This document shows positions 1 to 59,861 of a DNA stretch of 59,861 bases, one piece after another. The notes beneath the pieces are model-generated. The model had not been told where the DNA came from, made no database searches, and saw nothing but the letters and a program-made list of their open reading frames with translations. Position numbers and translations under genes: made by a program. This DNA is from Bdellovibrionales bacterium (GTDB taxonomy: Bacteria; Bdellovibrionota; Bdellovibrionia; Bdellovibrionales; UBA1609): assembly GCA_023301025.1 (NCBI GenBank), contig JALZUR010000014.1, positions 1 through 59,861 of the forward strand, read 5' to 3'. Positions within the stretch are counted from its first letter, which is position 1, and each line of letters starts with the position of its first letter.

Positions 1-243
1 GTAAGTTGGGAGCCTGGAGTTATAATTTACTACATAGATGGTGTTGAGTATAACAGACTTTATGATGGTAATACTAATTTTGAAGAGCTGTATGTTTTGT
101 TAAACCTTGCTATGGGTGGAACTTGGACTAATACAGCTGCATGGGGTGGTCTAGGCTATGATTTTCCAAGTCAAGATGATCTAAACAATCATGGAAATCC
201 TAAACTAGAAATTGACTACGTAAGAGTTTACAAAAGACAGTAG
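1..243 (+). CDS. Glycosyl hydrolase family 16 (laminarinase/beta-glucanase type), 3' end only
   Basis: The window opens inside this gene; frame 1 is open for 80 codons to the TAG at 241-243. The visible residues follow the C-terminal signature of GH16 endo-beta-glucanases: a segment W-E-P-G-V-I-I-Y-Y-I-D-G-V (solvent-side strand with the 'wyvDG' pattern), then L-L-N-L-A-M-G-G-T-W, and the terminal strand I-D-Y-V-R-V-Y. Members of this family hydrolyse beta-1,3 or mixed-linkage glucans outside the cell. The catalytic E-x-D-x-x-E motif and any signal peptide lie upstream of the window, so activity cannot be judged. Confidence 0.8.
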   Translation, partial: VSWEPGVIIYYIDGVEYNRLYDGNTNFEELYVLLNLAMGGTWTNTAAWGGLGYDFPSQDDLNNHGNPKLEIDYVRVYKRQ

Positions 244-283
244 TAGTCTTTAAAAAATAAGAGGCTTAAAATTTTTTAAGTCG

Positions 284-316
284 AAAAAAAGCTCATGTTT
301 ACATGGGCTTTTTTAT
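284..316. terminator. Bidirectional intrinsic terminator
   Basis: An A-run, a 7-bp stem (GCTCATG / CATGGGC with one G-T pair) with a TTTA loop, and a T-run. It lies between the convergent GH16 gene and ferredoxin gene and can serve both strands. Confidence 0.7.
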
Positions 317-344
317 TTTGTATTTATGGAAACAGAAATTTCTT

Positions 345-581
345 TTATGACTCTCCATCATCACCAATTGCCTCTACAGGACAGCTTTCTAAAGCCTCTT
401 CACACATGTCCTCTTCTTCTTCATTTTTAGGCTGTCTTGTTATAAAGGCATGCCCATCTTCATCATCCATTCCAAAGTTATCAGGAGCAGCTGTTACGCA
501 AGCGTCACATGCAATACAAGATCTGTCGACATAATATTTGCCTTTTTTGTTCTCATCATATTTATCGTTTTTATCAGCCAT
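345..581 (-). CDS. Single-cluster [4Fe-4S] ferredoxin
   Basis: A 78-residue, strongly acidic protein with Cys22-x2-Cys25-x2-Cys28 and a distal Cys67-Pro, the ligand pattern of monocluster [4Fe-4S] ferredoxins. An additional Cys60 is also present. Such proteins are small cytoplasmic electron carriers; the redox partner cannot be inferred. The N-terminal 15 residues are Lys/Asp-rich and the region between the cluster motifs holds an E-E-E-E-D run. The gene is transcribed divergently from prfC, with about 54 bp between the two starts, and ends near the shared terminator at 284-316. Confidence 0.85.
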   Translation of the reverse strand: MADKNDKYDENKKGKYYVDRSCIACDACVTAAPDNFGMDDEDGHAFITRQPKNEEEEDMCEEALESCPVEAIGDDGES

Positions 582-635
582 ATAGATTGTTTTCCAAATA
601 GGTTGCTTGTATGTTCTTCACCTTAAGAGGAAGTT

Positions 636-2222
636 ATGAGTTTTATTGAAGAAGTCAACAGACGAAGAACCTTTGCTATTATTTCACATCCTGATGCGGG
701 TAAAACTACGATCACTGAGAAAATTCTCTTTGAGGGGAGCGCCATACGTGAGGCTGGTGAGGTAAAAGGAAAAAGAGGTACTAAAACAGCCACTTCGGAT
801 TGGATGGCCTTAGAAAAAGAGCGTGGAGTTTCTGTAACGTCCTCTGTTATGAGTTTTGATCACAAGGGCTTAAGAATAAATTTACTTGATACACCAGGGC
901 ACAAAGACTTTTCTGAAGACACGTACAGAACTTTAATTGCTGCTGACTCTGCGGCTATGTTGATTGATGCAGCTAAAGGTGTTGAGACACAAACAAGAAA
1001 ACTTTACGAAGTTTGTAAGCTAAAAAAGATGCCTATATTTACTTTTGCAAACAAGATGGATCGAGAAGGTAAAGATCCTCTAGATTTAATTGACGATGTT
1101 GAAAAAACCTTAGAGATGAAGTGTTATCCCGTTACATGGCCTATTGGAATCGGAGACCGTTTTAAAGGACTTTATCATAGACATAACAAAGAGCTCTACT
1201 TATTCACCAAAGGTGAAGTTCAACCAGAAAGATTAAAAGTAACTGGTTTTGATGATCCTGTTATAAAAACAAGAATTGCTGACTCTGAACTTTATGATCA
1301 ATTTATGGAGACCATTGAACTTTTAGAGGGTGCATTAGACCCTTTTTCAGTCGATGAGTTCAATCAAGGTTTAGTTAGTCCCATGACTTTTGGAAGTGCT
1401 AAAAACAATTGGGGTGTAGATTTATTTTTAAGTTTATTTTGTGAGTTTGCCCCTTCGCCAAGAGATAGAAAAAATCATGAAGGTCAGTGGCACTCAGCAA
1501 CTGATAAAGGTTTTTCTGGTTTTGTCTTTAAGATTCAAGCTAATATGGATAAGAATCACAGAGATCGTGTAGCTTTTATTAGAGTTTGTAGCGGTACTTT
1601 TGAAAGAGGTATGAAGGTAAAGCACCAAAGGTTAGATAGAGAGTTAAGACTTGCTTACGCAAATCAATTTTTTGCAGGGGAGAGAGAAACTTTAGATAAG
1701 GCTTATAGTGGAGATATTGTTGGTGCAAATGACACTGGACATTTTCAGATCGGAGACACTATTACGGGTAAATCTAAATTTTCATTTGAACCTATACCAA
1801 GGTTTTCTCCAGAACTTTTTGGACGTTTGAGTATAAAAGACCCTTTAAAAAGAAAAAAACTAAATGAAGCTGTTCAACATTTAGTCGATGAAGGCTTGAT
1901 ACAGTTTTTCTATGACCCTAACATTGGCAGACAAGATGGAATTTTAGGAGTTGTAGGGGAGCTTCAGTTTGATGTTTTACTTAGGCGTCTTCTGGATGAG
2001 TATAAATTAGAGGCAAAATTGGAACGTCTTCCGTACTCTGTTGCAAGGTGGATTTTTGATGCTGAAAGTATGCAGGTCTTTAATGAATGCCCCAAAGGTG
2101 CTGATACACTTTATATGGATCACTATGACAAACCAGTTGTTTTGTTAGATTCTGAATGGGACGAGAATTGGTTAAAGCGAGATAATCCAAATATAAAGTT
2201 TTCTTTATCTGCACTTGGCTAA
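636..2222 (+). CDS. prfC: Peptide chain release factor 3 (RF3)
   Basis: A 528-residue translational GTPase of the usual RF3 length. G-domain motifs are visible: H-P-D-A-G-K-T-T (P-loop, about residue 18), D-T-P-G-H-K-D-F (G3) and N-K-M-D-R-E (G4). The C-terminal part matches RF3 rather than EF-G (A-R-W-I-F region, no EF-G domain IV). RF3 removes RF1/RF2 from the ribosome after peptide release. The ATG at 636 is preceded by AGAGGAAG at good spacing. Divergent from the ferredoxin gene. Confidence 0.96.
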   Translation: MSFIEEVNRRRTFAIISHPDAGKTTITEKILFEGSAIREAGEVKGKRGTKTATSDWMALEKERGVSVTSSVMSFDHKGLRINLLDTPGHKDFSEDTYRTLIAADSAAMLIDAAKGVETQTRKLYEVCKLKKMPIFTFANKMDREGKDPLDLIDDVEKTLEMKCYPVTWPIGIGDRFKGLYHRHNKELYLFTKGEVQPERLKVTGFDDPVIKTRIADSELYDQFMETIELLEGALDPFSVDEFNQGLVSPMTFGSAKNNWGVDLFLSLFCEFAPSPRDRKNHEGQWHSATDKGFSGFVFKIQANMDKNHRDRVAFIRVCSGTFERGMKVKHQRLDRELRLAYANQFFAGERETLDKAYSGDIVGANDTGHFQIGDTITGKSKFSFEPIPRFSPELFGRLSIKDPLKRKKLNEAVQHLVDEGLIQFFYDPNIGRQDGILGVVGELQFDVLLRRLLDEYKLEAKLERLPYSVARWIFDAESMQVFNECPKGADTLYMDHYDKPVVLLDSEWDENWLKRDNPNIKFSLSALG

Positions 2223-2289
2223 TGTTGAACAGTGCTGTAAAAAATAGCTAAGTGGTCTTTAAGACTGCTTAAAAACATAAAGTAATACT

Positions 2290-3063
2290 ATGAGTAAATT
2301 TAAAATATTTTTTTTAATATCAGTGCTACTAAACTCTAGTGTTAGTATTGCAAACTCTGAGCTTTCTGGAAGCACTGTTAAACAAGAAAATTTAGCTCCT
2401 GTTCCAGTTTTAAACAACACTCAGTGTGAGCCGCTTTGTAATGACTTTCCACCAAGAAGCCCAATTTTTCTTAAAGGTGTACGGCCACAAAACACCTATG
2501 ATGTTACAAATAAAGAGTGGATAGCTTTGTCAGCTGTTCAAAGAGCTACTTATATTTTTGAAAAATATAAGCTTATACTTGAACGACAAAAGTATGAGTG
2601 CGACTATTCGCCAAGAATCCTAACATGTAAATCTTATAGAGAATCTATGCATTTTCCTCAATGGCAAACACCAATTGAAGGATCTACGGCTGCAGCTTTA
2701 GCCATGGTAACTCAAGAGACAATGAAAGATATGTTAACTAGACGTGGATTTGAGTTTAACTCGGTTATACCAGGCTTTGTGGGTAACAGAGACTATGAAA
2801 ACCTGTGGTTCAATCAACAAGCACATATGTTACTTCAAATGGACTTATCTATTGGTGTGCTTGAACGAAAAAGAATTGATTACAAACTCAATTGCGACAA
2901 TATAAAGCCTTTTTTAAAGTTCTATTATGGCCACCCTAGAGATGAGTGTAATAAAGATTATTCAAATCAAATCTATAGTTGTGCTAAGTGTATCAAAAAA
3001 AATAAAGGTGTAGTCACTTACGAGTGCTTAACTAAATCAAAAACAAAGGTGGAGGGCTGCTGA
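2290..3063 (+). CDS. Exported Cys-rich protein of unknown function
   Basis: 257 residues with an N-terminal signal peptide (K-F-K-I-F-F-L-I-S-V-L-L core, likely cleaved after S-I-A-N). The mature part has about a dozen cysteines, clustered near the N-terminus (Q-C-E-P-L-C), in the middle (Y-E-C-D-Y-S-P-R-I-L-T-C) and near the C-terminus (Y-S-C-A-K-C and a final C), which fits disulfides in the periplasm or outside. I do not recognise the family. Its stop overlaps the start of the next gene by one base, so the two are co-translated. Confidence 0.75.
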   Translation: MSKFKIFFLISVLLNSSVSIANSELSGSTVKQENLAPVPVLNNTQCEPLCNDFPPRSPIFLKGVRPQNTYDVTNKEWIALSAVQRATYIFEKYKLILERQKYECDYSPRILTCKSYRESMHFPQWQTPIEGSTAAALAMVTQETMKDMLTRRGFEFNSVIPGFVGNRDYENLWFNQQAHMLLQMDLSIGVLERKRIDYKLNCDNIKPFLKFYYGHPRDECNKDYSNQIYSCAKCIKKNKGVVTYECLTKSKTKVEGC

Positions 3064-3497
3064 TGTTTTTGATAAAAATTTTATTTTCATTTTTTTTAAT
3101 CACTCAAGCTAAAGTGGGTAGATGGATGGTTAAAACTCAACAAACTACTAAAAATATATCATCAACGGATGTCTCAAGTGTTGAGTTTTTTTATAAAGAT
3201 AAGAGCTTGATATATAGCCCGTCGAGCCCAGAATTTGGTGTATCAAAAATCAAAAGAGTAAGGCTTAATAACGAAGATTATTTTGTGACTGTTTGGGCTA
3301 AAGGTGCAAGGTTTTACCAATTTAGAGTTTTTAAACCTTTAAAAAATATGTCAAAAAATATAGCCCCACTTTGTGAATACTCTTCAGTCTCTAGTAGATT
3401 TGAGCTTTCTAAAAAATTAAAAAAAGTAGGGATAGAGATTTTAATTTTTGATAAAGCTTTAAAAAAATATGACTTTAAATGGAAAGACTGCGTTTAA
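3063..3497 (+). CDS. Small exported protein of unknown function
   Basis: 144 residues, starting at an ATG that shares its A with the TGA stop of the preceding gene (TGATG), so translational coupling is likely. The first 15-17 residues (F-L-I-K-I-L-F-S-F-F-L-I-T-Q-A) form a short signal peptide. The remainder is Lys-rich with only two cysteines (in P-L-C-E-Y and the C-terminal D-C-V). No family recognised. The pair 2290/3063 may act together; that is inference from coupling only. Confidence 0.65.
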   Translation: MFLIKILFSFFLITQAKVGRWMVKTQQTTKNISSTDVSSVEFFYKDKSLIYSPSSPEFGVSKIKRVRLNNEDYFVTVWAKGARFYQFRVFKPLKNMSKNIAPLCEYSSVSSRFELSKKLKKVGIEILIFDKALKKYDFKWKDCV

Positions 3498-3498
3498 A

Positions 3499-4068
3499 TT
3501 AGATGTTTTCGTTGTTTGTCTTTTTTAAAATTTCAACAATATTTTCTATGTCTTCAAGTTCAGAAAAATCTCCATGAATCATTTTATCCTTTGAAGATTC
3601 ACTAGTAGTGTTAGTGCTCTCTTCTTCGTACTCATAGGTTTGTGGATCACCAAGTAGTCTATTTGCCTCAGACTCTAATTTTGTATTTGTTCCATCCATT
3701 TTGTAATAGATGTCTGTATTTAAAAAGCTAGCCCAAACTGGTGAAAAATCTTCTGTGTTTGTAGTCTTAAAGTAGCGATGGAAAAGTTCTTTTGCTCCAG
3801 CAACACTATTCTCTAGATCTTTACTTGGATTTGGGTCTTCAAGCTCTATTTGCTTACTCAAATCAAAGTTTATCTGTCTAATCTCACCTGTAATACTATA
3901 CCCAACTCTTAGTACAATTTCTGTTCTATAAACTCTGATTTCGCACATAAAATTGCCAATTTTAGATTTTTCATCAAAGGTTTCGTTGAACTCTCGAACA
4001 AAGGCCTCTTCAATTTCAGTAGGGAGTTTTGCAAAGGTTTTATTGTTAGTGTCTTTGGGACGAATCAT
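3499..4068 (-). CDS. Hypothetical cytosolic protein
   Basis: 189 residues without signal peptide or membrane segment. The N-terminal 110 residues look globular; residues from about 135 on are acidic and Ser/Thr/Glu-rich (E-Y-E-E-E-S-T-N-T-T-S-E-S-S), probably disordered, ending in a short predicted helix. The start is supported by a strong GGAGGTC element just upstream of the ATG on the minus strand. It is convergent with the preceding exported-protein pair, with a one-base gap. No family recognised. Confidence 0.7.
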   Translation of the reverse strand: MIRPKDTNNKTFAKLPTEIEEAFVREFNETFDEKSKIGNFMCEIRVYRTEIVLRVGYSITGEIRQINFDLSKQIELEDPNPSKDLENSVAGAKELFHRYFKTTNTEDFSPVWASFLNTDIYYKMDGTNTKLESEANRLLGDPQTYEYEEESTNTTSESSKDKMIHGDFSELEDIENIVEILKKTNNENI

Positions 4069-4176
4069 TTGACCTCCAAGAGAGAGGACTATACAAAAAA
4101 CATTACAAAAAGACGAAAAAACTGTGTTTAACGTCTGGCGTTAGTAAATTTTACTCAGTTTATAGGAGCCTTTGAA

Positions 4177-5592
4177 GTGTCTAAAGAGATAATAAGATTC
4201 AAATCATCTGAAAGCGCTCTTCACATGAATGCGCCGTCTCTTAGTGAAGAAAAAGGTGTTTTTATGTCTACATATGGATGCCAGATGAATGATAATGACT
4301 CTGAACGCATGCTTAGTCTTCTTGAGCAAATGAACTACACTCCGGTGAACACACCTGAGCTTGCGAGTCTTATTATAATTAACTCGTGCAGTATAAGAGA
4401 AAAGCCTGTTCATAAAGTGCACTCAGAAGTGGGTAGGTATAGAAAGCTTAAGTTAACAAAACCAAATCTAAAGGTTGGTGTTGCAGGGTGTGTGGCTCAA
4501 CAAGAAAAAGATCGTCTGCTAAAAGATCTTCCTACTCTAGATTTTGTTCTAGGTCCTGACAATATTGATTCTTTACCAGAAGTTATTCTGTCTCTTAAAA
4601 ATAAAGATGATAAAGATGTAAGATTGAATGCTGCTAAATTTAAACACCAAGAGCCCTATCATGTAGATACGCTTGTTAGGAGCCCTGGCGTTTCAACATT
4701 TATTAATATCACCAAGGGATGTGATAATTTCTGCACCTTTTGTGTTGTTCCTTACACAAGGGGCAGAGAGCGTTCAAGACCAGTGACTCACTTGATTGAC
4801 GATATTAATACACTCGTTAAAAGAGGGGTTAAAGAGGTTACTCTTTTAGGTCAAAATGTTAACTCGTACACCTGTGAGACAGGTCTTGGTTTTTCTGAAC
4901 TTTTAAAAAACATTTGTGAAAAAACAGATATTGAAAGAGTCAGGTATACAACCTCACACCCAAAAGATTTTACAGATGATCTTATTGAAATTTCAAAAGA
5001 GTATAAAGAAAAGATTTGTGAGCACATTCATCTTCCTGTTCAAAGTGGTAGTACAAAAGTTTTAGAACGAATGAACCGTGGCTACTCAAGAGAACACTAC
5101 TTAAAAATTACAGAAAAGATTTTTAAAGAGCTTCCTGATGTAGCGCTTACGACTGATATTATTGTTGGTTTTCCAGGTGAGACAGAAGAGCAATTTAATG
5201 AAACAATGACACTTTTAGATGAAGTGCCCTATGAAAATATTTTTGCCTTTAAATACAGTCCGAGGCCTTTTACAAAAGCTGCGCGCTTTGATGATCAAAT
5301 ATCAGAGCCTATTCAAAAAGAGCGTCTTCAAAGACTTTTTGATAAACATGAGACTCAAGCTTGGGACTTGTGTAAAAGATATCAAAATAAAAAAATTAAA
5401 GTGCTTGTTGAAAAACAAGATAAGAAAACAGGCTCGTACAGAGGACGAAATGTACAAAACAAGATGACTCACTTTATGCCTTTTGACTCTACAGAAGAAA
5501 ATGGTGAGTTAGTTGGAAAAGCTGTTGAAGTAGAAGTCTATAAAACATTTCCACTTACTCTTAGAGGAAAAAGATTGGAAGGGCTTAAGTAA
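4177..5592 (+). CDS. miaB: tRNA-2-methylthio-N6-dimethylallyladenosine synthase MiaB
   Basis: 471 residues. An N-terminal UPF0004 domain opens with T-Y-G-C-Q-M-N-D-N-D-S-E-R-M, followed by the radical-SAM cluster motif G-C-D-N-F-C-T-F-C-V-V-P-Y-T-R-G-R-E and a C-terminal TRAM domain. MiaB methylthiolates i6A37 in tRNAs reading UNN codons, using two [4Fe-4S] clusters. The start is GTG at 4177 with AGGAG at 4164-4168; there is about a 27-residue extension before the core domain. First gene of a long collinear run to lipB; the following gene overlaps by one base. Confidence 0.95.
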   Translation: MSKEIIRFKSSESALHMNAPSLSEEKGVFMSTYGCQMNDNDSERMLSLLEQMNYTPVNTPELASLIIINSCSIREKPVHKVHSEVGRYRKLKLTKPNLKVGVAGCVAQQEKDRLLKDLPTLDFVLGPDNIDSLPEVILSLKNKDDKDVRLNAAKFKHQEPYHVDTLVRSPGVSTFINITKGCDNFCTFCVVPYTRGRERSRPVTHLIDDINTLVKRGVKEVTLLGQNVNSYTCETGLGFSELLKNICEKTDIERVRYTTSHPKDFTDDLIEISKEYKEKICEHIHLPVQSGSTKVLERMNRGYSREHYLKITEKIFKELPDVALTTDIIVGFPGETEEQFNETMTLLDEVPYENIFAFKYSPRPFTKAARFDDQISEPIQKERLQRLFDKHETQAWDLCKRYQNKKIKVLVEKQDKKTGSYRGRNVQNKMTHFMPFDSTEENGELVGKAVEVEVYKTFPLTLRGKRLEGLK

Positions 5593-6095
5593 TGAATGAG
5601 ACTGACTCTAAAAACAAAACTCAAGTTAATAAACGACCTGTAAAAGTCACACCTAAAGCTTTTGCTGTTGATGAAAAACTTTTTCAGTCTATAGTTGTGT
5701 TCGAGTGTGTGAAGTTAAGATTAACTTTCTCTGTTGTCTTAGGTGCGCCAGAAGAAATTTCTGGTTTAGTTAAGGGCTCAACTTACTCCCAAAAAAGCCC
5801 TTACAATTTATGCTCTAAAATTATGGAGCAAAATCAGTTAAAGCCTAAAAAAGCTATCATCAAAAATGAGCATGATGTTGATTTGTGTTTAAAAAAAGAA
5901 GATCTTAAAGGCTTACAAAAAATAAATTTAACTATCCCCGAAATGCTTGGCCTTTGGAATGTTAGTGATTTTCCGATCTATGCAATGCCTGATTATATAA
6001 AATCTGTACGATCTGTCGATTTAGCTATTGAGGGGGAATCAAATATCCCTAAAAGCGAACTTTATAAAATTTATGGTCAAAAATATTTAATGTAA
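5592..6095 (+). CDS. Hypothetical protein in the miaB-guaBA-dnaE operon
   Basis: 167 residues, basic N-terminus (K-N-K-T-Q-V-N-K-R-P-V-K-V-T-P-K), no signal peptide or membrane helix. The ATG overlaps the TAA of miaB by one base (TAATG), so translation is coupled. The segment S-I-V-V-F-E-C-V-K-L-R-L-T-F-S-V-V-L suggests a beta-rich core. I considered the DUF151 bifunctional-nuclease family that can neighbour miaB, but the sequence does not match it. Function unknown. Confidence 0.7.
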   Translation: MNETDSKNKTQVNKRPVKVTPKAFAVDEKLFQSIVVFECVKLRLTFSVVLGAPEEISGLVKGSTYSQKSPYNLCSKIMEQNQLKPKKAIIKNEHDVDLCLKKEDLKGLQKINLTIPEMLGLWNVSDFPIYAMPDYIKSVRSVDLAIEGESNIPKSELYKIYGQKYLM

Positions 6096-6106
6096 GTGGA
6101 GAAAAT

Positions 6107-6628
6107 ATGCTGCATTTAGATCATACTCCCAGTGTTGACGCTTCTGTATTTATCGCGAATTCAGCTGATGTTATTGGAAGTGTAAAAATTGGAAAAGACT
6201 CATCTGTTTGGTTTCAGTGTGTTCTTAGAGCCGATGTTATGCCTATTACAATTGGCGAGCGTTCAAATGTACAAGATGGCAGTGTTATTCATGGAAGCTT
6301 AAATAAAGCTGAAACTACAATTGGAAGTGGTGTAACTATCGGCCATAAGGTGATTCTTCATGGTTGTAAAATTGATGATGATGTGCTGATTGGTATGGGG
6401 TCTTGTGTGATGGACAATGCTCACATTCCTAAAAATTGTTTGGTGGGTGCTGGAAGTTTAGTTACTGAAAACTCTAGCTTTGAAGAGGGTATGTTAATCT
6501 TAGGCTCTCCTGCTAAAGCTGTTAGGCCATTAAATGAAAAAGAACTTTCGTTTATAAAATCAAATTCAAAACACTATATTAAATACTCTGACTCTTATAA
6601 AAACAAAAAGGTGAATTATTATGAGTAA
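6107..6628 (+). CDS. Gamma-carbonic anhydrase-like hexapeptide-repeat protein (YrdA/PaaY type)
   Basis: 173 residues folding as a left-handed beta-helix: repeated hexapeptides such as I-G-S-V-K-I, I-G-E-R-S-N-V-Q-D-G-S-V-I-H-G and I-G-S-G-V-T-I-G-H. Three histidines that would bind the metal are present (V-I-H-G, I-G-H-K and L-H-G-C). The end, L-G-S-P-A-K-A-V-R-P-L, is typical of the YrdA/CaiE/PaaY group. Some members are Zn/Fe carbonic anhydrases, others thioesterases, so the reaction is uncertain. It overlaps guaB by 8 bp. Confidence 0.88.
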   Translation: MLHLDHTPSVDASVFIANSADVIGSVKIGKDSSVWFQCVLRADVMPITIGERSNVQDGSVIHGSLNKAETTIGSGVTIGHKVILHGCKIDDDVLIGMGSCVMDNAHIPKNCLVGAGSLVTENSSFEEGMLILGSPAKAVRPLNEKELSFIKSNSKHYIKYSDSYKNKKVNYYE

Positions 6629-8087
6629 AACCCCGATGATAGAAAAAGCACTAACCTTTGATGACATTTTACTTGTTCCGCAAAGTTCTGATTGTGTTCC
6701 AACCCAGATAAATCCAAACACACTTTTTGGAGGGAAGATTAAACTTAATATCCCGCTCATTTCTGCTGCTATGGACACAGTTACAGAAAGTAAAGTCTGT
6801 CAGGTTATGGCACAACTTGGAGGGCTTGGTGTTATTCACAAGAATATGAATATCGAAGATCAAGCTTTTCAAGTAGAAAAAGTTAAAAAATATGAAAGTG
6901 GTATGATCTTAGATCCTATAACGCTTCATCCAGATAAGCTCGTCAAAGAAGCTATGGAACTTATGAAAAAGTACTCTATCAGTGGTTTACCTGTCACAGT
7001 TGAAGGTAAACTTGTAGGGATTCTTACAAATAGAGATTTAAGATTTGAAACTAACCTTCATTTAAAAGTTTCTGATCTCATGACAAAAGAAAATTTAGTT
7101 ACAACACAAGAAGGTACAACTCTTCAAGAGGCGAAATCTGTTCTTCAAAAACACAGAATTGAGAAGCTTCCAGTTATTGACTCAAAGGGAAATTTAAAAG
7201 GTCTAATCACTATAAAAGATATTGAAAAGTCTCATGCTTTTCCTAACGCTTCAAAAGACAGCCATGGTCGTCTTTTAGTTGCTGCTGCAACTGGTGTGGG
7301 AGAGTCAGGTGTTGAGCGAGCTGAAGCATTAATGGCCAGTGGTTGTGATGTTGTAGTTATTGATACTGCTCACGGACATTCTAAAAATGTTTTAAAGACA
7401 GTAGAGAGTGTTAGGGCTTTGAATAAAGATGTTACTTTAGTTGGTGGAAATGTTGTTTCTGCTAGTGCTACTGAGGCGTTGATCAAAGCAGGCGTCGATG
7501 TTGTAAAAGTTGGTGTGGGTTCAGGTAGCATTTGCACTACACGTGTGGTATCGGGCGTTGGTGTTCCTCAAGTTACTGCTGTAATGAAGTGCTCTGAGCG
7601 TGCTGCAAAATTTGGAAAAACCGTAATTTCAGATGGTGGCGCTAAATTTTCAGGGGATGTTGTTAAAGCTCTTGCTGTAGGGGCTAACTCTGTAATGCTT
7701 GGAAGCATGCTTGCTGGGTGTGACGAAAGCCCAGGAGAGACAATTTTATATCAAGGACGAACTTATAAAGTTTATAGAGGTATGGGTAGTTTAGGGGCTA
7801 TGATGAAAGGCTCTAAAGATAGATATTTTCAAGAGTCAGTTTCTGAACTTGATAAGCTAGTGCCAGAAGGAATTGAAGGGCGCGTTCCATATAAAGGATC
7901 AGTCAGTGGAATTATTCATCAAGTTGTTGGTGGTATTAAATCTGGTATGGGCTACTGCGGAGCTTCCTCTATACAAGAGCTTCAAGAAAGAGCTGAGTTT
8001 GTGGAAATTTCCGTAGCAGGACTTAAAGAGTCTCATGTACACGATGTAACTATAACAAAAGAGTCTCCGAATTACAGGTTAGATTAA
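6621..8087 (+). CDS. guaB: Inosine-5'-monophosphate dehydrogenase
   Basis: 488 residues, the standard bacterial length. A TIM-barrel catalytic domain (start F-D-D-I-L-L-V-P) is interrupted by two CBS domains (about residues 95-205). The catalytic cysteine lies in [16 protein letters not shown] and the flap motif in [10 protein letters not shown]. It oxidises IMP to XMP with NAD+, the first committed step to GMP. The start lies inside the last codons of the carbonic-anhydrase-like gene and guaA begins at the next base after the stop, so the two GMP-pathway enzymes are tightly coupled. Confidence 0.97.
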
Positions 8088-9653
8088 ATGAAGATTTTTG
8101 ATGATTCTGTAAAAGATGGTGTAGTGGTTCTAGATTTTGGCTCGCAATTCACTCAGCTTATTGCAAGGCGTTTAAGAGAGTTGGATGTTTATGCTGAAAT
8201 TTTACCTTATTCGACGTCTATTGAGATCTTAAAAGAAAAAAAACCTAAAGCTATTATCTTAAGTGGTGGCCCGCACTCTGTGTATGAAAAAATATCTCCC
8301 ACCAGAGATCTAGAACCTATAACTAAGATAGCCCCGGTTTTAGGGATTTGTTATGGTATGCAGCTTTACTGCCATCAAATGGGTGGAGAAGTGGTGTCTT
8401 CCAAAAATAGAGAGTATGGTTTAAGTAAAATCAATTGGACTGCACAAACTCCATCAGACCTTATTAAAAAGTTTGATAATTCAAATACAACTGAAGCGTG
8501 GATGTCACACGGAGATTTGGTTATAAAAATACCTGATGGGGCTAAGCTCATTGCAAAATCTGAAAACAAACATATTGCAGCGCTAGTTGATAGTAATTTT
8601 TTAGGAATTCAGTTTCATCCTGAAGTGATGCATACAGAAAAAGGAAAAGAAATACTAGATTATTTTGTTTCAGACTTTGCAAAGATTAAATCTAATTGGT
8701 CTTCAGGTGAAATCTATGAACGCATAGAAAAAAAGATAAAACTAAGTGTAAAACCAACTGATAAAATCCTTTGTGCTTTAAGTGGTGGAGTAGACTCAGC
8801 TGTTGTTGCAGTTCTACTTACTAAAATTTTAGGTTTTGAATCTGTAAAATGTGTTTTTGTAGACACAGGACTTCTTAGAAAAAATGAGTATGAAGAAGTT
8901 TTAAAAAACATGAAGTCATTAGACTTAAATATAAAAGGTGTTGATGCTTCAAAACTTTTCTTTGAACGGTTAAGAGATGTTTCAGATCCAGAGAGAAAAA
9001 GAAAAATTATTGGACACACTTTTATTGATGTTTTTAAAGATGAAATTAAAAATTTAGGTGAGATTCACTTTTTAGCACAGGGAACTTTATACCCGGATGT
9101 GATTGAGAGTGTGTCACCAAATGGTCAAAGTGTTACGATTAAGAGTCATCATAATGTTGGTGGCCTTCCTGAAAATTTAGACCTAGCTCTTTTAGAGCCT
9201 TTAAGAGAGCTTTTTAAGGATGAGGTTAGAGGTTTAGGTAGATTTTTAAAAATGCCTGAACCAACTTTGATGAGGCATCCTTTTCCAGGCCCTGGTTTAG
9301 CCATAAGAATTTTAGGCTCCGTTAGTGAAGCTGATGTCACTCTACTTCAAGATGCTGATGATATTTATATTAAGGCTTTAAAAGATGAAGGAGTTTATGA
9401 TGAGATTTGGCAGGCTTTTTCTGTGCTTCTTCCTATTTACTCTGTAGGTGTTCAAGGAGATGGCAGAAGTTATGAAAAAGTGCTCGCTCTTAGAGCTGTT
9501 ACATCAATTGATGGAATGACAGCTGATTGGTATGATTTTGATGCTAAGGTTTTAAAGCGAATTTCAAATAAAATTACAAACCAATTAAAAGGCATCAATA
9601 GAGTTGTATATGATGTTACAAGTAAACCGCCTGGCACCATTGAATGGGAGTAG
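8088..9653 (+). CDS. guaA: GMP synthase (glutamine-hydrolysing)
   Basis: 521 residues. The N-terminal class I glutamine amidotransferase has the nucleophile in G-I-C-Y-G-M-Q and the His-Glu pair in G-I-Q-F-H-P-E-V. The ATP-pyrophosphatase domain has the P-loop L-S-G-G-V-D-S, and the C-terminal dimerisation domain ends in K-P-P-G-T-I-E-W-E, the canonical GuaA terminus. It aminates XMP to GMP using glutamine and ATP. It follows guaB with no intergenic base. Confidence 0.97.
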   Translation: MKIFDDSVKDGVVVLDFGSQFTQLIARRLRELDVYAEILPYSTSIEILKEKKPKAIILSGGPHSVYEKISPTRDLEPITKIAPVLGICYGMQLYCHQMGGEVVSSKNREYGLSKINWTAQTPSDLIKKFDNSNTTEAWMSHGDLVIKIPDGAKLIAKSENKHIAALVDSNFLGIQFHPEVMHTEKGKEILDYFVSDFAKIKSNWSSGEIYERIEKKIKLSVKPTDKILCALSGGVDSAVVAVLLTKILGFESVKCVFVDTGLLRKNEYEEVLKNMKSLDLNIKGVDASKLFFERLRDVSDPERKRKIIGHTFIDVFKDEIKNLGEIHFLAQGTLYPDVIESVSPNGQSVTIKSHHNVGGLPENLDLALLEPLRELFKDEVRGLGRFLKMPEPTLMRHPFPGPGLAIRILGSVSEADVTLLQDADDIYIKALKDEGVYDEIWQAFSVLLPIYSVGVQGDGRSYEKVLALRAVTSIDGMTADWYDFDAKVLKRISNKITNQLKGINRVVYDVTSKPPGTIEWE

Positions 9654-9664
9654 AATTTTAAAAT

Positions 9665-12600
9665 ATGTCTTTTGTACATTTACATACCCATTCGCACTAC
9701 TCTCTTTTAAGCTCTTCTACATCTGTTAAAGAGCTTGTTAAAAGAGTAAAAAGTCTAGGTATGAACTCTGTTGCGCTAACAGACACCAACAATATGTATG
9801 GTGCGGTTGAGTTTTATTTCGCTGCTAAAAAAGAGGGTTTAAAACCCATCATTGGGGTAGAAATTGCTATATCAGGAGAGTTTAGTAAATCAACAGACAA
9901 AGACTACAGTGTAGTTCTCTTAGCGCAATCTTATAACGGCTATCAAAATTTATCTTCTGTTGTTTCTTTTGCTCATAAAAAAAATAATTTAAAAGGAACT
10001 CCTAAAGCAACCCTTGATGTTTTGAAAGATTTTTCTGATGACATTATTTGCCTTACTGGTGGAAGCCTTAATGGCTATGGTCCGCTTTTATTAAATGAAT
10101 TTGGAGAAGAGGCGGTTCTTGAACATTTATCTGATTTAAAAAATATATATAAAGAAAAACTCTACCTTGAAGTTTTTGATCACAACTTGTCTGAGTTTGA
10201 ATCTGACTGGAACTCTTTTAGTAAAAAGCACTCAGACACGTATCCGCTTGTACTTACAAACGACACAAGGTTTACAGAGTCTGAAGACTTGATTGCTCAC
10301 AATGTACTTATTGGTATTGGACAAGGCAAAAAGCTTGAAGAGGTTGAGAGCGATTCAAAAATCAATTCACATTTTTATCTAAAATCTCCAAGCTCTATGC
10401 AAGAACTTTGCAGTGAAGATAAGGATCTGATTGTTGCGTTTGAAAATACTTTTAAAATTTCAGACATGTGTGACATCCATTTCGATTTGGAAGATAAAGA
10501 GGGAAAACCAATATATCATCTCCCTCAATTTCCAACTAAAGAGGGAAGGAGCTCTAAAGAAGAGATTAGAGTTGTTACTTTAAAAGGTTTAGATGAAAGA
10601 CTTAATTTTTTAGAAAAAAAAGAAGACAGAACTCTTACAGCTGATGAAAAAAAAGTCTATTATGATCGGCTAGATTATGAGCTATCAGTTATTGATTCCA
10701 TGGGTTTCAATGGCTATTTTTTAATTGTTCAAGATTTTATACACTGGTCAAAAGAAAATGATGTACCTGTTGGTCCAGGGCGGGGTTCAGGGGCAGGCTC
10801 GTTAGTAGCTTATTCGTTACAAATCACTGATCTTGATCCACTTCCTTACGCCTTAATTTTTGAGCGTTTTTTAAATCCTGAGCGTGTTAGCATGCCAGAT
10901 TTTGATATTGATTTTTGTCAAGAAAAGCGCGGCAAAGTGATCGACTATGTGACTGAAACTTACGGTCAAGACAGTGTAGCGCAGATTATCACATATGGAA
11001 AACTTCAAACTCGTGCTGCAATTAGAGATGTTGGTAGAGTGCTCGGTTTTAGTTTTTTAGAGGTTAATGAAATTGCAAAACTTATTCCTGATGTTTTAGG
11101 GATCAGTTTAAAAGAGTCTTTGGATATGGAGCCAAGACTAAAAGAGATGCGTGAGGAAAATCCACAGGTAAATAAGCTTATAACACTTGCTTTAAAAGTT
11201 GAGGGACTTGTAAGACATGCAGGAATTCATGCAGCTGGAGTAATCATTGCTGATGGAAGTATTGTGCAGCATGCCCCAGTCACAAGTGGTGCAGATGGTG
11301 AAAATGTAGTTCAGTTTGATATGAAAAATTCTGAAAAGATTGGGCTTATAAAGTTTGATTTTTTAGGTTTAAAAACTTTGACACATATAAAGTATGCTCT
11401 GGATTTTATAAAGCAAACGAAAGGCAAAGAGATTCTTGAAGAGGACATTTCGATTGATGATCCTGGCATTTATAAACTCATGTCTAGAGGTGACAACAAC
11501 GGGATTTTTCAGTTTGAAGGTGAGGGGATCACAGACCTTACAATAAAAGCAAAGCCTAGTTGTTTTTCAGACATAGTGGCTTTAAATGCACTTTATCGTC
11601 CAGGTCCAATGGACATGATCCCTGATTATTTAGAACGAAAAAGTGGCAAAAAAGATCCTGATTATCTTTTTCCTGAGTTAGAGGAGATCTTGAATGAGAC
11701 TTACGGTATTATTGTTTATCAAGAGCATGTGCAGCTCATTGCCGCAAGGATTGCTAACTACTCATTAGGTGAAGCTGATATGCTTAGGCGTGCCATGGGT
11801 AAAAAAATTGCCGAAGAGATGGCAAGCCAAAAGGTACGTTTTTTAGAAGGGGCTGAAAAAAACAATCACGACATGAAAAAAGCTGAAAAGCTTTTTGATT
11901 TGATGGCTGAGTTTGCAAAATATGGTTTTAACAAAAGTCATGCTGCTGCTTATTGTGTGATTACTGCTCGAACAGCATGGATCAAGTACTACTATCCTGT
12001 AGAGTTTTTTGCAGCTCTCCTTACAACAGAAATTTCAAATACAGATAATGTCGTTAAGTATGTTAAAGACGCTAAAAATCATGATATAGAAGTGGTTACA
12101 CCTCATGTAAACACTTCAGACTATGTGTTTAAAACAGATGGAGAAAAAATATTCTTTTCTTTAGGTGCTATCAAAGGTGTAGGCCTAAATGTTGTTGAAA
12201 GCATAATGGAGGCTCGTGAAAAAACGAGTGATAAAAGATTTAACACATTAGAAGAGTTTTTCTCTGAAGTTGACACAAAAAAAATTAACAAAAAAACTAT
12301 AGAGTCTTTAACAAAAGCAGGTGCTTTAGACAACTTAGGCTACAACAGAAACGAGATATTCTCGCAAACTCATATGTTACTAGATGAAGCTGAGCGAAAA
12401 AGAAAAGAAAAAGAGCTTGGACAGTTTAATCTCTTTGACTCTTTAGATGATGGGGAAGACACCTCAAGCTTTAAGGTTAAGCTTTCGAAAAAAGAAGAGT
12501 GGCCTTTAAGGTCCTTACTTCAACTTGAAAAAGAGGTTTTAGGTTTTTACATTAATCGCCACCCCTTAGAAAGCTATGCGAGTTTACGCCCTTATTTTAA

Positions 12601-13141
12601 ATCTCGCACCATTGGATCTTTAACAGATGAAGATCATAAAAAAGAGGTTTCAATATTTGGTCTGATCCCAAAAACAAAAGAGTTTATCACAAAAAAAGGA
12701 ACACGTATGGCCTTTGCAGAGGCTGAGGATCATGAAAACTCACTTGAACTTATAATTTTCCCAAAAGTCTTTAAAGACGTTGAAGAGATTTTGACTGAAG
12801 AAAAGCCTTTGGTAATTTCTGGCACTTATGAAACCCAAGAGGGCAAAGGGGGCAAGGTTTTAGTTGATAAAATCACTGATCCTTTAACACTATTAAGCAA
12901 CTCCAGAAAAGTTATTTTAAAAGTCACAGATCCTAAAAATGAAGAGTTAAATGAATTTTTTGAACTTTTGGAGACTAAAAAAGGGCCTACTAAGGTTGAA
13001 TTTAAACTGAAATTCACTGATATTTCATCTGAGGTGCAAATGGGGCTTGATAAAGAACAATCTGTAAAAATTGATTTTGAATTTTTAGACGGGCTTGGTA
13101 GGATTTTTAAAGATTATGAAGGTCTAGATTTAGGAGCCTAA
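9665..13141 (+). CDS. dnaE: DNA polymerase III subunit alpha
   Basis: 1158 residues, DnaE1-like. N-terminal PHP domain (F-V-H-L-H-T-H-S-H-Y-S-L-L), polymerase active-site motif M-P-D-F-D-I-D-F with two catalytic Asp, the upstream G-P-G-R-G-S-G-A-G-S-L-V loop, helix-hairpin-helix region and an OB-fold near residue 1000. It is the replicative polymerase catalytic subunit. It begins 11 bp after guaA and is followed after one base by an exported protein gene, so replication, GMP synthesis and tRNA modification genes share one transcript here. Confidence 0.97.
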   Translation: MSFVHLHTHSHYSLLSSSTSVKELVKRVKSLGMNSVALTDTNNMYGAVEFYFAAKKEGLKPIIGVEIAISGEFSKSTDKDYSVVLLAQSYNGYQNLSSVVSFAHKKNNLKGTPKATLDVLKDFSDDIICLTGGSLNGYGPLLLNEFGEEAVLEHLSDLKNIYKEKLYLEVFDHNLSEFESDWNSFSKKHSDTYPLVLTNDTRFTESEDLIAHNVLIGIGQGKKLEEVESDSKINSHFYLKSPSSMQELCSEDKDLIVAFENTFKISDMCDIHFDLEDKEGKPIYHLPQFPTKEGRSSKEEIRVVTLKGLDERLNFLEKKEDRTLTADEKKVYYDRLDYELSVIDSMGFNGYFLIVQDFIHWSKENDVPVGPGRGSGAGSLVAYSLQITDLDPLPYALIFERFLNPERVSMPDFDIDFCQEKRGKVIDYVTETYGQDSVAQIITYGKLQTRAAIRDVGRVLGFSFLEVNEIAKLIPDVLGISLKESLDMEPRLKEMREENPQVNKLITLALKVEGLVRHAGIHAAGVIIADGSIVQHAPVTSGADGENVVQFDMKNSEKIGLIKFDFLGLKTLTHIKYALDFIKQTKGKEILEEDISIDDPGIYKLMSRGDNNGIFQFEGEGITDLTIKAKPSCFSDIVALNALYRPGPMDMIPDYLERKSGKKDPDYLFPELEEILNETYGIIVYQEHVQLIAARIANYSLGEADMLRRAMGKKIAEEMASQKVRFLEGAEKNNHDMKKAEKLFDLMAEFAKYGFNKSHAAAYCVITARTAWIKYYYPVEFFAALLTTEISNTDNVVKYVKDAKNHDIEVVTPHVNTSDYVFKTDGEKIFFSLGAIKGVGLNVVESIMEAREKTSDKRFNTLEEFFSEVDTKKINKKTIESLTKAGALDNLGYNRNEIFSQTHMLLDEAERKRKEKELGQFNLFDSLDDGEDTSSFKVKLSKKEEWPLRSLLQLEKEVLGFYINRHPLESYASLRPYFKSRTIGSLTDEDHKKEVSIFGLIPKTKEFITKKGTRMAFAEAEDHENSLELIIFPKVFKDVEEILTEEKPLVISGTYETQEGKGGKVLVDKITDPLTLLSNSRKVILKVTDPKNEELNEFFELLETKKGPTKVEFKLKFTDISSEVQMGLDKEQSVKIDFEFLDGLGRIFKDYEGLDLGA

Positions 13142-13142
13142 T

Positions 13143-14387
13143 ATGGAGCATAAAATGAAGAACTTAGTTGTTATTTTTATTTTCACAGTACTTTTTGCAA
13201 ACAATGGATTCACATACCAAACAGACTCTCGTATTGTAAGTGGCTACAGTGTTATAAAAACAGAAACTTATGATGAATGGGATAAGAAAAAAAATGCTGT
13301 ATCGAATGCTATAAAAAATCTTACATTTTCTCTAGCATCAAATCTGATGTCTGATAAAGAGATAGAAGAGACAAAAGAGCTTATTAATCAAAATGTGATT
13401 CCCTATTCAAACCTTTATATTTTAAAGACAAATGTTATTAGACATGGTGTTGAAAAAGAAGGGGAATATGAGGCTTACAAAGCGCGTGTCAATTTCACCT
13501 ATTCTTTAGCAAATTTTAAAAAGCTTCTAAAATCAAAAGGTATTTTATTTAAAAGTCTAGCTGAACCAAAAGTTTCGGCTTACATTAAAGTTAAAGACAT
13601 TAGTCGTTTAAAGCTTTTTAAGTGGTGGCAAGAAGATGCTCCAAAACTACATCCGGCTTTAATTCCAATTCATAAAAGATTAAAAACAGCTTTAACTGAG
13701 CAAGGATTTTCATATATTGGTCCAATTTTTTATAAGACTTCTCAAAAAGTAAGTCCAAAAGCAATGGCTGAGAGGTCAGGATCTCACTATTACATAAGCG
13801 GTGAAGTTACAGTGTCTGATAATGGAAGACCTGGATCAATCAATTTAAAAAATGGTGATTTCTACTTTCATGAAACTAGATCACAAAAACTTGTTTCAAA
13901 GCTTAATGTTATGGATTTTAAAAAAGCCTATGAAAAAACACTTATAGAGTCTGTGGCAGACAATGATACCTTGGCTAGTGAAAATGTTGATACAAATACA
14001 TTATCTAAGACAGCAGTTGATACTCCAAAAAAAGTTAGAACTTCTGATGTTTTAACTGAATCTTTTAGAAAAGCGATAAATACAATGAGCGTAGTAGGAG
14101 ATTTAGAAAGTCTTACTCAAGAAGCTACACTGTTAAAGATTCAAGGTATAAATAACTCTCAAGATTTAAATGTGGTTAAAGAGTCCCTTAAGGTTCTGTC
14201 TAAAAGTGGTCTTGACCGTTTTGTTGAACGAACGATGACTCAAGGTGAGGTTGTGTTTACAGCTAGGTCAAAAATGAATAGCCGTGCCCTTAAAGCTCTT
14301 ATTGAAAGTCAGACAGGTTTGAAAAATCAAGTTCAAAAAAACTCTAAAGGTGCACTAGTTTTTAAATATGATCCAAGAACGCAGTGA
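13143..14387 (+). CDS. Exported protein of unknown function
   Basis: 414 residues with a signal peptide (M-K-N-L-V-V-I-F-I-F-T-V-L-F-A core). Two starts are possible: ATG 13143 behind AGGAG, or ATG 13155 behind GGAG; both keep the signal peptide. The N-terminal domain (residues 25-135) with an A-V-S-N-A-I-K-N helix faintly resembles the small alpha/beta domains seen in FlgT and curli-type secreted proteins, but I cannot assign a family. A Thr/Asp-rich linker around residues 275-300 separates a C-terminal domain with predicted beta-alpha repeats. The last 20 bp overlap lipB. Confidence 0.75.
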   Translation: MEHKMKNLVVIFIFTVLFANNGFTYQTDSRIVSGYSVIKTETYDEWDKKKNAVSNAIKNLTFSLASNLMSDKEIEETKELINQNVIPYSNLYILKTNVIRHGVEKEGEYEAYKARVNFTYSLANFKKLLKSKGILFKSLAEPKVSAYIKVKDISRLKLFKWWQEDAPKLHPALIPIHKRLKTALTEQGFSYIGPIFYKTSQKVSPKAMAERSGSHYYISGEVTVSDNGRPGSINLKNGDFYFHETRSQKLVSKLNVMDFKKAYEKTLIESVADNDTLASENVDTNTLSKTAVDTPKKVRTSDVLTESFRKAINTMSVVGDLESLTQEATLLKIQGINNSQDLNVVKESLKVLSKSGLDRFVERTMTQGEVVFTARSKMNSRALKALIESQTGLKNQVQKNSKGALVFKYDPRTQ

Positions 14388-15084
14388 TTACAGTTTAAAA
14401 CAAACTAAACTTTTGCAGAATCGTCTTTTTGAAGGTTTTGAACTGCAGTTTGATTATTTTGATCTGAACAAATCATATGAAGAGATTTTAAAAGAACAAA
14501 AAAATCGTGTATCAAGTATTAAAAGCTACATAGACTCTGAAAACAAAAAATCAAAGGTTTTTAGTCTTTGTGGAGTTCACCCAAAAACCTATACTCTAGG
14601 TAGATCAGTAGATGACAAAATATATGAAGAATTAAAAGGTGCTTCTACATCTTATGCAGTTTCTTCTGTAAGCAGGGGTGGCAAACTCATGTATCATGGA
14701 CCCGGTCAGCTTAGTTTGTATTTTATTTTCAACCTAAAAGATTTTTTTTCTGGCCCAAGAGAATACACAGAGTATTTATTTAAATCAGTTAAAGCCTACT
14801 TTCTAAGAGAGTATGACATTGAGTTAGAGTTAAAGAGCCAAGGTCTGTGGCTTAATAATAAAAAAGTTTGTTTCATGGGAATTAGAATTAAAAACGGTAT
14901 AGTATATCATGGGCTTTCTATAAATTATTATGTTGATCTTAAGCCTTTTGTAAATAGACCTCCGTGTAACGTTAGTGGTGACTCCGTAGGTAATATTTTT
15001 TCATCCCCTTTAGCAGCTCTTTTTTTAAAGGATGAAGCCTGCAAAATAACAAAAGATGTATTCAACCAAAATCATATAGCTTAA
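14368..15084 (+). CDS. lipB: Octanoyl-[acyl-carrier-protein]:protein N-octanoyltransferase LipB
   Basis: 238 residues. LipB landmarks: H-P-K-T-Y-T-L-G-R-S, the active-site loop S-R-G-G-K-L-M-Y-H-G-P-G-Q-L, the lysine in K-K-V-C-F-M-G-I-R, and the cysteine in P-P-C-N-V-S-G-D-S-V-G. LipB transfers octanoate from acyl carrier protein to lipoyl domains of 2-oxoacid dehydrogenases. It overlaps the preceding exported-protein gene by 20 bp in another frame and is the last gene of the collinear run. The usual E-H-x-P at the first motif reads G-V-H-P here, a mild divergence. Confidence 0.9.
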   Translation: MIQERSDYSLKQTKLLQNRLFEGFELQFDYFDLNKSYEEILKEQKNRVSSIKSYIDSENKKSKVFSLCGVHPKTYTLGRSVDDKIYEELKGASTSYAVSSVSRGGKLMYHGPGQLSLYFIFNLKDFFSGPREYTEYLFKSVKAYFLREYDIELELKSQGLWLNNKKVCFMGIRIKNGIVYHGLSINYYVDLKPFVNRPPCNVSGDSVGNIFSSPLAALFLKDEACKITKDVFNQNHIA

Positions 15085-15091
15085 TATTTAC

Positions 15092-15114
15092 AAAGGCTTA
15101 TAGGTCCTTTTTGT
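15092..15114 (+). terminator. Possible weak intrinsic terminator after lipB
   Basis: A 5-bp AAAGG/CCTTT stem with a 9-nt loop followed by T5, just after the lipB stop. The short stem makes it weak; it would end the run of genes that begins at miaB. Confidence 0.4.
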
Positions 15115-15123
15115 ATTAAAATA

Positions 15124-15151
15124 TTGACATGCTCTTCATTTCGCATACTGT
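15124..15151 (+). promoter_or_regulatory. Putative sigma-70-type promoter of tRNA-Val
   Basis: A perfect -35 hexamer TTGACA at 15124-15129, with a poor -10 candidate (CATACT at 15144-15149, or TACTGT at 15146-15151), about 13 bp before the mature tRNA 5' end. The -35 is convincing; the -10 choice is not settled. Confidence 0.45.
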
Positions 15152-15163
15152 CTGGGTTAGCCA

Positions 15164-15240
15164 GGGTCTATAGCTCAGCTGGTTAGAGCGCCACATTGAC
15201 ATTGTGGAGGTCAGCTGTTCGAATCAGCTTAGACCCACCA
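15164..15240 (+). tRNA. tRNA-Val(GAC)
   Basis: A 77-nt cloverleaf with acceptor stem GGGTCTA/TAGACCC, D-arm AGCTCAGCTGGTTAGAGC, anticodon stem CCACA/TGTGG with loop TTGACAT (anticodon GAC, valine), T-loop TTCGAAT, discriminator A and an encoded CCA end. Confidence 0.96.
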
Positions 15241-15291
15241 TCTTAAGGCTTAAGCCCCAGACACGCGGGGTCTCAGTCATTTTAGTTTATT

Positions 15292-15717
15292 TTAAGACTT
15301 TGGTGGCCAAATAAGTCTCTGGCATAACTGTTCAGATACATTGTTAACTTCTGCTACTAAATCACCAGAGTCATCAATTCTATTTACTGTATCATCGACT
15401 ACTAATGTGTTGTTTATACAGCGACCGAATAAACCCTCTTTATCAATGTAAGTAGGAACTGGTGGTGGAAGAATTCCATTAGTATTTGGATAGCCTGCAA
15501 TAGTATCAGTAGCGTTTAAGCTTTTCCCGTTATCATCAAGGTATTCTTTTTTAAATTCATATACAGTAACACCCAAAGAATCGGTAGTTTGTTTGATTTC
15601 TAAATTGAAGTGAGTGTTCTCATTCCAGGCAGGACATTTAAAACTTCCTGTTAAATCAGGACAAGATAAAGCTAAATTAGATAAAAGTAGAACACTGATT
15701 AAAACTATTGTTTTCAT
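15292..15717 (-). CDS. Small exported protein of unknown function
   Basis: 141 residues with a clear signal peptide (M-K-T-I-V-L-I-S-V-L-L-L-S-N-L-A-L-S) followed directly by C-P-D-L-T-G-S-F-K-C. The mature protein is about 123 residues with four cysteines and looks beta-rich. Its plan (signal peptide, then a short G-x-[FY]-x-C strand) is similar to that of the protein encoded at 36815-37210, which suggests a related lipocalin-like or small beta-barrel fold; that is inference. It lies next to tRNA-Val and is transcribed towards it. Confidence 0.7.
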   Translation of the reverse strand: MKTIVLISVLLLSNLALSCPDLTGSFKCPAWNENTHFNLEIKQTTDSLGVTVYEFKKEYLDDNGKSLNATDTIAGYPNTNGILPPPVPTYIDKEGLFGRCINNTLVVDDTVNRIDDSGDLVAEVNNVSEQLCQRLIWPPKS

Positions 15718-15845
15718 TTAAACTCCTATTGTTGCTTGTTAGCTAATAGATTTTGGAATTTAAATATATAATTTTATTTTTGAATGAATATTTTATCTTT
15801 TATTAAGTGAGTCTTAGACCTTTAGTGCTTCTAGGTATAGTTTAG

Positions 15846-16958
15846 CTAGGCTTTGGCTGCTTTCTCGTAGTTGGTCTGTGCGTGAGAGCTTTCGTTTTGC
15901 ACCACATCCCAAAAATTTTTAGGTGTTCCTTCAATTGCTGAAGAGAGAATAAAGGGTGGTGTTCGTTTAAAAGTCTGTCTTTTTTGTGGTGGTAGTAAGT
16001 CTATTTTATTGTAAATGTGAACCATTGGTTTTTTAGTCCACTCAAATGATTCAATTAAGTCTTCTACAATTTTAATTTGTTTTAAGTAAAGTGGGTTTGA
16101 GACATCGATTACGTGTAACAAAATGTCAGCATCTGAAGACTCTTCTAAAGTGGCTTTAAAGGCCTCTATTAAGTGTGTTGGGATTTTATTAATAAATCCC
16201 ACAGTGTCAGTCACTACAGCCTCACCAACTTCTTTTTTAAAGATTTTTCGGGTTAGGGGATCAAGGGTAGCAAAAAGTTTATCTTCAGCCACAGTTTTTG
16301 CTTCAGTGAGCTGATTCATGAGTGTTGATTTTCCAGCATTGGTGTAGCCAATAAGAGCGATTTTAAAAACACTGTTTTTTCTTTTCTTCTTAGACTCTTG
16401 TCTATGTGTTTTAACATCTTTTAATTTTTTTCTTAAAATACCAATACGATGTCTTATTGTTCGTCTGTCAGTCTCTAAGGCACTCTCACCAGGTCCTCGT
16501 GTCCCAATACCGCCACCTAGTCTAGAAAGACTTCCGTGCCAGCCCCCAACCATTCTTGGGAGCTCATCTAGAAGACGTGCAAGCTCTACTTGGAGTTTAC
16601 CTTCTTTTGTTTTTGCACGCTTTGCAAAAATATCGATAATAATTTGTGACCTGTCAGCCACAATCACACCGCCGAGTTCTTTTGAGAGATTTCTATTTTG
16701 ACTTCCTGAAAGAGTGTGATCAAAAACCACAACTTCTGTATCTGTTTCTTCTATTAAGTCTTTTAGTTCTAAAAGTTTTCCTTGGCCTATTAAAGTTCGC
16801 GCACTTTTTTTCTCTGTTTTTTGATACGTGCTTCCAACAACAGTCCAACCCAAAGAGTCAATGAGCTCCTCGAGTTCTGATAAGTTAAACTTAATGTCTT
16901 CAATAGTTTCATTAGAGCTTCCAAAGCCAACAGCTATAGCTTTTTTCTTAAGACTCAT
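15846..16958 (-). CDS. hflX: Ribosome-associated GTPase HflX
   Basis: About 370 residues. The N-terminal HflX domain ends with the G-G-I-G-T-R-G-P-G-E-S-A-L-E loop, followed by a coiled segment and a G domain (G-Y-T-N-A-G-K-S-T-L P-loop, D-T-V-G-F-I G3, N-K-I-D G4). HflX binds and splits stalled ribosomes. I place the start at the ATG at 16958, four bases after the maeB stop; an in-frame TTG at 16988 would overlap maeB by 26 bp and has its GAGG directly abutting the codon. Downstream partner of maeB in a two-gene operon. Confidence 0.93.
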   Translation of the reverse strand: MSLKKKAIAVGFGSSNETIEDIKFNLSELEELIDSLGWTVVGSTYQKTEKKSARTLIGQGKLLELKDLIEETDTEVVVFDHTLSGSQNRNLSKELGGVIVADRSQIIIDIFAKRAKTKEGKLQVELARLLDELPRMVGGWHGSLSRLGGGIGTRGPGESALETDRRTIRHRIGILRKKLKDVKTHRQESKKKRKNSVFKIALIGYTNAGKSTLMNQLTEAKTVAEDKLFATLDPLTRKIFKKEVGEAVVTDTVGFINKIPTHLIEAFKATLEESSDADILLHVIDVSNPLYLKQIKIVEDLIESFEWTKKPMVHIYNKIDLLPPQKRQTFKRTPPFILSSAIEGTPKNFWDVVQNESSHAQTNYEKAAKA

Positions 16959-16962
16959 CTGT

Positions 16963-19239
16963 TCAGCGTTTTCTTTTTGAAGTTGCAACCTCTAGGGCTA
17001 GCAGAGCTGAAGCGTTTACTATATCTCTAACACCACCAGTTCTTTGTACAATATTTACAGGTTTCTTTGTCCCCACTAAAAGTGGTCCAATCATCTCACC
17101 TTCAGTGAGTTGTTGTAAAAGTTTATAAGAGATATTTGCTGAATCTAAGTTTGGAAAAATTAAAACATTAGCTGAATTTTTTAAGTCACTAAAATCAAAG
17201 AGCCTTGACATAATACTAGTGCTTATCGCCGTATCTGCCTGCATTTCACCATCGACTTCTAAATTTGGTCTGTGTGCTTTTACAATGTCTGCAGCTTCTT
17301 GCATTTTTTTAGGACTTCCTGTGCCACCCATAAAGTTTGTAAAGGATAAGAAAGCAATCTTTGGCTCTTGGTTGTAGGTCAGGGCAACATCTGCTGCTTC
17401 TAAACAAATTTGTGATAGCTCTTGCGCTGTGGGATCAATTCTCATAGCAGTGTCTGCTAGAAAAATCTGTTTTCCGTCTTTAATAAAAATATTTAAACCC
17501 GAGATTACATTGTCTTTTTTAGGTCCTATAATGTCTAATATTGGCTTTACTGCTGATGAAAAACTAGTGGATGCGCCAGAGATTAAACCATCGACAAAAC
17601 CATACTCAAGCATCATGGCTGATTGGTAGTACACGTCTTTAATTAAGTTTACGGCTTCTGATTCAAGTAGACCTTTTCTTTGTCTTTTCTCATGAAGCGC
17701 TTTTGTTAACTCTAATTTGTTTTCGTTTTGTGTAGGGTCAATAATTTCTAAATCTAAAATTTTCTTAAGTTCATTTTTTTCAGCAGAGGCTTCTATGTCT
17801 TTACGGTTTCCCATAAGAACAGGTGTTGCAAAATCCTCTTCAATAATAATCTCACAGGCTTTTAAAACTTTTCTACTGTTACCTTCAGGAAAAAGAATTC
17901 TGGCTTTCTTTTTTGAACGTCTATTTTTTGTTTTTATTTTATTGATTATTGGACGAACAAACTCTTGTTTTGCACTTATAAAAGCTTCTAGCTCTTCAAT
18001 ATAAGTTTTCATATTTTTAATAGGTGTTTGAGCTACTTTGTCTTTCATTGCAGCCTCTGCAACAGCAGGAGCTACTTTTAATAAAACCCTCTGATCAAAT
18101 GGTTTTGGGATAATATAGTCTTTTCCAAAATGAAAACTTTGTCCTTGATAGGCTTCAGAAACTTCGTCAGGAACAGATTCACGTGCAAGTTCAGAGATGG
18201 CATAAGCTGCAGCACGCTTCATTCCTTCAGTTATACTTGTGGCTCTTACATCTAAAGCTCCTCTAAAGATATAGGGAAAACCTAAAACATTGTTTACTTG
18301 GTTAGGATAATCTGATCGTCCAGTTGCTACAATGGCATCAGGGCGTACTTTTTTTACAAGTTCTGGTCTGATCTCAGGTTCAGGGTTTGCCATGGCAAAG
18401 ACGATGGGCTCTTTAGCCATAGATTTTATCATCTTTTCTGTTACGGCTCCACCTACACTTACTCCGATAAACACATCAGCATCTTTTAGAGCGTCTGCTA
18501 ATTTTTTTCTATCTGTTTTTATAGCAAATTTTTCTTTGTACTTATTTAGATCAGTTCTTGATTTTGAAATAACACCTTTTGAATCACAGATGAGTACGTT
18601 TTGTTTTTTCACTCCGAGGTCAATAATAAGCTGCGCGCAAGAAAGTGCTGCAGCTCCGGCTCCGTTAAAAACTACTTTAATTTTTGAAAGTTTTTTCTTA
18701 GTTAAGTGACAGGCGTTGATTAAACCTGCAGCTGTAATAATAGCTGTTCCATGCTGATCATCATGAAAAACTGGAATGGCCATTTCTTTTTTAAGACGCT
18801 CTTCAATTTCAAAACATTGTGGGGCGCCGATGTCTTCAAGGTTTATTCCACCAAAAGTTGGTTCTAAGTTTTTTACAGTTTTTATAAAATCTTCGGTGTC
18901 TGTTGTGTCTACTTCAATATCAAAAACATTGATGTTGGCAAATTTCTTAAACAAGACGCCTTTACCTTCCATAACAGGTTTACTAGCTAAAGGACCGATG
19001 TTTCCTAAACCTAAAACAGCTGTTCCGTTTGTAACGACTCCAACAAGATTCCCTCTGGTTGTATAATCAAAAGCTTTAAGAGGATCTTTTGCAATTTCTG
19101 TACAAGGGGCTGCCACTCCTGGGGAGTACGCAAGTGAGAGGGCATGGTCAGACGAGACATCTTTTGATGAGGTGACTTCAACTTTACCCGCAACACCTTC
19201 TGAATGATATTTTAAAGCTTCTTTATCTAGTTTATCCAT
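16963..19239 (-). CDS. maeB: NADP-type malic enzyme fused to phosphotransacetylase-like domain
   Basis: 758 residues, the MaeB architecture. The N-terminal malic enzyme (about 1-425) shows S-L-A-Y-S-P-G-V-A-A-P-C and the metal-site motif F-H-D-D-Q-H-G-T-A; the dinucleotide fold follows (V-V-F-N-G-A-G-A-A). The C-terminal third is a phosphate acetyl/butyryltransferase-like domain, normally regulatory (acetyl-CoA sensing). It converts malate to pyruvate with NADPH formation. It is divergent from the beta-oxidation operon, which would feed acetyl-CoA into the same node; the pairing makes metabolic sense but is inference. Confidence 0.94.
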   Translation of the reverse strand: MDKLDKEALKYHSEGVAGKVEVTSSKDVSSDHALSLAYSPGVAAPCTEIAKDPLKAFDYTTRGNLVGVVTNGTAVLGLGNIGPLASKPVMEGKGVLFKKFANINVFDIEVDTTDTEDFIKTVKNLEPTFGGINLEDIGAPQCFEIEERLKKEMAIPVFHDDQHGTAIITAAGLINACHLTKKKLSKIKVVFNGAGAAALSCAQLIIDLGVKKQNVLICDSKGVISKSRTDLNKYKEKFAIKTDRKKLADALKDADVFIGVSVGGAVTEKMIKSMAKEPIVFAMANPEPEIRPELVKKVRPDAIVATGRSDYPNQVNNVLGFPYIFRGALDVRATSITEGMKRAAAYAISELARESVPDEVSEAYQGQSFHFGKDYIIPKPFDQRVLLKVAPAVAEAAMKDKVAQTPIKNMKTYIEELEAFISAKQEFVRPIINKIKTKNRRSKKKARILFPEGNSRKVLKACEIIIEEDFATPVLMGNRKDIEASAEKNELKKILDLEIIDPTQNENKLELTKALHEKRQRKGLLESEAVNLIKDVYYQSAMMLEYGFVDGLISGASTSFSSAVKPILDIIGPKKDNVISGLNIFIKDGKQIFLADTAMRIDPTAQELSQICLEAADVALTYNQEPKIAFLSFTNFMGGTGSPKKMQEAADIVKAHRPNLEVDGEMQADTAISTSIMSRLFDFSDLKNSANVLIFPNLDSANISYKLLQQLTEGEMIGPLLVGTKKPVNIVQRTGGVRDIVNASALLALEVATSKRKR

Positions 19240-19327
19240 AGAACCTACTTTGCAATAACTGCCTAAAAACAGTGAATTAAAACATTAAATACAAGACCAT
19301 AAACTTAAGTGTATAAGTCTGTCTACA

Positions 19328-19356
19328 TTGACAAAAAATCAAGTCGCACAGATGAT
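19328..19356 (+). promoter_or_regulatory. Promoter of the beta-oxidation operon
   Basis: TTGACA at 19328-19333, a 17-bp spacer and GATGAT at 19351-19356 (4 of 6 to TATAAT). The -35 hexamer coincides with an in-frame TTG that could be mistaken for the thiolase start, which argues that translation begins downstream at 19385. Confidence 0.6.
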
Positions 19357-19384
19357 AGCCCCATATTTAAAAAAGGGAAACTAC

Positions 19385-20731
19385 ATGTCTACAAGAGAAG
19401 TTGTTATTGTTGAGGGTGTGAGAACACCGTTTGCTAAATCTGGTACGAAGTTAAAAGATGTTCATGCCACTGTTTTGGGAAAAACGGCACTTACGGAGCT
19501 TATTAATAAGACAAATTTAAATAAAAACCTTGTTGATGAGGTCATTATTGGAAACACTGGGACACCATCGGATGCGGCTAATATTTCACGTGTTGTTGCC
19601 TTAAATTCAGGCTTACCTCAGTCCATTTCTGCTGCAACAGTTCATAGAAATTGCGCCTCGGCTTTAGAAAGTATTTCTTCTGGTTATGAAAAAATAATGT
19701 CGGGAACAATGAACTGTGTTCTTGCTGGAGGAACTGAGAACATGTCTCAAACTCCACTTATTTGGAATAAAGAACATTTAAGACGACTTGAAAAGCTAGC
19801 ACGTGCTAGAACACCAATAGCAAAAATAAAGGGTCTTTTATCTTTACTATCGGCTAATATCAGTCAGGTAAAAGAAATCGCTACAACTCGCCCCGATCAA
19901 CCTTCAAAAATGAAACCTAGGATGGCTCTTTTAGAAGGTTTAACTGACCCTTTTGTGGGTTTAAATATGGGTGAAACTGCTGAAATTTTAGCTAAAGAAT
20001 TCGGTCTATCTCGTGAAGAGCAAGATGCTTTTGCTGTGAACTCACACAAAAAAGCTGTGGCAGCTGCAGAATCTGGTAAGCTTTCTGAGGAGATCACACC
20101 CCTGTATATCGGTAAAGATCATTCAACAGTTATCAGTGAAGACTATGGTCCTAGAAAAGATCAAAGCTTAGAAAAACTTGCAAAATTAAAGCCTTACTTT
20201 GATAGAAAGTTTGGAACAGTCACGGCAGGCAACGCGTGCCCTATTACTGATGGTGCTGCCATGGTTTTACTGATGGAAAAAGAGCAAGCCTTAGCTGAAG
20301 GTTACAAACCTATTGCAAAAATAAGAGGTTATGCTTTTGCGGGTTTAGAGCCAGAGCGTATGGGACTAGGTCCTGTGTATTCAACACCTATTGCTCTAAA
20401 GCGTGCCGGGGTGTCTATGAAAGATATCGGATTGATTGAACTTAATGAGGCCTTTTCAGCACAAGTGATGGCCTGTCAAAAAGCATTTGCAAGTGATAAA
20501 TTTGCACAAGAAAAATTAGGACTTAGTCATGCCGTTGGCGAGATTCGCGATGAAATTTTAAATGTAAATGGTGGTGCAGTTGCTATAGGTCATCCAGTTG
20601 GAGCTACAGGAACTAGGCTTGTACTTACACTGATAAAAGAGATGCAAAGACGTGATGTTGAGCTTGGTCTTGCAACACTTTGTATAGGTGGTGGTCAAGG
20701 TGGAGCTATGGTCTTAGAGAGAGTGAACTAA
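19385..20731 (+). CDS. fadI: Acetyl-CoA acyltransferase (3-ketoacyl-CoA thiolase)
   Basis: 448 residues from the ATG at 19385 (M-S-T-R-E-V-V-I-V-E-G-V-R-T-P-F), preceded by an AAAGGGAAA purine run. The nucleophilic Cys lies in V-H-R-N-C-A-S-A-L-E-S; catalytic H-P-V-G-A-T-G and C-I-G-G-G-Q-G-G motifs are near the end. The length and the loop insertion resemble the FadI/trifunctional-beta subfamily rather than FadA. It cleaves 3-ketoacyl-CoA to acetyl-CoA and a shortened acyl-CoA. The next gene, three bases later, encodes its multienzyme partner. Confidence 0.93.
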   Translation: MSTREVVIVEGVRTPFAKSGTKLKDVHATVLGKTALTELINKTNLNKNLVDEVIIGNTGTPSDAANISRVVALNSGLPQSISAATVHRNCASALESISSGYEKIMSGTMNCVLAGGTENMSQTPLIWNKEHLRRLEKLARARTPIAKIKGLLSLLSANISQVKEIATTRPDQPSKMKPRMALLEGLTDPFVGLNMGETAEILAKEFGLSREEQDAFAVNSHKKAVAAAESGKLSEEITPLYIGKDHSTVISEDYGPRKDQSLEKLAKLKPYFDRKFGTVTAGNACPITDGAAMVLLMEKEQALAEGYKPIAKIRGYAFAGLEPERMGLGPVYSTPIALKRAGVSMKDIGLIELNEAFSAQVMACQKAFASDKFAQEKLGLSHAVGEIRDEILNVNGGAVAIGHPVGATGTRLVLTLIKEMQRRDVELGLATLCIGGGQGGAMVLERVN

Positions 20732-20734
20732 AAT

Positions 20735-22930
20735 ATGGAAAAAATTATGACGACTCAAACCGCAAATGAAAAAGTAGGCAGTATGAAAGACAGTGTTTTT
20801 TTAAAAGTTAAAGATCAAATTGGTTGGTTGATGTTAGATCTTCAAGGAGAAAAAGTTAACAAATTTTCATCTCCTGTAGTTTTAAGATTTCAAGAGGTTT
20901 TAGAAGAGATCAAAAACAACAGTGAAATAAAAGTTGTAGTAGTTGTGTCCAGCAAAAAAAATATTTTTATTGCAGGTGCTGACATCAATGAAATTAAAAA
21001 CATTACTGAAGAGTCTGAGTTTTTAAAAGCTGTCACTGTTGGTCAAGAACTTATGAACTCTTTTGAAGATTTAAAAGTACCAGTGATTGCGGCTATTGAT
21101 GGAGCATGTGTTGGTGGAGGTTGTGAATTTGCATTGGCTTGCGATTACAGAATTGCCACAGATGATAGATCTACAAAAATTGGTCTTCCAGAAGTTCAAC
21201 TTGGAATTATTCCAGGTTTTGGTGGTTGTGTAAGACTTCCAAGAGTTGTGGGTTTACAAGAGTCTTTAGGAATAATATTAGCTGGTAAGACGGTACCTGC
21301 AAAAAAAGCTTTAAAAATTGGACTTATAGATTCAATGATTCCAAAGGCTGTTTTTACAAAAGAAGTAGAAAAGTTTGCTAAAGATATATTAAAAAAAGGT
21401 GCTAAGAAAAGAAGAAAAGTTTTTAAACCTAAAAATATGGCACAAAAGCTTACAGAGTCTTTTTTATTAAAGAGCAAAGTTTTTAAAATGGCAAAAGCTG
21501 GGGTTTTAAAACAAAGTAAAGGTCATTACCCTGCACCCTTAGAAGCTTTACAAGTTGTGAAAGACACTTATAAAAGCTCAAATCGCGAAAAGTCATTAAA
21601 GCGTGAGGCTGATGGGTTTTTAAAAGTAGCTCCAGGAGCGGAGAGTAAAAACTTAATCAATCTTTTTTTTATGATGGAAGATGTAAAAAAAGCCACAGGT
21701 GTTCCTGGTAAACACATTGAAGTTGAGCCCATTGATCATGTAAGTGTTCTTGGAGCAGGAACAATGGGTGGTGGTATCGCTCAACTTGCTGCAGACAAGG
21801 GTGTTCATGTTAGAATGAAAGACATTAGTGTTGGCGCTATTGCAATTGGTCTTAAAGCTGCCCATCAAATTTGGGATAAGAAAGTAAAAAGACGCAGAAT
21901 GAATAAATTTGAGTACACTCAAAAAATGGATCGTTTAAGTGGTGGCTTAGACTTTGCTGGATTTAAGAATACAGATGTTGTCATTGAGGCTATTGTTGAA
22001 GATATGAACATTAAAAAGTCTGTTATTTCTGAAACTGTTAAGCATTTAAAAGACGATGCAATTGTTGCGACAAACACGTCATCTTTAAGTGTTACAGAAA
22101 TGGCTAAGGCTCATCCTAACCCAAAACAATTTGTGGGAATGCACTTTTTTAACCCTGTTCATAAAATGCCTCTTGTTGAAGTTATTAGAGGCGCTGATAC
22201 AAGTGATGAAGTTGTTGCAAAAATATTTAAACTTTCAAAAGACATGGGAAAAACTCCTGTTGTTGTAAAAGACGGTCCTGGCTTTTTAGTAAACAGACTT
22301 CTTTTACCTTGGCTAGCAGAGGCTTTGTTTATGCTAGAGCAAGATACTGATGTAGTAAAACTTGATCGTATGTACACGCATACATTTGGAATGCCTATGG
22401 GGCCGTATAGACTTATGGATGAAGTAGGTCTTGATGTTTGCGTTAAGGTTTTAAAAATCTTTAAAGAAGCATTCTCTGACCGTATTGAAACGTCCGACTT
22501 GGTTTCAAAACTTTCTGATACAGATCGTCTTGGTAAGAAAAACCAAAAGGGTTTTTACACGTATGATTCAAAAGGTAAGGAGCTTTCATTTGATGATGGT
22601 GTTTTAAAAGACTTAGGCCTTGGTAAAAGTAATGAGAGTTTAAGTACAGAAGAGACTATTCAAAGAGGAATCTACACAATGATCAATGAAGCCTCTCGAG
22701 CTTTGTATGAAGATAAAATTGTTGAAACTCCAGAAGAGGTTGATTTGGCAATGATCATGGGAACAGGTTTTCCTCCGTTTAGAGGTGGTTTACTTAAGTA
22801 TGCTGACTCTATTGGAGCTAAAGATATTGTTGCTCAGTTAGAAGTTTTCGAATCTAAGTACGGTAAAAGATTTAAGCCATCAGACTCTTTAGTTTCAATG
22901 GCTAATGGATCAAAAACATTTTATAATTAA
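20735..22930 (+). CDS. fadJ: Multifunctional enoyl-CoA hydratase / 3-hydroxyacyl-CoA dehydrogenase
   Basis: 731 residues. The N-terminal crotonase domain (about 25-210) has the oxyanion-hole segments A-G-A-D-I-N-E-I and A-C-V-G-G-G-C-E-F-A-L-A-C-D. The dehydrogenase half starts with the NAD-binding V-L-G-A-G-T-M-G-G-G-I-A-Q and includes H-F-F-N-P-V-H-K-M-P-L-V-E-V, followed by two 3HCDH C-terminal domains. It carries out hydration and oxidation in fatty-acid beta-oxidation, with the thiolase as beta subunit. FadB and FadJ cannot be separated here; FadI-like pairing favours FadJ. Confidence 0.92.
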   Translation: MEKIMTTQTANEKVGSMKDSVFLKVKDQIGWLMLDLQGEKVNKFSSPVVLRFQEVLEEIKNNSEIKVVVVVSSKKNIFIAGADINEIKNITEESEFLKAVTVGQELMNSFEDLKVPVIAAIDGACVGGGCEFALACDYRIATDDRSTKIGLPEVQLGIIPGFGGCVRLPRVVGLQESLGIILAGKTVPAKKALKIGLIDSMIPKAVFTKEVEKFAKDILKKGAKKRRKVFKPKNMAQKLTESFLLKSKVFKMAKAGVLKQSKGHYPAPLEALQVVKDTYKSSNREKSLKREADGFLKVAPGAESKNLINLFFMMEDVKKATGVPGKHIEVEPIDHVSVLGAGTMGGGIAQLAADKGVHVRMKDISVGAIAIGLKAAHQIWDKKVKRRRMNKFEYTQKMDRLSGGLDFAGFKNTDVVIEAIVEDMNIKKSVISETVKHLKDDAIVATNTSSLSVTEMAKAHPNPKQFVGMHFFNPVHKMPLVEVIRGADTSDEVVAKIFKLSKDMGKTPVVVKDGPGFLVNRLLLPWLAEALFMLEQDTDVVKLDRMYTHTFGMPMGPYRLMDEVGLDVCVKVLKIFKEAFSDRIETSDLVSKLSDTDRLGKKNQKGFYTYDSKGKELSFDDGVLKDLGLGKSNESLSTEETIQRGIYTMINEASRALYEDKIVETPEEVDLAMIMGTGFPPFRGGLLKYADSIGAKDIVAQLEVFESKYGKRFKPSDSLVSMANGSKTFYN

Positions 22931-22952
22931 ACAAGTTAACAAAAGAGGGCTT

Positions 22953-23342
22953 ATGGAAAAGATTATTTTAAATTCAGAAAATGCACCGGCTCCTGTTGGA
23001 CCATATTCACACGCTGTTAGAGTAGGAGATATGCTTTACTGTTCAGGATGTATTCCTCTTGAAGCAAAAAGTGGTGAAGTCTTAAAGGGCTCTGTTTCTG
23101 AACAGGCAGAGCTTGCACTTACTAACGTTAAAGTGCTTTTAAAAGATTTTGGTTTGTCGCTAGATGCCGTTGTTAAAACAACTGTGTTTCTTACAGATAT
23201 GGGAACTTTTTCGGAGTTCAACGATGTTTATGCAAAGTATTTTAATGACTCAAAGCCTGCAAGATCTTGTGTTGCTGTAAAGCAGCTTCCCAAGGGTGTA
23301 GATGTTGAAGTCGAGGTTATTGCAGCCTTTAACTTAACTTAA
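22953..23342 (+). CDS. ridA: RidA family 2-iminobutanoate/2-iminopropanoate deaminase
   Basis: 129 residues from the ATG at 22953 behind AAAGAGGG; an upstream in-frame start at 22905 would overlap fadJ and extend beyond the family length. RidA hallmarks: N-terminal A-P-A-P-V-G-P-Y-S-H-A-V, the catalytic arginine in A-R-S-C-V-A-V, and the acidic V-E-V-E-V-I-A-A-F near the C-terminus. It hydrolyses reactive enamine/imine intermediates formed by PLP enzymes. Third gene of the beta-oxidation transcript. Confidence 0.93.
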   Translation: MEKIILNSENAPAPVGPYSHAVRVGDMLYCSGCIPLEAKSGEVLKGSVSEQAELALTNVKVLLKDFGLSLDAVVKTTVFLTDMGTFSEFNDVYAKYFNDSKPARSCVAVKQLPKGVDVEVEVIAAFNLT

Positions 23343-23364
23343 GTTAAACTGCACCTAATGATTT

Positions 23365-24570
23365 ATGATATTTGATTTTTTACGTGCCTATTTATTTTCG
23401 ATAAGAGCAAACTCACACACAAAAAAAATGGCATGGATAAGCTTTGTTGCAATTGTACTAGGATCTTTTAGTTTGGTTCTAGTTCTTTCAGTGATGTCAG
23501 GTCTTAATCTTGCAACTGAAAAAAGAATTTTAAACAGTGAGCCTCATTTAGTTATTTTAGAGCAAAAAAAATCTAAAAAAATTGAAAACCAATTAAAAAA
23601 ACTCGGTGCTAAAAGCTTTTTCTCTTATGAAGCTCAAGATGTACTTCTTAGAACCGAAGATGGTGTTTTTGGTGGGGCTGAAGCTTTTGGTGTTAGTTCT
23701 GAACTTTTAAATCAAAAGCAGTCTTTTTATGATGATGAGGGCTTTTCAATCGATTATAAGATTGATGAGTTTAATAAAGGAAGCGCTGTATTTATAGGCT
23801 ACTCCTTAGCTTTTCAAACAGGACTTGTCGTAGGTGATGTTATAGAGGTTTACAGGCCTGAAGAGATTTTAAAATCAGAAACAGACTTAACTCGATTTAC
23901 TTTAAAAAGTGTTAAAGTAGCAGGTGTTTTAAACAACTCTTCGGGAGATAGAGAGTCTAATTCAATATTTTATAAAAAAGGAAAGCTTTTCCCTCAGGGT
24001 TCTAAAAGTTTATCCTTTGGATATGAAGTTTTTTTAAATAAACCAAGAAATGTTTCTGATTTTAAAGAGAAACTAAAACCCTTTAAGCTTAACACTAAAA
24101 GCTGGAAAGAACGTAATTCATCTTTATTTGCAGCTTTAAAGTTAGAACGTTTTGCAATGACATTTTTACTAGGTCTTGCTTTAGTGATTACAAGCTTTTC
24201 TATTATGACTCTACTTATGCTTTTAGTTGTTCAAAAGCAAAAAGATATTGGCATTTTACTTTCACAAGGTTTTTCAAGAAACCGCATAAGGTTTTTATTT
24301 GGAGGGGTTGGACTTTTACTTTCAGGTTTAGGAGTGTTTGTAGGACTTTTCTTAGGGACAGTGCTCTCATTAATCCTTGATTTTTTTCCACTTAAAATAC
24401 TACCTTCAATCTACCAAGATCCATATCTTCCAGCACACATGGATTGGGCAACACTTTCTTGGGTTATGTTCTTTTGCATGATTGCATCAGTTTTAAGTAG
24501 TCTAATACCTATCTATTACCTTTCGGATATTTCGCCTGTTAAAGCCTTAAAGGGTGGGCTAAAGGTTTAG
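23365..24570 (+). CDS. LolC/LolE-type lipoprotein-releasing ABC permease
   Basis: 401 residues. One N-terminal membrane segment (about 25-47, with A-W-I-S-F-V-A-I-V-L-G-S-F-S-L-V-L), a periplasmic domain of about 220 residues, and three C-terminal membrane segments, the FtsX/LolC layout. The start R-A-Y-L-F-S-I-R-A-N and the terminus S-D-I-S-P-V-K-A-L-K-G are LolC/E-like. It would extract lipoproteins from the inner membrane together with LolD, which is not adjacent. A single permease may form a homodimer, as in LolF systems. It begins 22 bp after ridA. Confidence 0.82.
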   Translation: MIFDFLRAYLFSIRANSHTKKMAWISFVAIVLGSFSLVLVLSVMSGLNLATEKRILNSEPHLVILEQKKSKKIENQLKKLGAKSFFSYEAQDVLLRTEDGVFGGAEAFGVSSELLNQKQSFYDDEGFSIDYKIDEFNKGSAVFIGYSLAFQTGLVVGDVIEVYRPEEILKSETDLTRFTLKSVKVAGVLNNSSGDRESNSIFYKKGKLFPQGSKSLSFGYEVFLNKPRNVSDFKEKLKPFKLNTKSWKERNSSLFAALKLERFAMTFLLGLALVITSFSIMTLLMLLVVQKQKDIGILLSQGFSRNRIRFLFGGVGLLLSGLGVFVGLFLGTVLSLILDFFPLKILPSIYQDPYLPAHMDWATLSWVMFFCMIASVLSSLIPIYYLSDISPVKALKGGLKV

Positions 24571-24649
24571 TTATTAAGCCTAGTTGTATCAGTTCGAGAA
24601 TAGGATCAACTATATTTGCAGTAATTCATATTAAATATTATAGTCAACT

Positions 24650-26020
24650 ATGATAAATAATTCTGTTTCTAAGTATATGTTTAAATCAACATTTTTTATT
24701 TTTGGTGCTTTACTTTTTCTTATAACATCTTGTACGGAATTTTCTGGAGTTGTTTCATCAAGTGAAGACAATACAAATGTTGTTACTCCATCACCTGATA
24801 ATCCTACCAATCCGACTAACCCTGGTAATCCAGTAGTTCCAAACCCATCACTGAACACTCCACCTTTTTTGGTTGAAAAAATAAACTCTTTACAGAGTCC
24901 TGCTAGGCCTGACCTTCCAGGTCTTGGTCAAGAGTTGGCTGCAAATACTTATGGTTTTGTTTTGAGGCAAGAGTCCTCAGCTGCCCTTTTTCCTGCAAAC
25001 GACTCTGCGGGAACCTTTGGTCACGATTATTCTAGAGTTAGAGCTATAACACTTGGAAATGAACATATAATTGTTGGTGGTTATAGGATCTTGCGAAGAG
25101 TAGACTCAACTTTAGTTAGATCTTTAGCAGGTGGTTCTCTTAGACCATCTAATACTAATAAAGATTTAATATTTCATATGTGTCCAAGTCCTTCTGGAAA
25201 TAGGAATGCATTTTGTGTTTATAGTATTACGACTGACGCGGTAACGATTTTAATTGCATTTCCTGATTTTTCTTCAGATTCAATGACAATAGGCTCAGGT
25301 GAAGGGTCAATGTCTATTGATGATCGTTATATAGTTGTTGAGTCTAATACGCATATAATTTCTCTTATGCTCTCAGCGGATCTCACTTCAGCTCAAGAAC
25401 TTGGTCGGTTGGAAAAAAATAATATTCATAATTGGTCGAGTGTTTCAATAAATGGAACTTACGTTATTGTTGAAAATAACAACGGTGATCGAAACACAAG
25501 AGAGTGGATTCGTTATGACAGAAACTTTGAAAATCCAGTAGTTATTGCTGAAGATGGTTTTGTAGAGCATTCAATTTTAGCATTGGATGATGAGGGTAGT
25601 GAGGTTATTGTGTCACTCACGGGGACTCATCTATTTTCTACTAGGCTTTCTGATCAAAAAACCATTCAACTAGGTGTTACGTCATCTCCAGACTTCAACG
25701 CAGGTTTTGGACATATCAGTTTTGCTATCAACAACCCTGGTTTTGTTTTTCTATCTAGGCAAAACAATACTAACAACATTATCTACAAAGCTTCTTTAAA
25801 AGCTTTACCTGGTGGTCAACCTGTTCAGTTTAATGGACGAGAGGTCTTTCCGGGAGAGCCTGTAGCTTGGGCTGTGGGATCTGTATGGAGCTCTAGAAAT
25901 GAGTACAACAGTCAGCCGCATCCTTCAGTTAATGCTGAAGGAGATATTATTGTGTTTAAGTCTGACTGGGGTGGAACTTTGAGTAAGTCTGTTGCTTTTA
26001 GCTACAGACTTCAAAAGTAA
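24650..26020 (+). CDS. Lipoprotein with Pro/Asn-rich linker and predicted beta-propeller
   Basis: 456 residues. The signal peptide ends in L-I-T-S-C, a good lipobox (Cys about residue 28); a start nine codons later (M-F-K-S-T-F-F-I-F) is also possible. A low-complexity linker of N-P-T-N-P-T-N-P-G-N-P type at about 50-70 follows. The rest has repeated strand-loop units (for example Y-I-V-V-E-S-N and Y-V-I-V-E-N-N) suggestive of a TolB/WD-like propeller. Function unknown; probably outer-membrane anchored. Confidence 0.7.
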   Translation: MINNSVSKYMFKSTFFIFGALLFLITSCTEFSGVVSSSEDNTNVVTPSPDNPTNPTNPGNPVVPNPSLNTPPFLVEKINSLQSPARPDLPGLGQELAANTYGFVLRQESSAALFPANDSAGTFGHDYSRVRAITLGNEHIIVGGYRILRRVDSTLVRSLAGGSLRPSNTNKDLIFHMCPSPSGNRNAFCVYSITTDAVTILIAFPDFSSDSMTIGSGEGSMSIDDRYIVVESNTHIISLMLSADLTSAQELGRLEKNNIHNWSSVSINGTYVIVENNNGDRNTREWIRYDRNFENPVVIAEDGFVEHSILALDDEGSEVIVSLTGTHLFSTRLSDQKTIQLGVTSSPDFNAGFGHISFAINNPGFVFLSRQNNTNNIIYKASLKALPGGQPVQFNGREVFPGEPVAWAVGSVWSSRNEYNSQPHPSVNAEGDIIVFKSDWGGTLSKSVAFSYRLQK

Positions 26021-26036
26021 AGCTAAGCAAACAATA

Positions 26037-26060
26037 AATAAAGTACAATGGTACTTTATT
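26037..26060. terminator. Bidirectional terminator-like hairpin
   Basis: A perfect 10-bp inverted repeat AATAAAGTAC / GTACTTTATT with an AATG loop between two convergent genes. A second hairpin (GTGAGC / GCTCAC, 26065-26083) follows and runs into the end of the next gene. The T-run is imperfect. Confidence 0.55.
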
Positions 26061-26071
26061 AAAGGTGAGCT

Positions 26072-26509
26072 TTAAACGCTCACTTCGGTATTTATCGTAG
26101 TGTTAACAGTGCTTTCTTCTAAATCTTCATGTGCAAGTTCATAGTCTGTTGCGCTGTCCATTATAAAAATTGAAAAGTCATAATCAATCCAGTTTTCAAA
26201 ATTTTCTTCAGTGAGGACATCATTTAATAGCTCCTCATCGTCTATATGCTCCTCTAATATTGCTTCAAGAAAAACTAAAGAGTTATCACTAATGTACTCA
26301 TCAACCTCATCTTCATTTTCAAAAGGTGGAGTTAAAAATGTGTAAGGAGTTTCTAGCAGTTTGTCTTGAGACTCAGTTTGCTCTAAAAACTCTGAGTGCC
26401 AGGTGTAAAAATTTTCATTTAAGTAAGCTACAACAACACTTCTATTAACTACTCTAATTTCAACTTCATTGTTTGAATCTGTTGATTCATTAGTTTCTAT
26501 CTGTTCCAT
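26072..26509 (-). CDS. Highly acidic hypothetical protein
   Basis: 145 residues, no signal peptide, very rich in Glu and Asp (for example E-E-H-I-D-D-E-E-L-L and H-E-D-L-E-E-S) with few basic residues, so the predicted isoelectric point is very low. It has aromatic-rich segments (F-Y-T-W-H-S-E-F-L) that suggest a folded core. I recognise no family. Acidic proteins of this size can be inhibitors or chaperones of secreted enzymes; a trypsin-like protease gene lies upstream on the same strand, but a link is only a guess. Confidence 0.6.
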   Translation of the reverse strand: MEQIETNESTDSNNEVEIRVVNRSVVVAYLNENFYTWHSEFLEQTESQDKLLETPYTFLTPPFENEDEVDEYISDNSLVFLEAILEEHIDDEELLNDVLTEENFENWIDYDFSIFIMDSATDYELAHEDLEESTVNTTINTEVSV

Positions 26510-26577
26510 AAAATTTCCCTTTTTTTTATTTAATTCTAAGTTTATTTTTATGGGATTAAAACTGTTTTTATATTAGT

Positions 26578-27387
26578 TTAGTAATTAACGATGCTTTTTT
26601 TATCAGCTATCTTATCTTGAATCCATTCGTAGTAAGGGGCTATAGGTGTGATTAAATTTAAGTACCCATTATTACAGTGATCAGCACCTAGGCTATTATT
26701 TGGAAAAACGGCACCATTTATAGCGTAAACCTCCATTGTTCCGTTATTGTTGGCAAACAAAGGGCCACCACTGTCACCAGTACAAGAAGTTGTATTATGT
26801 TCTACAGGCAGAGCATAATTGTAATAGTTTTTACTTAAAGATAAAAGTGTTTTGAACATTGGACTATCAGAAGTATTCAACTCCATAATTCCCTTGCTTG
26901 AAATAACCTCGATTTCAATCTGCCTAGAATTATACCAAACACCACTTCCTCCTCCGTAGCCAGTGAGTGTTAGGACATCACCAGGAAGTAACTCTTCATT
27001 CATTATTTTTGCAGCTTTTCCAGAACAAAGAGGAGTTTCTAACTCAAGAAGTACTAGATCTGGTGCGTGAACCTTTCTCGGAAATATAGGCTTTGCATCA
27101 GGAGTGTATTGATAATCGATAACTCTAGATGTACTGCACTTTTTTAAGTCAGGGTTGTTTGTAGTAACAGTTGCTCTTTCAGGCTCTCCTAACATGTCTT
27201 TACAATGAGCTGCTGATAGTACAAATCTGTTTTCTAAAAGAACACCAGTACAGACCCCTTTTTTAAAAAGTATATAAACTAAGGACTTTTTCATCTCGGT
27301 GTCGGTTTCAATACCGCCAAAAACAGCCCAAGAGTTAAAACAAAAAATTGATATAGAAATTACCAATAAACGACAATACACCGACAT
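26578..27387 (-). CDS. Secreted trypsin-like serine protease (S1 family)
   Basis: 269 residues from the ATG at 27387, which follows a GAGGGGGA ribosome-binding site; an ATG six codons upstream lacks one. A signal peptide (L-L-V-I-S-I-S-I-F-C-F-N-S-W-A) precedes F-G-G-I-E-T, a divergent version of the S1 activation-site sequence (I-V-G-G). The catalytic triad is visible: His in S-A-A-H-C, Asp in A-P-D-L-V-L-L-E-L, Ser in T-G-D-S-G-G-P-L-F. Paired cysteines support disulfides. The family hydrolyses proteins outside the cell; predatory Bdellovibrionota encode many. Confidence 0.88.
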   Translation of the reverse strand: MSVYCRLLVISISIFCFNSWAVFGGIETDTEMKKSLVYILFKKGVCTGVLLENRFVLSAAHCKDMLGEPERATVTTNNPDLKKCSTSRVIDYQYTPDAKPIFPRKVHAPDLVLLELETPLCSGKAAKIMNEELLPGDVLTLTGYGGGSGVWYNSRQIEIEVISSKGIMELNTSDSPMFKTLLSLSKNYYNYALPVEHNTTSCTGDSGGPLFANNNGTMEVYAINGAVFPNNSLGADHCNNGYLNLITPIAPYYEWIQDKIADKKSIVNY

Positions 27388-27550
27388 AATGTTCCCCCTC
27401 ATTACGTATTGATCCCGGATAAAGTGTACGTTCTCTTACTTTTGCTTACAAATTTTTCAAGAAGAGTTAATTATTTGTAAGATCTTATTGTCTTAATAAA
27501 AAAATACTTCGCTTTGATATAAGAGTTTATTTGTATTGAGACTTTATGTC

Positions 27551-27635
27551 TGGTACCTCGGGCGAGACTCGAACTCGCACGTCTTGCGACATTGGATTTT
27601 GAATCCAACGTGTCTACCAATTCCACCACCGAGGC
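27551..27635 (-). tRNA. tRNA-Leu(CAA)
   Basis: An 85-nt class II tRNA on the minus strand: acceptor GCCTCGG/CCGAGGT (the first pair is G-T), D-arm with GGAATTGGTAGACAC, anticodon stem TTGGA/TCCAA with loop TTCAAAA (anticodon CAA), a variable arm, T-loop TTCGAGT and an encoded CCA. Confidence 0.95.
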
Positions 27636-27647
27636 CAATAAGATGAT

Positions 27648-27676
27648 AAGCTAAAGTGCTCTTGTATGGCGGTCAA
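27648..27676 (-). promoter_or_regulatory. Putative promoter of tRNA-Leu(CAA)
   Basis: On the minus strand, TTGACC (27676-27671), a 17-bp spacer and a poor -10 TAGCTT (27653-27648), ending 12 bp before the tRNA. A TTATCA hexamer a few bases on is an alternative -10. Confidence 0.4.
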
Positions 27677-27780
27677 CGTAAGAACTTAAAATAAGGCTCT
27701 TTCAAGCTATAAAGTCTTTAGACACTTAGAGAAATTAATACACGTATGGTGCCTAGGTGACGTAAATTGTCTCTGTCTCA

Positions 27781-27809
27781 TTGCTTAAAGACTAAGTAAA
27801 TGTTATAAA
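27781..27809 (+). promoter_or_regulatory. Putative carD promoter
   Basis: TTGCTT at 27781-27786, a 17-bp spacer and TATAAA at 27804-27809. Transcription would start near 27817, giving a leader of about 50 nt that carries the inverted repeat at 27825-27839. Confidence 0.5.
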
Positions 27810-27824
27810 TAAGGGGACAAATTT

Positions 27825-27839
27825 TGGCAAAAATTGCCA
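27825..27839 (+). promoter_or_regulatory. Perfect inverted repeat in the carD leader
   Basis: TGGCAA-AAA-TTGCCA, a perfect 6-3-6 inverted repeat 27 bp before the carD ATG and just after the predicted transcription start. It could be an operator for a dimeric regulator or a small RNA hairpin. Confidence 0.5.
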
Positions 27840-27866
27840 GATATACAGTACGTTTAAGGAGTCAAA

Positions 27867-28385
27867 ATGGCACTATTCAAGATCGGAGACAATGCAGTTT
27901 ACCCAGGTTATGGGGTTGTTAAAATCACAGGTGTAGAGAAAAAAGAGTTTTTCGGCACTGAGGAGATTTTCTACACTGTAAATGTTGAAGAGTCTGGGGC
28001 TAAAGTGATGGTTCCTCAAAAACGAGTTGATGTTGTTGGACTTAGACACATCATCTCTAAAAACGAAGCTTCTGAGGTTTTAACTATACTTCAAGAAAAA
28101 GACTCTAAAATTGACAATCAAACATGGAACAGACGTTACAGAGAGTACATGGAAAAGATTAAAACAGGTTCTGTTTTTGAAATTGCTGAAGTTTTAAGAG
28201 ATCTTTTCGTACTTAAAGTTGATAAAGACCTCTCTTTTGGTGAAAGAAAAATGCTAGACACAGCTCGTGGATTATTACTAAAAGAGCTAAAATTAGCCGC
28301 CGACGAAGAGTCTTTGAATTCTCAAGAAGTTGCTGCTATTTTCGGTCTTGATGAAAACTCAAAAAAAACAGCTACAATTCAATAA
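27867..28385 (+). CDS. carD: CarD/CdnL-type RNA polymerase-binding transcription factor
   Basis: 172 residues. The N-terminal RNAP-interaction (Tudor-like) domain begins F-K-I-G-D-N-A-V-Y-P-G-Y-G-V and includes the M-V-P-Q-K-R strand; an all-helical C-terminal domain carries W-N-R-R-Y-R-E-Y-M and F-G-E-R-K-M-L-D-T-A, the DNA-contacting part. CarD proteins bind the RNAP beta subunit and stabilise open complexes at rRNA and other promoters. SD AAGGAG lies 7 bp before the ATG. The coding end overlaps the gltX start by 35 bp. Confidence 0.93.
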   Translation: MALFKIGDNAVYPGYGVVKITGVEKKEFFGTEEIFYTVNVEESGAKVMVPQKRVDVVGLRHIISKNEASEVLTILQEKDSKIDNQTWNRRYREYMEKIKTGSVFEIAEVLRDLFVLKVDKDLSFGERKMLDTARGLLLKELKLAADEESLNSQEVAAIFGLDENSKKTATIQ

Positions 28386-29838
28386 AGTTCGTTTACGTTT
28401 TGCCCCTAGCCCGACAGGTTATCTGCATGTCGGCGGAGCACGCACAGCCTTTTACAACTACTTATACGCTCTCAAATACGAGGGCGATTTTATTATAAGA
28501 GTTGAAGACACAGATGAAGCTAGATCCACTAAAGAGTCTTTGGTCTCCATGATCAAAGATATGAAGTGGTTAAACATCACTTGGGATGAAGGTCCCATTG
28601 ATGAGGCTTTAAATGAAGCAGGAGAAAAAGGTCCCTACCTTCAAAGTTTAAGAAAAGACATTTATAAAACATATCTAGATAAACTCCTAGATTCAGGAAA
28701 AGCCTACTACTGTTTTTTAACTGATGTTGAACTTGATCAACAAAGGGCTGAAGCAAAAAAAGAAGGTCGTCCCTTCAGACCTAATAGTCCTTACAGAGAC
28801 TGGCCAAAAGAGAAAGCACTAGAAAAAATAGCTAATGGTGAAACTGCAGCTCTTAGGTTTAGAAATGATCTTACAAAAGAAACCTATGACTTTAAAGATT
28901 TAGTAAGAGGTGAAATAAAACTTCCCGCAAATATGATTGGAGACTTTGTAGTAGCCAGGTCTAGTGGAACGCCAGTTTATAATTTTGTATGCGCACTTGA
29001 TGATGCTTTAATGGAAATCACTCACGTGTTTAGAGCAGAAGAGCATTTAAACAACACACTTAGGCAACTTATGATTATGGAAGCCTTAGACTTTACGCCT
29101 CCTAAATATGGACACCTTTCTATTATGTTAGGGGAGGATAAGCAAAAACTCTCAAAGCGCCACGGAGCTGCGAGTGTTTCAGAGTTTTCAGATGAGGGAT
29201 ATTTGCCAGAAGCTTTAACAAACTTTATCGCCTTAATGGGATGGAGTTCTGTGTCTGGAAAAGAAATACTCTCAAGAGAAGAAATGGTTTCAGAGTTTGA
29301 TGCAAGTCGCTTTAACCCTTCAGCTGCAGTTTTTGATAAAGAAAAGCTTAAGTGGATGAACGCCCAGTATTTACGAGCTCTAGATTATAAAGTTTTTTGG
29401 GAGCACATGAAAGCTTTTGTTCCAAAAGATTGGAGCTTTCCTACTAGTGAAGAGTGGAAGAAAAACTGTTTTGATGTTTTAAAAACTTCAATCTCAACTT
29501 TTAAAGAAGCTTTGCCAACTTTAGAACTTTTACGATTAGACGGGGAACTCACACTAGATGAAAAGCCAAAAGAGGTTTTAAGTTGGGAGAGCTCAATTTC
29601 AGTAATTGAGTCTTGGCAAAAAAACTTAAAAGCGCATGTGTCCGAATACATTGGTGAAGATGAAGTTACTAATTATGTGAACCTGACTAAAGAACAAACG
29701 CAAACTAAAGGTAAACACCTTTTTATGCCAATACGTGTGGCCTCTATTGGAAAGGCTCAAGGGATAGAGATAAAAGAACTCATTCCACTTATCCCTGTGT
29801 CTGAACTTGTGAGACGATCAGAGGTTTTGTTAAAGTAA
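28351..29838 (+). CDS. gltX: Glutamyl-tRNA synthetase
   Basis: About 495 residues from the ATG at 28351 (an ATG seven codons upstream is also open). Class I signature: R-F-A-P-S-P-T-G-Y-L-H-V-G-G-A-R-T-A (HIGH-type) and K-L-S-K-R-H-G (KMSKS-type), then the C-terminal anticodon-binding domain. It charges tRNA-Glu. I see no separate gatCAB here, so discriminating or non-discriminating behaviour cannot be judged. The start lies inside carD, so translation of gltX is probably coupled to carD. Confidence 0.95.
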   Translation: MKTQKKQLQFNKVRLRFAPSPTGYLHVGGARTAFYNYLYALKYEGDFIIRVEDTDEARSTKESLVSMIKDMKWLNITWDEGPIDEALNEAGEKGPYLQSLRKDIYKTYLDKLLDSGKAYYCFLTDVELDQQRAEAKKEGRPFRPNSPYRDWPKEKALEKIANGETAALRFRNDLTKETYDFKDLVRGEIKLPANMIGDFVVARSSGTPVYNFVCALDDALMEITHVFRAEEHLNNTLRQLMIMEALDFTPPKYGHLSIMLGEDKQKLSKRHGAASVSEFSDEGYLPEALTNFIALMGWSSVSGKEILSREEMVSEFDASRFNPSAAVFDKEKLKWMNAQYLRALDYKVFWEHMKAFVPKDWSFPTSEEWKKNCFDVLKTSISTFKEALPTLELLRLDGELTLDEKPKEVLSWESSISVIESWQKNLKAHVSEYIGEDEVTNYVNLTKEQTQTKGKHLFMPIRVASIGKAQGIEIKELIPLIPVSELVRRSEVLLK

Positions 29839-29862
29839 AAGATACGTTTAAAAAGGTTTAGC

Positions 29863-31872
29863 ATGTTTGATTTAAAATCTAATTTTAAACCCTCAGGAGA
29901 TCAACCTGAGGCTATTGAGTCCATCACTAAAAATTTCCAAGAAGGAGTTGATAAGCAAACACTTCTTGGTGTTACAGGCTCTGGTAAAACTTTTACCATT
30001 GCAAATGTTATTCAAAATCTAAATAGACCTGCACTAATCCTTGCGCCAAATAAAACTTTAGCGGCACAACTTTTTGTAGAGTTTAAAGAGTTCTTTCCGA
30101 ATAATGCTGTTGAATACTTTGTCTCTTACTATGACTACTATCAACCAGAAGCTTATGTGGCTTCAAGTGATACTTATATTGAAAAAGACTCTGCCATAAA
30201 TGAACAGATTGATCGTTTACGTCACTCGGCTACTCGATCTTTGTTTGAACGAAAAGATGTTATTATTGTAAGCAGTGTTTCATGCATTTACGGTCTTGGA
30301 TCTCCTGACTCTTATGAGAGCATGAGTATTCAGTTAGAGTCCAACCAAGAGTGTCTTAGGGATCAGTTTTTAAGGGAGCTCATAAAAATTCAGTACGCAA
30401 GATCTGATGTTGATTTTCATAGAGGCACCTTTAGAGTGCGTGGGGATTCAGTTGATATTTTCCCAACCTATGAAGATCAAAATGTGCTTCGTGTAGAGTT
30501 TTTTGGAGACTTTATTGAAAATCTTTTTTGGGTAGATCCTATCAGAGGCACTATTCTATCAGAAGTAGATAAGGCTATAGTTTACCCTGGCAGTCATTAC
30601 GTGACTTCACAAGACCGTTTAAAAGTTGCAGTGGATCAGATACGAGAAGAGTTAAGACACAGAATAAATCACTATGAGAGTCTTAATGAAAAAGAACTAA
30701 GAGATAGAATCGAGAAACGAACTTTATACGATATAGAAATGATTGAAGAAATGGGCTTTTGCCAAGGTATTGAAAACTACTCAAGACATTTATCTGGCAG
30801 AGATTCTGGTGCCCCACCGCCGACACTTTTAGAGTACTTCGAGAAAAATTTTTTAACAGTTATCGATGAATCTCACATAACAGTTCCTCAGATTGGGGGA
30901 ATGTATAAAGGGGATCGTGCACGAAAAACAAGTTTGGTTGATTTTGCATTTAGGCTGCCTTCTGCTTTAGACAACAGGCCTCTAAACTTTGAAGAGTTTG
31001 GGCAAATGACTGGTTCGACTTTATATGTCTCAGCGACTCCAAAAGAGTATGAACTTGAAGCCTCAGGAGGGCTTGTCATAGAGCAGGTGATCAGACCCAC
31101 AGGTTTAGTAGATCCTATAGTTGAAATTAAACCTGCAACACATCAAGTAGATCAACTGCTTGTTGAAGTGAAAAAAGAAATCGAAAAAGAAAACAGAGTC
31201 TTAGTCACAACTTTAACCAAAAGAAGTGCTGAAGATTTAACGGCTTACTACACAGGTCTTGGTGTAAAAGTTAAGTACCTTCACAGTGATATAAAGACAA
31301 TGGAGCGTTCTGACATTATAAGAGATTTAAGACTCGGTGTTTTTGATGTCTTAGTCGGAATAAACTTACTTAGAGAAGGTTTAGATATACCAGAAGTTTC
31401 TTTGATCGGTATTTTAGATGCAGACAAAGAGGGTTTTTTAAGATCAGAGAGGTCTCTTATTCAAACCATTGGACGTGCTGCAAGAAACGTAGAAGGGCGT
31501 GTGATTCTTTTTGCCGACCATGAAACAGACTCTATTAAAAAAGCCATTAAAGAAACAAACAGAAGGCGTGCTATTCAAGAGGCTTATAATAAAGAACATG
31601 GCATTACACCTCAGAGTGTATCAAAAACCTTAAAGTCTGGTTTAACGGAAGTTTATGTTGGGCAGTACAAAGAAGAGAGTGCTGAAGAAGGGCTTATAAG
31701 TTTACGAGAAAAAGTCTTAGAATATAAGGCTAAAAAAGGTGGGCTTCCAAAGCAGATTTTACTTCTTAGAAATAAAATGAAGAAGGCTTCTGAAAAACTA
31801 GAGTTTGAAACAGCTGCAGAGATCAGAGATGAGATTAAACGCCTTGAGCTTATAGATTTGGAAACCACTTGA
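29863..31872 (+). CDS. uvrB: Excinuclease ABC subunit UvrB
   Basis: 669 residues, full length. Helicase motif I G-V-T-G-S-G-K-T, the DNA-inserting beta-hairpin region (Y-Y-D-Y-Y-Q-P-E-A-Y followed by K-D-S-A-I-N-E), motif VI Q-T-I-G-R-A-A-R-N, and the C-terminal UVR motif (F-E-T-A-A-E-I-R-D-E-I). It verifies lesions delivered by UvrA and recruits UvrC. Its stop overlaps the uvrC ATG by one base. Confidence 0.97.
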   Translation: MFDLKSNFKPSGDQPEAIESITKNFQEGVDKQTLLGVTGSGKTFTIANVIQNLNRPALILAPNKTLAAQLFVEFKEFFPNNAVEYFVSYYDYYQPEAYVASSDTYIEKDSAINEQIDRLRHSATRSLFERKDVIIVSSVSCIYGLGSPDSYESMSIQLESNQECLRDQFLRELIKIQYARSDVDFHRGTFRVRGDSVDIFPTYEDQNVLRVEFFGDFIENLFWVDPIRGTILSEVDKAIVYPGSHYVTSQDRLKVAVDQIREELRHRINHYESLNEKELRDRIEKRTLYDIEMIEEMGFCQGIENYSRHLSGRDSGAPPPTLLEYFEKNFLTVIDESHITVPQIGGMYKGDRARKTSLVDFAFRLPSALDNRPLNFEEFGQMTGSTLYVSATPKEYELEASGGLVIEQVIRPTGLVDPIVEIKPATHQVDQLLVEVKKEIEKENRVLVTTLTKRSAEDLTAYYTGLGVKVKYLHSDIKTMERSDIIRDLRLGVFDVLVGINLLREGLDIPEVSLIGILDADKEGFLRSERSLIQTIGRAARNVEGRVILFADHETDSIKKAIKETNRRRAIQEAYNKEHGITPQSVSKTLKSGLTEVYVGQYKEESAEEGLISLREKVLEYKAKKGGLPKQILLLRNKMKKASEKLEFETAAEIRDEIKRLELIDLETT

Positions 31873-33758
31873 TGTCTATAAAACAAGAAGATGAAGAACG
31901 CATAAAAGCATTAAAAGAACGTGCTCACTCATTACCAAAAAGTCCTGGTGTTTATTTCATGAAAAATGAAGCAGGGGTGATTATATATATTGGTAAAGCT
32001 AAGGTATTAAAGTCTCGTGTTTCTTCTTACTTTATAAATCAAAAAGGTAGGCCAAGACGCTTAAAACATTTGATCAGTCAAATTTCTAAAGTTGATTTTA
32101 TGAACACAGAGACTGAAGTTGAAGCTTTTTTACTAGAGGCATCACTTATAAAAAAGCATAAGCCAAAATACAATATTAGGCTAAAAGATGATAAGTCTTA
32201 CCCCTATATTAGGCTTAGTCTCTCTGAGGCTTTTCCACGTCTTAACTTAGCTCGGCGCGTGACTTCAAAAAAAGATCTTTATTTTGGACCCTTCACCTCA
32301 AGCTTTTTAGTGCGCGAGAATATTAAATTTTTAAATGGCCTTTACAAGTTAAGAGACTGCTCTAATGGGTTTATGAAGATCAGAAAAAGACCCTGTCTTA
32401 CTTATGAGATTAAAAGGTGTACAGCTCCTTGTGTAGATCTAGTTACAAAAGAAAAGTATAAAAAACAGGTAACTAAAGCTGTGGACTTTTTAGAAGGAAA
32501 AGTTGGAAATCTTTTAAAAGACTTAGAAAAAAACATGAAACTCTCAGCAGACTCAGAAGATTTTGAAAAAGCTTCTGAATATAGAGATCAGCTAAAATCA
32601 GCTGAGCTTATTTTAGAAAAACAAAATGTTGTTAGTTCTGAGGATTTAGATAGAGATTTTATTTCTTTTTTAAGTCATGAAAAAGGAACTCTAGTTGCGA
32701 TGACACACTTTAGAAAAGGAAGATTAATTGGAAAGCGCAGTCATTTTTTAAGTCCGGTTCAATCTGGTATGGATGAGGATTTAAGACAAAAAGCTTTGTC
32801 TTTTTTAAACCAGTACTACTTAGACAATTTAATTCCAGATGAACTTGTTATGGACTTAGATTTAGGCAGGGATTTAAATAGATTATTTTTAGATCTTTTA
32901 AAAGAAAGAAAAGGAAGTGACTTAAGCTTAAAGCACACTTTCTCTGGAAAATTAAAAGACATTATGGTGCAAACCTCAGAAATGGCTAAAATTAAGTTAG
33001 ATGAGTACATTTCAAAGTCCACTAAAAAAGAAAAGGGACTATTAGAGATACAAGCAAAATTAGGTTTAAAAGAGTTTCCACTTAGAATGGAGTGCTATGA
33101 TATTTCAAACTTTCAAGGAGGCCAGTCAGTGGGCAGTCAGATTGTCTTTTTTGATGGGAGTCCGAGTGTTGAAGATTATAGAATTTATAAAATTAAAACT
33201 GTTGTTGGTTCTGATGATTTTAAGAGCATGAAAGAAGTATTATCTAGGCGACTTGCCCACAATGAGTATCAAGATCCACAACTGATTTTGATTGATGGGG
33301 GTAAGGGGCAACTTTCAAAAGCGGTCGAGGCTTTAAAAGAGTTAGGGCGTGCAGATTTAAAAGTTGTGGGCTTGGCAAAATCTAGAGAAAAAGGAAGCTT
33401 TGACGACAAAGAACTTATTAGAACCAGTGAACGTTTTTTTATACCTGGTCGAAACAACCCAGTGGTGTTTAAAACCTACAGTGAAGCTTTGAAAATACTC
33501 ACTCATATGCGTGATGAAGCTCACAGATTTGCTATAACTCATCATAGAAGACTAAGGGAAAAGAACAGTTTAGAGAGTGCCTTTGATGGTGTGAATGGTT
33601 TGGGCCCAGTTGGACTCAGTAGGCTAAAAAAATATTTAAGTGAACAAAAGGACTGGTCTAAAGTTGATGAAAGCTCATTAAAAAAATCTGTTAGTCTTAA
33701 TAAAAATGTTAGTGAACAGGTTCTATTTATACTGCATTCTTTAGTCAAAGAAGATTGA
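31872..33758 (+). CDS. uvrC: Excinuclease ABC subunit UvrC
   Basis: 628 residues from the ATG at 31872 (TGATG overlap with uvrB; a TTG immediately before it is less likely). N-terminal GIY-YIG nuclease (S-P-G-V-Y-F-M-K-N ... I-Y-I-G-K-A), central UVR motif (D-F-E-K-A-S-E-Y-R-D-Q), RNase H-like nuclease (M-E-C-Y-D-I-S-N-F-Q-G) and C-terminal helix-hairpin-helix repeats. It makes the 3' and 5' incisions in nucleotide excision repair. A strong terminator follows the stop. Confidence 0.97.
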   Translation: MSIKQEDEERIKALKERAHSLPKSPGVYFMKNEAGVIIYIGKAKVLKSRVSSYFINQKGRPRRLKHLISQISKVDFMNTETEVEAFLLEASLIKKHKPKYNIRLKDDKSYPYIRLSLSEAFPRLNLARRVTSKKDLYFGPFTSSFLVRENIKFLNGLYKLRDCSNGFMKIRKRPCLTYEIKRCTAPCVDLVTKEKYKKQVTKAVDFLEGKVGNLLKDLEKNMKLSADSEDFEKASEYRDQLKSAELILEKQNVVSSEDLDRDFISFLSHEKGTLVAMTHFRKGRLIGKRSHFLSPVQSGMDEDLRQKALSFLNQYYLDNLIPDELVMDLDLGRDLNRLFLDLLKERKGSDLSLKHTFSGKLKDIMVQTSEMAKIKLDEYISKSTKKEKGLLEIQAKLGLKEFPLRMECYDISNFQGGQSVGSQIVFFDGSPSVEDYRIYKIKTVVGSDDFKSMKEVLSRRLAHNEYQDPQLILIDGGKGQLSKAVEALKELGRADLKVVGLAKSREKGSFDDKELIRTSERFFIPGRNNPVVFKTYSEALKILTHMRDEAHRFAITHHRRLREKNSLESAFDGVNGLGPVGLSRLKKYLSEQKDWSKVDESSLKKSVSLNKNVSEQVLFILHSLVKED

Positions 33759-33787
33759 AAAAATCAACTTTCTTGGTTGATTTTTAA
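33758..33787 (+). terminator. Intrinsic terminator after uvrC
   Basis: A 10-bp stem AAAAATCAAC / GTTGATTTTT with a 7-nt loop and a T-rich 3' arm, directly after the uvrC stop codon. Confidence 0.75.
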
Positions 33788-33823
33788 ACGCGTGGGGCTT
33801 TTAATTAAGCAAAGGAGATCCTT

Positions 33824-34138
33824 ATGTATCTATCAAATATTGAATCTGTTCCTGGAAAAACTGTTGTAGAGTTCTACGGCGTAGCCCAAGGGTCCAGCGT
33901 TCGAGCCAAGCATCTTGGAAAAGATTTTTTAGCAGGCTTAAAAAATTTATTTGGAGGGGAACTAAAAGCGTACACAGAGCTCTTAAATGAATCTAGAGAA
34001 GAGGCTGTTGAACGCCTTATTAAACAAGCTGAATCTATGGGTGCAAATGCAATTGTTAACGTAAGGTTTTCAACATCTACAATCACAGTAGGGGCATCAG
34101 AAATTTTCGCATATGGTACGGCAGTTAAGGTTCAATAG
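33824..34138 (+). CDS. YbjQ/UPF0145 (DUF74) family protein
   Basis: 104 residues covering the complete UPF0145 domain: the entry strand P-G-K-T-V-V-E-F-Y-G-V, V-R-A-K-H-L-G-K-D, the central G-G-E-L-K-A-Y-T-E-L-L-N-E-S-R-E-E-A helix and the closing N-A-I-V-N-V-R-F-S-T-S and A-Y-G-T-A-V. Family members form ring-like oligomers; no biochemical role is settled. SD AAGGAGA is well placed. Its stop overlaps the GTG of a second, membrane-anchored family member. Confidence 0.88.
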   Translation: MYLSNIESVPGKTVVEFYGVAQGSSVRAKHLGKDFLAGLKNLFGGELKAYTELLNESREEAVERLIKQAESMGANAIVNVRFSTSTITVGASEIFAYGTAVKVQ

Positions 34139-34593
34139 TGAATTTAATTATTCTGATTATTTTTTTAACTATCGCTTTCTTTTACGGACGAGATATTGAA
34201 GAAAAGCACTTAAAAGACTTACGTGTTAGAGAAAACTCTATGAAGCATTTGCCATGGTCTTCGATGGGTAAGAAAAAAGTGTATATAGAGGCTACAGAGT
34301 CAGAACTTTTATTTGGCTCAGTAGTCATTGCACAAGACAAGTTTAAGTCCTTTGTTGCGGCTTTTATTAATATATTAGGTGGTAGAGTTACTGTATATGA
34401 ATCTTTACTTGATCGAGGAAGGCGTGAGGCTATATGCAGATTAAAAGAAAAAGCATTAAGTCATAAGTTTGATGAAATTGTAAATGTTAGACTTCAGACC
34501 TCAACTATAGGTATTAATAAATCAAAAAATGCTGGCGGGGTAATTGAAGTTATTGCTTACGGGACAGGCCTTAAAACTCAAAGTGAGATATAA
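34138..34593 (+). CDS. Membrane-anchored YbjQ/UPF0145 paralogue
   Basis: 151 residues, starting at a GTG that overlaps the previous TAG by one base. An N-terminal hydrophobic segment (L-I-I-L-I-I-F-L-T-I-A-F-F-Y-G) would anchor it. The rest aligns with the preceding gene product: a G-G-R-V-T-V-Y-E-S-L-L-D-R-G-R-R-E-A helix, I-V-N-V-R-L-Q-T-S-T and a final I-A-Y-G-T-G-L. The two are probably subunits of a mixed assembly; that is inference from coupling and homology. Confidence 0.8.
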   Translation: MNLIILIIFLTIAFFYGRDIEEKHLKDLRVRENSMKHLPWSSMGKKKVYIEATESELLFGSVVIAQDKFKSFVAAFINILGGRVTVYESLLDRGRREAICRLKEKALSHKFDEIVNVRLQTSTIGINKSKNAGGVIEVIAYGTGLKTQSEI

Positions 34594-34607
34594 AGTGGTG
34601 GTAAAAC

Positions 34608-35372
34608 ATGTCTGAGTACGTCCCAAGAGATTCACCTGATGATCGCATTAATATATCTGTTTTTTCTCTTTCTTCTTTTTTAGTTCAACTTTCAATATTT
34701 ATTTTTATAATACTAGGATTTTGCTATATCAGTCTTCTTTTGATTCCAGGGTATATGGCTATGATCACCCCTATTGAGTATGAAAAAGAAATAGTTAAGA
34801 AGTTTTCAATGACACAAAAAATTGAAAAGGAATATTTAACAAAGCCGTTATTAGATATATTAAGACCTCAACTTGATGAGGATCTAAAAAATGTAACTGT
34901 TACGGTTTTCAATACAAGACAAGAAAATGCCTATGCACTTCCTGGCAATCAAATCATTCTAACTCAAGGTCTTTTAGAACGATCTGTTTATGAAAATGAA
35001 AAGCTTTTTGTTTTAGCTCATGAGCTTGGGCATTTAAAATATAGACATCCATTAAAACAAATTTATAGCTCCTTTTTAGGAAAAATCTTTTTGGCCTTTG
35101 TAATAGATGACAACAATATTTTAGACCTCACAGCTAATCTTACAAAGTTAAAATTTAGTAGGGGAGATGAAAAAGAGGCAGACCTTTTTGCCTTACAGCT
35201 TCTTCAAAAAAGTAGAGGTGATTTAACAGGCTCTTTTAACTTTTTTAAAAGAATGAAGCTAAAAAAAACAAAATGGCACGGCTACTTTCATAGTTTCTTA
35301 TCAACTCACCCTCACACAGATGAGCGTATTCAGTATCTAGAATCTAGATTAAAAGAGATCTCTTCTGAGTAA
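34608..35372 (+). CDS. Membrane-anchored M48 family metallopeptidase
   Basis: 254 residues. A membrane helix at about 24-50, then an M48/HtpX-OMA1-like zinc protease domain: H138-E-L-G-H142 in V-L-A-H-E-L-G-H-L, and the third ligand Glu in D-E-K-E-A-D-L-F-A. The family degrades misfolded or membrane-associated proteins in the envelope. It directly follows the two UPF0145 genes in what looks like one operon, so the paralogues may be adaptors or targets; that part is inference. Confidence 0.87.
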   Translation: MSEYVPRDSPDDRINISVFSLSSFLVQLSIFIFIILGFCYISLLLIPGYMAMITPIEYEKEIVKKFSMTQKIEKEYLTKPLLDILRPQLDEDLKNVTVTVFNTRQENAYALPGNQIILTQGLLERSVYENEKLFVLAHELGHLKYRHPLKQIYSSFLGKIFLAFVIDDNNILDLTANLTKLKFSRGDEKEADLFALQLLQKSRGDLTGSFNFFKRMKLKKTKWHGYFHSFLSTHPHTDERIQYLESRLKEISSE

Positions 35373-36576
35373 TTTTATTTATCAGCGCCTTGCCCCTTTT
35401 AAATCTTTAAATTTCTCAGTCTTCTTTTTTGCACGGCTTTTTTCACTCATTGGTCGCTGGTCTCATGAGCTGGCTAGATCATGGCTTATTATTGAGCTTA
35501 CAGGTGGGCCTGACTCTTTAGGTATGGTTATGTTTGCTAGTGCAATTGTAGTTGGGCTTTTTATTTTAAAAGGTGGTTCTTTAGTTGATAGGGGAGATGC
35601 AAAAAAAATAATGATTATCACTCAGCTCTGTATGGGTCTTTTAGTCCTGTGTTTGGCTTTTGTGTGTGAGTGGGGTGACATTAAGCTTTGGCATTTTATT
35701 GTTTTTGCAGCTATTGAGGGTTTGATTATTTCTTATGACTCACCAACATTTTTAGCTGTAGTTTCTCGTCTTGTTGAAAAAAAAGACTTTCAACAAGCTA
35801 TTACCCTTAACTCTTTAAATTTTCATATAGGGCGTATGATAGGGCCGCTTGTTGCTGGTGCGATGCTTACTGTTTATGGGGCGAGTGCTGTTTTTTATTT
35901 AGATGCCTTAGGCTTTTTTATAGTGTCTTTTATGTTGTACTATTTAAAGATACACCCACAACAGCAAAGAGTTTTACAAGATAAAAGTGGTTTAAAAGAT
36001 TTATCTTATTTTTACAAAGACAAAAAACTTCGCTATATGCTTGGCCAAATGGTTATTGCCATGATCACAACATTTCCCATGTTCATAACTGTTTTAAAAA
36101 CATTGCCGGTTAGTAAGTTTGCGGCTAGTTCTGCTGAATTCGGACAGCTCTTTATGTATCCTGCCTTAGGTTCAGTGTTTGGATCTTTAGCTTTTGCAGT
36201 CTGGAAGCCAGAAAAACCAATTTATGCTATTAGGCTCGGTATTCCTTTTTTATTTTTATCTTATGTTTTATTACCATCTGCTCAAAGCCTAACTCAGCTT
36301 GGGCTTATAATGTCTTTTATGGGCTTTTTTGCTTATTTAATGATTGCAGCAATCACCGTTGGACTTCAGCTGGATGTATTAGAGGAGTACCGAGGGCGAG
36401 TAAGCTCATTAGTTGGATTTGCTTTTGGATGTATAGGACCCTTTGCAAGTCTTCCAGTAGGTGTTTTTGCTAGACATTTTGGTGAAGAGTTTAGTATTTA
36501 TGTTTTTGCTTTGGCTTTTATAGTGCTTTCTTCACTTTGGTATGCGCTACACAACAGTATTGTTTTTAAGAGCTAA
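35365..36576 (+). CDS. MFS transporter with probable non-AUG start
   Basis: Major facilitator superfamily protein of the MFS_3/enterobactin-exporter type. The first in-frame ATG (35524) lies inside the protein and would remove the first membrane helix, but the frame is open back to 35353 and encodes a typical MFS N-terminus (A-P-F-K-S-L-N-F, then F-A-R-L-F-S-L-I-G-R-W-S-H-E-L-A). No ATG, GTG or TTG exists there; CTG 35365 or ATT 35377 are the only plausible starts. From CTG the protein has about 403 residues, the normal size. It overlaps the M48 gene end by 8 bp. Substrate unknown. Confidence 0.75.
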   Translation: MSNFIYQRLAPFKSLNFSVFFFARLFSLIGRWSHELARSWLIIELTGGPDSLGMVMFASAIVVGLFILKGGSLVDRGDAKKIMIITQLCMGLLVLCLAFVCEWGDIKLWHFIVFAAIEGLIISYDSPTFLAVVSRLVEKKDFQQAITLNSLNFHIGRMIGPLVAGAMLTVYGASAVFYLDALGFFIVSFMLYYLKIHPQQQRVLQDKSGLKDLSYFYKDKKLRYMLGQMVIAMITTFPMFITVLKTLPVSKFAASSAEFGQLFMYPALGSVFGSLAFAVWKPEKPIYAIRLGIPFLFLSYVLLPSAQSLTQLGLIMSFMGFFAYLMIAAITVGLQLDVLEEYRGRVSSLVGFAFGCIGPFASLPVGVFARHFGEEFSIYVFALAFIVLSSLWYALHNSIVFKS

Positions 36577-36756
36577 AACGCATAATCATTGTCTGTAATT
36601 AAATCATAACTAGAGTTATTTGTTCAATACACTAGAGCCAAACTGTATAGTTTTAAAAAAAATCTTACCTGTTTGAACATTTTATGGCTCAGTATCCCCT
36701 TAATGGACCTTTTTATTTATAAGATCAAATATACAGGCTGTTGAATGATATTTCTT

Positions 36757-36771
36757 TGGCACCGTCATTGC
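36757..36771 (+). promoter_or_regulatory. Sigma-54 (-24/-12) promoter
   Basis: TGGCAC at 36757 and TTGC at 36768, with exactly 10 bp between the invariant GG and GC and a T after TTGC. It lies 43 bp before the ATG of the small exported protein at 36815. Confidence 0.75.
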
Positions 36772-36814
36772 TTTTAAAAATTGTTATTAAATAAACAAAT
36801 AGGAGAAAACTAAT

Positions 36815-37210
36815 ATGAAAATATGGATTTTAATTTCAACATTTATGCTTTTTGGATTTTCAGCGTTTGGCAGTATCAAAAGCGGAAATTATACATGTAA
36901 GAATGAATTTGGTGAGATTTCTGTTAAAATTTCAAACACAGGCCTTTCAATTGATGCTGAAGATGAGCTTAAGTTTAATCCTGAAGGTGACTTTTCGTGG
37001 AAAAAACTTGATGAGGAGAACACTGTAAAATTGATTAAAGCAAATCATGCAATCTTAATGCTTACAAATTTTGATTCTCTAGATGGTTTCTCTTCAGTTG
37101 CAACGTGGACGTTCAACCCCAATGAAAATGGAGATTTAGCTAACATATCAATTGCAGGAATATCCACTGATGGTGAAGATGATGCTCGTGGCACAATAAA
37201 CTGCAAATAG
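36815..37210 (+). CDS. Small exported protein under a sigma-54 promoter
   Basis: 131 residues, signal peptide M-K-I-W-I-L-I-S-T-F-M-L-F-G-F-S-A-F-G, then a mature domain opening S-I-K-S-G-N-Y-T-C and ending I-N-C-K, so one disulfide could join its two ends. It looks like a small beta-barrel (lipocalin-like); the opening strand resembles that of the protein at 15292-15717. SD AGGAGAAAA is well placed. Flanked by the -24/-12 promoter and a terminator, it is a single-gene unit whose expression probably needs an enhancer-binding activator. Confidence 0.75.
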   Translation: MKIWILISTFMLFGFSAFGSIKSGNYTCKNEFGEISVKISNTGLSIDAEDELKFNPEGDFSWKKLDEENTVKLIKANHAILMLTNFDSLDGFSSVATWTFNPNENGDLANISIAGISTDGEDDARGTINCK

Positions 37211-37251
37211 TATCAAATTGAGATTAGGTTAAAACTAATAATTTAATATAT

Positions 37252-37273
37252 AGCTCGTTTTGTCGAGCTTTTC
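37252..37273 (+). terminator. Intrinsic terminator
   Basis: Stem AGCTCG / CGAGCT with a TTTTGT loop and a following TTTTC, 42 bp after the small exported-protein gene. Confidence 0.65.
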
Positions 37274-37449
37274 TTATCATGTTTCTTTTCATTTGATGTT
37301 GGCAGCAGTGCTGTAGCTTTTTTCTTTTAAGAATATGGTAGAGACACAGAGTGTCTGTTTAAAAGACTACATGTGTAAAAACTTTATACAGTTTTAAAGC
37401 CTCAAACCTAAATAAATCCACTTAGAGCGTACATAGTCCATGTCTAATT

Positions 37450-37464
37450 TGGCACTGTTATTGC
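37450..37464 (+). promoter_or_regulatory. Second sigma-54 (-24/-12) promoter
   Basis: TGGCAC at 37450 and TTGC at 37461, again with 10 bp between GG and GC. It shares TTTGGCAC-GT-ATTGCT positions with the promoter at 36757 and lies 26 bp before the true ATG of the lipoprotein gene. Confidence 0.75.
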
Positions 37465-37490
37465 TGTATATACTCAAAGGGGAAAGTCTT

Positions 37491-38261
37491 ATGAAAAAGG
37501 TATTTCAAATTTTAGCATTAGGTTTATTTAGTATTAGCATAGCCTGTTCAAATAAAAGCACATCAGTTAATGCAAATAATTCAACAGATCGTTTACCAGC
37601 AATTAGTGTAACTGATCTTGAAGATTCAAATTTTCAGGACAATAGAGTTACTTTTGGATTAGAATTAGATTCAAATTTAACAGGTTATGAGTCAATTGAT
37701 TTAAGTGTTTACTTAGAAAGTGTAACAGGTAATGGCTTAGATAGTCGTTATGGTGGTGATGTTGTTTCGTATATTAAATATGAAAATGGTGAGCAAGGTG
37801 TAAGGTTTTTTACATCTGGTCTAAATGTAGCAGAAGATGTTCAAGAAAACTACTGGTACTACTCTAGAGACAATCAGTATTTATGGAGAGGCGTTTTTGA
37901 AGGTGCAAGAGGTGCATTAATCATTGTAATTGATGGAGTGTATTCATCTGGTGATGGTGCAGAGTCTCGTGATTTAGTGAGTGGTTCAGTATGGTTAAGA
38001 CCTTGGCCAGATGTTGCTGATCCTGGTGTGAGTGATCGCCCTTGTGTGATCAATGAAAGTGGAAACGTAGATTGTAAAAACCCATCAGCTCCACCACAAA
38101 GATGTTGGAATGTGTCTTTAGGTCCCTATGACTGTAGGTTTGAAATCTCTGATGACGCACAGACAGTCCAAGCTATTGGAAATCAATATACAGATCAAGA
38201 ATATATAAAAATCGGTACGTTCTCTGACTTAAGTAGAAAAGAAACATTTAACGAAGAGTAA
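37491..38261 (+). CDS. Lipoprotein of unknown function, sigma-54 controlled
   Basis: 256 residues from the ATG at 37491, behind AAAGGGGAAAG. An upstream in-frame ATG at 37440 lies before the -24/-12 promoter and cannot be used from it. The signal peptide ends in S-I-S-I-A-C (lipobox). The mature part is acidic, with two strand-rich stretches and a Pro-rich segment (N-P-S-A-P-P-Q-R-C-W-N) carrying four cysteines near the C-terminus. No family recognised. It is followed after 31 bp by another lipoprotein gene, probably on the same transcript. Confidence 0.78.
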   Translation: MKKVFQILALGLFSISIACSNKSTSVNANNSTDRLPAISVTDLEDSNFQDNRVTFGLELDSNLTGYESIDLSVYLESVTGNGLDSRYGGDVVSYIKYENGEQGVRFFTSGLNVAEDVQENYWYYSRDNQYLWRGVFEGARGALIIVIDGVYSSGDGAESRDLVSGSVWLRPWPDVADPGVSDRPCVINESGNVDCKNPSAPPQRCWNVSLGPYDCRFEISDDAQTVQAIGNQYTDQEYIKIGTFSDLSRKETFNEE

Positions 38262-38292
38262 TCTTTAGTTTTAAATAAAAGAGGATTTAAAA

Positions 38293-38871
38293 ATGAAAAA
38301 TCTAATAATCGTACTAATGGCAGCAACACTATTCACAGCATGTGGTGATGATGCAGCAAGAAGAGTTACTACTAACTCTAATCAAAATAGTAACTCAGGA
38401 AATGGAACTGATCCATGTGATAGACAAGGTTATAATTGTAATGGGAATAACAACAACGGAAACGGTAGCAACAATGGTGGCGGCGGATCTATTGGTACAG
38501 GTTTTACCCCTGCATCGTATGGTGAACACCCAAATGGTGGTCTAACACTTTCTTATCAGGTGAACTCTAGCACTAATGTTACTACACAAGGTGTTTTAGA
38601 GCTTGATACAAAATATGGATTTTTAGACTGTGAAATTCCAAGTGGAAGATACAACATAAGTACTCGTTCTGCTGGTCAAACAGGTGATATTGTTCATCAC
38701 TATAAAAATATTGATGTTGAAATTGGATCAAACATTACAGCAACTTTAGATAATGTTGTGGCTTATGAGAACACTCAAGGTCAGTGGGTACAGGATGCAA
38801 GACTTAACATTAAAAGTATTAAGGGCGAAGACTGCAGCATTCTAAACCTAGCTTTTGCTATACCCCGTTAA
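38293..38871 (+). CDS. Lipoprotein with Asn/Gly-rich linker
   Basis: 192 residues. The signal peptide ends in L-F-T-A-C-G-D-D (lipobox; the Asp at +2/+3 could favour inner-membrane retention under E. coli rules, which may not apply here). Residues 28-65 are almost entirely Asn, Gly and Ser, a flexible tether, followed by a beta-rich domain with two cysteines (L-D-C-E and E-D-C-S). SD AGAGGA is present. Second gene of the sigma-54 unit, closed by the terminator at 38914. Confidence 0.75.
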   Translation: MKNLIIVLMAATLFTACGDDAARRVTTNSNQNSNSGNGTDPCDRQGYNCNGNNNNGNGSNNGGGGSIGTGFTPASYGEHPNGGLTLSYQVNSSTNVTTQGVLELDTKYGFLDCEIPSGRYNISTRSAGQTGDIVHHYKNIDVEIGSNITATLDNVVAYENTQGQWVQDARLNIKSIKGEDCSILNLAFAIPR

Positions 38872-38913
38872 GTTATTAAAACAGTCTTAGATAAGAGAGA
38901 CTTAAAAAACTAA

Positions 38914-38939
38914 AAAAGGCCTATTAACTAGGCCTTTTC
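38914..38939 (+). terminator. Intrinsic terminator of the lipoprotein pair
   Basis: A perfect 10-bp stem AAAAGGCCTA / TAGGCCTTTT with a TTAAC loop, ending in TTTTCTTT. Confidence 0.85.
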
Positions 38940-38953
38940 TTTGAACTTAGCCT

Positions 38954-38979
38954 ATGTTAACATAATATTATGTTAACAT
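38954..38979. promoter_or_regulatory. 26-bp perfect palindrome over the recombinase start codon
   Basis: Two copies of the palindrome ATGTTAACAT (38954-38963 and 38970-38979) separated by AATATT; the whole 26 bp is its own reverse complement. The second copy contains the ATG of the tyrosine recombinase gene. Candidate operator for autoregulation, or an mRNA hairpin hiding the start codon. Confidence 0.65.
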
Positions 38980-39869
38980 TATGGGTTGAGTTTTTTGAAG
39001 ATTTGGAGCACGTCAGAGGTCGCTCTAAAAATACGGTTTCAGCCTACCGCAGAGACTTAGAACTTTATGAAGAGTTTAAATCTCTAAGAAAAAGCATTCC
39101 TCAGTTCTACCCCTTTATGAAAGAAAAAGGACTCTCAACAAGGTCTCAAGCTAGAGTTATATCGAGTGTTCGAACCTATCTTAAGTTTTTAGAACAACAG
39201 GATCATAGTGTTCCTGAGTTGAGAGACTTAAAGCTTCCAAGAGTTGAAAAAAAACCACCTGAAAGTATAAGAATTGAAGACTTTGAAAAGCTTCTAATAG
39301 CCTCAAAAGAGGCGAAAAACGAAGCTCAAGTTTCTAGAAACCAGCTTTTGCTTTTCTTAATGTTTGGACTAGGGCTTAGGGTAAGTGAAGTGACAGCTCT
39401 TAATTTAGAAAGTCTCAAGCTTGATGAATCTTCTATTGTTATTATGGGTAAAGGTTCAAAGGAGCGTATACTGCCTCTAAATCAAAAACTTTTAGAAGCT
39501 TTAAACACTTATATAGATGAGCACAGAAAAAATCTGTGTTTTGACGAAAGCCTTAGATCTCTTTTAATTAACAATAAGTCTAAAAGACCATCCAGAGTGG
39601 ACATTTGGAGATGGATGGAATCTTGGTCAAAAAAAGCTGGATTCGTAAAAACTGTAAGTCCTCATCAATTTAGACATGCCTGTGCCACGTCTCTTTTAGA
39701 AAATGGTGCAAATCTAAGATCTATTCAAATACTTTTAGGGCACACGAGTCTTCAAACCACACAGATGTACACTTCAGTTACGAAGTCACATCTTAATAAA
39801 GTTTTAGATGAGTCTCACCCCTTTTCTGGAACTGATTTAGTTAAAAAAGCCCAAGATCCGAACTACTGA
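38970..39869 (+). CDS. XerC/XerD-type tyrosine recombinase
   Basis: 299 residues, the size of XerC/XerD. The N-terminal SAM-like core-binding domain (S-K-N-T-V-S-A-Y-R-R-D-L) precedes a catalytic domain with Arg in G-L-G-L-R-V-S-E-V, the H-x-x-R pair in H-Q-F-R-H-A-C-A-T, H in L-L-G-H-T-S-L-Q-T-T and the nucleophile Tyr in Q-M-Y-T. It probably resolves chromosome dimers; which Xer it is cannot be decided. No Shine-Dalgarno is visible; the start codon lies in the 26-bp palindrome. No phage or integron genes adjoin it. Confidence 0.9.
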   Translation: MLTLWVEFFEDLEHVRGRSKNTVSAYRRDLELYEEFKSLRKSIPQFYPFMKEKGLSTRSQARVISSVRTYLKFLEQQDHSVPELRDLKLPRVEKKPPESIRIEDFEKLLIASKEAKNEAQVSRNQLLLFLMFGLGLRVSEVTALNLESLKLDESSIVIMGKGSKERILPLNQKLLEALNTYIDEHRKNLCFDESLRSLLINNKSKRPSRVDIWRWMESWSKKAGFVKTVSPHQFRHACATSLLENGANLRSIQILLGHTSLQTTQMYTSVTKSHLNKVLDESHPFSGTDLVKKAQDPNY

Positions 39870-39937
39870 ATTTAGAGTTTTATTCAGCACTTTTAATTTC
39901 AACAAATAGTAAAATCTAGATCTTGCACTAACATTGT

Positions 39938-41269
39938 ATGCAAGATCTCTACACCTTATCTCGTTTAAGTTTAAATAGAATCAAAATTGAATCAAACTAC
40001 ATAAGAGGACTACCTTGTTTTACAGTGTTAAATTTTGGGACTACAGCCTCCAAAGAACTCAGTTTAAAATTAAGATCTGCACTTAGTGCTACAGGTTATA
40101 AATGGAGTTTAAAAAAACAAGCTGTATTTTCATACGATTCAGGCTCGATTAAGTTAAAGAAAAGTTCTGAGTTAGAGCTTTCTTTAATCTTAAGATTTTT
40201 AATAGACTCAGAGCAAAGTGTAGTAAAAACTAATAAAAAAATTGTAGCTTGCGGTGAGGTGAGTCTTCATGGTGAGATTAAAGAGCTCAAAATAGAGAAC
40301 ATGAAACCAAAAGAAGATGAGCTTTGGATCGGTAATTTTTTAACAGATGATCTTCCAAGTGGTGTTTTAAAAGTTACAAACTTAAAAGATATTTCTTTGA
40401 TTAAAGAAATAATAAAACCTTCTAGACGTGATGTGATTAATCAAGCGTTATTAAAAAATGATTGTAATTCAAGCTCAAAAAGGAAACCTACAAATGAGGT
40501 TAATTTTACTAAAAACAAGAGTCCGTCTTTTAGTTTCATAGAACTTCTTTCTTTGTATGGGGGGTTTAGTAAGATAAATCTACTAAATAAAAGTAGAGTA
40601 GATAATATTAATGAGTGTTTTGATCTTGATCTTTTTAACAAAAATTATGAATCCATTTTAAGAGTAACAGCGTTTGACACTTTGTCTTCTACTAAAGAAA
40701 AAATACAAATTTCTAAAAAAAATTTAGTTCTAATTGATGACTACAGCCTACTTGATAAAAAACAAGTTTCTTACATCAATCAATCTGAGTCTAAAAATCT
40801 ATTATGGTCTAATACTCAAATTTGCCCTTGCGGTAAAGCAGAGCTTGGTAAGCAAAAAAAATGCGGATTTTCTCTTTATAGGTGTAGATCTGTATTAGAA
40901 AAATTAAGCTTATCTATGTTAGATAGCTTTTATCTATTTGAATGTAAAAAAGCAGATCAAAAGATTTTATCAGGTGAAAAGCTTAATATGTTTTTAAAGA
41001 CTCTAGAAAATATCAATTTAAAAAAAGATTTTAAAAATAAGACTAGTAAGAGCCAAAATCTAGAAGATTTGATTCTTCAAATTCACCCTGATTACAGAAG
41101 TGTTGCTTTTTTATCTCGTGGTCTTGGTGAAAAAAGACTTATTAAGGTGCTAATGGTTGCCAGATCTATTGCTGACCTTTTTGGGCATGATTTTATTGAG
41201 CATGAGGATTTAGATTTATCTTATAAATACAGCTATTTTCCTCTAAAAGAGCTAGTGAGTCTTTTTTAG
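39938..41269 (+). CDS. Divergent ComM/YifB-like protein lacking ATPase motifs
   Basis: 443 residues versus about 500 for ComM. The N-terminal Lon-protease-like domain is recognisable (I-R-G-L-P-C-F-T-V, S-A-L-S-A-T-G-Y, C-G-E-V-S-L-H-G-E-I). In the AAA+ part the expected P-loop region reads L-L-S-L-Y-G-G-F-S-K-I-N-L-L-N-K-S with no G-x-x-G-x-G-K-T. The Walker B region is weak (L-V-L-I-D-D), while the Cys motif C-P-C-G with a further Cys and the L-D-S-F-Y-L-F stretch of ComM persist. Probably cannot hydrolyse ATP. Native ComM is a helicase for branch migration in natural transformation; the role of this form is unknown. Confidence 0.72.
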   Translation: MQDLYTLSRLSLNRIKIESNYIRGLPCFTVLNFGTTASKELSLKLRSALSATGYKWSLKKQAVFSYDSGSIKLKKSSELELSLILRFLIDSEQSVVKTNKKIVACGEVSLHGEIKELKIENMKPKEDELWIGNFLTDDLPSGVLKVTNLKDISLIKEIIKPSRRDVINQALLKNDCNSSSKRKPTNEVNFTKNKSPSFSFIELLSLYGGFSKINLLNKSRVDNINECFDLDLFNKNYESILRVTAFDTLSSTKEKIQISKKNLVLIDDYSLLDKKQVSYINQSESKNLLWSNTQICPCGKAELGKQKKCGFSLYRCRSVLEKLSLSMLDSFYLFECKKADQKILSGEKLNMFLKTLENINLKKDFKNKTSKSQNLEDLILQIHPDYRSVAFLSRGLGEKRLIKVLMVARSIADLFGHDFIEHEDLDLSYKYSYFPLKELVSLF

Positions 41270-41395
41270 TAAAAATAGAATATAGATGATACAGGTGTAT
41301 CTGTTTAAAATTTAGGCTTATATCAATTTTTGTTTTTAACTTCTCTTGTTTAATTTTAGTAATATTCGTAAAAGCATACCTAAAAGGAGAGTGCT

Positions 41396-41716
41396 ATGAC
41401 CAAAGAGATTGAGCCTAATGATGTTTTAAAAAAAGTAGAGAGCGAGAGCTTTCATTTAATTGACGTTAGAGGTGAGGATGAATTTAGTGGTGAGCTTGGA
41501 CATATCAAAAATGCGAAACTAATCACTTTAGGTGAAGAGCTAACAGATTGGCTTAAGACAAAAGATAAAAGCACTAAAATAATTTTTGTATGTAGAAGTG
41601 GTGGGCGGTCAGGAAAAGCCACTGTTGAGGCCATGAGTTATGGCATAACAGAAGCATATAACCAAAAAGGTGGAATGCTTTTATGGAATGAGCTTGGCTT
41701 AGAAACTGAAAAGTAA
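41396..41716 (+). CDS. Single-domain rhodanese
   Basis: 106 residues. Rhodanese motifs: L-I-D-V-R-G-E-D-E-F, G-H-I-K-N-A, and the active-site loop V-C66-R-S-G-G-R-S, a six-residue loop typical of sulfurtransferases (GlpE/PspE type), plus N-Q-K-G-G-M-L-L-W. It would carry persulfide sulfur on Cys66 in the cytoplasm; no signal peptide. SD AAGGAGAG precedes the ATG. Stand-alone gene closed by a strong terminator. Confidence 0.9.
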   Translation: MTKEIEPNDVLKKVESESFHLIDVRGEDEFSGELGHIKNAKLITLGEELTDWLKTKDKSTKIIFVCRSGGRSGKATVEAMSYGITEAYNQKGGMLLWNELGLETEK

Positions 41717-41718
41717 AT

Positions 41719-41753
41719 AAAAGCCCAAAAGAAGTTACTCTCTTGGGCTTTTT
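41719..41753. terminator. Bidirectional intrinsic terminator
   Basis: A 10-bp stem AAAAGCCCAA / TTGGGCTTTT with a 14-nt loop and T5, between the convergent rhodanese gene and the large membrane-protein gene. Confidence 0.8.
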
Positions 41754-41796
41754 AAGTCTTAGCACCAAAAACCAATTGGATTAAAAGCCAGAAAAC

Positions 41797-44700
41797 TTAA
41801 TTGTTACTTAGCACACTATTACATGTAAGTGTTGCACTCGTAGTATGTGAGCCTGATTCCGTAGGTGCTAAATTTTGTATAGCAGCACGTTTGGAGTTTA
41901 GTTCTTCAAGTGCAGCTTCCCCAGAGTTTAGACGTTTTTTTTCATTTCTCTTGTTAAATCTATCTGAAATAAAATATGGGAGAAGAGAAAATGATCCTAA
42001 GCTTGTAACAGCCGCCATAGTTTTACCTAAAAATTCACCTAAAGCATTTTTTGGAAGGCTTGGATCTTCAATAAGTCTGTTGACCCCTTCAGTTCCAAGT
42101 TTTGTAATTCTTTCTGGAAAACGTTCAAATGATTCATACTTGTTAGTAAATAGACTTTGTGTTTTTTCTATTAAAGTCTCTGTTCCTGGGATTTTAGATG
42201 TTAAGCCTTTAAGTGATTCCAGCCCTTTGTCTATGAGTATAGTTGGAGTGTCACCACCAAATATCAGCCGTAAAAATGCTCTTGAGCCCTGCCTAACGTT
42301 GTCTTTTATAGTTAACATGTCTCCAGCAACATTTTCTAAAATTACAATTCCAAAAGCTTGCTCAAAAACAGAGAAGAGCATTCTTTTTTTCTGTAAAGAA
42401 TTAGATATGTAGTCTTGAGCCTTAGGGTGTGCTCTTAGTTTTGTTGGAATTCTACTAGACACCCAGGCTTTTGAAAGCTCAAAAGATTGATCAATTTTTA
42501 AAGCCACACCAGCTAGTGGTGTTATAAAAATAATGGCATAAGTTGCTAGAAACATTCCTACATCAATACGACCTAAACCCCACAACTGCGTAACAAGTAT
42601 GGTCGTTGCTGCAGCAGACATATTAGATAAAATAATTTGTAAGTTATAGATTTGGTTTTGCATCCATTTGTTATCAGGATGTTTCATAAGGTTTTTAAGT
42701 TGAAAACGCCAAAAGCCTTTTTGTTGGTCATGAAAAGTAGCTGCCGAGTCAAATCCCTTAAGGTCATCAATTCTAGCATCAGACAGAATTTTTAACCAGG
42801 TGCCTCCCATAAGGTTCATGATAACCCCCGGTATAAAGCCACTGTAAAAAAGCATTCTAGAGTAGTAGTTAAGGTGAGTCTCTGTATCTAGTCCATCTGG
42901 GTTAAATGGCTGTAAAACACCGCTATCAACCCCTGCATAAATAACCATAGCTGAAAGAACACCAAGTGGTAGAGATACTTTTAATGCTGCAAGTTCCGAC
43001 CTAGTAGCACGTTCAATAGCATTTGGGTTGCTCTTAACTCTTGTTTTAACAGTGTTGTATCTACCAAGAGCCATGTTTGCAGGATTAAGTTTAGTTAAAG
43101 GATAGTGTCTAAAATTATTTTTTGCTCGTGTCGGAGAAATTATTGCAAATGCTTTTTCTTTTGCCCATTTAGTAATAGGAGCCATATTAAGTTCACCAAT
43201 AATTTTATCTAAAATAGAGTTAGATTCTTCAGAACTAAAAGTCTTAATTTTGACGTCACCTTTTCTAATTGCATTCTGCAGCTTTGTGCCAGTTCTTGTA
43301 GGACCAAAATCTTTGATAGCTTCAGCATCTTCTTCACTGATTTCTAAATTGTTAGTCTTGATAACTTCAGACCAGTAATCTTTCATCAAAGACTCATAAG
43401 TTCTTGTAAACACCAACCTAAAATAAGAACGCTCTTTTACTGTTAGTTGTTTTTTAAGCTTTTTATCATAGAGGTTGATCACACCTGTTGAAACTTTACC
43501 ATTTAGTTGTGCTGAATCAAAAATAGCAAGAATCTTATCTGGATCTTCAAGGCTCTCTAAAAGTGCAGATTGTGCTTTTTTTACCGCTAGTTTAATAATT
43601 CTAGGTTCTGCATTCTTAGTTAAGACTTCAAAACGTCTAAGCTGATAAAGACTTGGTTTTGAATATAAAACTTTAGACAGCACTCTGTTTTCAGTAACAT
43701 CAATAGGGTTCATTTTTGATGCTGCTAGCTTTAATTTTAAAAGCCATCCATTTAAGCCTGGGTTGTAGGTTGACGGGAAACGCTGCGAGCTTAGATCTTT
43801 TGTGGTCTCTTGAAAAAACATTGGATAGACTAAAGGCATAGCCCACATCTTGGGGTTTAATGCAAAAGATCTCGGGACAAAAAAGAAATTCCAAATTTGC
43901 GCACCTGTTTTAAAAAGTGTTCGTAAAGAGGCCTGGCTTAAATAAAACTGTCTAAGTGCAGAAATAGCTATTCTGCTGTTATCAAATAAGTTGTTACTTG
44001 CAACACTTGAAATTAGATTTCTTAAACCTGAAAAGTATTTGCCATTATAAAGTATATCCTTACTGTTTTCATAAACTTTAGCACTCAGAGTTCTTAAAGG
44101 TTTAAAAATTCCAAGTTGCTTAGCTAAAGTAGATTTCATTCTTTGTAGTCTACTAGGATTATTACTTTTATAATTAAGTTCCCTTAAGTTTAACCTGTCT
44201 TTTTCATCAGCATTCAACTGCTTGATATGTTGCTCTAGAATATCAACATCTTCAGGTGAGATGTTTAGTACATCACTCCCAGAAATTTTTCTTTCAGCCT
44301 CTGCTCTTTGTTTATCAAAGGTTTCTTTATTTTTTGTAGCAGCTCTATGTAGTGCATTGATCCAAGTTTTTTGATCTTCACTTAAAGAGTTTCTACTTTT
44401 TTTAAGACTTCCAAGAATATTAACAGTGTTTGATGCTATATGAATAACTCCAAAAGCAAAAAGTGGAATCTTAAGAACGCTCACTAAACCCCATAAGAAC
44501 TTTGGCCATCTTCCATCTTCGATATAATTTGGATACACGTGAGCCACACCTGTAGTTGAAGTTATTGTGGCATCTACTGAAAGATCTCCGTAATTTTTAC
44601 CGTAGTCAATGTGTGAAAGGTAACCCATGTAGTGGGCATGTGTTGCACTTATCAAATCTAGAGATTGATACATAATGGCCTGAGCCGTTGGATGAAGAAC

Positions 44701-46335
44701 AGATGCTCCAAGTGTAGCAGCAAAAGCAATAGATCCAAACTTTAGCATTCTGTAAGCTAGGCTTTCTTGAACATGTTTCCAAGATGCGCCTCTGTCTTTT
44801 GATGTTTTTGCTGTTGCTACTGCTAAAAGAGAAGCTTGTAGTGCAGGTGTTCCTTCTGGTCTTGGGTGCTTTAGATACTGCCAAAGCATTTTTAATCGTG
44901 TTGTTACTCGTCTTCCATTAAACAAAGCTTGGTTTGTCTCTGTAAGTGGAGTCTTCATATTAAGAGCTGAGTTTAAAAGAGTGTGCTCATCATCAGTAAT
45001 TTTTCCATCTTCTAAAGATGTAGCGACAACTTTTTTAAGTTGTTCTCTTTTGTCATCTGTAGCACCTGACAATGCATGTAGACGATCAGTCTCTTTTTTA
45101 ATTAAGTCTTCTGTTCTTAAAGCTTCATTCACTTGGCTGTTCATAAGTTCAGATTGTGATTTCATGGACTTTTGGTAAAACTCATGAATCTCACCAATAA
45201 GCTCAACTGCTCCTTCTTGGGATGCAGGATCTACAAGTGCAATGTTTGTATTTAATATAACCTGATTAGACTTAGATAAAACATCTAACTGATCTAGTGT
45301 TAGTTTTATATCATCAACAATAAGTTTTTGTCCTTCAACTCTAACTGATTTTGGCTCATTCTTACTGTTTAATGGAAGAGAGAAAACAGGTAGTGGTGCA
45401 TTACCAATGTTTGATGCCGCATATTTTAAATCAATAAACTTTAAGGTGCTGTAGTTATCATAAAAGATAGAATCTTTTTCATAGAAAACTAAAAATTTTC
45501 CAAAAAATGTTACAAAACTTACTGGGACATCAAAGTTATGTAAAACCTCACCATCAGGCTTTGTTATTTCAAAAGATGCTGTATCTTCTAAAGAAACCAT
45601 TTCAGGGCTTGAAAAACTTGGAGATAAAGAGTCTTTAAAGTCTTTTTCATTTAAAACTTCTACGATGTTACCACTGTTGTTTTTAATATTAATTACTTTA
45701 TCAAATGTAAAATGATGCCTTGTAGAAAGTTCTTGATCAATAAAAGAGTGAAGAGCTTGTTTAGATTCTGAGGGATGGTTGTCTAGAGTTTCTTCAAGAT
45801 ACATTTGAGAAATTGCTAATTTCGTTTCAAGTGTCTTTTGCATACTTACTAATACAGAGCGCTTTTTTCCTACAACTGCATCATTAGAATTTTCTAGATC
45901 AGTTGAATCAACAGTCTGGTCAAATATAGCTATTATTTTTTTAGAGTCTTCTATTGAACCCTGGTATTCCTTAATTTTTTGTTCATAGTGAGCTTTTTTC
46001 TGAGTGTAGTTATCTATGGCCTCTTGTTCTTTAAGGGCATCTATTTTATCTCTTCTAGGATCAACTACCTGTTGCCTGACCATCATAAAGGGATCAAGAG
46101 AAGAAGGGTGAGTGGCACTAGTACCAAGCACTTCTTTTCTTAATTGATCTATCTGATCTTGATTTGTGTATTCAGGATCTTTTGAAGATGTATTTGAAAC
46201 TTCACCTGATTCGCTTTTCCCTCCACCATGGTCTACAGACGCGTATGTAATAACAGGGCTTAATATAAGACTTACACTTAAGAGTTGAACTAAGAAAATC
46301 TGGTAAAATCTGGTGCTTGAAAAACTTTTGATCAT
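41797..46335 (-). CDS. Very large exported/membrane protein of unknown function
   Basis: 1512 residues, the longest gene here. A signal peptide (I-F-L-V-Q-L-L-S-V-S-L-I-L-S-P-V-I-T-Y-A) is followed by a charged, probably coiled-coil region (about 95-200, K-K-A-H-Y-E-Q-K-I-K-E-Y). Hydrophobic segments follow at about 560, 640, 1130-1180, 1250-1300 and 1455-1475. The middle (650-1100) is basic and helical. Two small residues stretches resemble no catalytic motif. The C-terminus ends T-C-N-S-V-L-S-N-N. It could be an envelope scaffold or secretion component; I cannot assign a family. Confidence 0.75.
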   Translation of the reverse strand: MIKSFSSTRFYQIFLVQLLSVSLILSPVITYASVDHGGGKSESGEVSNTSSKDPEYTNQDQIDQLRKEVLGTSATHPSSLDPFMMVRQQVVDPRRDKIDALKEQEAIDNYTQKKAHYEQKIKEYQGSIEDSKKIIAIFDQTVDSTDLENSNDAVVGKKRSVLVSMQKTLETKLAISQMYLEETLDNHPSESKQALHSFIDQELSTRHHFTFDKVINIKNNSGNIVEVLNEKDFKDSLSPSFSSPEMVSLEDTASFEITKPDGEVLHNFDVPVSFVTFFGKFLVFYEKDSIFYDNYSTLKFIDLKYAASNIGNAPLPVFSLPLNSKNEPKSVRVEGQKLIVDDIKLTLDQLDVLSKSNQVILNTNIALVDPASQEGAVELIGEIHEFYQKSMKSQSELMNSQVNEALRTEDLIKKETDRLHALSGATDDKREQLKKVVATSLEDGKITDDEHTLLNSALNMKTPLTETNQALFNGRRVTTRLKMLWQYLKHPRPEGTPALQASLLAVATAKTSKDRGASWKHVQESLAYRMLKFGSIAFAATLGASVLHPTAQAIMYQSLDLISATHAHYMGYLSHIDYGKNYGDLSVDATITSTTGVAHVYPNYIEDGRWPKFLWGLVSVLKIPLFAFGVIHIASNTVNILGSLKKSRNSLSEDQKTWINALHRAATKNKETFDKQRAEAERKISGSDVLNISPEDVDILEQHIKQLNADEKDRLNLRELNYKSNNPSRLQRMKSTLAKQLGIFKPLRTLSAKVYENSKDILYNGKYFSGLRNLISSVASNNLFDNSRIAISALRQFYLSQASLRTLFKTGAQIWNFFFVPRSFALNPKMWAMPLVYPMFFQETTKDLSSQRFPSTYNPGLNGWLLKLKLAASKMNPIDVTENRVLSKVLYSKPSLYQLRRFEVLTKNAEPRIIKLAVKKAQSALLESLEDPDKILAIFDSAQLNGKVSTGVINLYDKKLKKQLTVKERSYFRLVFTRTYESLMKDYWSEVIKTNNLEISEEDAEAIKDFGPTRTGTKLQNAIRKGDVKIKTFSSEESNSILDKIIGELNMAPITKWAKEKAFAIISPTRAKNNFRHYPLTKLNPANMALGRYNTVKTRVKSNPNAIERATRSELAALKVSLPLGVLSAMVIYAGVDSGVLQPFNPDGLDTETHLNYYSRMLFYSGFIPGVIMNLMGGTWLKILSDARIDDLKGFDSAATFHDQQKGFWRFQLKNLMKHPDNKWMQNQIYNLQIILSNMSAAATTILVTQLWGLGRIDVGMFLATYAIIFITPLAGVALKIDQSFELSKAWVSSRIPTKLRAHPKAQDYISNSLQKKRMLFSVFEQAFGIVILENVAGDMLTIKDNVRQGSRAFLRLIFGGDTPTILIDKGLESLKGLTSKIPGTETLIEKTQSLFTNKYESFERFPERITKLGTEGVNRLIEDPSLPKNALGEFLGKTMAAVTSLGSFSLLPYFISDRFNKRNEKKRLNSGEAALEELNSKRAAIQNLAPTESGSHTTSATLTCNSVLSNN

Positions 46336-46537
46336 CCTTGTAGACTAGTTCAAAGCCACTAGACAGGCTATATGGATGTGATGACCTGCAAAAAATACAT
46401 AATCCACTGTGTTTAAGTGTCAAAAGTTCATACAAATTCTTAGCTAAAATTATATTGATTATAAGAAGGACTTTGGTTTGCACTCTAAAAAGCTCAATAT
46501 AGTGTTAATGTGATAAAACTTTTAAACAGGAGTGAAT

Positions 46538-47065
46538 ATGAATCTAGGTGTACACAAGATCACAAAAAATTCTAATAGCACAGCATATTTTGTGCAGAGG
46601 TCTTTCGGAAACTATCTTATATACCCTGATGCTTTAGCATCAATTGACGTTGATTTTTTGAAATCTAGAGGTGGAGTTTATAAGCAGTTTATAAGTAAAG
46701 TTGAGCTTATAAGCCTTGCTCAAGTCCAGGTTTTTATTAAGTTCGGAGCTAGTGCTGTAGTGGGAGCTGATCAAAAAGACAAAGAAACAGACTCCATGCC
46801 TATTGAGGTGTATGGTGAGGGTTTTAAGGATCCATCAATAAAACTTAATATTGCTAGTTTTGGAGCGTCCTATTGGATGATGAAACAGAAAGACAAAAAA
46901 GTTATTTTTCTAAGTCCCGAACTTTATTTTGATAAAGATGAAATTGTTTTATTAAAAGGCAAAGATATATCTGAAGACTTTTATACTTACTTTGAGAGTA
47001 TAGGTGCAAGTTACTTGTTTTTCACGGAACATCATGAAGAGAGTCATTATATCACACTAGATTAA
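46538..47065 (+). CDS. Hypothetical protein, possibly degenerate metallo-beta-lactamase fold
   Basis: About 175 residues from the ATG at 46538 with AGGAG 5 bp upstream (an in-frame GTG at 46532 lies in that SD). No signal peptide. The opening N-S-T-A-Y-F-V-Q-R-S-F-G-N-Y-L-I-Y-P followed by F-L-K-S-R-G-G-V resembles the first strands of MBL-fold hydrolases, but the H-x-H-x-D-H metal motif is absent; only H-H-E-E-S-H near the end is His-rich. Function unknown; first gene of a run of exported proteins. Confidence 0.6.
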   Translation: MNLGVHKITKNSNSTAYFVQRSFGNYLIYPDALASIDVDFLKSRGGVYKQFISKVELISLAQVQVFIKFGASAVVGADQKDKETDSMPIEVYGEGFKDPSIKLNIASFGASYWMMKQKDKKVIFLSPELYFDKDEIVLLKGKDISEDFYTYFESIGASYLFFTEHHEESHYITLD

Positions 47066-47078
47066 GTGATGATTGATT

Positions 47079-47780
47079 ATGAAGCTCTTAGTACACCTTT
47101 TTTTTCTGATATTTTTTTGCAGTCCTCAAACGGTTCTTGCAAAACAAGCCACTTGTAAAGATATTTTAGGAACATTTATACAAAGATCTCAAAGAGTAAA
47201 TGATTCATATTATAATATTATTGAACTTGCTCCTAAAAAAAGGTTTAAAGATTTTGAAGAACTTTATAATGATGAAGTTTTTTTAGGCGTCAGTCGAGAA
47301 GGGCATTTTTATTTAAAAGTTGGTGGCAAGATCTTTGAGGGTGGGTACTTTCCTCTACCTGTGCATTCTGGTGAAGATTATAACTATGATGGCTATTTGA
47401 TTCACTTTTCAAATGTTTCTAATGATAAAGTTGATAAGTGGAACTCTAATTTTAAAAGTGGTGTGCAAGGTATATCTTTGAGTTGTGTTAGAACTGCTTG
47501 TAAAGAATTGTATCGACACTTTGATATTAAAATTTCGAACAAATTTGTACCATTGCTCTTTTCTAATCATGCCTTAAACCAAATTCTTAAAAATGGATTT
47601 ATTGATTCGAATGGAGAAGAAGTTTCTTTTAGAATTATTAAAATCTCTAAAAAAGCACCTGAGCTTTCACATCTTAAAAAAAATCTTATCGAGCAAGATC
47701 TTGTTTATGGCGTGTTTTCATCTTTAGTGTTTTTTGCTTTAGGAGGGGGACTTTATAATGCATATTTATATTTTTTATAA
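47079..47780 (+). CDS. Exported protein with C-x-x-[ILV]-L N-terminal motif and C-terminal membrane helix
   Basis: 233 residues from the ATG at 47079 (a TTG two codons upstream is less likely). The signal peptide (L-L-V-H-L-F-F-L-I-F-F-C) is probably cleaved at V-L-A|K-Q, leaving K-Q-A-T-C26-K-D-I-L at the mature N-terminus. A beta-rich body follows, with a C-S-C-type pair around L-S-C-V-R-T-A-C, and a last membrane helix (F-S-S-L-V-F-F-A-L-G-G-G-L). Likely a periplasmic domain tethered to a membrane. No family recognised. Confidence 0.7.
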   Translation: MKLLVHLFFLIFFCSPQTVLAKQATCKDILGTFIQRSQRVNDSYYNIIELAPKKRFKDFEELYNDEVFLGVSREGHFYLKVGGKIFEGGYFPLPVHSGEDYNYDGYLIHFSNVSNDKVDKWNSNFKSGVQGISLSCVRTACKELYRHFDIKISNKFVPLLFSNHALNQILKNGFIDSNGEEVSFRIIKISKKAPELSHLKKNLIEQDLVYGVFSSLVFFALGGGLYNAYLYFL

Positions 47781-47781
47781 T

Positions 47782-48837
47782 CTATATAAGGCTAAAAAAA
47801 GACAATATCTCTAATCTTCTATTTAGAAAAGCATCAACTTCTTTTTCAGATAGATAAGGACTAAGTACATTATGCCAGTGTTGAGGTTCTAATATTCTTA
47901 ATTTTTTTATTACGTCAGGGCGTGAATGAATTGCATGGTATAAATTTTTTGACTCATCGAGTTTTTTCTCACTGATTGGATCAAAATGATTTTGTAATTC
48001 ACTAAAATTATCATACCTCTCAGTGTTTTTTGTGCTGCTTGTTTTGTGTCTAATAGTAGTCATTTTAATTTTTTCATGTCTTAAGAGCTTAAGTAAAGGT
48101 ACACTGTGGACTTTAAAAGTTTCAGAGTCGTGATCTATAGAAATATTACTACCATTTATGGTTCTTAGTCGATTGCCATCATGGATATCATTCTTGTTTA
48201 TCATAAAATTAAAAAGTTTAATTTCATTTGGTATTTCACTTGTGGATGTATCTAAATCCAATACTTTTATTTGAACTGATGCCATAAATCCTTGATGTGG
48301 CCTTTGAACTGTTAGTGGAACAAGATTAAATCCAAGCTCACGATCTATAATGTATGCAGCCACTTCTTTTCCAGAATTTGATTTATTTCTCCATTTTAAA
48401 ATAGCTTGAAGACCATTTTCTAAAGTGATGAGTTCAGGTAGGTTATCGCCCATTGGTAGCATTTTCTTTTTAACTATTTTTCCGAAACGCAAAAATAGCG
48501 AAAGTAAATATTCTAACTCTAAACCTTGATTTAAATCAGCCCTCATTTCATTCCAAATATAGATCTGTGGATTTAATAAAAAGTTGTCAAATTCTTCTTC
48601 AATAAAAGATCTAGATTCACGACCTGTAAATTTCTTTACTCTATTTTTTAATGTTTTTTGAGATTTTAATTTTGACAATTGCAAAAGGCTAATTTTAGAT
48701 AATTTTTTATGCTCGTATGAGCTAAATGACTCTTTATTTTTTAAAAGTGCGCTACATGAAGTGTCAGCGCTAAAAGTTTTAACAGTAAAAAAGCTAAGAC
48801 TAATAAAAAATAGTATGTAGTTTTTGTGTCTAATCAC
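47782..48837 (-). CDS. Exported PI3/4-kinase-fold protein
   Basis: 351 residues, signal peptide cleaved near F-S-A|D-T-S, then C28-S-A-L-L. The central domain matches the PI4K/HipA/Fam20C-like kinase layout: Lys148 in Q-A-I-L-K-W-R, Glu158 in G-K-E-V-A-A-Y-I-I-D-R-E-L-G, the strand L-V-P-L-T-V, a catalytic loop N214-K-N-D217-I-H-D-G-N222, and the metal Asp235 in I-S-I-D-H-D-S-E-T-F. All key positions are occupied, so phosphotransfer activity is plausible. The substrate is unknown and an extracytoplasmic location raises the question of its ATP source. Assignment is by motif only. Confidence 0.7.
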   Translation of the reverse strand: MIRHKNYILFFISLSFFTVKTFSADTSCSALLKNKESFSSYEHKKLSKISLLQLSKLKSQKTLKNRVKKFTGRESRSFIEEEFDNFLLNPQIYIWNEMRADLNQGLELEYLLSLFLRFGKIVKKKMLPMGDNLPELITLENGLQAILKWRNKSNSGKEVAAYIIDRELGFNLVPLTVQRPHQGFMASVQIKVLDLDTSTSEIPNEIKLFNFMINKNDIHDGNRLRTINGSNISIDHDSETFKVHSVPLLKLLRHEKIKMTTIRHKTSSTKNTERYDNFSELQNHFDPISEKKLDESKNLYHAIHSRPDVIKKLRILEPQHWHNVLSPYLSEKEVDAFLNRRLEILSFFSLI

Positions 48838-48988
48838 TCTTACTGTCTCTATGTTAAGGTTCTTAATTTAGAGTAACTCTAATCTAATTCTTTTAAAATT
48901 GCCATTATATTAAGCTATGATTGAAATAATTCTAAGTATGTAACTCTTTTGTAGGTGATGAACAGATTTTTTAGTAGTTTATGAGCCT

Positions 48989-50677
48989 ATGAACAAGCTT
49001 GCATATATGGTGTGTTTTATATTTTTTGCAAATCCTCTTTTAGCTGCTACTGAGTGTTTGAATTTATTAAACGATCCTACTTTTAGGCCTTCTAAAAGCA
49101 CTCTTCAAAATATTAAAGATCAGGTATTAACACCTGTGTTTTGGGCAAGACAAGCTATTAGCAATGGTAAAATGATCTATCATGTTTTTGATACTTTTAA
49201 GCTTCGACCTATCACAGGTGGTGCAATTTCTCTAGATCACCCTTGGGTCACAGGTGTAGATCCAAATACTAAAGATTATATTTGGTTAAGTAATATTATT
49301 TATAAAACTAAATCTAGAGGTGATTTTAAGTTTAATGATGAGCAAATGGTTACAAACACTGGTAAATACTTAAGTGCTTTGGTTCGTCAATCTGCTCGCA
49401 CTGATAGGTATCCAGAGGGTATGCCTTCAGGATTAAGAAGAATGCCTCATGGATTAAACTATATTCATGGTTCATCACATTACAATAGTGGTTGGATTAT
49501 CTTTAACAATTTAGAAGAAGCTTTTCTACATTTTTCAAATCAAGATTTTCTAAATGATTTAAAAAATTTTGCTAATGAGTCTAAAAGAGAAGTGATCCTT
49601 TTATTTCGTGAGACAAATTACGATCCTCGAGAATATGGAAAATTTTCAGGCTATTTAAGAACCATTCTTCCGTGGTACTCTAATGTTAACGGTCCTCAAA
49701 AACAGGTTCATTGGGGAAACAGCTTTCCAGTGCCCGTAGTAAATATGATTAATGGAAATTTTACTAATGATCTAAAAGCATTACGTTTAGGTGATGTGGA
49801 TTCAATTGTTAGACCTGCAGTTGATGAAAACTACTTTAGTAGCGAATACGTATCAGGTGTAAGATCACGACCATCTTTTTCTGACCTAATTTTTGATTAT
49901 GCTATTGAACTTAGGGTAAAAGCTAGAGGTAAAAAAGGAAACAGTTTTTTTGTAGATTCTAAAAAACTTCAAAATGATAAATTAAAATGGAAGAGTATCA
50001 AAGGGAGTAAAGCTACACCTAATGCACGTGTTGAAGAATTTTATGGAAGTTATATAAACATAAGTACACTTAAAGAAGAGCAAATAAATGTTGAATCTGT
50101 AGTTTCTCTGCCTGAGAGTTTTGATCCTCGCTTTGATATTATTTATGCTCTTAAATCTGATGGTACCGGTCACAGCTATATTTTAGCCGATGGTGTTGAG
50201 CTTCATGCTTCAGTAGCTTTTAGAAACAGGACATATACTCAGAACAGACCTAGACCTGAGCACTTAAAATCTACAGCTTTTATAGTTTTAAAAGATTTAC
50301 CAGAAGAGAGTGTTAGATCAGTTGGTAGAGAAATTAGAGATTTAAGAGGAACAAAAACACTATCTTGTGTAGTTGGTAACTGCCGTGCATTAAGTAATGG
50401 TGCTAAATTAGAACTGACAAAAGGTCATCTCAACCTTAGTTTGCCGATTGATGCTTTTAAAAAATTAATTCTTGAAGATTTAAGACTCGGCAGTACTGGT
50501 GAAAAAGTAAATGTAGAACTTTATAAGTCGGGTGATCTCTCACTTGAAGAGCTTCTTGAGATGCAAAAAAAACAAGATTATAAAATGAAGGTTGTTTACC
50601 CTTTTTCCTATTTGTTTGGTTTTCTTAAAAATCGCATTTTTGACGATGAAGAGTATATTTATAGAGTTAAAGACTGA
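48989..50677 (+). CDS. Exported protein with C-x-x-[ILV]-L motif, unknown function
   Basis: 562 residues. Signal peptide M-N-K-L-A-Y-M-V-C-F-I-F-F-A-N-P-L-L-A, then A-T-E-C23-L-N-L-L. The mature body is large and globular, rich in Arg, Asn and Tyr, with a His/Tyr-rich segment (M-P-H-G-L-N-Y-I-H-G-S-S-H-Y) near residue 155 that could be an active or metal site. A second domain after about residue 330 holds L-S-C-V-V-G-N-C-R. I do not recognise the family; an enzyme or toxin-like domain is possible but unproven. Confidence 0.7.
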   Translation: MNKLAYMVCFIFFANPLLAATECLNLLNDPTFRPSKSTLQNIKDQVLTPVFWARQAISNGKMIYHVFDTFKLRPITGGAISLDHPWVTGVDPNTKDYIWLSNIIYKTKSRGDFKFNDEQMVTNTGKYLSALVRQSARTDRYPEGMPSGLRRMPHGLNYIHGSSHYNSGWIIFNNLEEAFLHFSNQDFLNDLKNFANESKREVILLFRETNYDPREYGKFSGYLRTILPWYSNVNGPQKQVHWGNSFPVPVVNMINGNFTNDLKALRLGDVDSIVRPAVDENYFSSEYVSGVRSRPSFSDLIFDYAIELRVKARGKKGNSFFVDSKKLQNDKLKWKSIKGSKATPNARVEEFYGSYINISTLKEEQINVESVVSLPESFDPRFDIIYALKSDGTGHSYILADGVELHASVAFRNRTYTQNRPRPEHLKSTAFIVLKDLPEESVRSVGREIRDLRGTKTLSCVVGNCRALSNGAKLELTKGHLNLSLPIDAFKKLILEDLRLGSTGEKVNVELYKSGDLSLEELLEMQKKQDYKMKVVYPFSYLFGFLKNRIFDDEEYIYRVKD

Positions 50678-50716
50678 CAGACTTTATATAAAAGACTTAA
50701 GAGCGTACTGTTTAAA

Positions 50717-50785
50717 ACAAATACGCATCACTTAAAGTACTAAAATATTCATAGTGTCTTTCTTAAATATTGATAATAACAACTA
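50717..50785 (+). repeat. Upstream element, copy 1
   Basis: A segment upstream of the kinase-like gene that recurs, with substitutions and one insertion, at 51696-51787. Shared blocks include AATACG, AT.ACTT.AA.TACTAAAATA, ATAGTGTCT and CTTAAATATTGAT, ending in CAACTA. Probably a duplicated promoter/regulatory region. Confidence 0.6.
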
Positions 50786-50804
50786 GTCGATATTAGATTA
50801 AATT

Positions 50805-51596
50805 ATGAAATTTTTAGTTCTTTCTTTTCTACAAATATATTCTTCAATATGCTTTTCAGTGACCTGCGCTTCGTTGTTAGCAGAAAACGGTGGATACACT
50901 TACTTAGATAAAGGGCAAACAGGAGTCGTTTATGTAAAAGAGGGGCTTGCATTTAAGATACCATATAATCCAGATGCTCTTGATAGCTATTTGAGAGATG
51001 GCTACGAAGTAGTTAGTCATGAGTTTCAACTGTTAGCTACACTTAATTCTATTATTACAAAATCTAAAATTAAAGGTATAAGACCTTTAAGGTTCAATAA
51101 AGCTTCTAAGCTAGAAGATCCTATTCTACTTCAACTAGCTCAAGATCGAGTTGAGACAGTTCTTGAAACTGAAACATGGGTAGATCGAATAAATTTAAAT
51201 GGTGTTTTAGTAAGTGAACACGTCATAGGTCGAAACTATTATAATGATATTATTAATTCACCCTTAGTTTCAGATGCTGAAAAGCGACGCTATGCTACTA
51301 GATTCCATGAAATACTCTTAGCTTTAGAGAAGTATATATTAAGTGACCAAAGTGATTTTAATTTTATTATGCGTGAAAAAGTAGAAGACAGCGATTTTGA
51401 TGATGAATATGACTATTATAATTTCATTGAAACCCTTCGGCCTAACTTCGAAAATATTCCTAACAGTATAGATCTTAAGCTGTTAAATCCTTTCGGAGAT
51501 GATGGAGTGTTAAAAGCATTTACAATAAGTGTTCATGCTAGTCGAAATGTGATTGTTGATGAAAATGATGATTTCGTGATTATTGACCCACACTAA
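50805..51596 (+). CDS. Exported protein-kinase-like protein with altered catalytic loop
   Basis: 263 residues; signal peptide ending I-C-F-S|V-T-C21-A-S-L-L. Kinase-like features: Gly-loop D-K-G-Q-T-G-V-V-Y-V, Lys51 in L-A-F-K-I-P-Y, helix-C Glu73 in S-H-E-F-Q-L-L, hinge-like V-S-E-H-V-I-G, and N248 followed by V-I-V-D-E-N-D-D-F-V-I-I-D261-P-H at the very end. The catalytic Asp expected in D-x-H-x-x-N reads Ser242 (I-S-V-H-A-S-R-N), so it may be a pseudokinase or use another base. The protein ends at the metal-Asp motif, lacking a C-lobe tail. Confidence 0.65.
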   Translation: MKFLVLSFLQIYSSICFSVTCASLLAENGGYTYLDKGQTGVVYVKEGLAFKIPYNPDALDSYLRDGYEVVSHEFQLLATLNSIITKSKIKGIRPLRFNKASKLEDPILLQLAQDRVETVLETETWVDRINLNGVLVSEHVIGRNYYNDIINSPLVSDAEKRRYATRFHEILLALEKYILSDQSDFNFIMREKVEDSDFDDEYDYYNFIETLRPNFENIPNSIDLKLLNPFGDDGVLKAFTISVHASRNVIVDENDDFVIIDPH

Positions 51597-51695
51597 GACC
51601 TTTTAGTTTTGGTCTCTGAATTTTTAGTTTTAATATGTTTTTCTTCAAAGAAAGTTCTTTTTTTTCTATCAAAATTGTCTTTTAAAATCTCTAGC

Positions 51696-51787
51696 TAAAA
51701 TACGTATTACTTTAAATACTAAAATACTTACAGTTTTATAATATATAGAATTTATAGTGTCTCGCTTAAATATTGATTTTATCAACT
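51696..51787 (+). repeat. Upstream element, copy 2
   Basis: Second copy of the segment at 50717-50785, upstream of the 956-residue Gly-rich protein gene. It holds an extra 20-odd bases (TTTTATAATATATAGAATT-like) between the TACTAAAATA and ATAGTGTCT blocks. Confidence 0.6.
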
Positions 51788-51827
51788 ATTTGAGATCAGT
51801 TATTCATAAAGCATCTAAGAGGTTTTT

Positions 51828-54698
51828 ATGATTTTACTTAATAATATTTTAATAGTTTTAGTCTCTTTTGCTTGGTCGGATTCAAGCATCAAAATCGACT
51901 CTTCGGGTGCTGATGGCAAACATGCAGAACATGGCTACAGCTATAGTACTAGTCCTGGCTCCTCATCTTCTAATGGGAGAAATGGTGGAGATGCTACTAA
52001 ATCTAGTTCAGGTAGTCACGCAAAAGATATAATACTCAATTTGTCTAGTTCCAATAAAGATAAAGTCTCTTATATAAAAATTTCTGGCAGCATAGCGCAA
52101 TCAGGTCCTCTTGATAAGGTCATTACTCTTGATTCAAGTTCAGAAATTGTAGTTGATGCTAGTGGTGGTGAGGGTGGCAATGGCGGTAGTGGTGGTAATG
52201 GTGAGGGTGGTTGCAATGGTTCTAATGGTGCAAGCGCAACAAGAAGTTCTAGAGGAAAGAATGGTGGCTCGGGCTGCAGTGGAGGTGACAGTGGTCGACC
52301 ATCACCTGGTTCTGATGGTGGTGATGCAGCTTTTGTTAAAGTTCATATACCAATTGATGACATACACTTATCTCTACTCATGCAGTGTGATGTCTCGAGT
52401 GGAGCTGGAGGTGATTCTAGCATACATGGTCTAGCTGGTTCTGGAGGTAGTGGGGGGGCTGGAGGGAGTAGTTATTCTTGGCGAGTTAAAACGGGCCAGA
52501 GTTGCAGTAGTACTTCTGTAAGCAATGGCAATGGATCTTATAGCACTAAAAGAACTTGTGTTGATACATACACTACTAAAAGTAACCCAGGTGGTTCACG
52601 TGGTGCAAAAGGACCAGATGGGAAAGTATTAAATGGTGACACTTCGGGAGGTGATGATGGTTCAGATGGACTCTGCACATTCATCACAAAAGATGGCCAA
52701 AAGGTGATTAAGGGGTCTAACCCATTTAAGTTTCAGGTTGAATCTTACACCATGTATGATGAAAACCAAGATGGAATTTATGAACCTTTAGAAAAGTTTT
52801 ATATTAAAGATATAACTGTAAAAAATAATGGTGATCTTCCGTCCCCAGTGAATAAGGCTGACTTTAATTTGTTTTTTAAAAACACGGCGTACACAAGTCC
52901 TGTTTCAAAAATTGTAACTCTACCAAGGGTTTACCCTGGTGAATCTTTTAAAGTCTCTGAAACTTTTGAATTTACAGTAAACGATAATCATGAAATGGGA
53001 ATTGATCAAAGGCTTAGATTTGAAGACAGTATTAGTCCTAAAAATATAGTCACACATGTTGAAAGACCTCAGAAAGATTTTGAAAACATAAAACACTTTG
53101 TTATCACATACCCTATTGAAATAAGCTCATTTACTCTTCAAGAATCTGTTGGTGCAGGTGAAAAGATTCCAATCTTTTGGAAGATCAAAAATAACTCTAA
53201 TCTTGATTTTGGTGGCGAAAAAGCTTTAAGACGTATTGTGAGTGAGCTCTACATTAGTGCTGGTGACGCTGACCCGGGTTTGTTCTCATTTAGTTCAGAA
53301 GACGAGCAAGTAAGTGTACTTTCTGATGTAAAGTTATTAGAAATTTTAAACCTTAAAGCTAAACAAGAACTTTTAATTGAAGGGCAAATATCAGTTAATA
53401 GTAATGCTCTTCCTTACACCTCATCTGAATTCAGTTCTTCTCTAACTCTAGAAAATTTAGCTGGTGAGATGAGAAAGATACAAAAGGACTCACTGTCATT
53501 AAGAATATCACAACTCTACAGTTACAATCCTGAGTCTGAGTTTTTATTGATCACACATTCAAAAACACAAAGGCAAGAGTTTTTAGCCTGGAGAGCTTTT
53601 GGAAAAAGCCTTCAATCTTCTATTGATGTATGGGACTTTAGCTACTACGGAGCACTCTCATTTTCTAAAGGTATCAAAGAGTTAGGAGATAGTAGTTTTA
53701 ATCAAATTCTTAAAGATAAAACTATTATTCTACTAAACAATGCTCAGCATGAAGCCAGTGAGACGTTTGCTTTATCTGAAGTTGCTAAACAACTTTCGAA
53801 AAGAAAATCAAACCTTGTGGTTGTTGGTGGTGATAAAGAAGATCTAAAAAACCAGATGAAAGCATTACTTTCAGTACCTCTTTCAGAAGATTATGCTTTA
53901 AGTAATGATGAGCTTAAAAAATATTTTTGGAGATGGAAAACGCCTAAAGTTAAAGATATTGATACTATTGTTCTTAAGACTTCAAATAAGTTACAAGAGT
54001 CAGACCCTAAGCTTCGCTACTTTATAAAATTTGAATACCAACCGGAACTAATAAAAAAAGGTTTGTTTACAAACGCTTATGATCTTGGGAGTATCATGTA
54101 CGCTAACACCTTAACACCTGGTGGTGGACGAGCAGCTTTCTTACCTTTAACTCAAGAAGAGATGAGTACTGACACTTACATAAAAACTGAAGAGCTTGTT
54201 AGAGCCACTATTCTTGTCACATCTTTTAAGTATAAATTAAAAACGCTTAATTCAACTCCTGATGCTTTTTTTCGAGTATACCTCAGAGATGCTATTTTAT
54301 ACGATTTAATTCTTGAGTTAGATTTAATGGATAGCATCTGTTCAATTGAAAAGTGTGATGTTGATACTGGATTAAACAGAGTAAATTCTTTTATAAATTA
54401 TATAGATACAATAAAATCTGAGGATGAATATATAATTTCAGCTGTTTACCTTTACGCAAAAGTTTTAGAAAACTCTTCTATTAAAAAATCTCTTAAGAAA
54501 AAACTTAAGCCTTTTATGAAAGAACATGCTGTGGATGATATGTTTAATGAAGTAAAAGACTTTGCAAAAGAAAGAAGACAAACATTAGTCGGAATTAGTA
54601 AGCGTGAGAATTATAGAAATATGTTTACATATCCTGCTCTTTTTCGGGTTTTAACCACTGATGAAGTACTCAATTTAGATAATGTTATAAAGGACTAA
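51828..54698 (+). CDS. Large exported Gly/Ser-rich protein with EF-hand-like loop
   Basis: 956 residues. A short signal peptide (L-L-N-N-I-L-I-V-L-V-S-F-A-W-S) precedes about 260 residues dominated by Gly, Ser, Asp and Asn with collagen-like G-x-G-G-x-G runs (the DNA at 52156-52230 and 52430-52470 is repetitive accordingly). A canonical EF-hand loop follows, D-E-N-Q-D-G-I-Y-E-P-L-E, then beta-sandwich-like domains and an alpha/beta domain from about 565 (L-L-I-T-H-S-K-T, T-I-I-L-L-N-N-A, N-L-V-V-V-G-G-D). Likely a surface or secreted calcium-binding protein; no enzyme activity assigned. The next gene starts 3 bp later. Confidence 0.72.
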   Translation: MILLNNILIVLVSFAWSDSSIKIDSSGADGKHAEHGYSYSTSPGSSSSNGRNGGDATKSSSGSHAKDIILNLSSSNKDKVSYIKISGSIAQSGPLDKVITLDSSSEIVVDASGGEGGNGGSGGNGEGGCNGSNGASATRSSRGKNGGSGCSGGDSGRPSPGSDGGDAAFVKVHIPIDDIHLSLLMQCDVSSGAGGDSSIHGLAGSGGSGGAGGSSYSWRVKTGQSCSSTSVSNGNGSYSTKRTCVDTYTTKSNPGGSRGAKGPDGKVLNGDTSGGDDGSDGLCTFITKDGQKVIKGSNPFKFQVESYTMYDENQDGIYEPLEKFYIKDITVKNNGDLPSPVNKADFNLFFKNTAYTSPVSKIVTLPRVYPGESFKVSETFEFTVNDNHEMGIDQRLRFEDSISPKNIVTHVERPQKDFENIKHFVITYPIEISSFTLQESVGAGEKIPIFWKIKNNSNLDFGGEKALRRIVSELYISAGDADPGLFSFSSEDEQVSVLSDVKLLEILNLKAKQELLIEGQISVNSNALPYTSSEFSSSLTLENLAGEMRKIQKDSLSLRISQLYSYNPESEFLLITHSKTQRQEFLAWRAFGKSLQSSIDVWDFSYYGALSFSKGIKELGDSSFNQILKDKTIILLNNAQHEASETFALSEVAKQLSKRKSNLVVVGGDKEDLKNQMKALLSVPLSEDYALSNDELKKYFWRWKTPKVKDIDTIVLKTSNKLQESDPKLRYFIKFEYQPELIKKGLFTNAYDLGSIMYANTLTPGGGRAAFLPLTQEEMSTDTYIKTEELVRATILVTSFKYKLKTLNSTPDAFFRVYLRDAILYDLILELDLMDSICSIEKCDVDTGLNRVNSFINYIDTIKSEDEYIISAVYLYAKVLENSSIKKSLKKKLKPFMKEHAVDDMFNEVKDFAKERRQTLVGISKRENYRNMFTYPALFRVLTTDEVLNLDNVIKD

Positions 54699-54701
54699 AT
54701 C

Positions 54702-55583
54702 GTGAAAAATAAATTTACTATATCTTTAATAAGCTTTTTTATTTTTTCTTTTACAACAGTTATTCAAGCTCAAATGTCTTGTCTTGAAGTTTTGAGTGAA
54801 TTGTCTATTACAACTGAACATAAGAATATAAGTACAGAGCCTATACTTACAGTAGATGGTGACACCTATTGGGGCTACTATAAATGTTTAAGATGTGGTG
54901 AAAGAACATCTGCAAAACCTAATATTCATAATGATCAAGCCTGTTACAATTGTGGTGCAGGACACACAACAGAAAAATATAGTCCTCCTGCACTTTTTAA
55001 AAAAGATGGGAATATATACTTAGTGGATCCTGGTCGGTTAGTGACTAGTCATGCTGAAATGGAACTTGCTGAGAGTGGTGAAACTGAATCGTGTCCGTTT
55101 TGTGGGAATTCTCAGTTTCAAATAGACACTGAATGTGTCACCTGTGGTGCAAGGGCAGAAAATCCAAGTGATATTAAGCAGTCTATGAAAGAACTAAGTA
55201 GAGGGAATACATCTGCTACTGCTAAAACACCTCATATGGACCTTTCACTTTCATCTTTACGAGAAACAAGAAATCGGACAAACAAAAAGTTTTTTACATC
55301 TGTTGCAGCAGTGTTAACTGTTTCTGCTGCCTTCGGAACTGTTTGGGGGTTTCAAACTTATACTACAGAGGCCCATGTAACCTCATTTGATAAAAAAGAG
55401 GTTGTGGTATCTTATGAATCTAAAAAAGGTGCTTTAGAATCTCTAACTTTGGGACGGTCTGGCATAGAAACCCAACCGTGGAGAGTTGGTGATACTTTAG
55501 AACTTTATTTTATAAATTGGTCTACAACACCTAAAGCCGCAGAACGCCTAGATGGTAATGTATTTAAACCCGTTAAAAATTAA
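54702..55583 (+). CDS. Exported zinc-ribbon protein with membrane helix
   Basis: 293 residues, GTG start. Signal peptide cleaved near V-I-Q-A|Q-M, leaving S-C27-L-E-V-L. Two zinc-ribbon units follow: C-L-R-C-G with C-Y-N-C-G, and C-P-F-C-G with C-V-T-C-G (four C-x-x-C knuckles). After a polar stretch comes a membrane helix (F-F-T-S-V-A-A-V-L-T-V-S-A-A-F-G-T-V-W-G, about 198-220) and a small beta domain. Zinc ribbons on the non-cytoplasmic side are unusual. It is coupled to the Gly-rich protein gene, three bases upstream. Function unknown. Confidence 0.7.
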   Translation: MKNKFTISLISFFIFSFTTVIQAQMSCLEVLSELSITTEHKNISTEPILTVDGDTYWGYYKCLRCGERTSAKPNIHNDQACYNCGAGHTTEKYSPPALFKKDGNIYLVDPGRLVTSHAEMELAESGETESCPFCGNSQFQIDTECVTCGARAENPSDIKQSMKELSRGNTSATAKTPHMDLSLSSLRETRNRTNKKFFTSVAAVLTVSAAFGTVWGFQTYTTEAHVTSFDKKEVVVSYESKKGALESLTLGRSGIETQPWRVGDTLELYFINWSTTPKAAERLDGNVFKPVKN

Positions 55584-55604
55584 AAGTTTTTACGTCAAAA
55601 TATC

Positions 55605-56408
55605 TTACAAACTTTCTATGTTTTTAAAGCCTATGAAAAGGCTTAGGCGACCAGTCTTTAAATCACTGGGCTGGAAAACTGGACCAGAATGATAAGTTGG
55701 AACAACTTCAGGAACATCATAAGAACGTTTATGGGTTGACATGACTACAGATTGCCCGGGGTAGATCTCAACGACTTGACTTGCCTGAGGTTCAAAATTT
55801 GATGCGTAAACGGGAACCTTAATCGTTGCGACTCTTGTGCCACGTCCTGCCAAGTTAGTTATCGAGTTTAAATAAAGAGCCCCTCCGTCTCTATGCCAAG
55901 TATCAACAGGGGTTCCGTCTACAAAGAATAAGATCTTAGTTGCTTCTACAGTTTCATCTTCAGGCAGCGCTTGGTTTACTACCTTTTCAACATACTCTAC
56001 ATATTTAACGATTCTACTGTCCAAAAGGAATTCAATCTGAGATCGATGAAATGCTAAAACATTTTCGTGAGTGACAGGGTACCCCGGGAGGCTGTTCTCC
56101 TCTAGGTCTCTAATTTCAGATCTAGCCCATTCATGAAGTTCAGTGACAAAATCTTTTTCGAAAAAATGAGAAGAATTCAACAACGCAAAGCCAGCATTTT
56201 CAGGATTTAAATCCTTTTTCAACCTGGCAAGATCCTCAGTTGAGAATCCGTTAACTAGCACTTCAGAGCAGGACATCCCAAAAGAAGAGGGTAAATTAAA
56301 GAATCCTGAGATCAGTATAAAGCAAACTAATTTGGTTTTGAAAGATGTTAGATTCAAAGTGTATCTAAAAAGACATTTTATTGTCTCATAAATAGTAGTT
56401 TTGATCAT
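55605..56408 (-). CDS. Exported iron/2-oxoglutarate dioxygenase-like protein
   Basis: 267 residues from the ATG at 56408, which has AGGAG 8 bp upstream; an in-frame TTG at 56444 does not. About 25 residues precede the hydrophobic core of the signal sequence (L-V-C-F-I-L-I-S-G-F-F), cleaved near S-S-F-G, leaving M-S-C47-S-E-V-L. The facial-triad pattern is present: H172-R-D174 in T-W-H-R-D-G-G, distal His240 in T-Y-H-S-G-P, and Arg254 in G-R-L-S-L-F for the oxoacid. Such enzymes hydroxylate small molecules or proteins; substrate unknown. An exported member is unusual. Confidence 0.68.
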   Translation of the reverse strand: MIKTTIYETIKCLFRYTLNLTSFKTKLVCFILISGFFNLPSSFGMSCSEVLVNGFSTEDLARLKKDLNPENAGFALLNSSHFFEKDFVTELHEWARSEIRDLEENSLPGYPVTHENVLAFHRSQIEFLLDSRIVKYVEYVEKVVNQALPEDETVEATKILFFVDGTPVDTWHRDGGALYLNSITNLAGRGTRVATIKVPVYASNFEPQASQVVEIYPGQSVVMSTHKRSYDVPEVVPTYHSGPVFQPSDLKTGRLSLFIGFKNIESL

Positions 56409-56534
56409 CTTAAGTGCTCCTAAGTTTAAAAAACTAATAATCAAATTGAATATTTAAAGTACTTGATAAGTTGAGTCTATCTTAGTTGTACTGATTATAG
56501 GTTTTATAAAGATTAGAAATAATTACAAATAGAG

Positions 56535-56600
56535 GTGATAAAATCATTTCTTAAACAAGTGATAAAAAGTCATTTATTAACTAGATGGTTTCTTATCACT
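56535..56600. repeat. GTGATAA repeats upstream of the dioxygenase-like gene
   Basis: Two direct repeats 24 bp apart (GTGATAAAATCATTTCTTAA at 56535 and a near copy at 56559 with one inserted base), plus an inverted TTATCAC near 56593. Candidate regulator-binding sites in the 5' region of the minus-strand gene. Confidence 0.45.
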
Positions 56601-56710
56601 CCGTTTATTCAGAATGTTACTTGCATGCAACTCTAGCAGAAAAAGACCAGACTGGATTAGATTGCGACTCTAAAGCTGTAGTATTGTGTATTCTTTCGGT
56701 AGAAATCTAA
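56585..56710 (+). CDS. Possible 41-residue ORF or gene remnant
   Basis: An ATG at 56585 opens a 41-codon frame to TAA at 56708-56710, overlapping by four bases the end of the minus-strand lipoprotein gene. The product has three cysteines and a protein-like segment (A-T-L-A-E-K-D-Q-T-G-L-D-C-D-S-K-A-V-V-L-C). There is no clear Shine-Dalgarno. It could be a real small gene, the decayed end of an exported Cys protein, or chance. Confidence 0.25.
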   Translation: MVSYHSVYSECYLHATLAEKDQTGLDCDSKAVVLCILSVEI

Positions 56711-57069
56711 TTCATACCAAACAATTCGTCCCAATAACTTTTAGGGCATTTGTAAGCTTTAACTGGAATTCTTGACCACAAAGGAATTATTCTTCCTTCT
56801 TGAGAAGGCTCACCACTTAAATTAAAGTTAGTTGCACCAACATTAGCACCAGTTTCACCAACAGCATTTTTAATATCTCCAATTACAATCCGAGGAAGAG
56901 CTCCTCCAAACTTCATTTCATTAGTATGTAAAATTGTCCTAACCTCTTCACATCTTTGTTTATCCAAAAGGTCTAGCTCAATCACTTTCACACTCTTGCC
57001 AGCTTCAGTTAATTTAACAGTAGCACAGCCGAATAGTAAAAATGGAAATAAAATAAAAATTGCTTTCAT
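56707..57069 (-). CDS. DUF4156-like small lipoprotein
   Basis: 120 residues from the ATG at 57069 with AGGAG 7 bp upstream (a TTG at 57090 would place that SD inside the gene). Signal peptide M-K-A-I-F-I-L-F-P-F-L-L-F-G-C ends in a lipobox. The mature domain matches the DUF4156/RcsF-like plan: V-K-V-I-E-L-D-L-L-D-K-Q-R-C-E-E-V, then N-A-V-G-E-T-G-A-N-V-G-A-T-N-F and a late Y-K-C-P. RcsF is an outer-membrane stress sensor; a sensing role here is only a suggestion. Confidence 0.75.
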   Translation of the reverse strand: MKAIFILFPFLLFGCATVKLTEAGKSVKVIELDLLDKQRCEEVRTILHTNEMKFGGALPRIVIGDIKNAVGETGANVGATNFNLSGEPSQEGRIIPLWSRIPVKAYKCPKSYWDELFGMN

Positions 57070-57315
57070 AGAAATTCTCCTAATTTTCAACTGTCGTAGT
57101 AATTGTGAGTATAATAGTCAAAAAAAAAATGATAAAAAAGTAAAGCTATGAAATAGCTACACGATCGTCTATCAAGCTTAATTTACAGAATAGTAGCTCT
57201 ACTCTATTAAATCAGAGAGTTTAAGGTGCTAAAATATAAAAAAAGCGACAAGAAAATTAAATCCGTCGCTAATTCTAATTTTTTAAAAAAGTAAGTGTTC
57301 GAATAGTTTGATAAA

Positions 57316-57402
57316 TGGTGCCCCGGGCCAGACTTGAACTGGCACGGTATTGCTACCCCAGGATTTTAAGTCCTGTGCGTCTACCAATTTCGCCACCAGG
57401 GC
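57316..57402 (-). tRNA. tRNA-Leu(UAA)
   Basis: An 87-nt class II tRNA on the minus strand: acceptor GCCCTGG/CCGGGGC (one T-G pair), anticodon stem CAGGA/TCCTG with loop CTTAAAA (anticodon TAA), long variable arm GGGGTAGCAATACC, T-loop TTCAAGT and an encoded CCA. Confidence 0.95.
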
Positions 57403-57423
57403 ATCAATAATCTTTGAAAAAAG

Positions 57424-57450
57424 ATAGTAAATTTTCAGGGCTTAAGTCAA
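57424..57450 (-). promoter_or_regulatory. Putative promoter of tRNA-Leu(UAA)
   Basis: On the minus strand, TTGACT (57450-57445), a short 15-bp spacer and TACTAT (57429-57424), 21 bp before the tRNA. Confidence 0.4.
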
Positions 57451-57548
57451 GCTTAAGCTTATTAATGTAGAAATATTAGGAAGAATAAGAAGATTAAGAA
57501 AAAGCACTTCTAAATTTATTGAGTATAAAGCTATAAACGTAGGTAATT

Positions 57549-58520
57549 ATGAACAAGACAAAGATATATTTAGGCTTGTGTGTTTTAGGCCTTACTCTTT
57601 TATGGAGCCTTTTTTTTAAAAGCTCTGAGCCCAATCAAGCTGTTATCAATAATAACTCTTCTAAAGAAGAAGTCTTTAAAAGTGCAAAAGACAGTGATGA
57701 TAGCTTTGTTATTTCAAACCCTAAAGTTGTGACGCCTGAAAAAAAAGTCTTTAAAAAGCCTATAGCAGTTGCTAAAATTAAAAAATCTTTGCCAGTAAAG
57801 TCTTTTAAAGTTTTTCAAGAAAAGTCTAGAGATCAGGTGTACTTTAAAGTTAAAAATGGCTTAGCTCTAACTGGGGAAGATCAGATAGTGGGTCTTGTTG
57901 AAAAAGACTATGATGAAGATAAGATATTTAAAACTAAAGCCACTCAAACAAGTCTTTGGCCGGATGGTGTAATTGCCTACACCTATGAGAAGAGATTTCC
58001 TTTAAACCTTCAAAAAAAGGTTGAAAGAGCAATTGATTATTTTCTAAAAGAAACTCCAATACGATTCGTAGATTATGATGATCGTAAAGATATTGATGCC
58101 GTTGTTTTTACATTCTCTAAAGACAAACCATGCTCATCATTTGTTGGAAGGATTGGTGGGGTACAAAAAATATTTCTAAACACCACTTGTACGTTTCAGT
58201 CTATACTTCATGAGATCATGCATACTATAGGTTTTGTACATGAACAGCAGCTTCCCTTTAGAGATGATTATATAAAAATAAATTGGTCTGATCTTTTAGA
58301 AGGGTCCTACCATAACTTTAGCTATATTCCAGAAGTTTGGTTAGAACCAATATTAAATGTTGTAGATGACTTTGATTACAATTCAATTATGATGTATAGC
58401 AAATATGCATACGCTAAATCCGGTAAAACCTCTATGCAAACCCTCACTGAAAGTGAGATAAATCCAGTGCAAAATGGTCTTTCAAAAAAAGACTTAGAGA
58501 GAGTAAACATTTTATATTAA
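57549..58520 (+). CDS. Astacin-like (M12A) zinc metalloprotease
   Basis: 323 residues. An N-terminal hydrophobic segment (I-Y-L-G-L-C-V-L-G-L-T-L-L-W-S-L-F-F) acts as signal peptide or anchor, then a Lys-rich pro-region to about 135. The protease domain starts near L-W-P-D-G-V-I-A-Y. It has the astacin zinc motif H-E-I-M-H-T-I-G-F-V-H-E-Q with the following F-R-D-D-Y, and the Met-turn S-I-M-M-Y. Paired cysteines (K-P-C-S and T-T-C-T) would form a disulfide. Astacins cleave extracellular proteins and are made as zymogens; the pro-region fits. Confidence 0.88.
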   Translation: MNKTKIYLGLCVLGLTLLWSLFFKSSEPNQAVINNNSSKEEVFKSAKDSDDSFVISNPKVVTPEKKVFKKPIAVAKIKKSLPVKSFKVFQEKSRDQVYFKVKNGLALTGEDQIVGLVEKDYDEDKIFKTKATQTSLWPDGVIAYTYEKRFPLNLQKKVERAIDYFLKETPIRFVDYDDRKDIDAVVFTFSKDKPCSSFVGRIGGVQKIFLNTTCTFQSILHEIMHTIGFVHEQQLPFRDDYIKINWSDLLEGSYHNFSYIPEVWLEPILNVVDDFDYNSIMMYSKYAYAKSGKTSMQTLTESEINPVQNGLSKKDLERVNILY

Positions 58521-58596
58521 TCTTAAAACTATACCTATAGTCTTAAACTGTTTGTACAGACAATCTACTCAGTTCGTATTTAGAATCTAGAATTTG

Positions 58597-59844
58597 TTAC
58601 TCATTTTTTAAAATTTTTAAACTTTCCTCAAGAGACTGAGTGCTTTGTTCTCCGTTAGAAAAGTTTTTTAAAGTCCAAGTTTTACTTTTTAGTTCGTCTT
58701 CACCAATGATTATAGCCCATTTCACATTTTTTTTCTGGCACTTTTGAAGACGCTTTGAAAAGTTTCCTGTAGTTGGTGTATATAATGATAAAGACGCCTG
58801 TCTTATAGTATGTGAGATCTTAAGACTTTCATCACCTTCTTCATCAATAAAAACAAGACCAACATCTGGAGCGGGTGGTGTAACGTTTTCAGAAAGAAGC
58901 ATTAAACGTTCAAGTCCCGCTCCCCAACCAAGTGCGTTAACATTAGTTTTGCTCATACTTCCAATCAAGTGATCATACCTACCACCAGCAATCAGGGTGT
59001 TTTGTGCTCCTAGGCCTTCTAGTGAGATAATTTCAAAGACTGTGTCATTGTAGTAGTCCATACCCCTTACTAAATTGTGATCAAGAACAGTTTCGATATT
59101 GTAATGATTTAGTTTTTTTATTAACGCATCTAAATGATTTTTCTGATCTTCTAGTAAAAATTCATATAGCTTTGGTGCTTTTTCTAAAATCTTTTGATCA
59201 TCTTTGTTTTTAGTATCTAAAATGCGCAAAGGGTTTGTTTGCAATCTTTTTTGAGAGTCTTCTGATAGTTTTTCTTTTAAAGGATTTAAGTACTTTAAAA
59301 GTGCTGATTTGTATTCTTTTCTTTGATCAGCATCACCTAAGGAGTTTATTAAAACCTTTGTTTTTGATTTTAGGTGAAGAGATTTTAGAAATTGATCTGC
59401 CATTGAAATCAATTCAAATTCTGAAGTTAAGTTTTTCTCAGCACCTAGATGTTCTACACCTATTTGATGAAACTGTCTTTGCCTGCCTTTTTGTGGGCGT
59501 TCATAGCGAAACATTGGACCATGAGTAAATACTTTAAGTGGAAGTTCTCGGTTTAGCTTATGGCTTAAAAAAAGTCTAACAATTGGAGCTGTGGCCTCTG
59601 GCCTTAAAACGAAAGTTTCATCATTTTTATCTTTAAAAGAGTACATCTCTTTAGTTATTATATCGGAGCTGTCACCTAAGCTTTTTGTAAAAACACCGGC
59701 ATGTTCAAAGATCGGTGTTTTGTAACCTAAATATCCAAAAAGCTCTGTTGTGAATTGAGCTTTTTTTATAATATTTTCAGCTAAATAGTAGTCTGCTGGC
59801 ATCCAATCAGGACAACCTCTAGGGCTTTTTAATGAGTCATCCAT
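58597..59844 (-). CDS. hisS: Histidyl-tRNA synthetase
   Basis: 415 residues, start supported by AAGGAG 10 bp upstream of the ATG at 59844. Class II motifs: motif 1 around F-G-Y-L-G-Y-K-T-P-I, motif 2 F-R-Y-E-R-P-Q-K-G-R-Q-R-Q-F-H-Q, the His-specific L-V-R-G-M-D-Y-Y and A-G-G-R-Y-D-H-L, then motif 3 (L-G-W-G-A-G-L-E-R-L). The C-terminal anticodon-binding domain is complete. It charges tRNA-His. Only the ribosome-binding site lies between it and the window end. Confidence 0.96.
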   Translation of the reverse strand: MDDSLKSPRGCPDWMPADYYLAENIIKKAQFTTELFGYLGYKTPIFEHAGVFTKSLGDSSDIITKEMYSFKDKNDETFVLRPEATAPIVRLFLSHKLNRELPLKVFTHGPMFRYERPQKGRQRQFHQIGVEHLGAEKNLTSEFELISMADQFLKSLHLKSKTKVLINSLGDADQRKEYKSALLKYLNPLKEKLSEDSQKRLQTNPLRILDTKNKDDQKILEKAPKLYEFLLEDQKNHLDALIKKLNHYNIETVLDHNLVRGMDYYNDTVFEIISLEGLGAQNTLIAGGRYDHLIGSMSKTNVNALGWGAGLERLMLLSENVTPPAPDVGLVFIDEEGDESLKISHTIRQASLSLYTPTTGNFSKRLQKCQKKNVKWAIIIGEDELKSKTWTLKNFSNGEQSTQSLEESLKILKNE

Positions 59845-59861
59845 GAGTTGATTCTCCTTAT

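Follow-up and report, generated by a model that had tools for sequence, protein, structure and literature searches.

Introduction

Phosphorylation outside the cell is usually regarded either as an animal trait, carried out by Fam20, or as a task of effectors that are delivered into host cells. Fam20A, Fam20B and Fam20C are animal secretory-pathway kinases with conserved disulfide bonds—Fam20C phosphorylates secreted proteins and Fam20B a xylose—and PI4KII, which phosphorylates a lipid, is cytosolic and membrane-bound through palmitoylation. Bacterial kinases of related fold include CtkA from Helicobacter pylori, reported to be catalytically active on Ser/Thr, to target host cells and probably to leave by type IV secretion through a C-terminal signal (PMC5536186), and HipA, which acts in its own cytoplasm and has HipB as its partner (PMC9758233). 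Work on the evolution of Fam20 published in 2018 drew on searches of animal genomes, and bacteria are absent from its text (PMC5865150).

In this report we compare with these systems a predicted exported kinase from a Bdellovibrionales bacterium, which apparently represents a known fold in an undescribed exported bacterial family. We found no description of this family in the open-licence literature, from which the phrase "bacterial Fam20" is absent and in which a single paper mentions SCO1664, and a Legionella pan-kinome survey comparing many kinase-like families does not mention Bdellovibrio. If real, a widespread family combining a Fam20-type fold with an ordinary Sec signal would imply phosphorylation of targets outside the cytoplasm by Gram-negative bacteria. 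The origin of the ATP would then become a testable question, and the family would also bear on the origin of Fam20 itself.

The gene and its genomic setting

The gene lies in the window—the whole 59,861-nucleotide stretch of DNA that was analysed, which corresponds to contig C14 in a draft genome of 2.03 Mb—and is present in one copy in that genome. Its coding sequence occupies 47785-48837 of the minus strand, with a GTG start at 48837 and a stop at 47782-47784. No gene on the same strand adjoins it: it converges with 47073-47780 and diverges from 48989-50677. These two adjoining ORFs of at least 120 aa both look exported, and the gene is part of a run of exported-protein genes extending from about 47 to 56.4 kb. 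No operon partner was found at the locus, there is no terminator-like site near the gene and no excess of promoter-like sites there, and PADLOC and PHROGs returned nothing informative. The features of the protein, all computed, are as follows.

47782..48837, minus strand: whole ORF of the predicted exported Fam20/PI4KII-like kinase, 351 aa, stop included
48769..48837, minus strand: predicted Sec signal peptide, residues 1-23, cleavage between S23 and A24 (heuristic scan; low pLDDT in residues 1-43)
48484..48738, minus strand: N-terminal helical region, residues 34-118, five predicted helices (AlphaFold secondary structure)
48268..48477, minus strand: kinase N-lobe, residues 121-190, five strands and helix alpha-C (AlphaFold, block mean pLDDT 86-97)
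48394..48396, minus strand: K148, predicted ATP-binding lysine in strand beta-3 (K in 62/65 and R in 3 Bdellovibrionota homologs)
48364..48366, minus strand: E158, predicted alpha-C glutamate and salt-bridge partner of K148 (E in 62/69 Bdellovibrionota homologs)
47785..48228, minus strand: kinase C-lobe, residues 204-351, including R340 (AlphaFold)
48172..48198, minus strand: catalytic loop NKNDIHDGN, residues 214-222 (D217 in 67/70 and N222 in 66/70 Bdellovibrionota homologs)
48133..48135, minus strand: D235, predicted DFG-like metal aspartate in ISIDHD (D in 66/69 Bdellovibrionota, 42/42 Acidobacteriota and 34/34 Actinomycetota homologs)

A predicted kinase fold closest to Fam20 and PI4KII

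The predicted structure is kinase-like. In the AlphaFold model, which was built with 23 sequences and has a mean pLDDT of 78, block means are 86-97 for residues 81-240 and 84-97 for residues 291-350 (the last block excepted), and residues 1-43 fall below 50. Strands are predicted at 121-126, 135-139, 144-148 (with K148 at the end), 176-181 and 184-190, a helix spanning 152-168 holds E158, and a second helix at 204-213 precedes the catalytic loop, which is followed by the helices of the C-lobe. This strand and helix order is canonical for kinases and, together with the VIA-align comparisons, describes a two-lobed kinase fold. The best VIA-align scores are for Hydra Fam20 (Z 16.0, 3.2 A over 216 residues), human Fam20C (15.5), Fam20A (15.1) and PI4KII-alpha (15.0, over 198 residues), and the top Foldseek match is likewise Fam20 (E 2e-6). 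Lower scores were obtained for CtkA (PDB 3akk), which has a compact PI3/4K-like fold (12.7), for actin-fragmin kinase (10.9), for HipT, whose fold is related (9.7), and for MavQ (9.2). The first-pass annotation had recognised a PI4KII/Fam20C-like kinase pattern, to be given up if structure prediction yielded no kinase fold; it was right, as the core of the model is confident and kinase-like and its best matches are Fam20 and PI4KII.

Sequence profiles lead to the same two groups. A profile made from 18 family members (A5) matches Hydra Fam20 with an E value of 5.1e-12, Fam20A and Fam20C with 2e-9, and PI4KII with 3.7e-9, so that Fam20 is the best match by sequence profile as well as by structure. 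Fam20 and the family profile have in common the motifs around the alpha-C glutamate and the catalytic loop (AEIAAFxLDRxLxxxxxP and FDFLIGNxDRH), and their alignments pair AEVAAYELDRKLGLNLVPLTV with a stretch of 22 residues and FDYLIANRDRH with FDFLIGNMDRH. Both are also exported enzymes, export being predicted for the bacterial family. There are clear differences, however, since the query kinase is bacterial, is only about 16-20 percent identical to Fam20 across aligned residues, and lacks disulfides of the Fam20 kind because C28 is its sole cysteine.

Individual sequences are less easily classified. On its own the query kinase has no recognised Pfam family, including PF06702 (Fam20C) and PF00454 (PI3_PI4_kinase), and a phmmer search with it against the PDB gave chance matches only. 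Among the 18 relatives, PF06702 weakly matches 4 (best E 4.8e-4), HipA_2 weakly matches 6, and PF00454 matches 16 individually, with E values up to 0.1. The closest named bacterial family by sequence is the TIGR03843/SCO1664 family of Actinomycetota, which all 18 A5 members match (E up to 0.1) and to which the query kinase has a weak NCBIfam match (E 2.8e-4), its 20.3 bits lying far under the curated cut-off of 172.4. A Pfam match to pre-PUA_NIP7 (E 0.023) was set aside as being below the cut-off and located before the kinase core.

A widespread but patchy family

A search for related loci with the query kinase alone found none. That it belongs to the family is clear from a BLASTP comparison with a Bdellovibrio homolog (E 3e-20) and from a leave-one-out family profile, which gives the query kinase 133.8 bits, whereas the highest score among 1000 shuffles was 4.9. 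Genome searches within the order found relatives in five genomes (G056, G013, G050, G046 and G038; E 7e-16 to 7e-4). A profile built from the six sequences found in the order (A1) has matches in 70/369 Bdellovibrionota genomes, and A5, which was used for the other phyla, has matches in 23/149 Acidobacteriota genomes (with at most 11 per genome), 43/141 Myxococcota genomes (weak), 72/149 Actinomycetota genomes and 6/185 Gammaproteobacteria genomes; these fractions are only roughly comparable, because Bdellovibrionota were counted with one profile and the other phyla with another. Organisms found in a separate scan include, within Bdellovibrionota, Bdellovibrio, Bacteriovorax, Halobacteriovorax and Spirobacillus and, outside this phylum, Acidobacteria, Aminicenantes, Myxococcota, Micromonospora and Aliikangiella. 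A tree of 173 domains tracks phyla (7 label changes versus 87 in shuffles), and the placement of the query kinase in it rests on a long branch.

Two side observations concern copy number. In Bdellovibrionota, the kinase profile matches L098 and L089 (single open frames of 1662 and 1639 aa) at two or three separate places, which suggests tandem kinase domains in one protein. In the Acidobacteriota search, three genomes (G457, G467 and G370) have 7 to 11 matches to the kinase family each, a possible lineage-specific expansion.

Catalytic residues

The catalytic residues had been placed from the sequence at K148, E158, N216-D217-I-H-D-G-N222 and I234-D235-H-D237, and all are exactly at these positions, SIDHD corresponding to residues 233-237. 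In a census based on the family alignment of 173 domains, in which D217 is the predicted catalytic base and N222 a predicted metal ligand, the complete K-E-D-N-D set is present in 53/64 scorable Bdellovibrionota homologs, and at least one of the five is lost in the other 11. The query kinase is intact at all five (K148, E158, D217, N222 and D235). R340, near the C terminus, is conserved family-wide (44/45 aligned Bdellovibrionota homologs). Actinomycetota members differ in that H replaces N222 in 29/34.

Two positions next to the catalytic sites depart from the family consensus. The catalytic loop reads DRHxxN in most relatives and DIHDGN in the query kinase, which thus has I218 where 61/70 Bdellovibrionota homologs have R, and W149 replaces the P found in most homologs; reduced or altered activity is therefore possible. 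L085, the nearest relative on the tree, reads DLWGGN, and judging from this loop the two proteins may represent a sub-branch in which position 218 is hydrophobic. Kinase-like folds with changed chemistry exist, and it could be argued that the fold has been kept here for the transfer of AMP (as in SelO) or glutamate (as in SidJ), or for non-catalytic binding. The unusual loops of the query kinase and L085 and the loss of catalytic residues in 11 of the 64 homologs are in line with this possibility. However, all five catalytic residues are kept in the query kinase, the two changed neighbours are non-catalytic, and the residue between D and H is variable in HipA and related kinases, so we regard a change of chemistry as improbable.

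Predicted export signals across the family

The kinase carries a predicted export signal, and such signals recur in its relatives. Signal peptides were called with a custom heuristic, not SignalP, that looks for a basic start and a hydrophobic core followed by a cleavage site or a lipobox. The leader is laid out as MIRHKNY, ILFFISLSFFTV and KTFS, with ADTSC after the cleavage site, where it presents T-x-S; read as a whole, the N terminus is MIRHKNYILFFISLSFFTVKTFS followed by ADTSC, with a basic start, then a hydrophobic core, then a T-F-S/A site. The heuristic scan found no lipobox in this leader. A signal peptide had been claimed in the first-pass annotation, and we find a plausible Sec signal peptide with cleavage at about S23/A24, so that the query kinase, by the same heuristic, has the N-terminal signal peptide or lipobox used to score the family.

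The export census took in all start codons preceding the kinase core, applied a single rule across all groups and was restricted to complete homologs. By this heuristic, a signal peptide or lipobox is present in 51/67 Bdellovibrionota, 35/39 Acidobacteriota, 21/30 Myxococcota and 5/8 Gammaproteobacteria homologs, versus 0/31 in Actinomycetota, which served as a negative control. Five Bdellovibrionota members (L005, L018, L031, L034 and L100) have signal peptides by eye, though they were negative in a count restricted to the first 45 residues, and L021, L033, L045 and L046 are lipoproteins by the heuristic scan. Predicted export is thus a trait of the kinase family in many Gram-negative bacteria. 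In Bdellovibrio bacteriovorus, Sec signal peptides bring a reporter out of the cells (PMC12622784).

A more mundane reading is that the hydrophobic N terminus is an uncleaved anchor and that the kinase domain is cytoplasmic, with nothing unusual about it. A hydrophobic stretch is by itself no proof of cleavage, and homologs L097 and L105 resemble membrane-anchored forms. Yet the basic residues of MIRHK precede the stretch, so that under the positive-inside rule the remainder of the protein would be outside even if uncleaved, and the T-F-S/A site follows the leader. The related concern that the signal peptide is in fact an internal membrane helix is unlikely to apply, because relatives repeatedly carry clear signal peptides or lipoboxes although their leader sequences are unrelated. 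We therefore consider a cytoplasmic kinase domain very improbable.

Site of action and source of ATP

We think it probable, though by no means assured, that the protein is an active kinase that is exported and works outside its maker's cytoplasm, drawing its ATP from prey or from cells that have lysed. In this scheme the activity itself, the class of substrate, the final location and the origin of the ATP are inferred. The Sec pathway would carry the kinase across the inner membrane, after which the signal peptide would be removed and the protein would fold outside, and the mature enzyme would then act in its maker's periplasm or on the far side of the outer membrane. ATP would sit between the lobes, held by the K148-E158 pair and by metal on N222 and D235, and D217 would serve as catalytic base, directing the substrate hydroxyl, with phosphotransfer proceeding through D217. 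The nearest fold relatives act on serine, a sugar or a lipid, and by analogy the substrate here may be a hydroxyl group on a protein, a sugar or a lipid that lies outside the cytoplasm. CtkA offers a precedent, by analogy, for a kinase of related fold acting outside its maker, although its likely route is type IV secretion with a C-terminal signal, whereas a Sec signal peptide is predicted here.

Kinases require ATP, which is normally confined to the cell interior, and we know of no ATP pool in the bacterial periplasm. If the bacterium is a predator, the likeliest source would be the contents of its prey or lysed cells. The first-pass annotation had likewise named prey or host cytoplasm as a possible supply and had seen in this a fit to a predatory lifestyle; the kinase-like structure is well supported, and the fit to predation is not established. 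Only a fifth of the sampled Bdellovibrionota genomes (70/369) have members and signal-peptide versions are common in Acidobacteriota, which to our knowledge are not intracellular predators, so predation neither requires nor uniquely explains the family, and prey ATP is a possible source that does not account for the family as a whole. No recognised predation genes flank the kinase gene, its flanks being other exported-protein genes.

This setting also fits a kinase that is kept in its maker's own periplasm or on its outer surface and modifies the maker's envelope or secreted proteins, much as Fam20C does in the Golgi, with no role in predation and with ATP from lysed neighbours or else a different donor. 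Homologs with predicted export are common, part of the Acidobacteriota having several copies, and the lipoprotein versions L045 and L046 (from Bacteriovorax and Halobacteriovorax) suggest a location on the maker's membranes. Such a kinase, however, would require ATP where no supply is known, and we found no phosphoprotein or partner gene; we give this reading a real but minor chance of being right. A bolder proposal, which we regard as unlikely, is that the family is ancestral or sister to animal Fam20 and acts extracellularly in several Gram-negative phyla, its Bdellovibrionota members using prey ATP to phosphorylate components of the prey or the bdelloplast.

Neighbouring exported proteins

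Several minor observations concern the genes around the kinase. Six exported proteins of this neighbourhood, which show no overall similarity by eye, have in common a motif C-x-x-[LIV]-L a few residues from the expected cleavage site: CSALL in 47073-47780 (plus strand), CLNLL in the kinase itself at 47782-48837 (minus), CASLL in 48989-50677 (plus), CKDIL in 50805-51596 (plus), CLEVL in 54702-55583 (plus) and CSEVL in 55605-56444 (minus). In the window and 20 other stretches of the genome, C-x-x-phi-phi is found at the mature N terminus of 8/103 signal-peptide proteins versus 0-2 at six control offsets, and in other Bdellovibrionota loci there is a small excess (5/124 versus 0-2). The motif is possibly a sorting or maturation mark.

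The 263-aa exported protein encoded by 50805-51596 (plus strand) has kinase-like fragments by eye, GQTGVVYVKEGLAFKIP near its start and FVIIDPH at its very end. By eye it looks like a degenerate exported kinase, but we make no such claim, as it had no relatives in 58 other genomes, no Pfam match and a pLDDT of 35 in a single-sequence AlphaFold model. The 1512-aa product of 41797-46335 (minus strand), which is either exported or resides in a membrane, contains several hydrophobic segments and matches nothing in Pfam, and the exported protein encoded by 54702-55583 (plus strand) has two Cys4 zinc-ribbon-like stretches (CxxC ... CxxC), which are unusual outside the cytoplasm.
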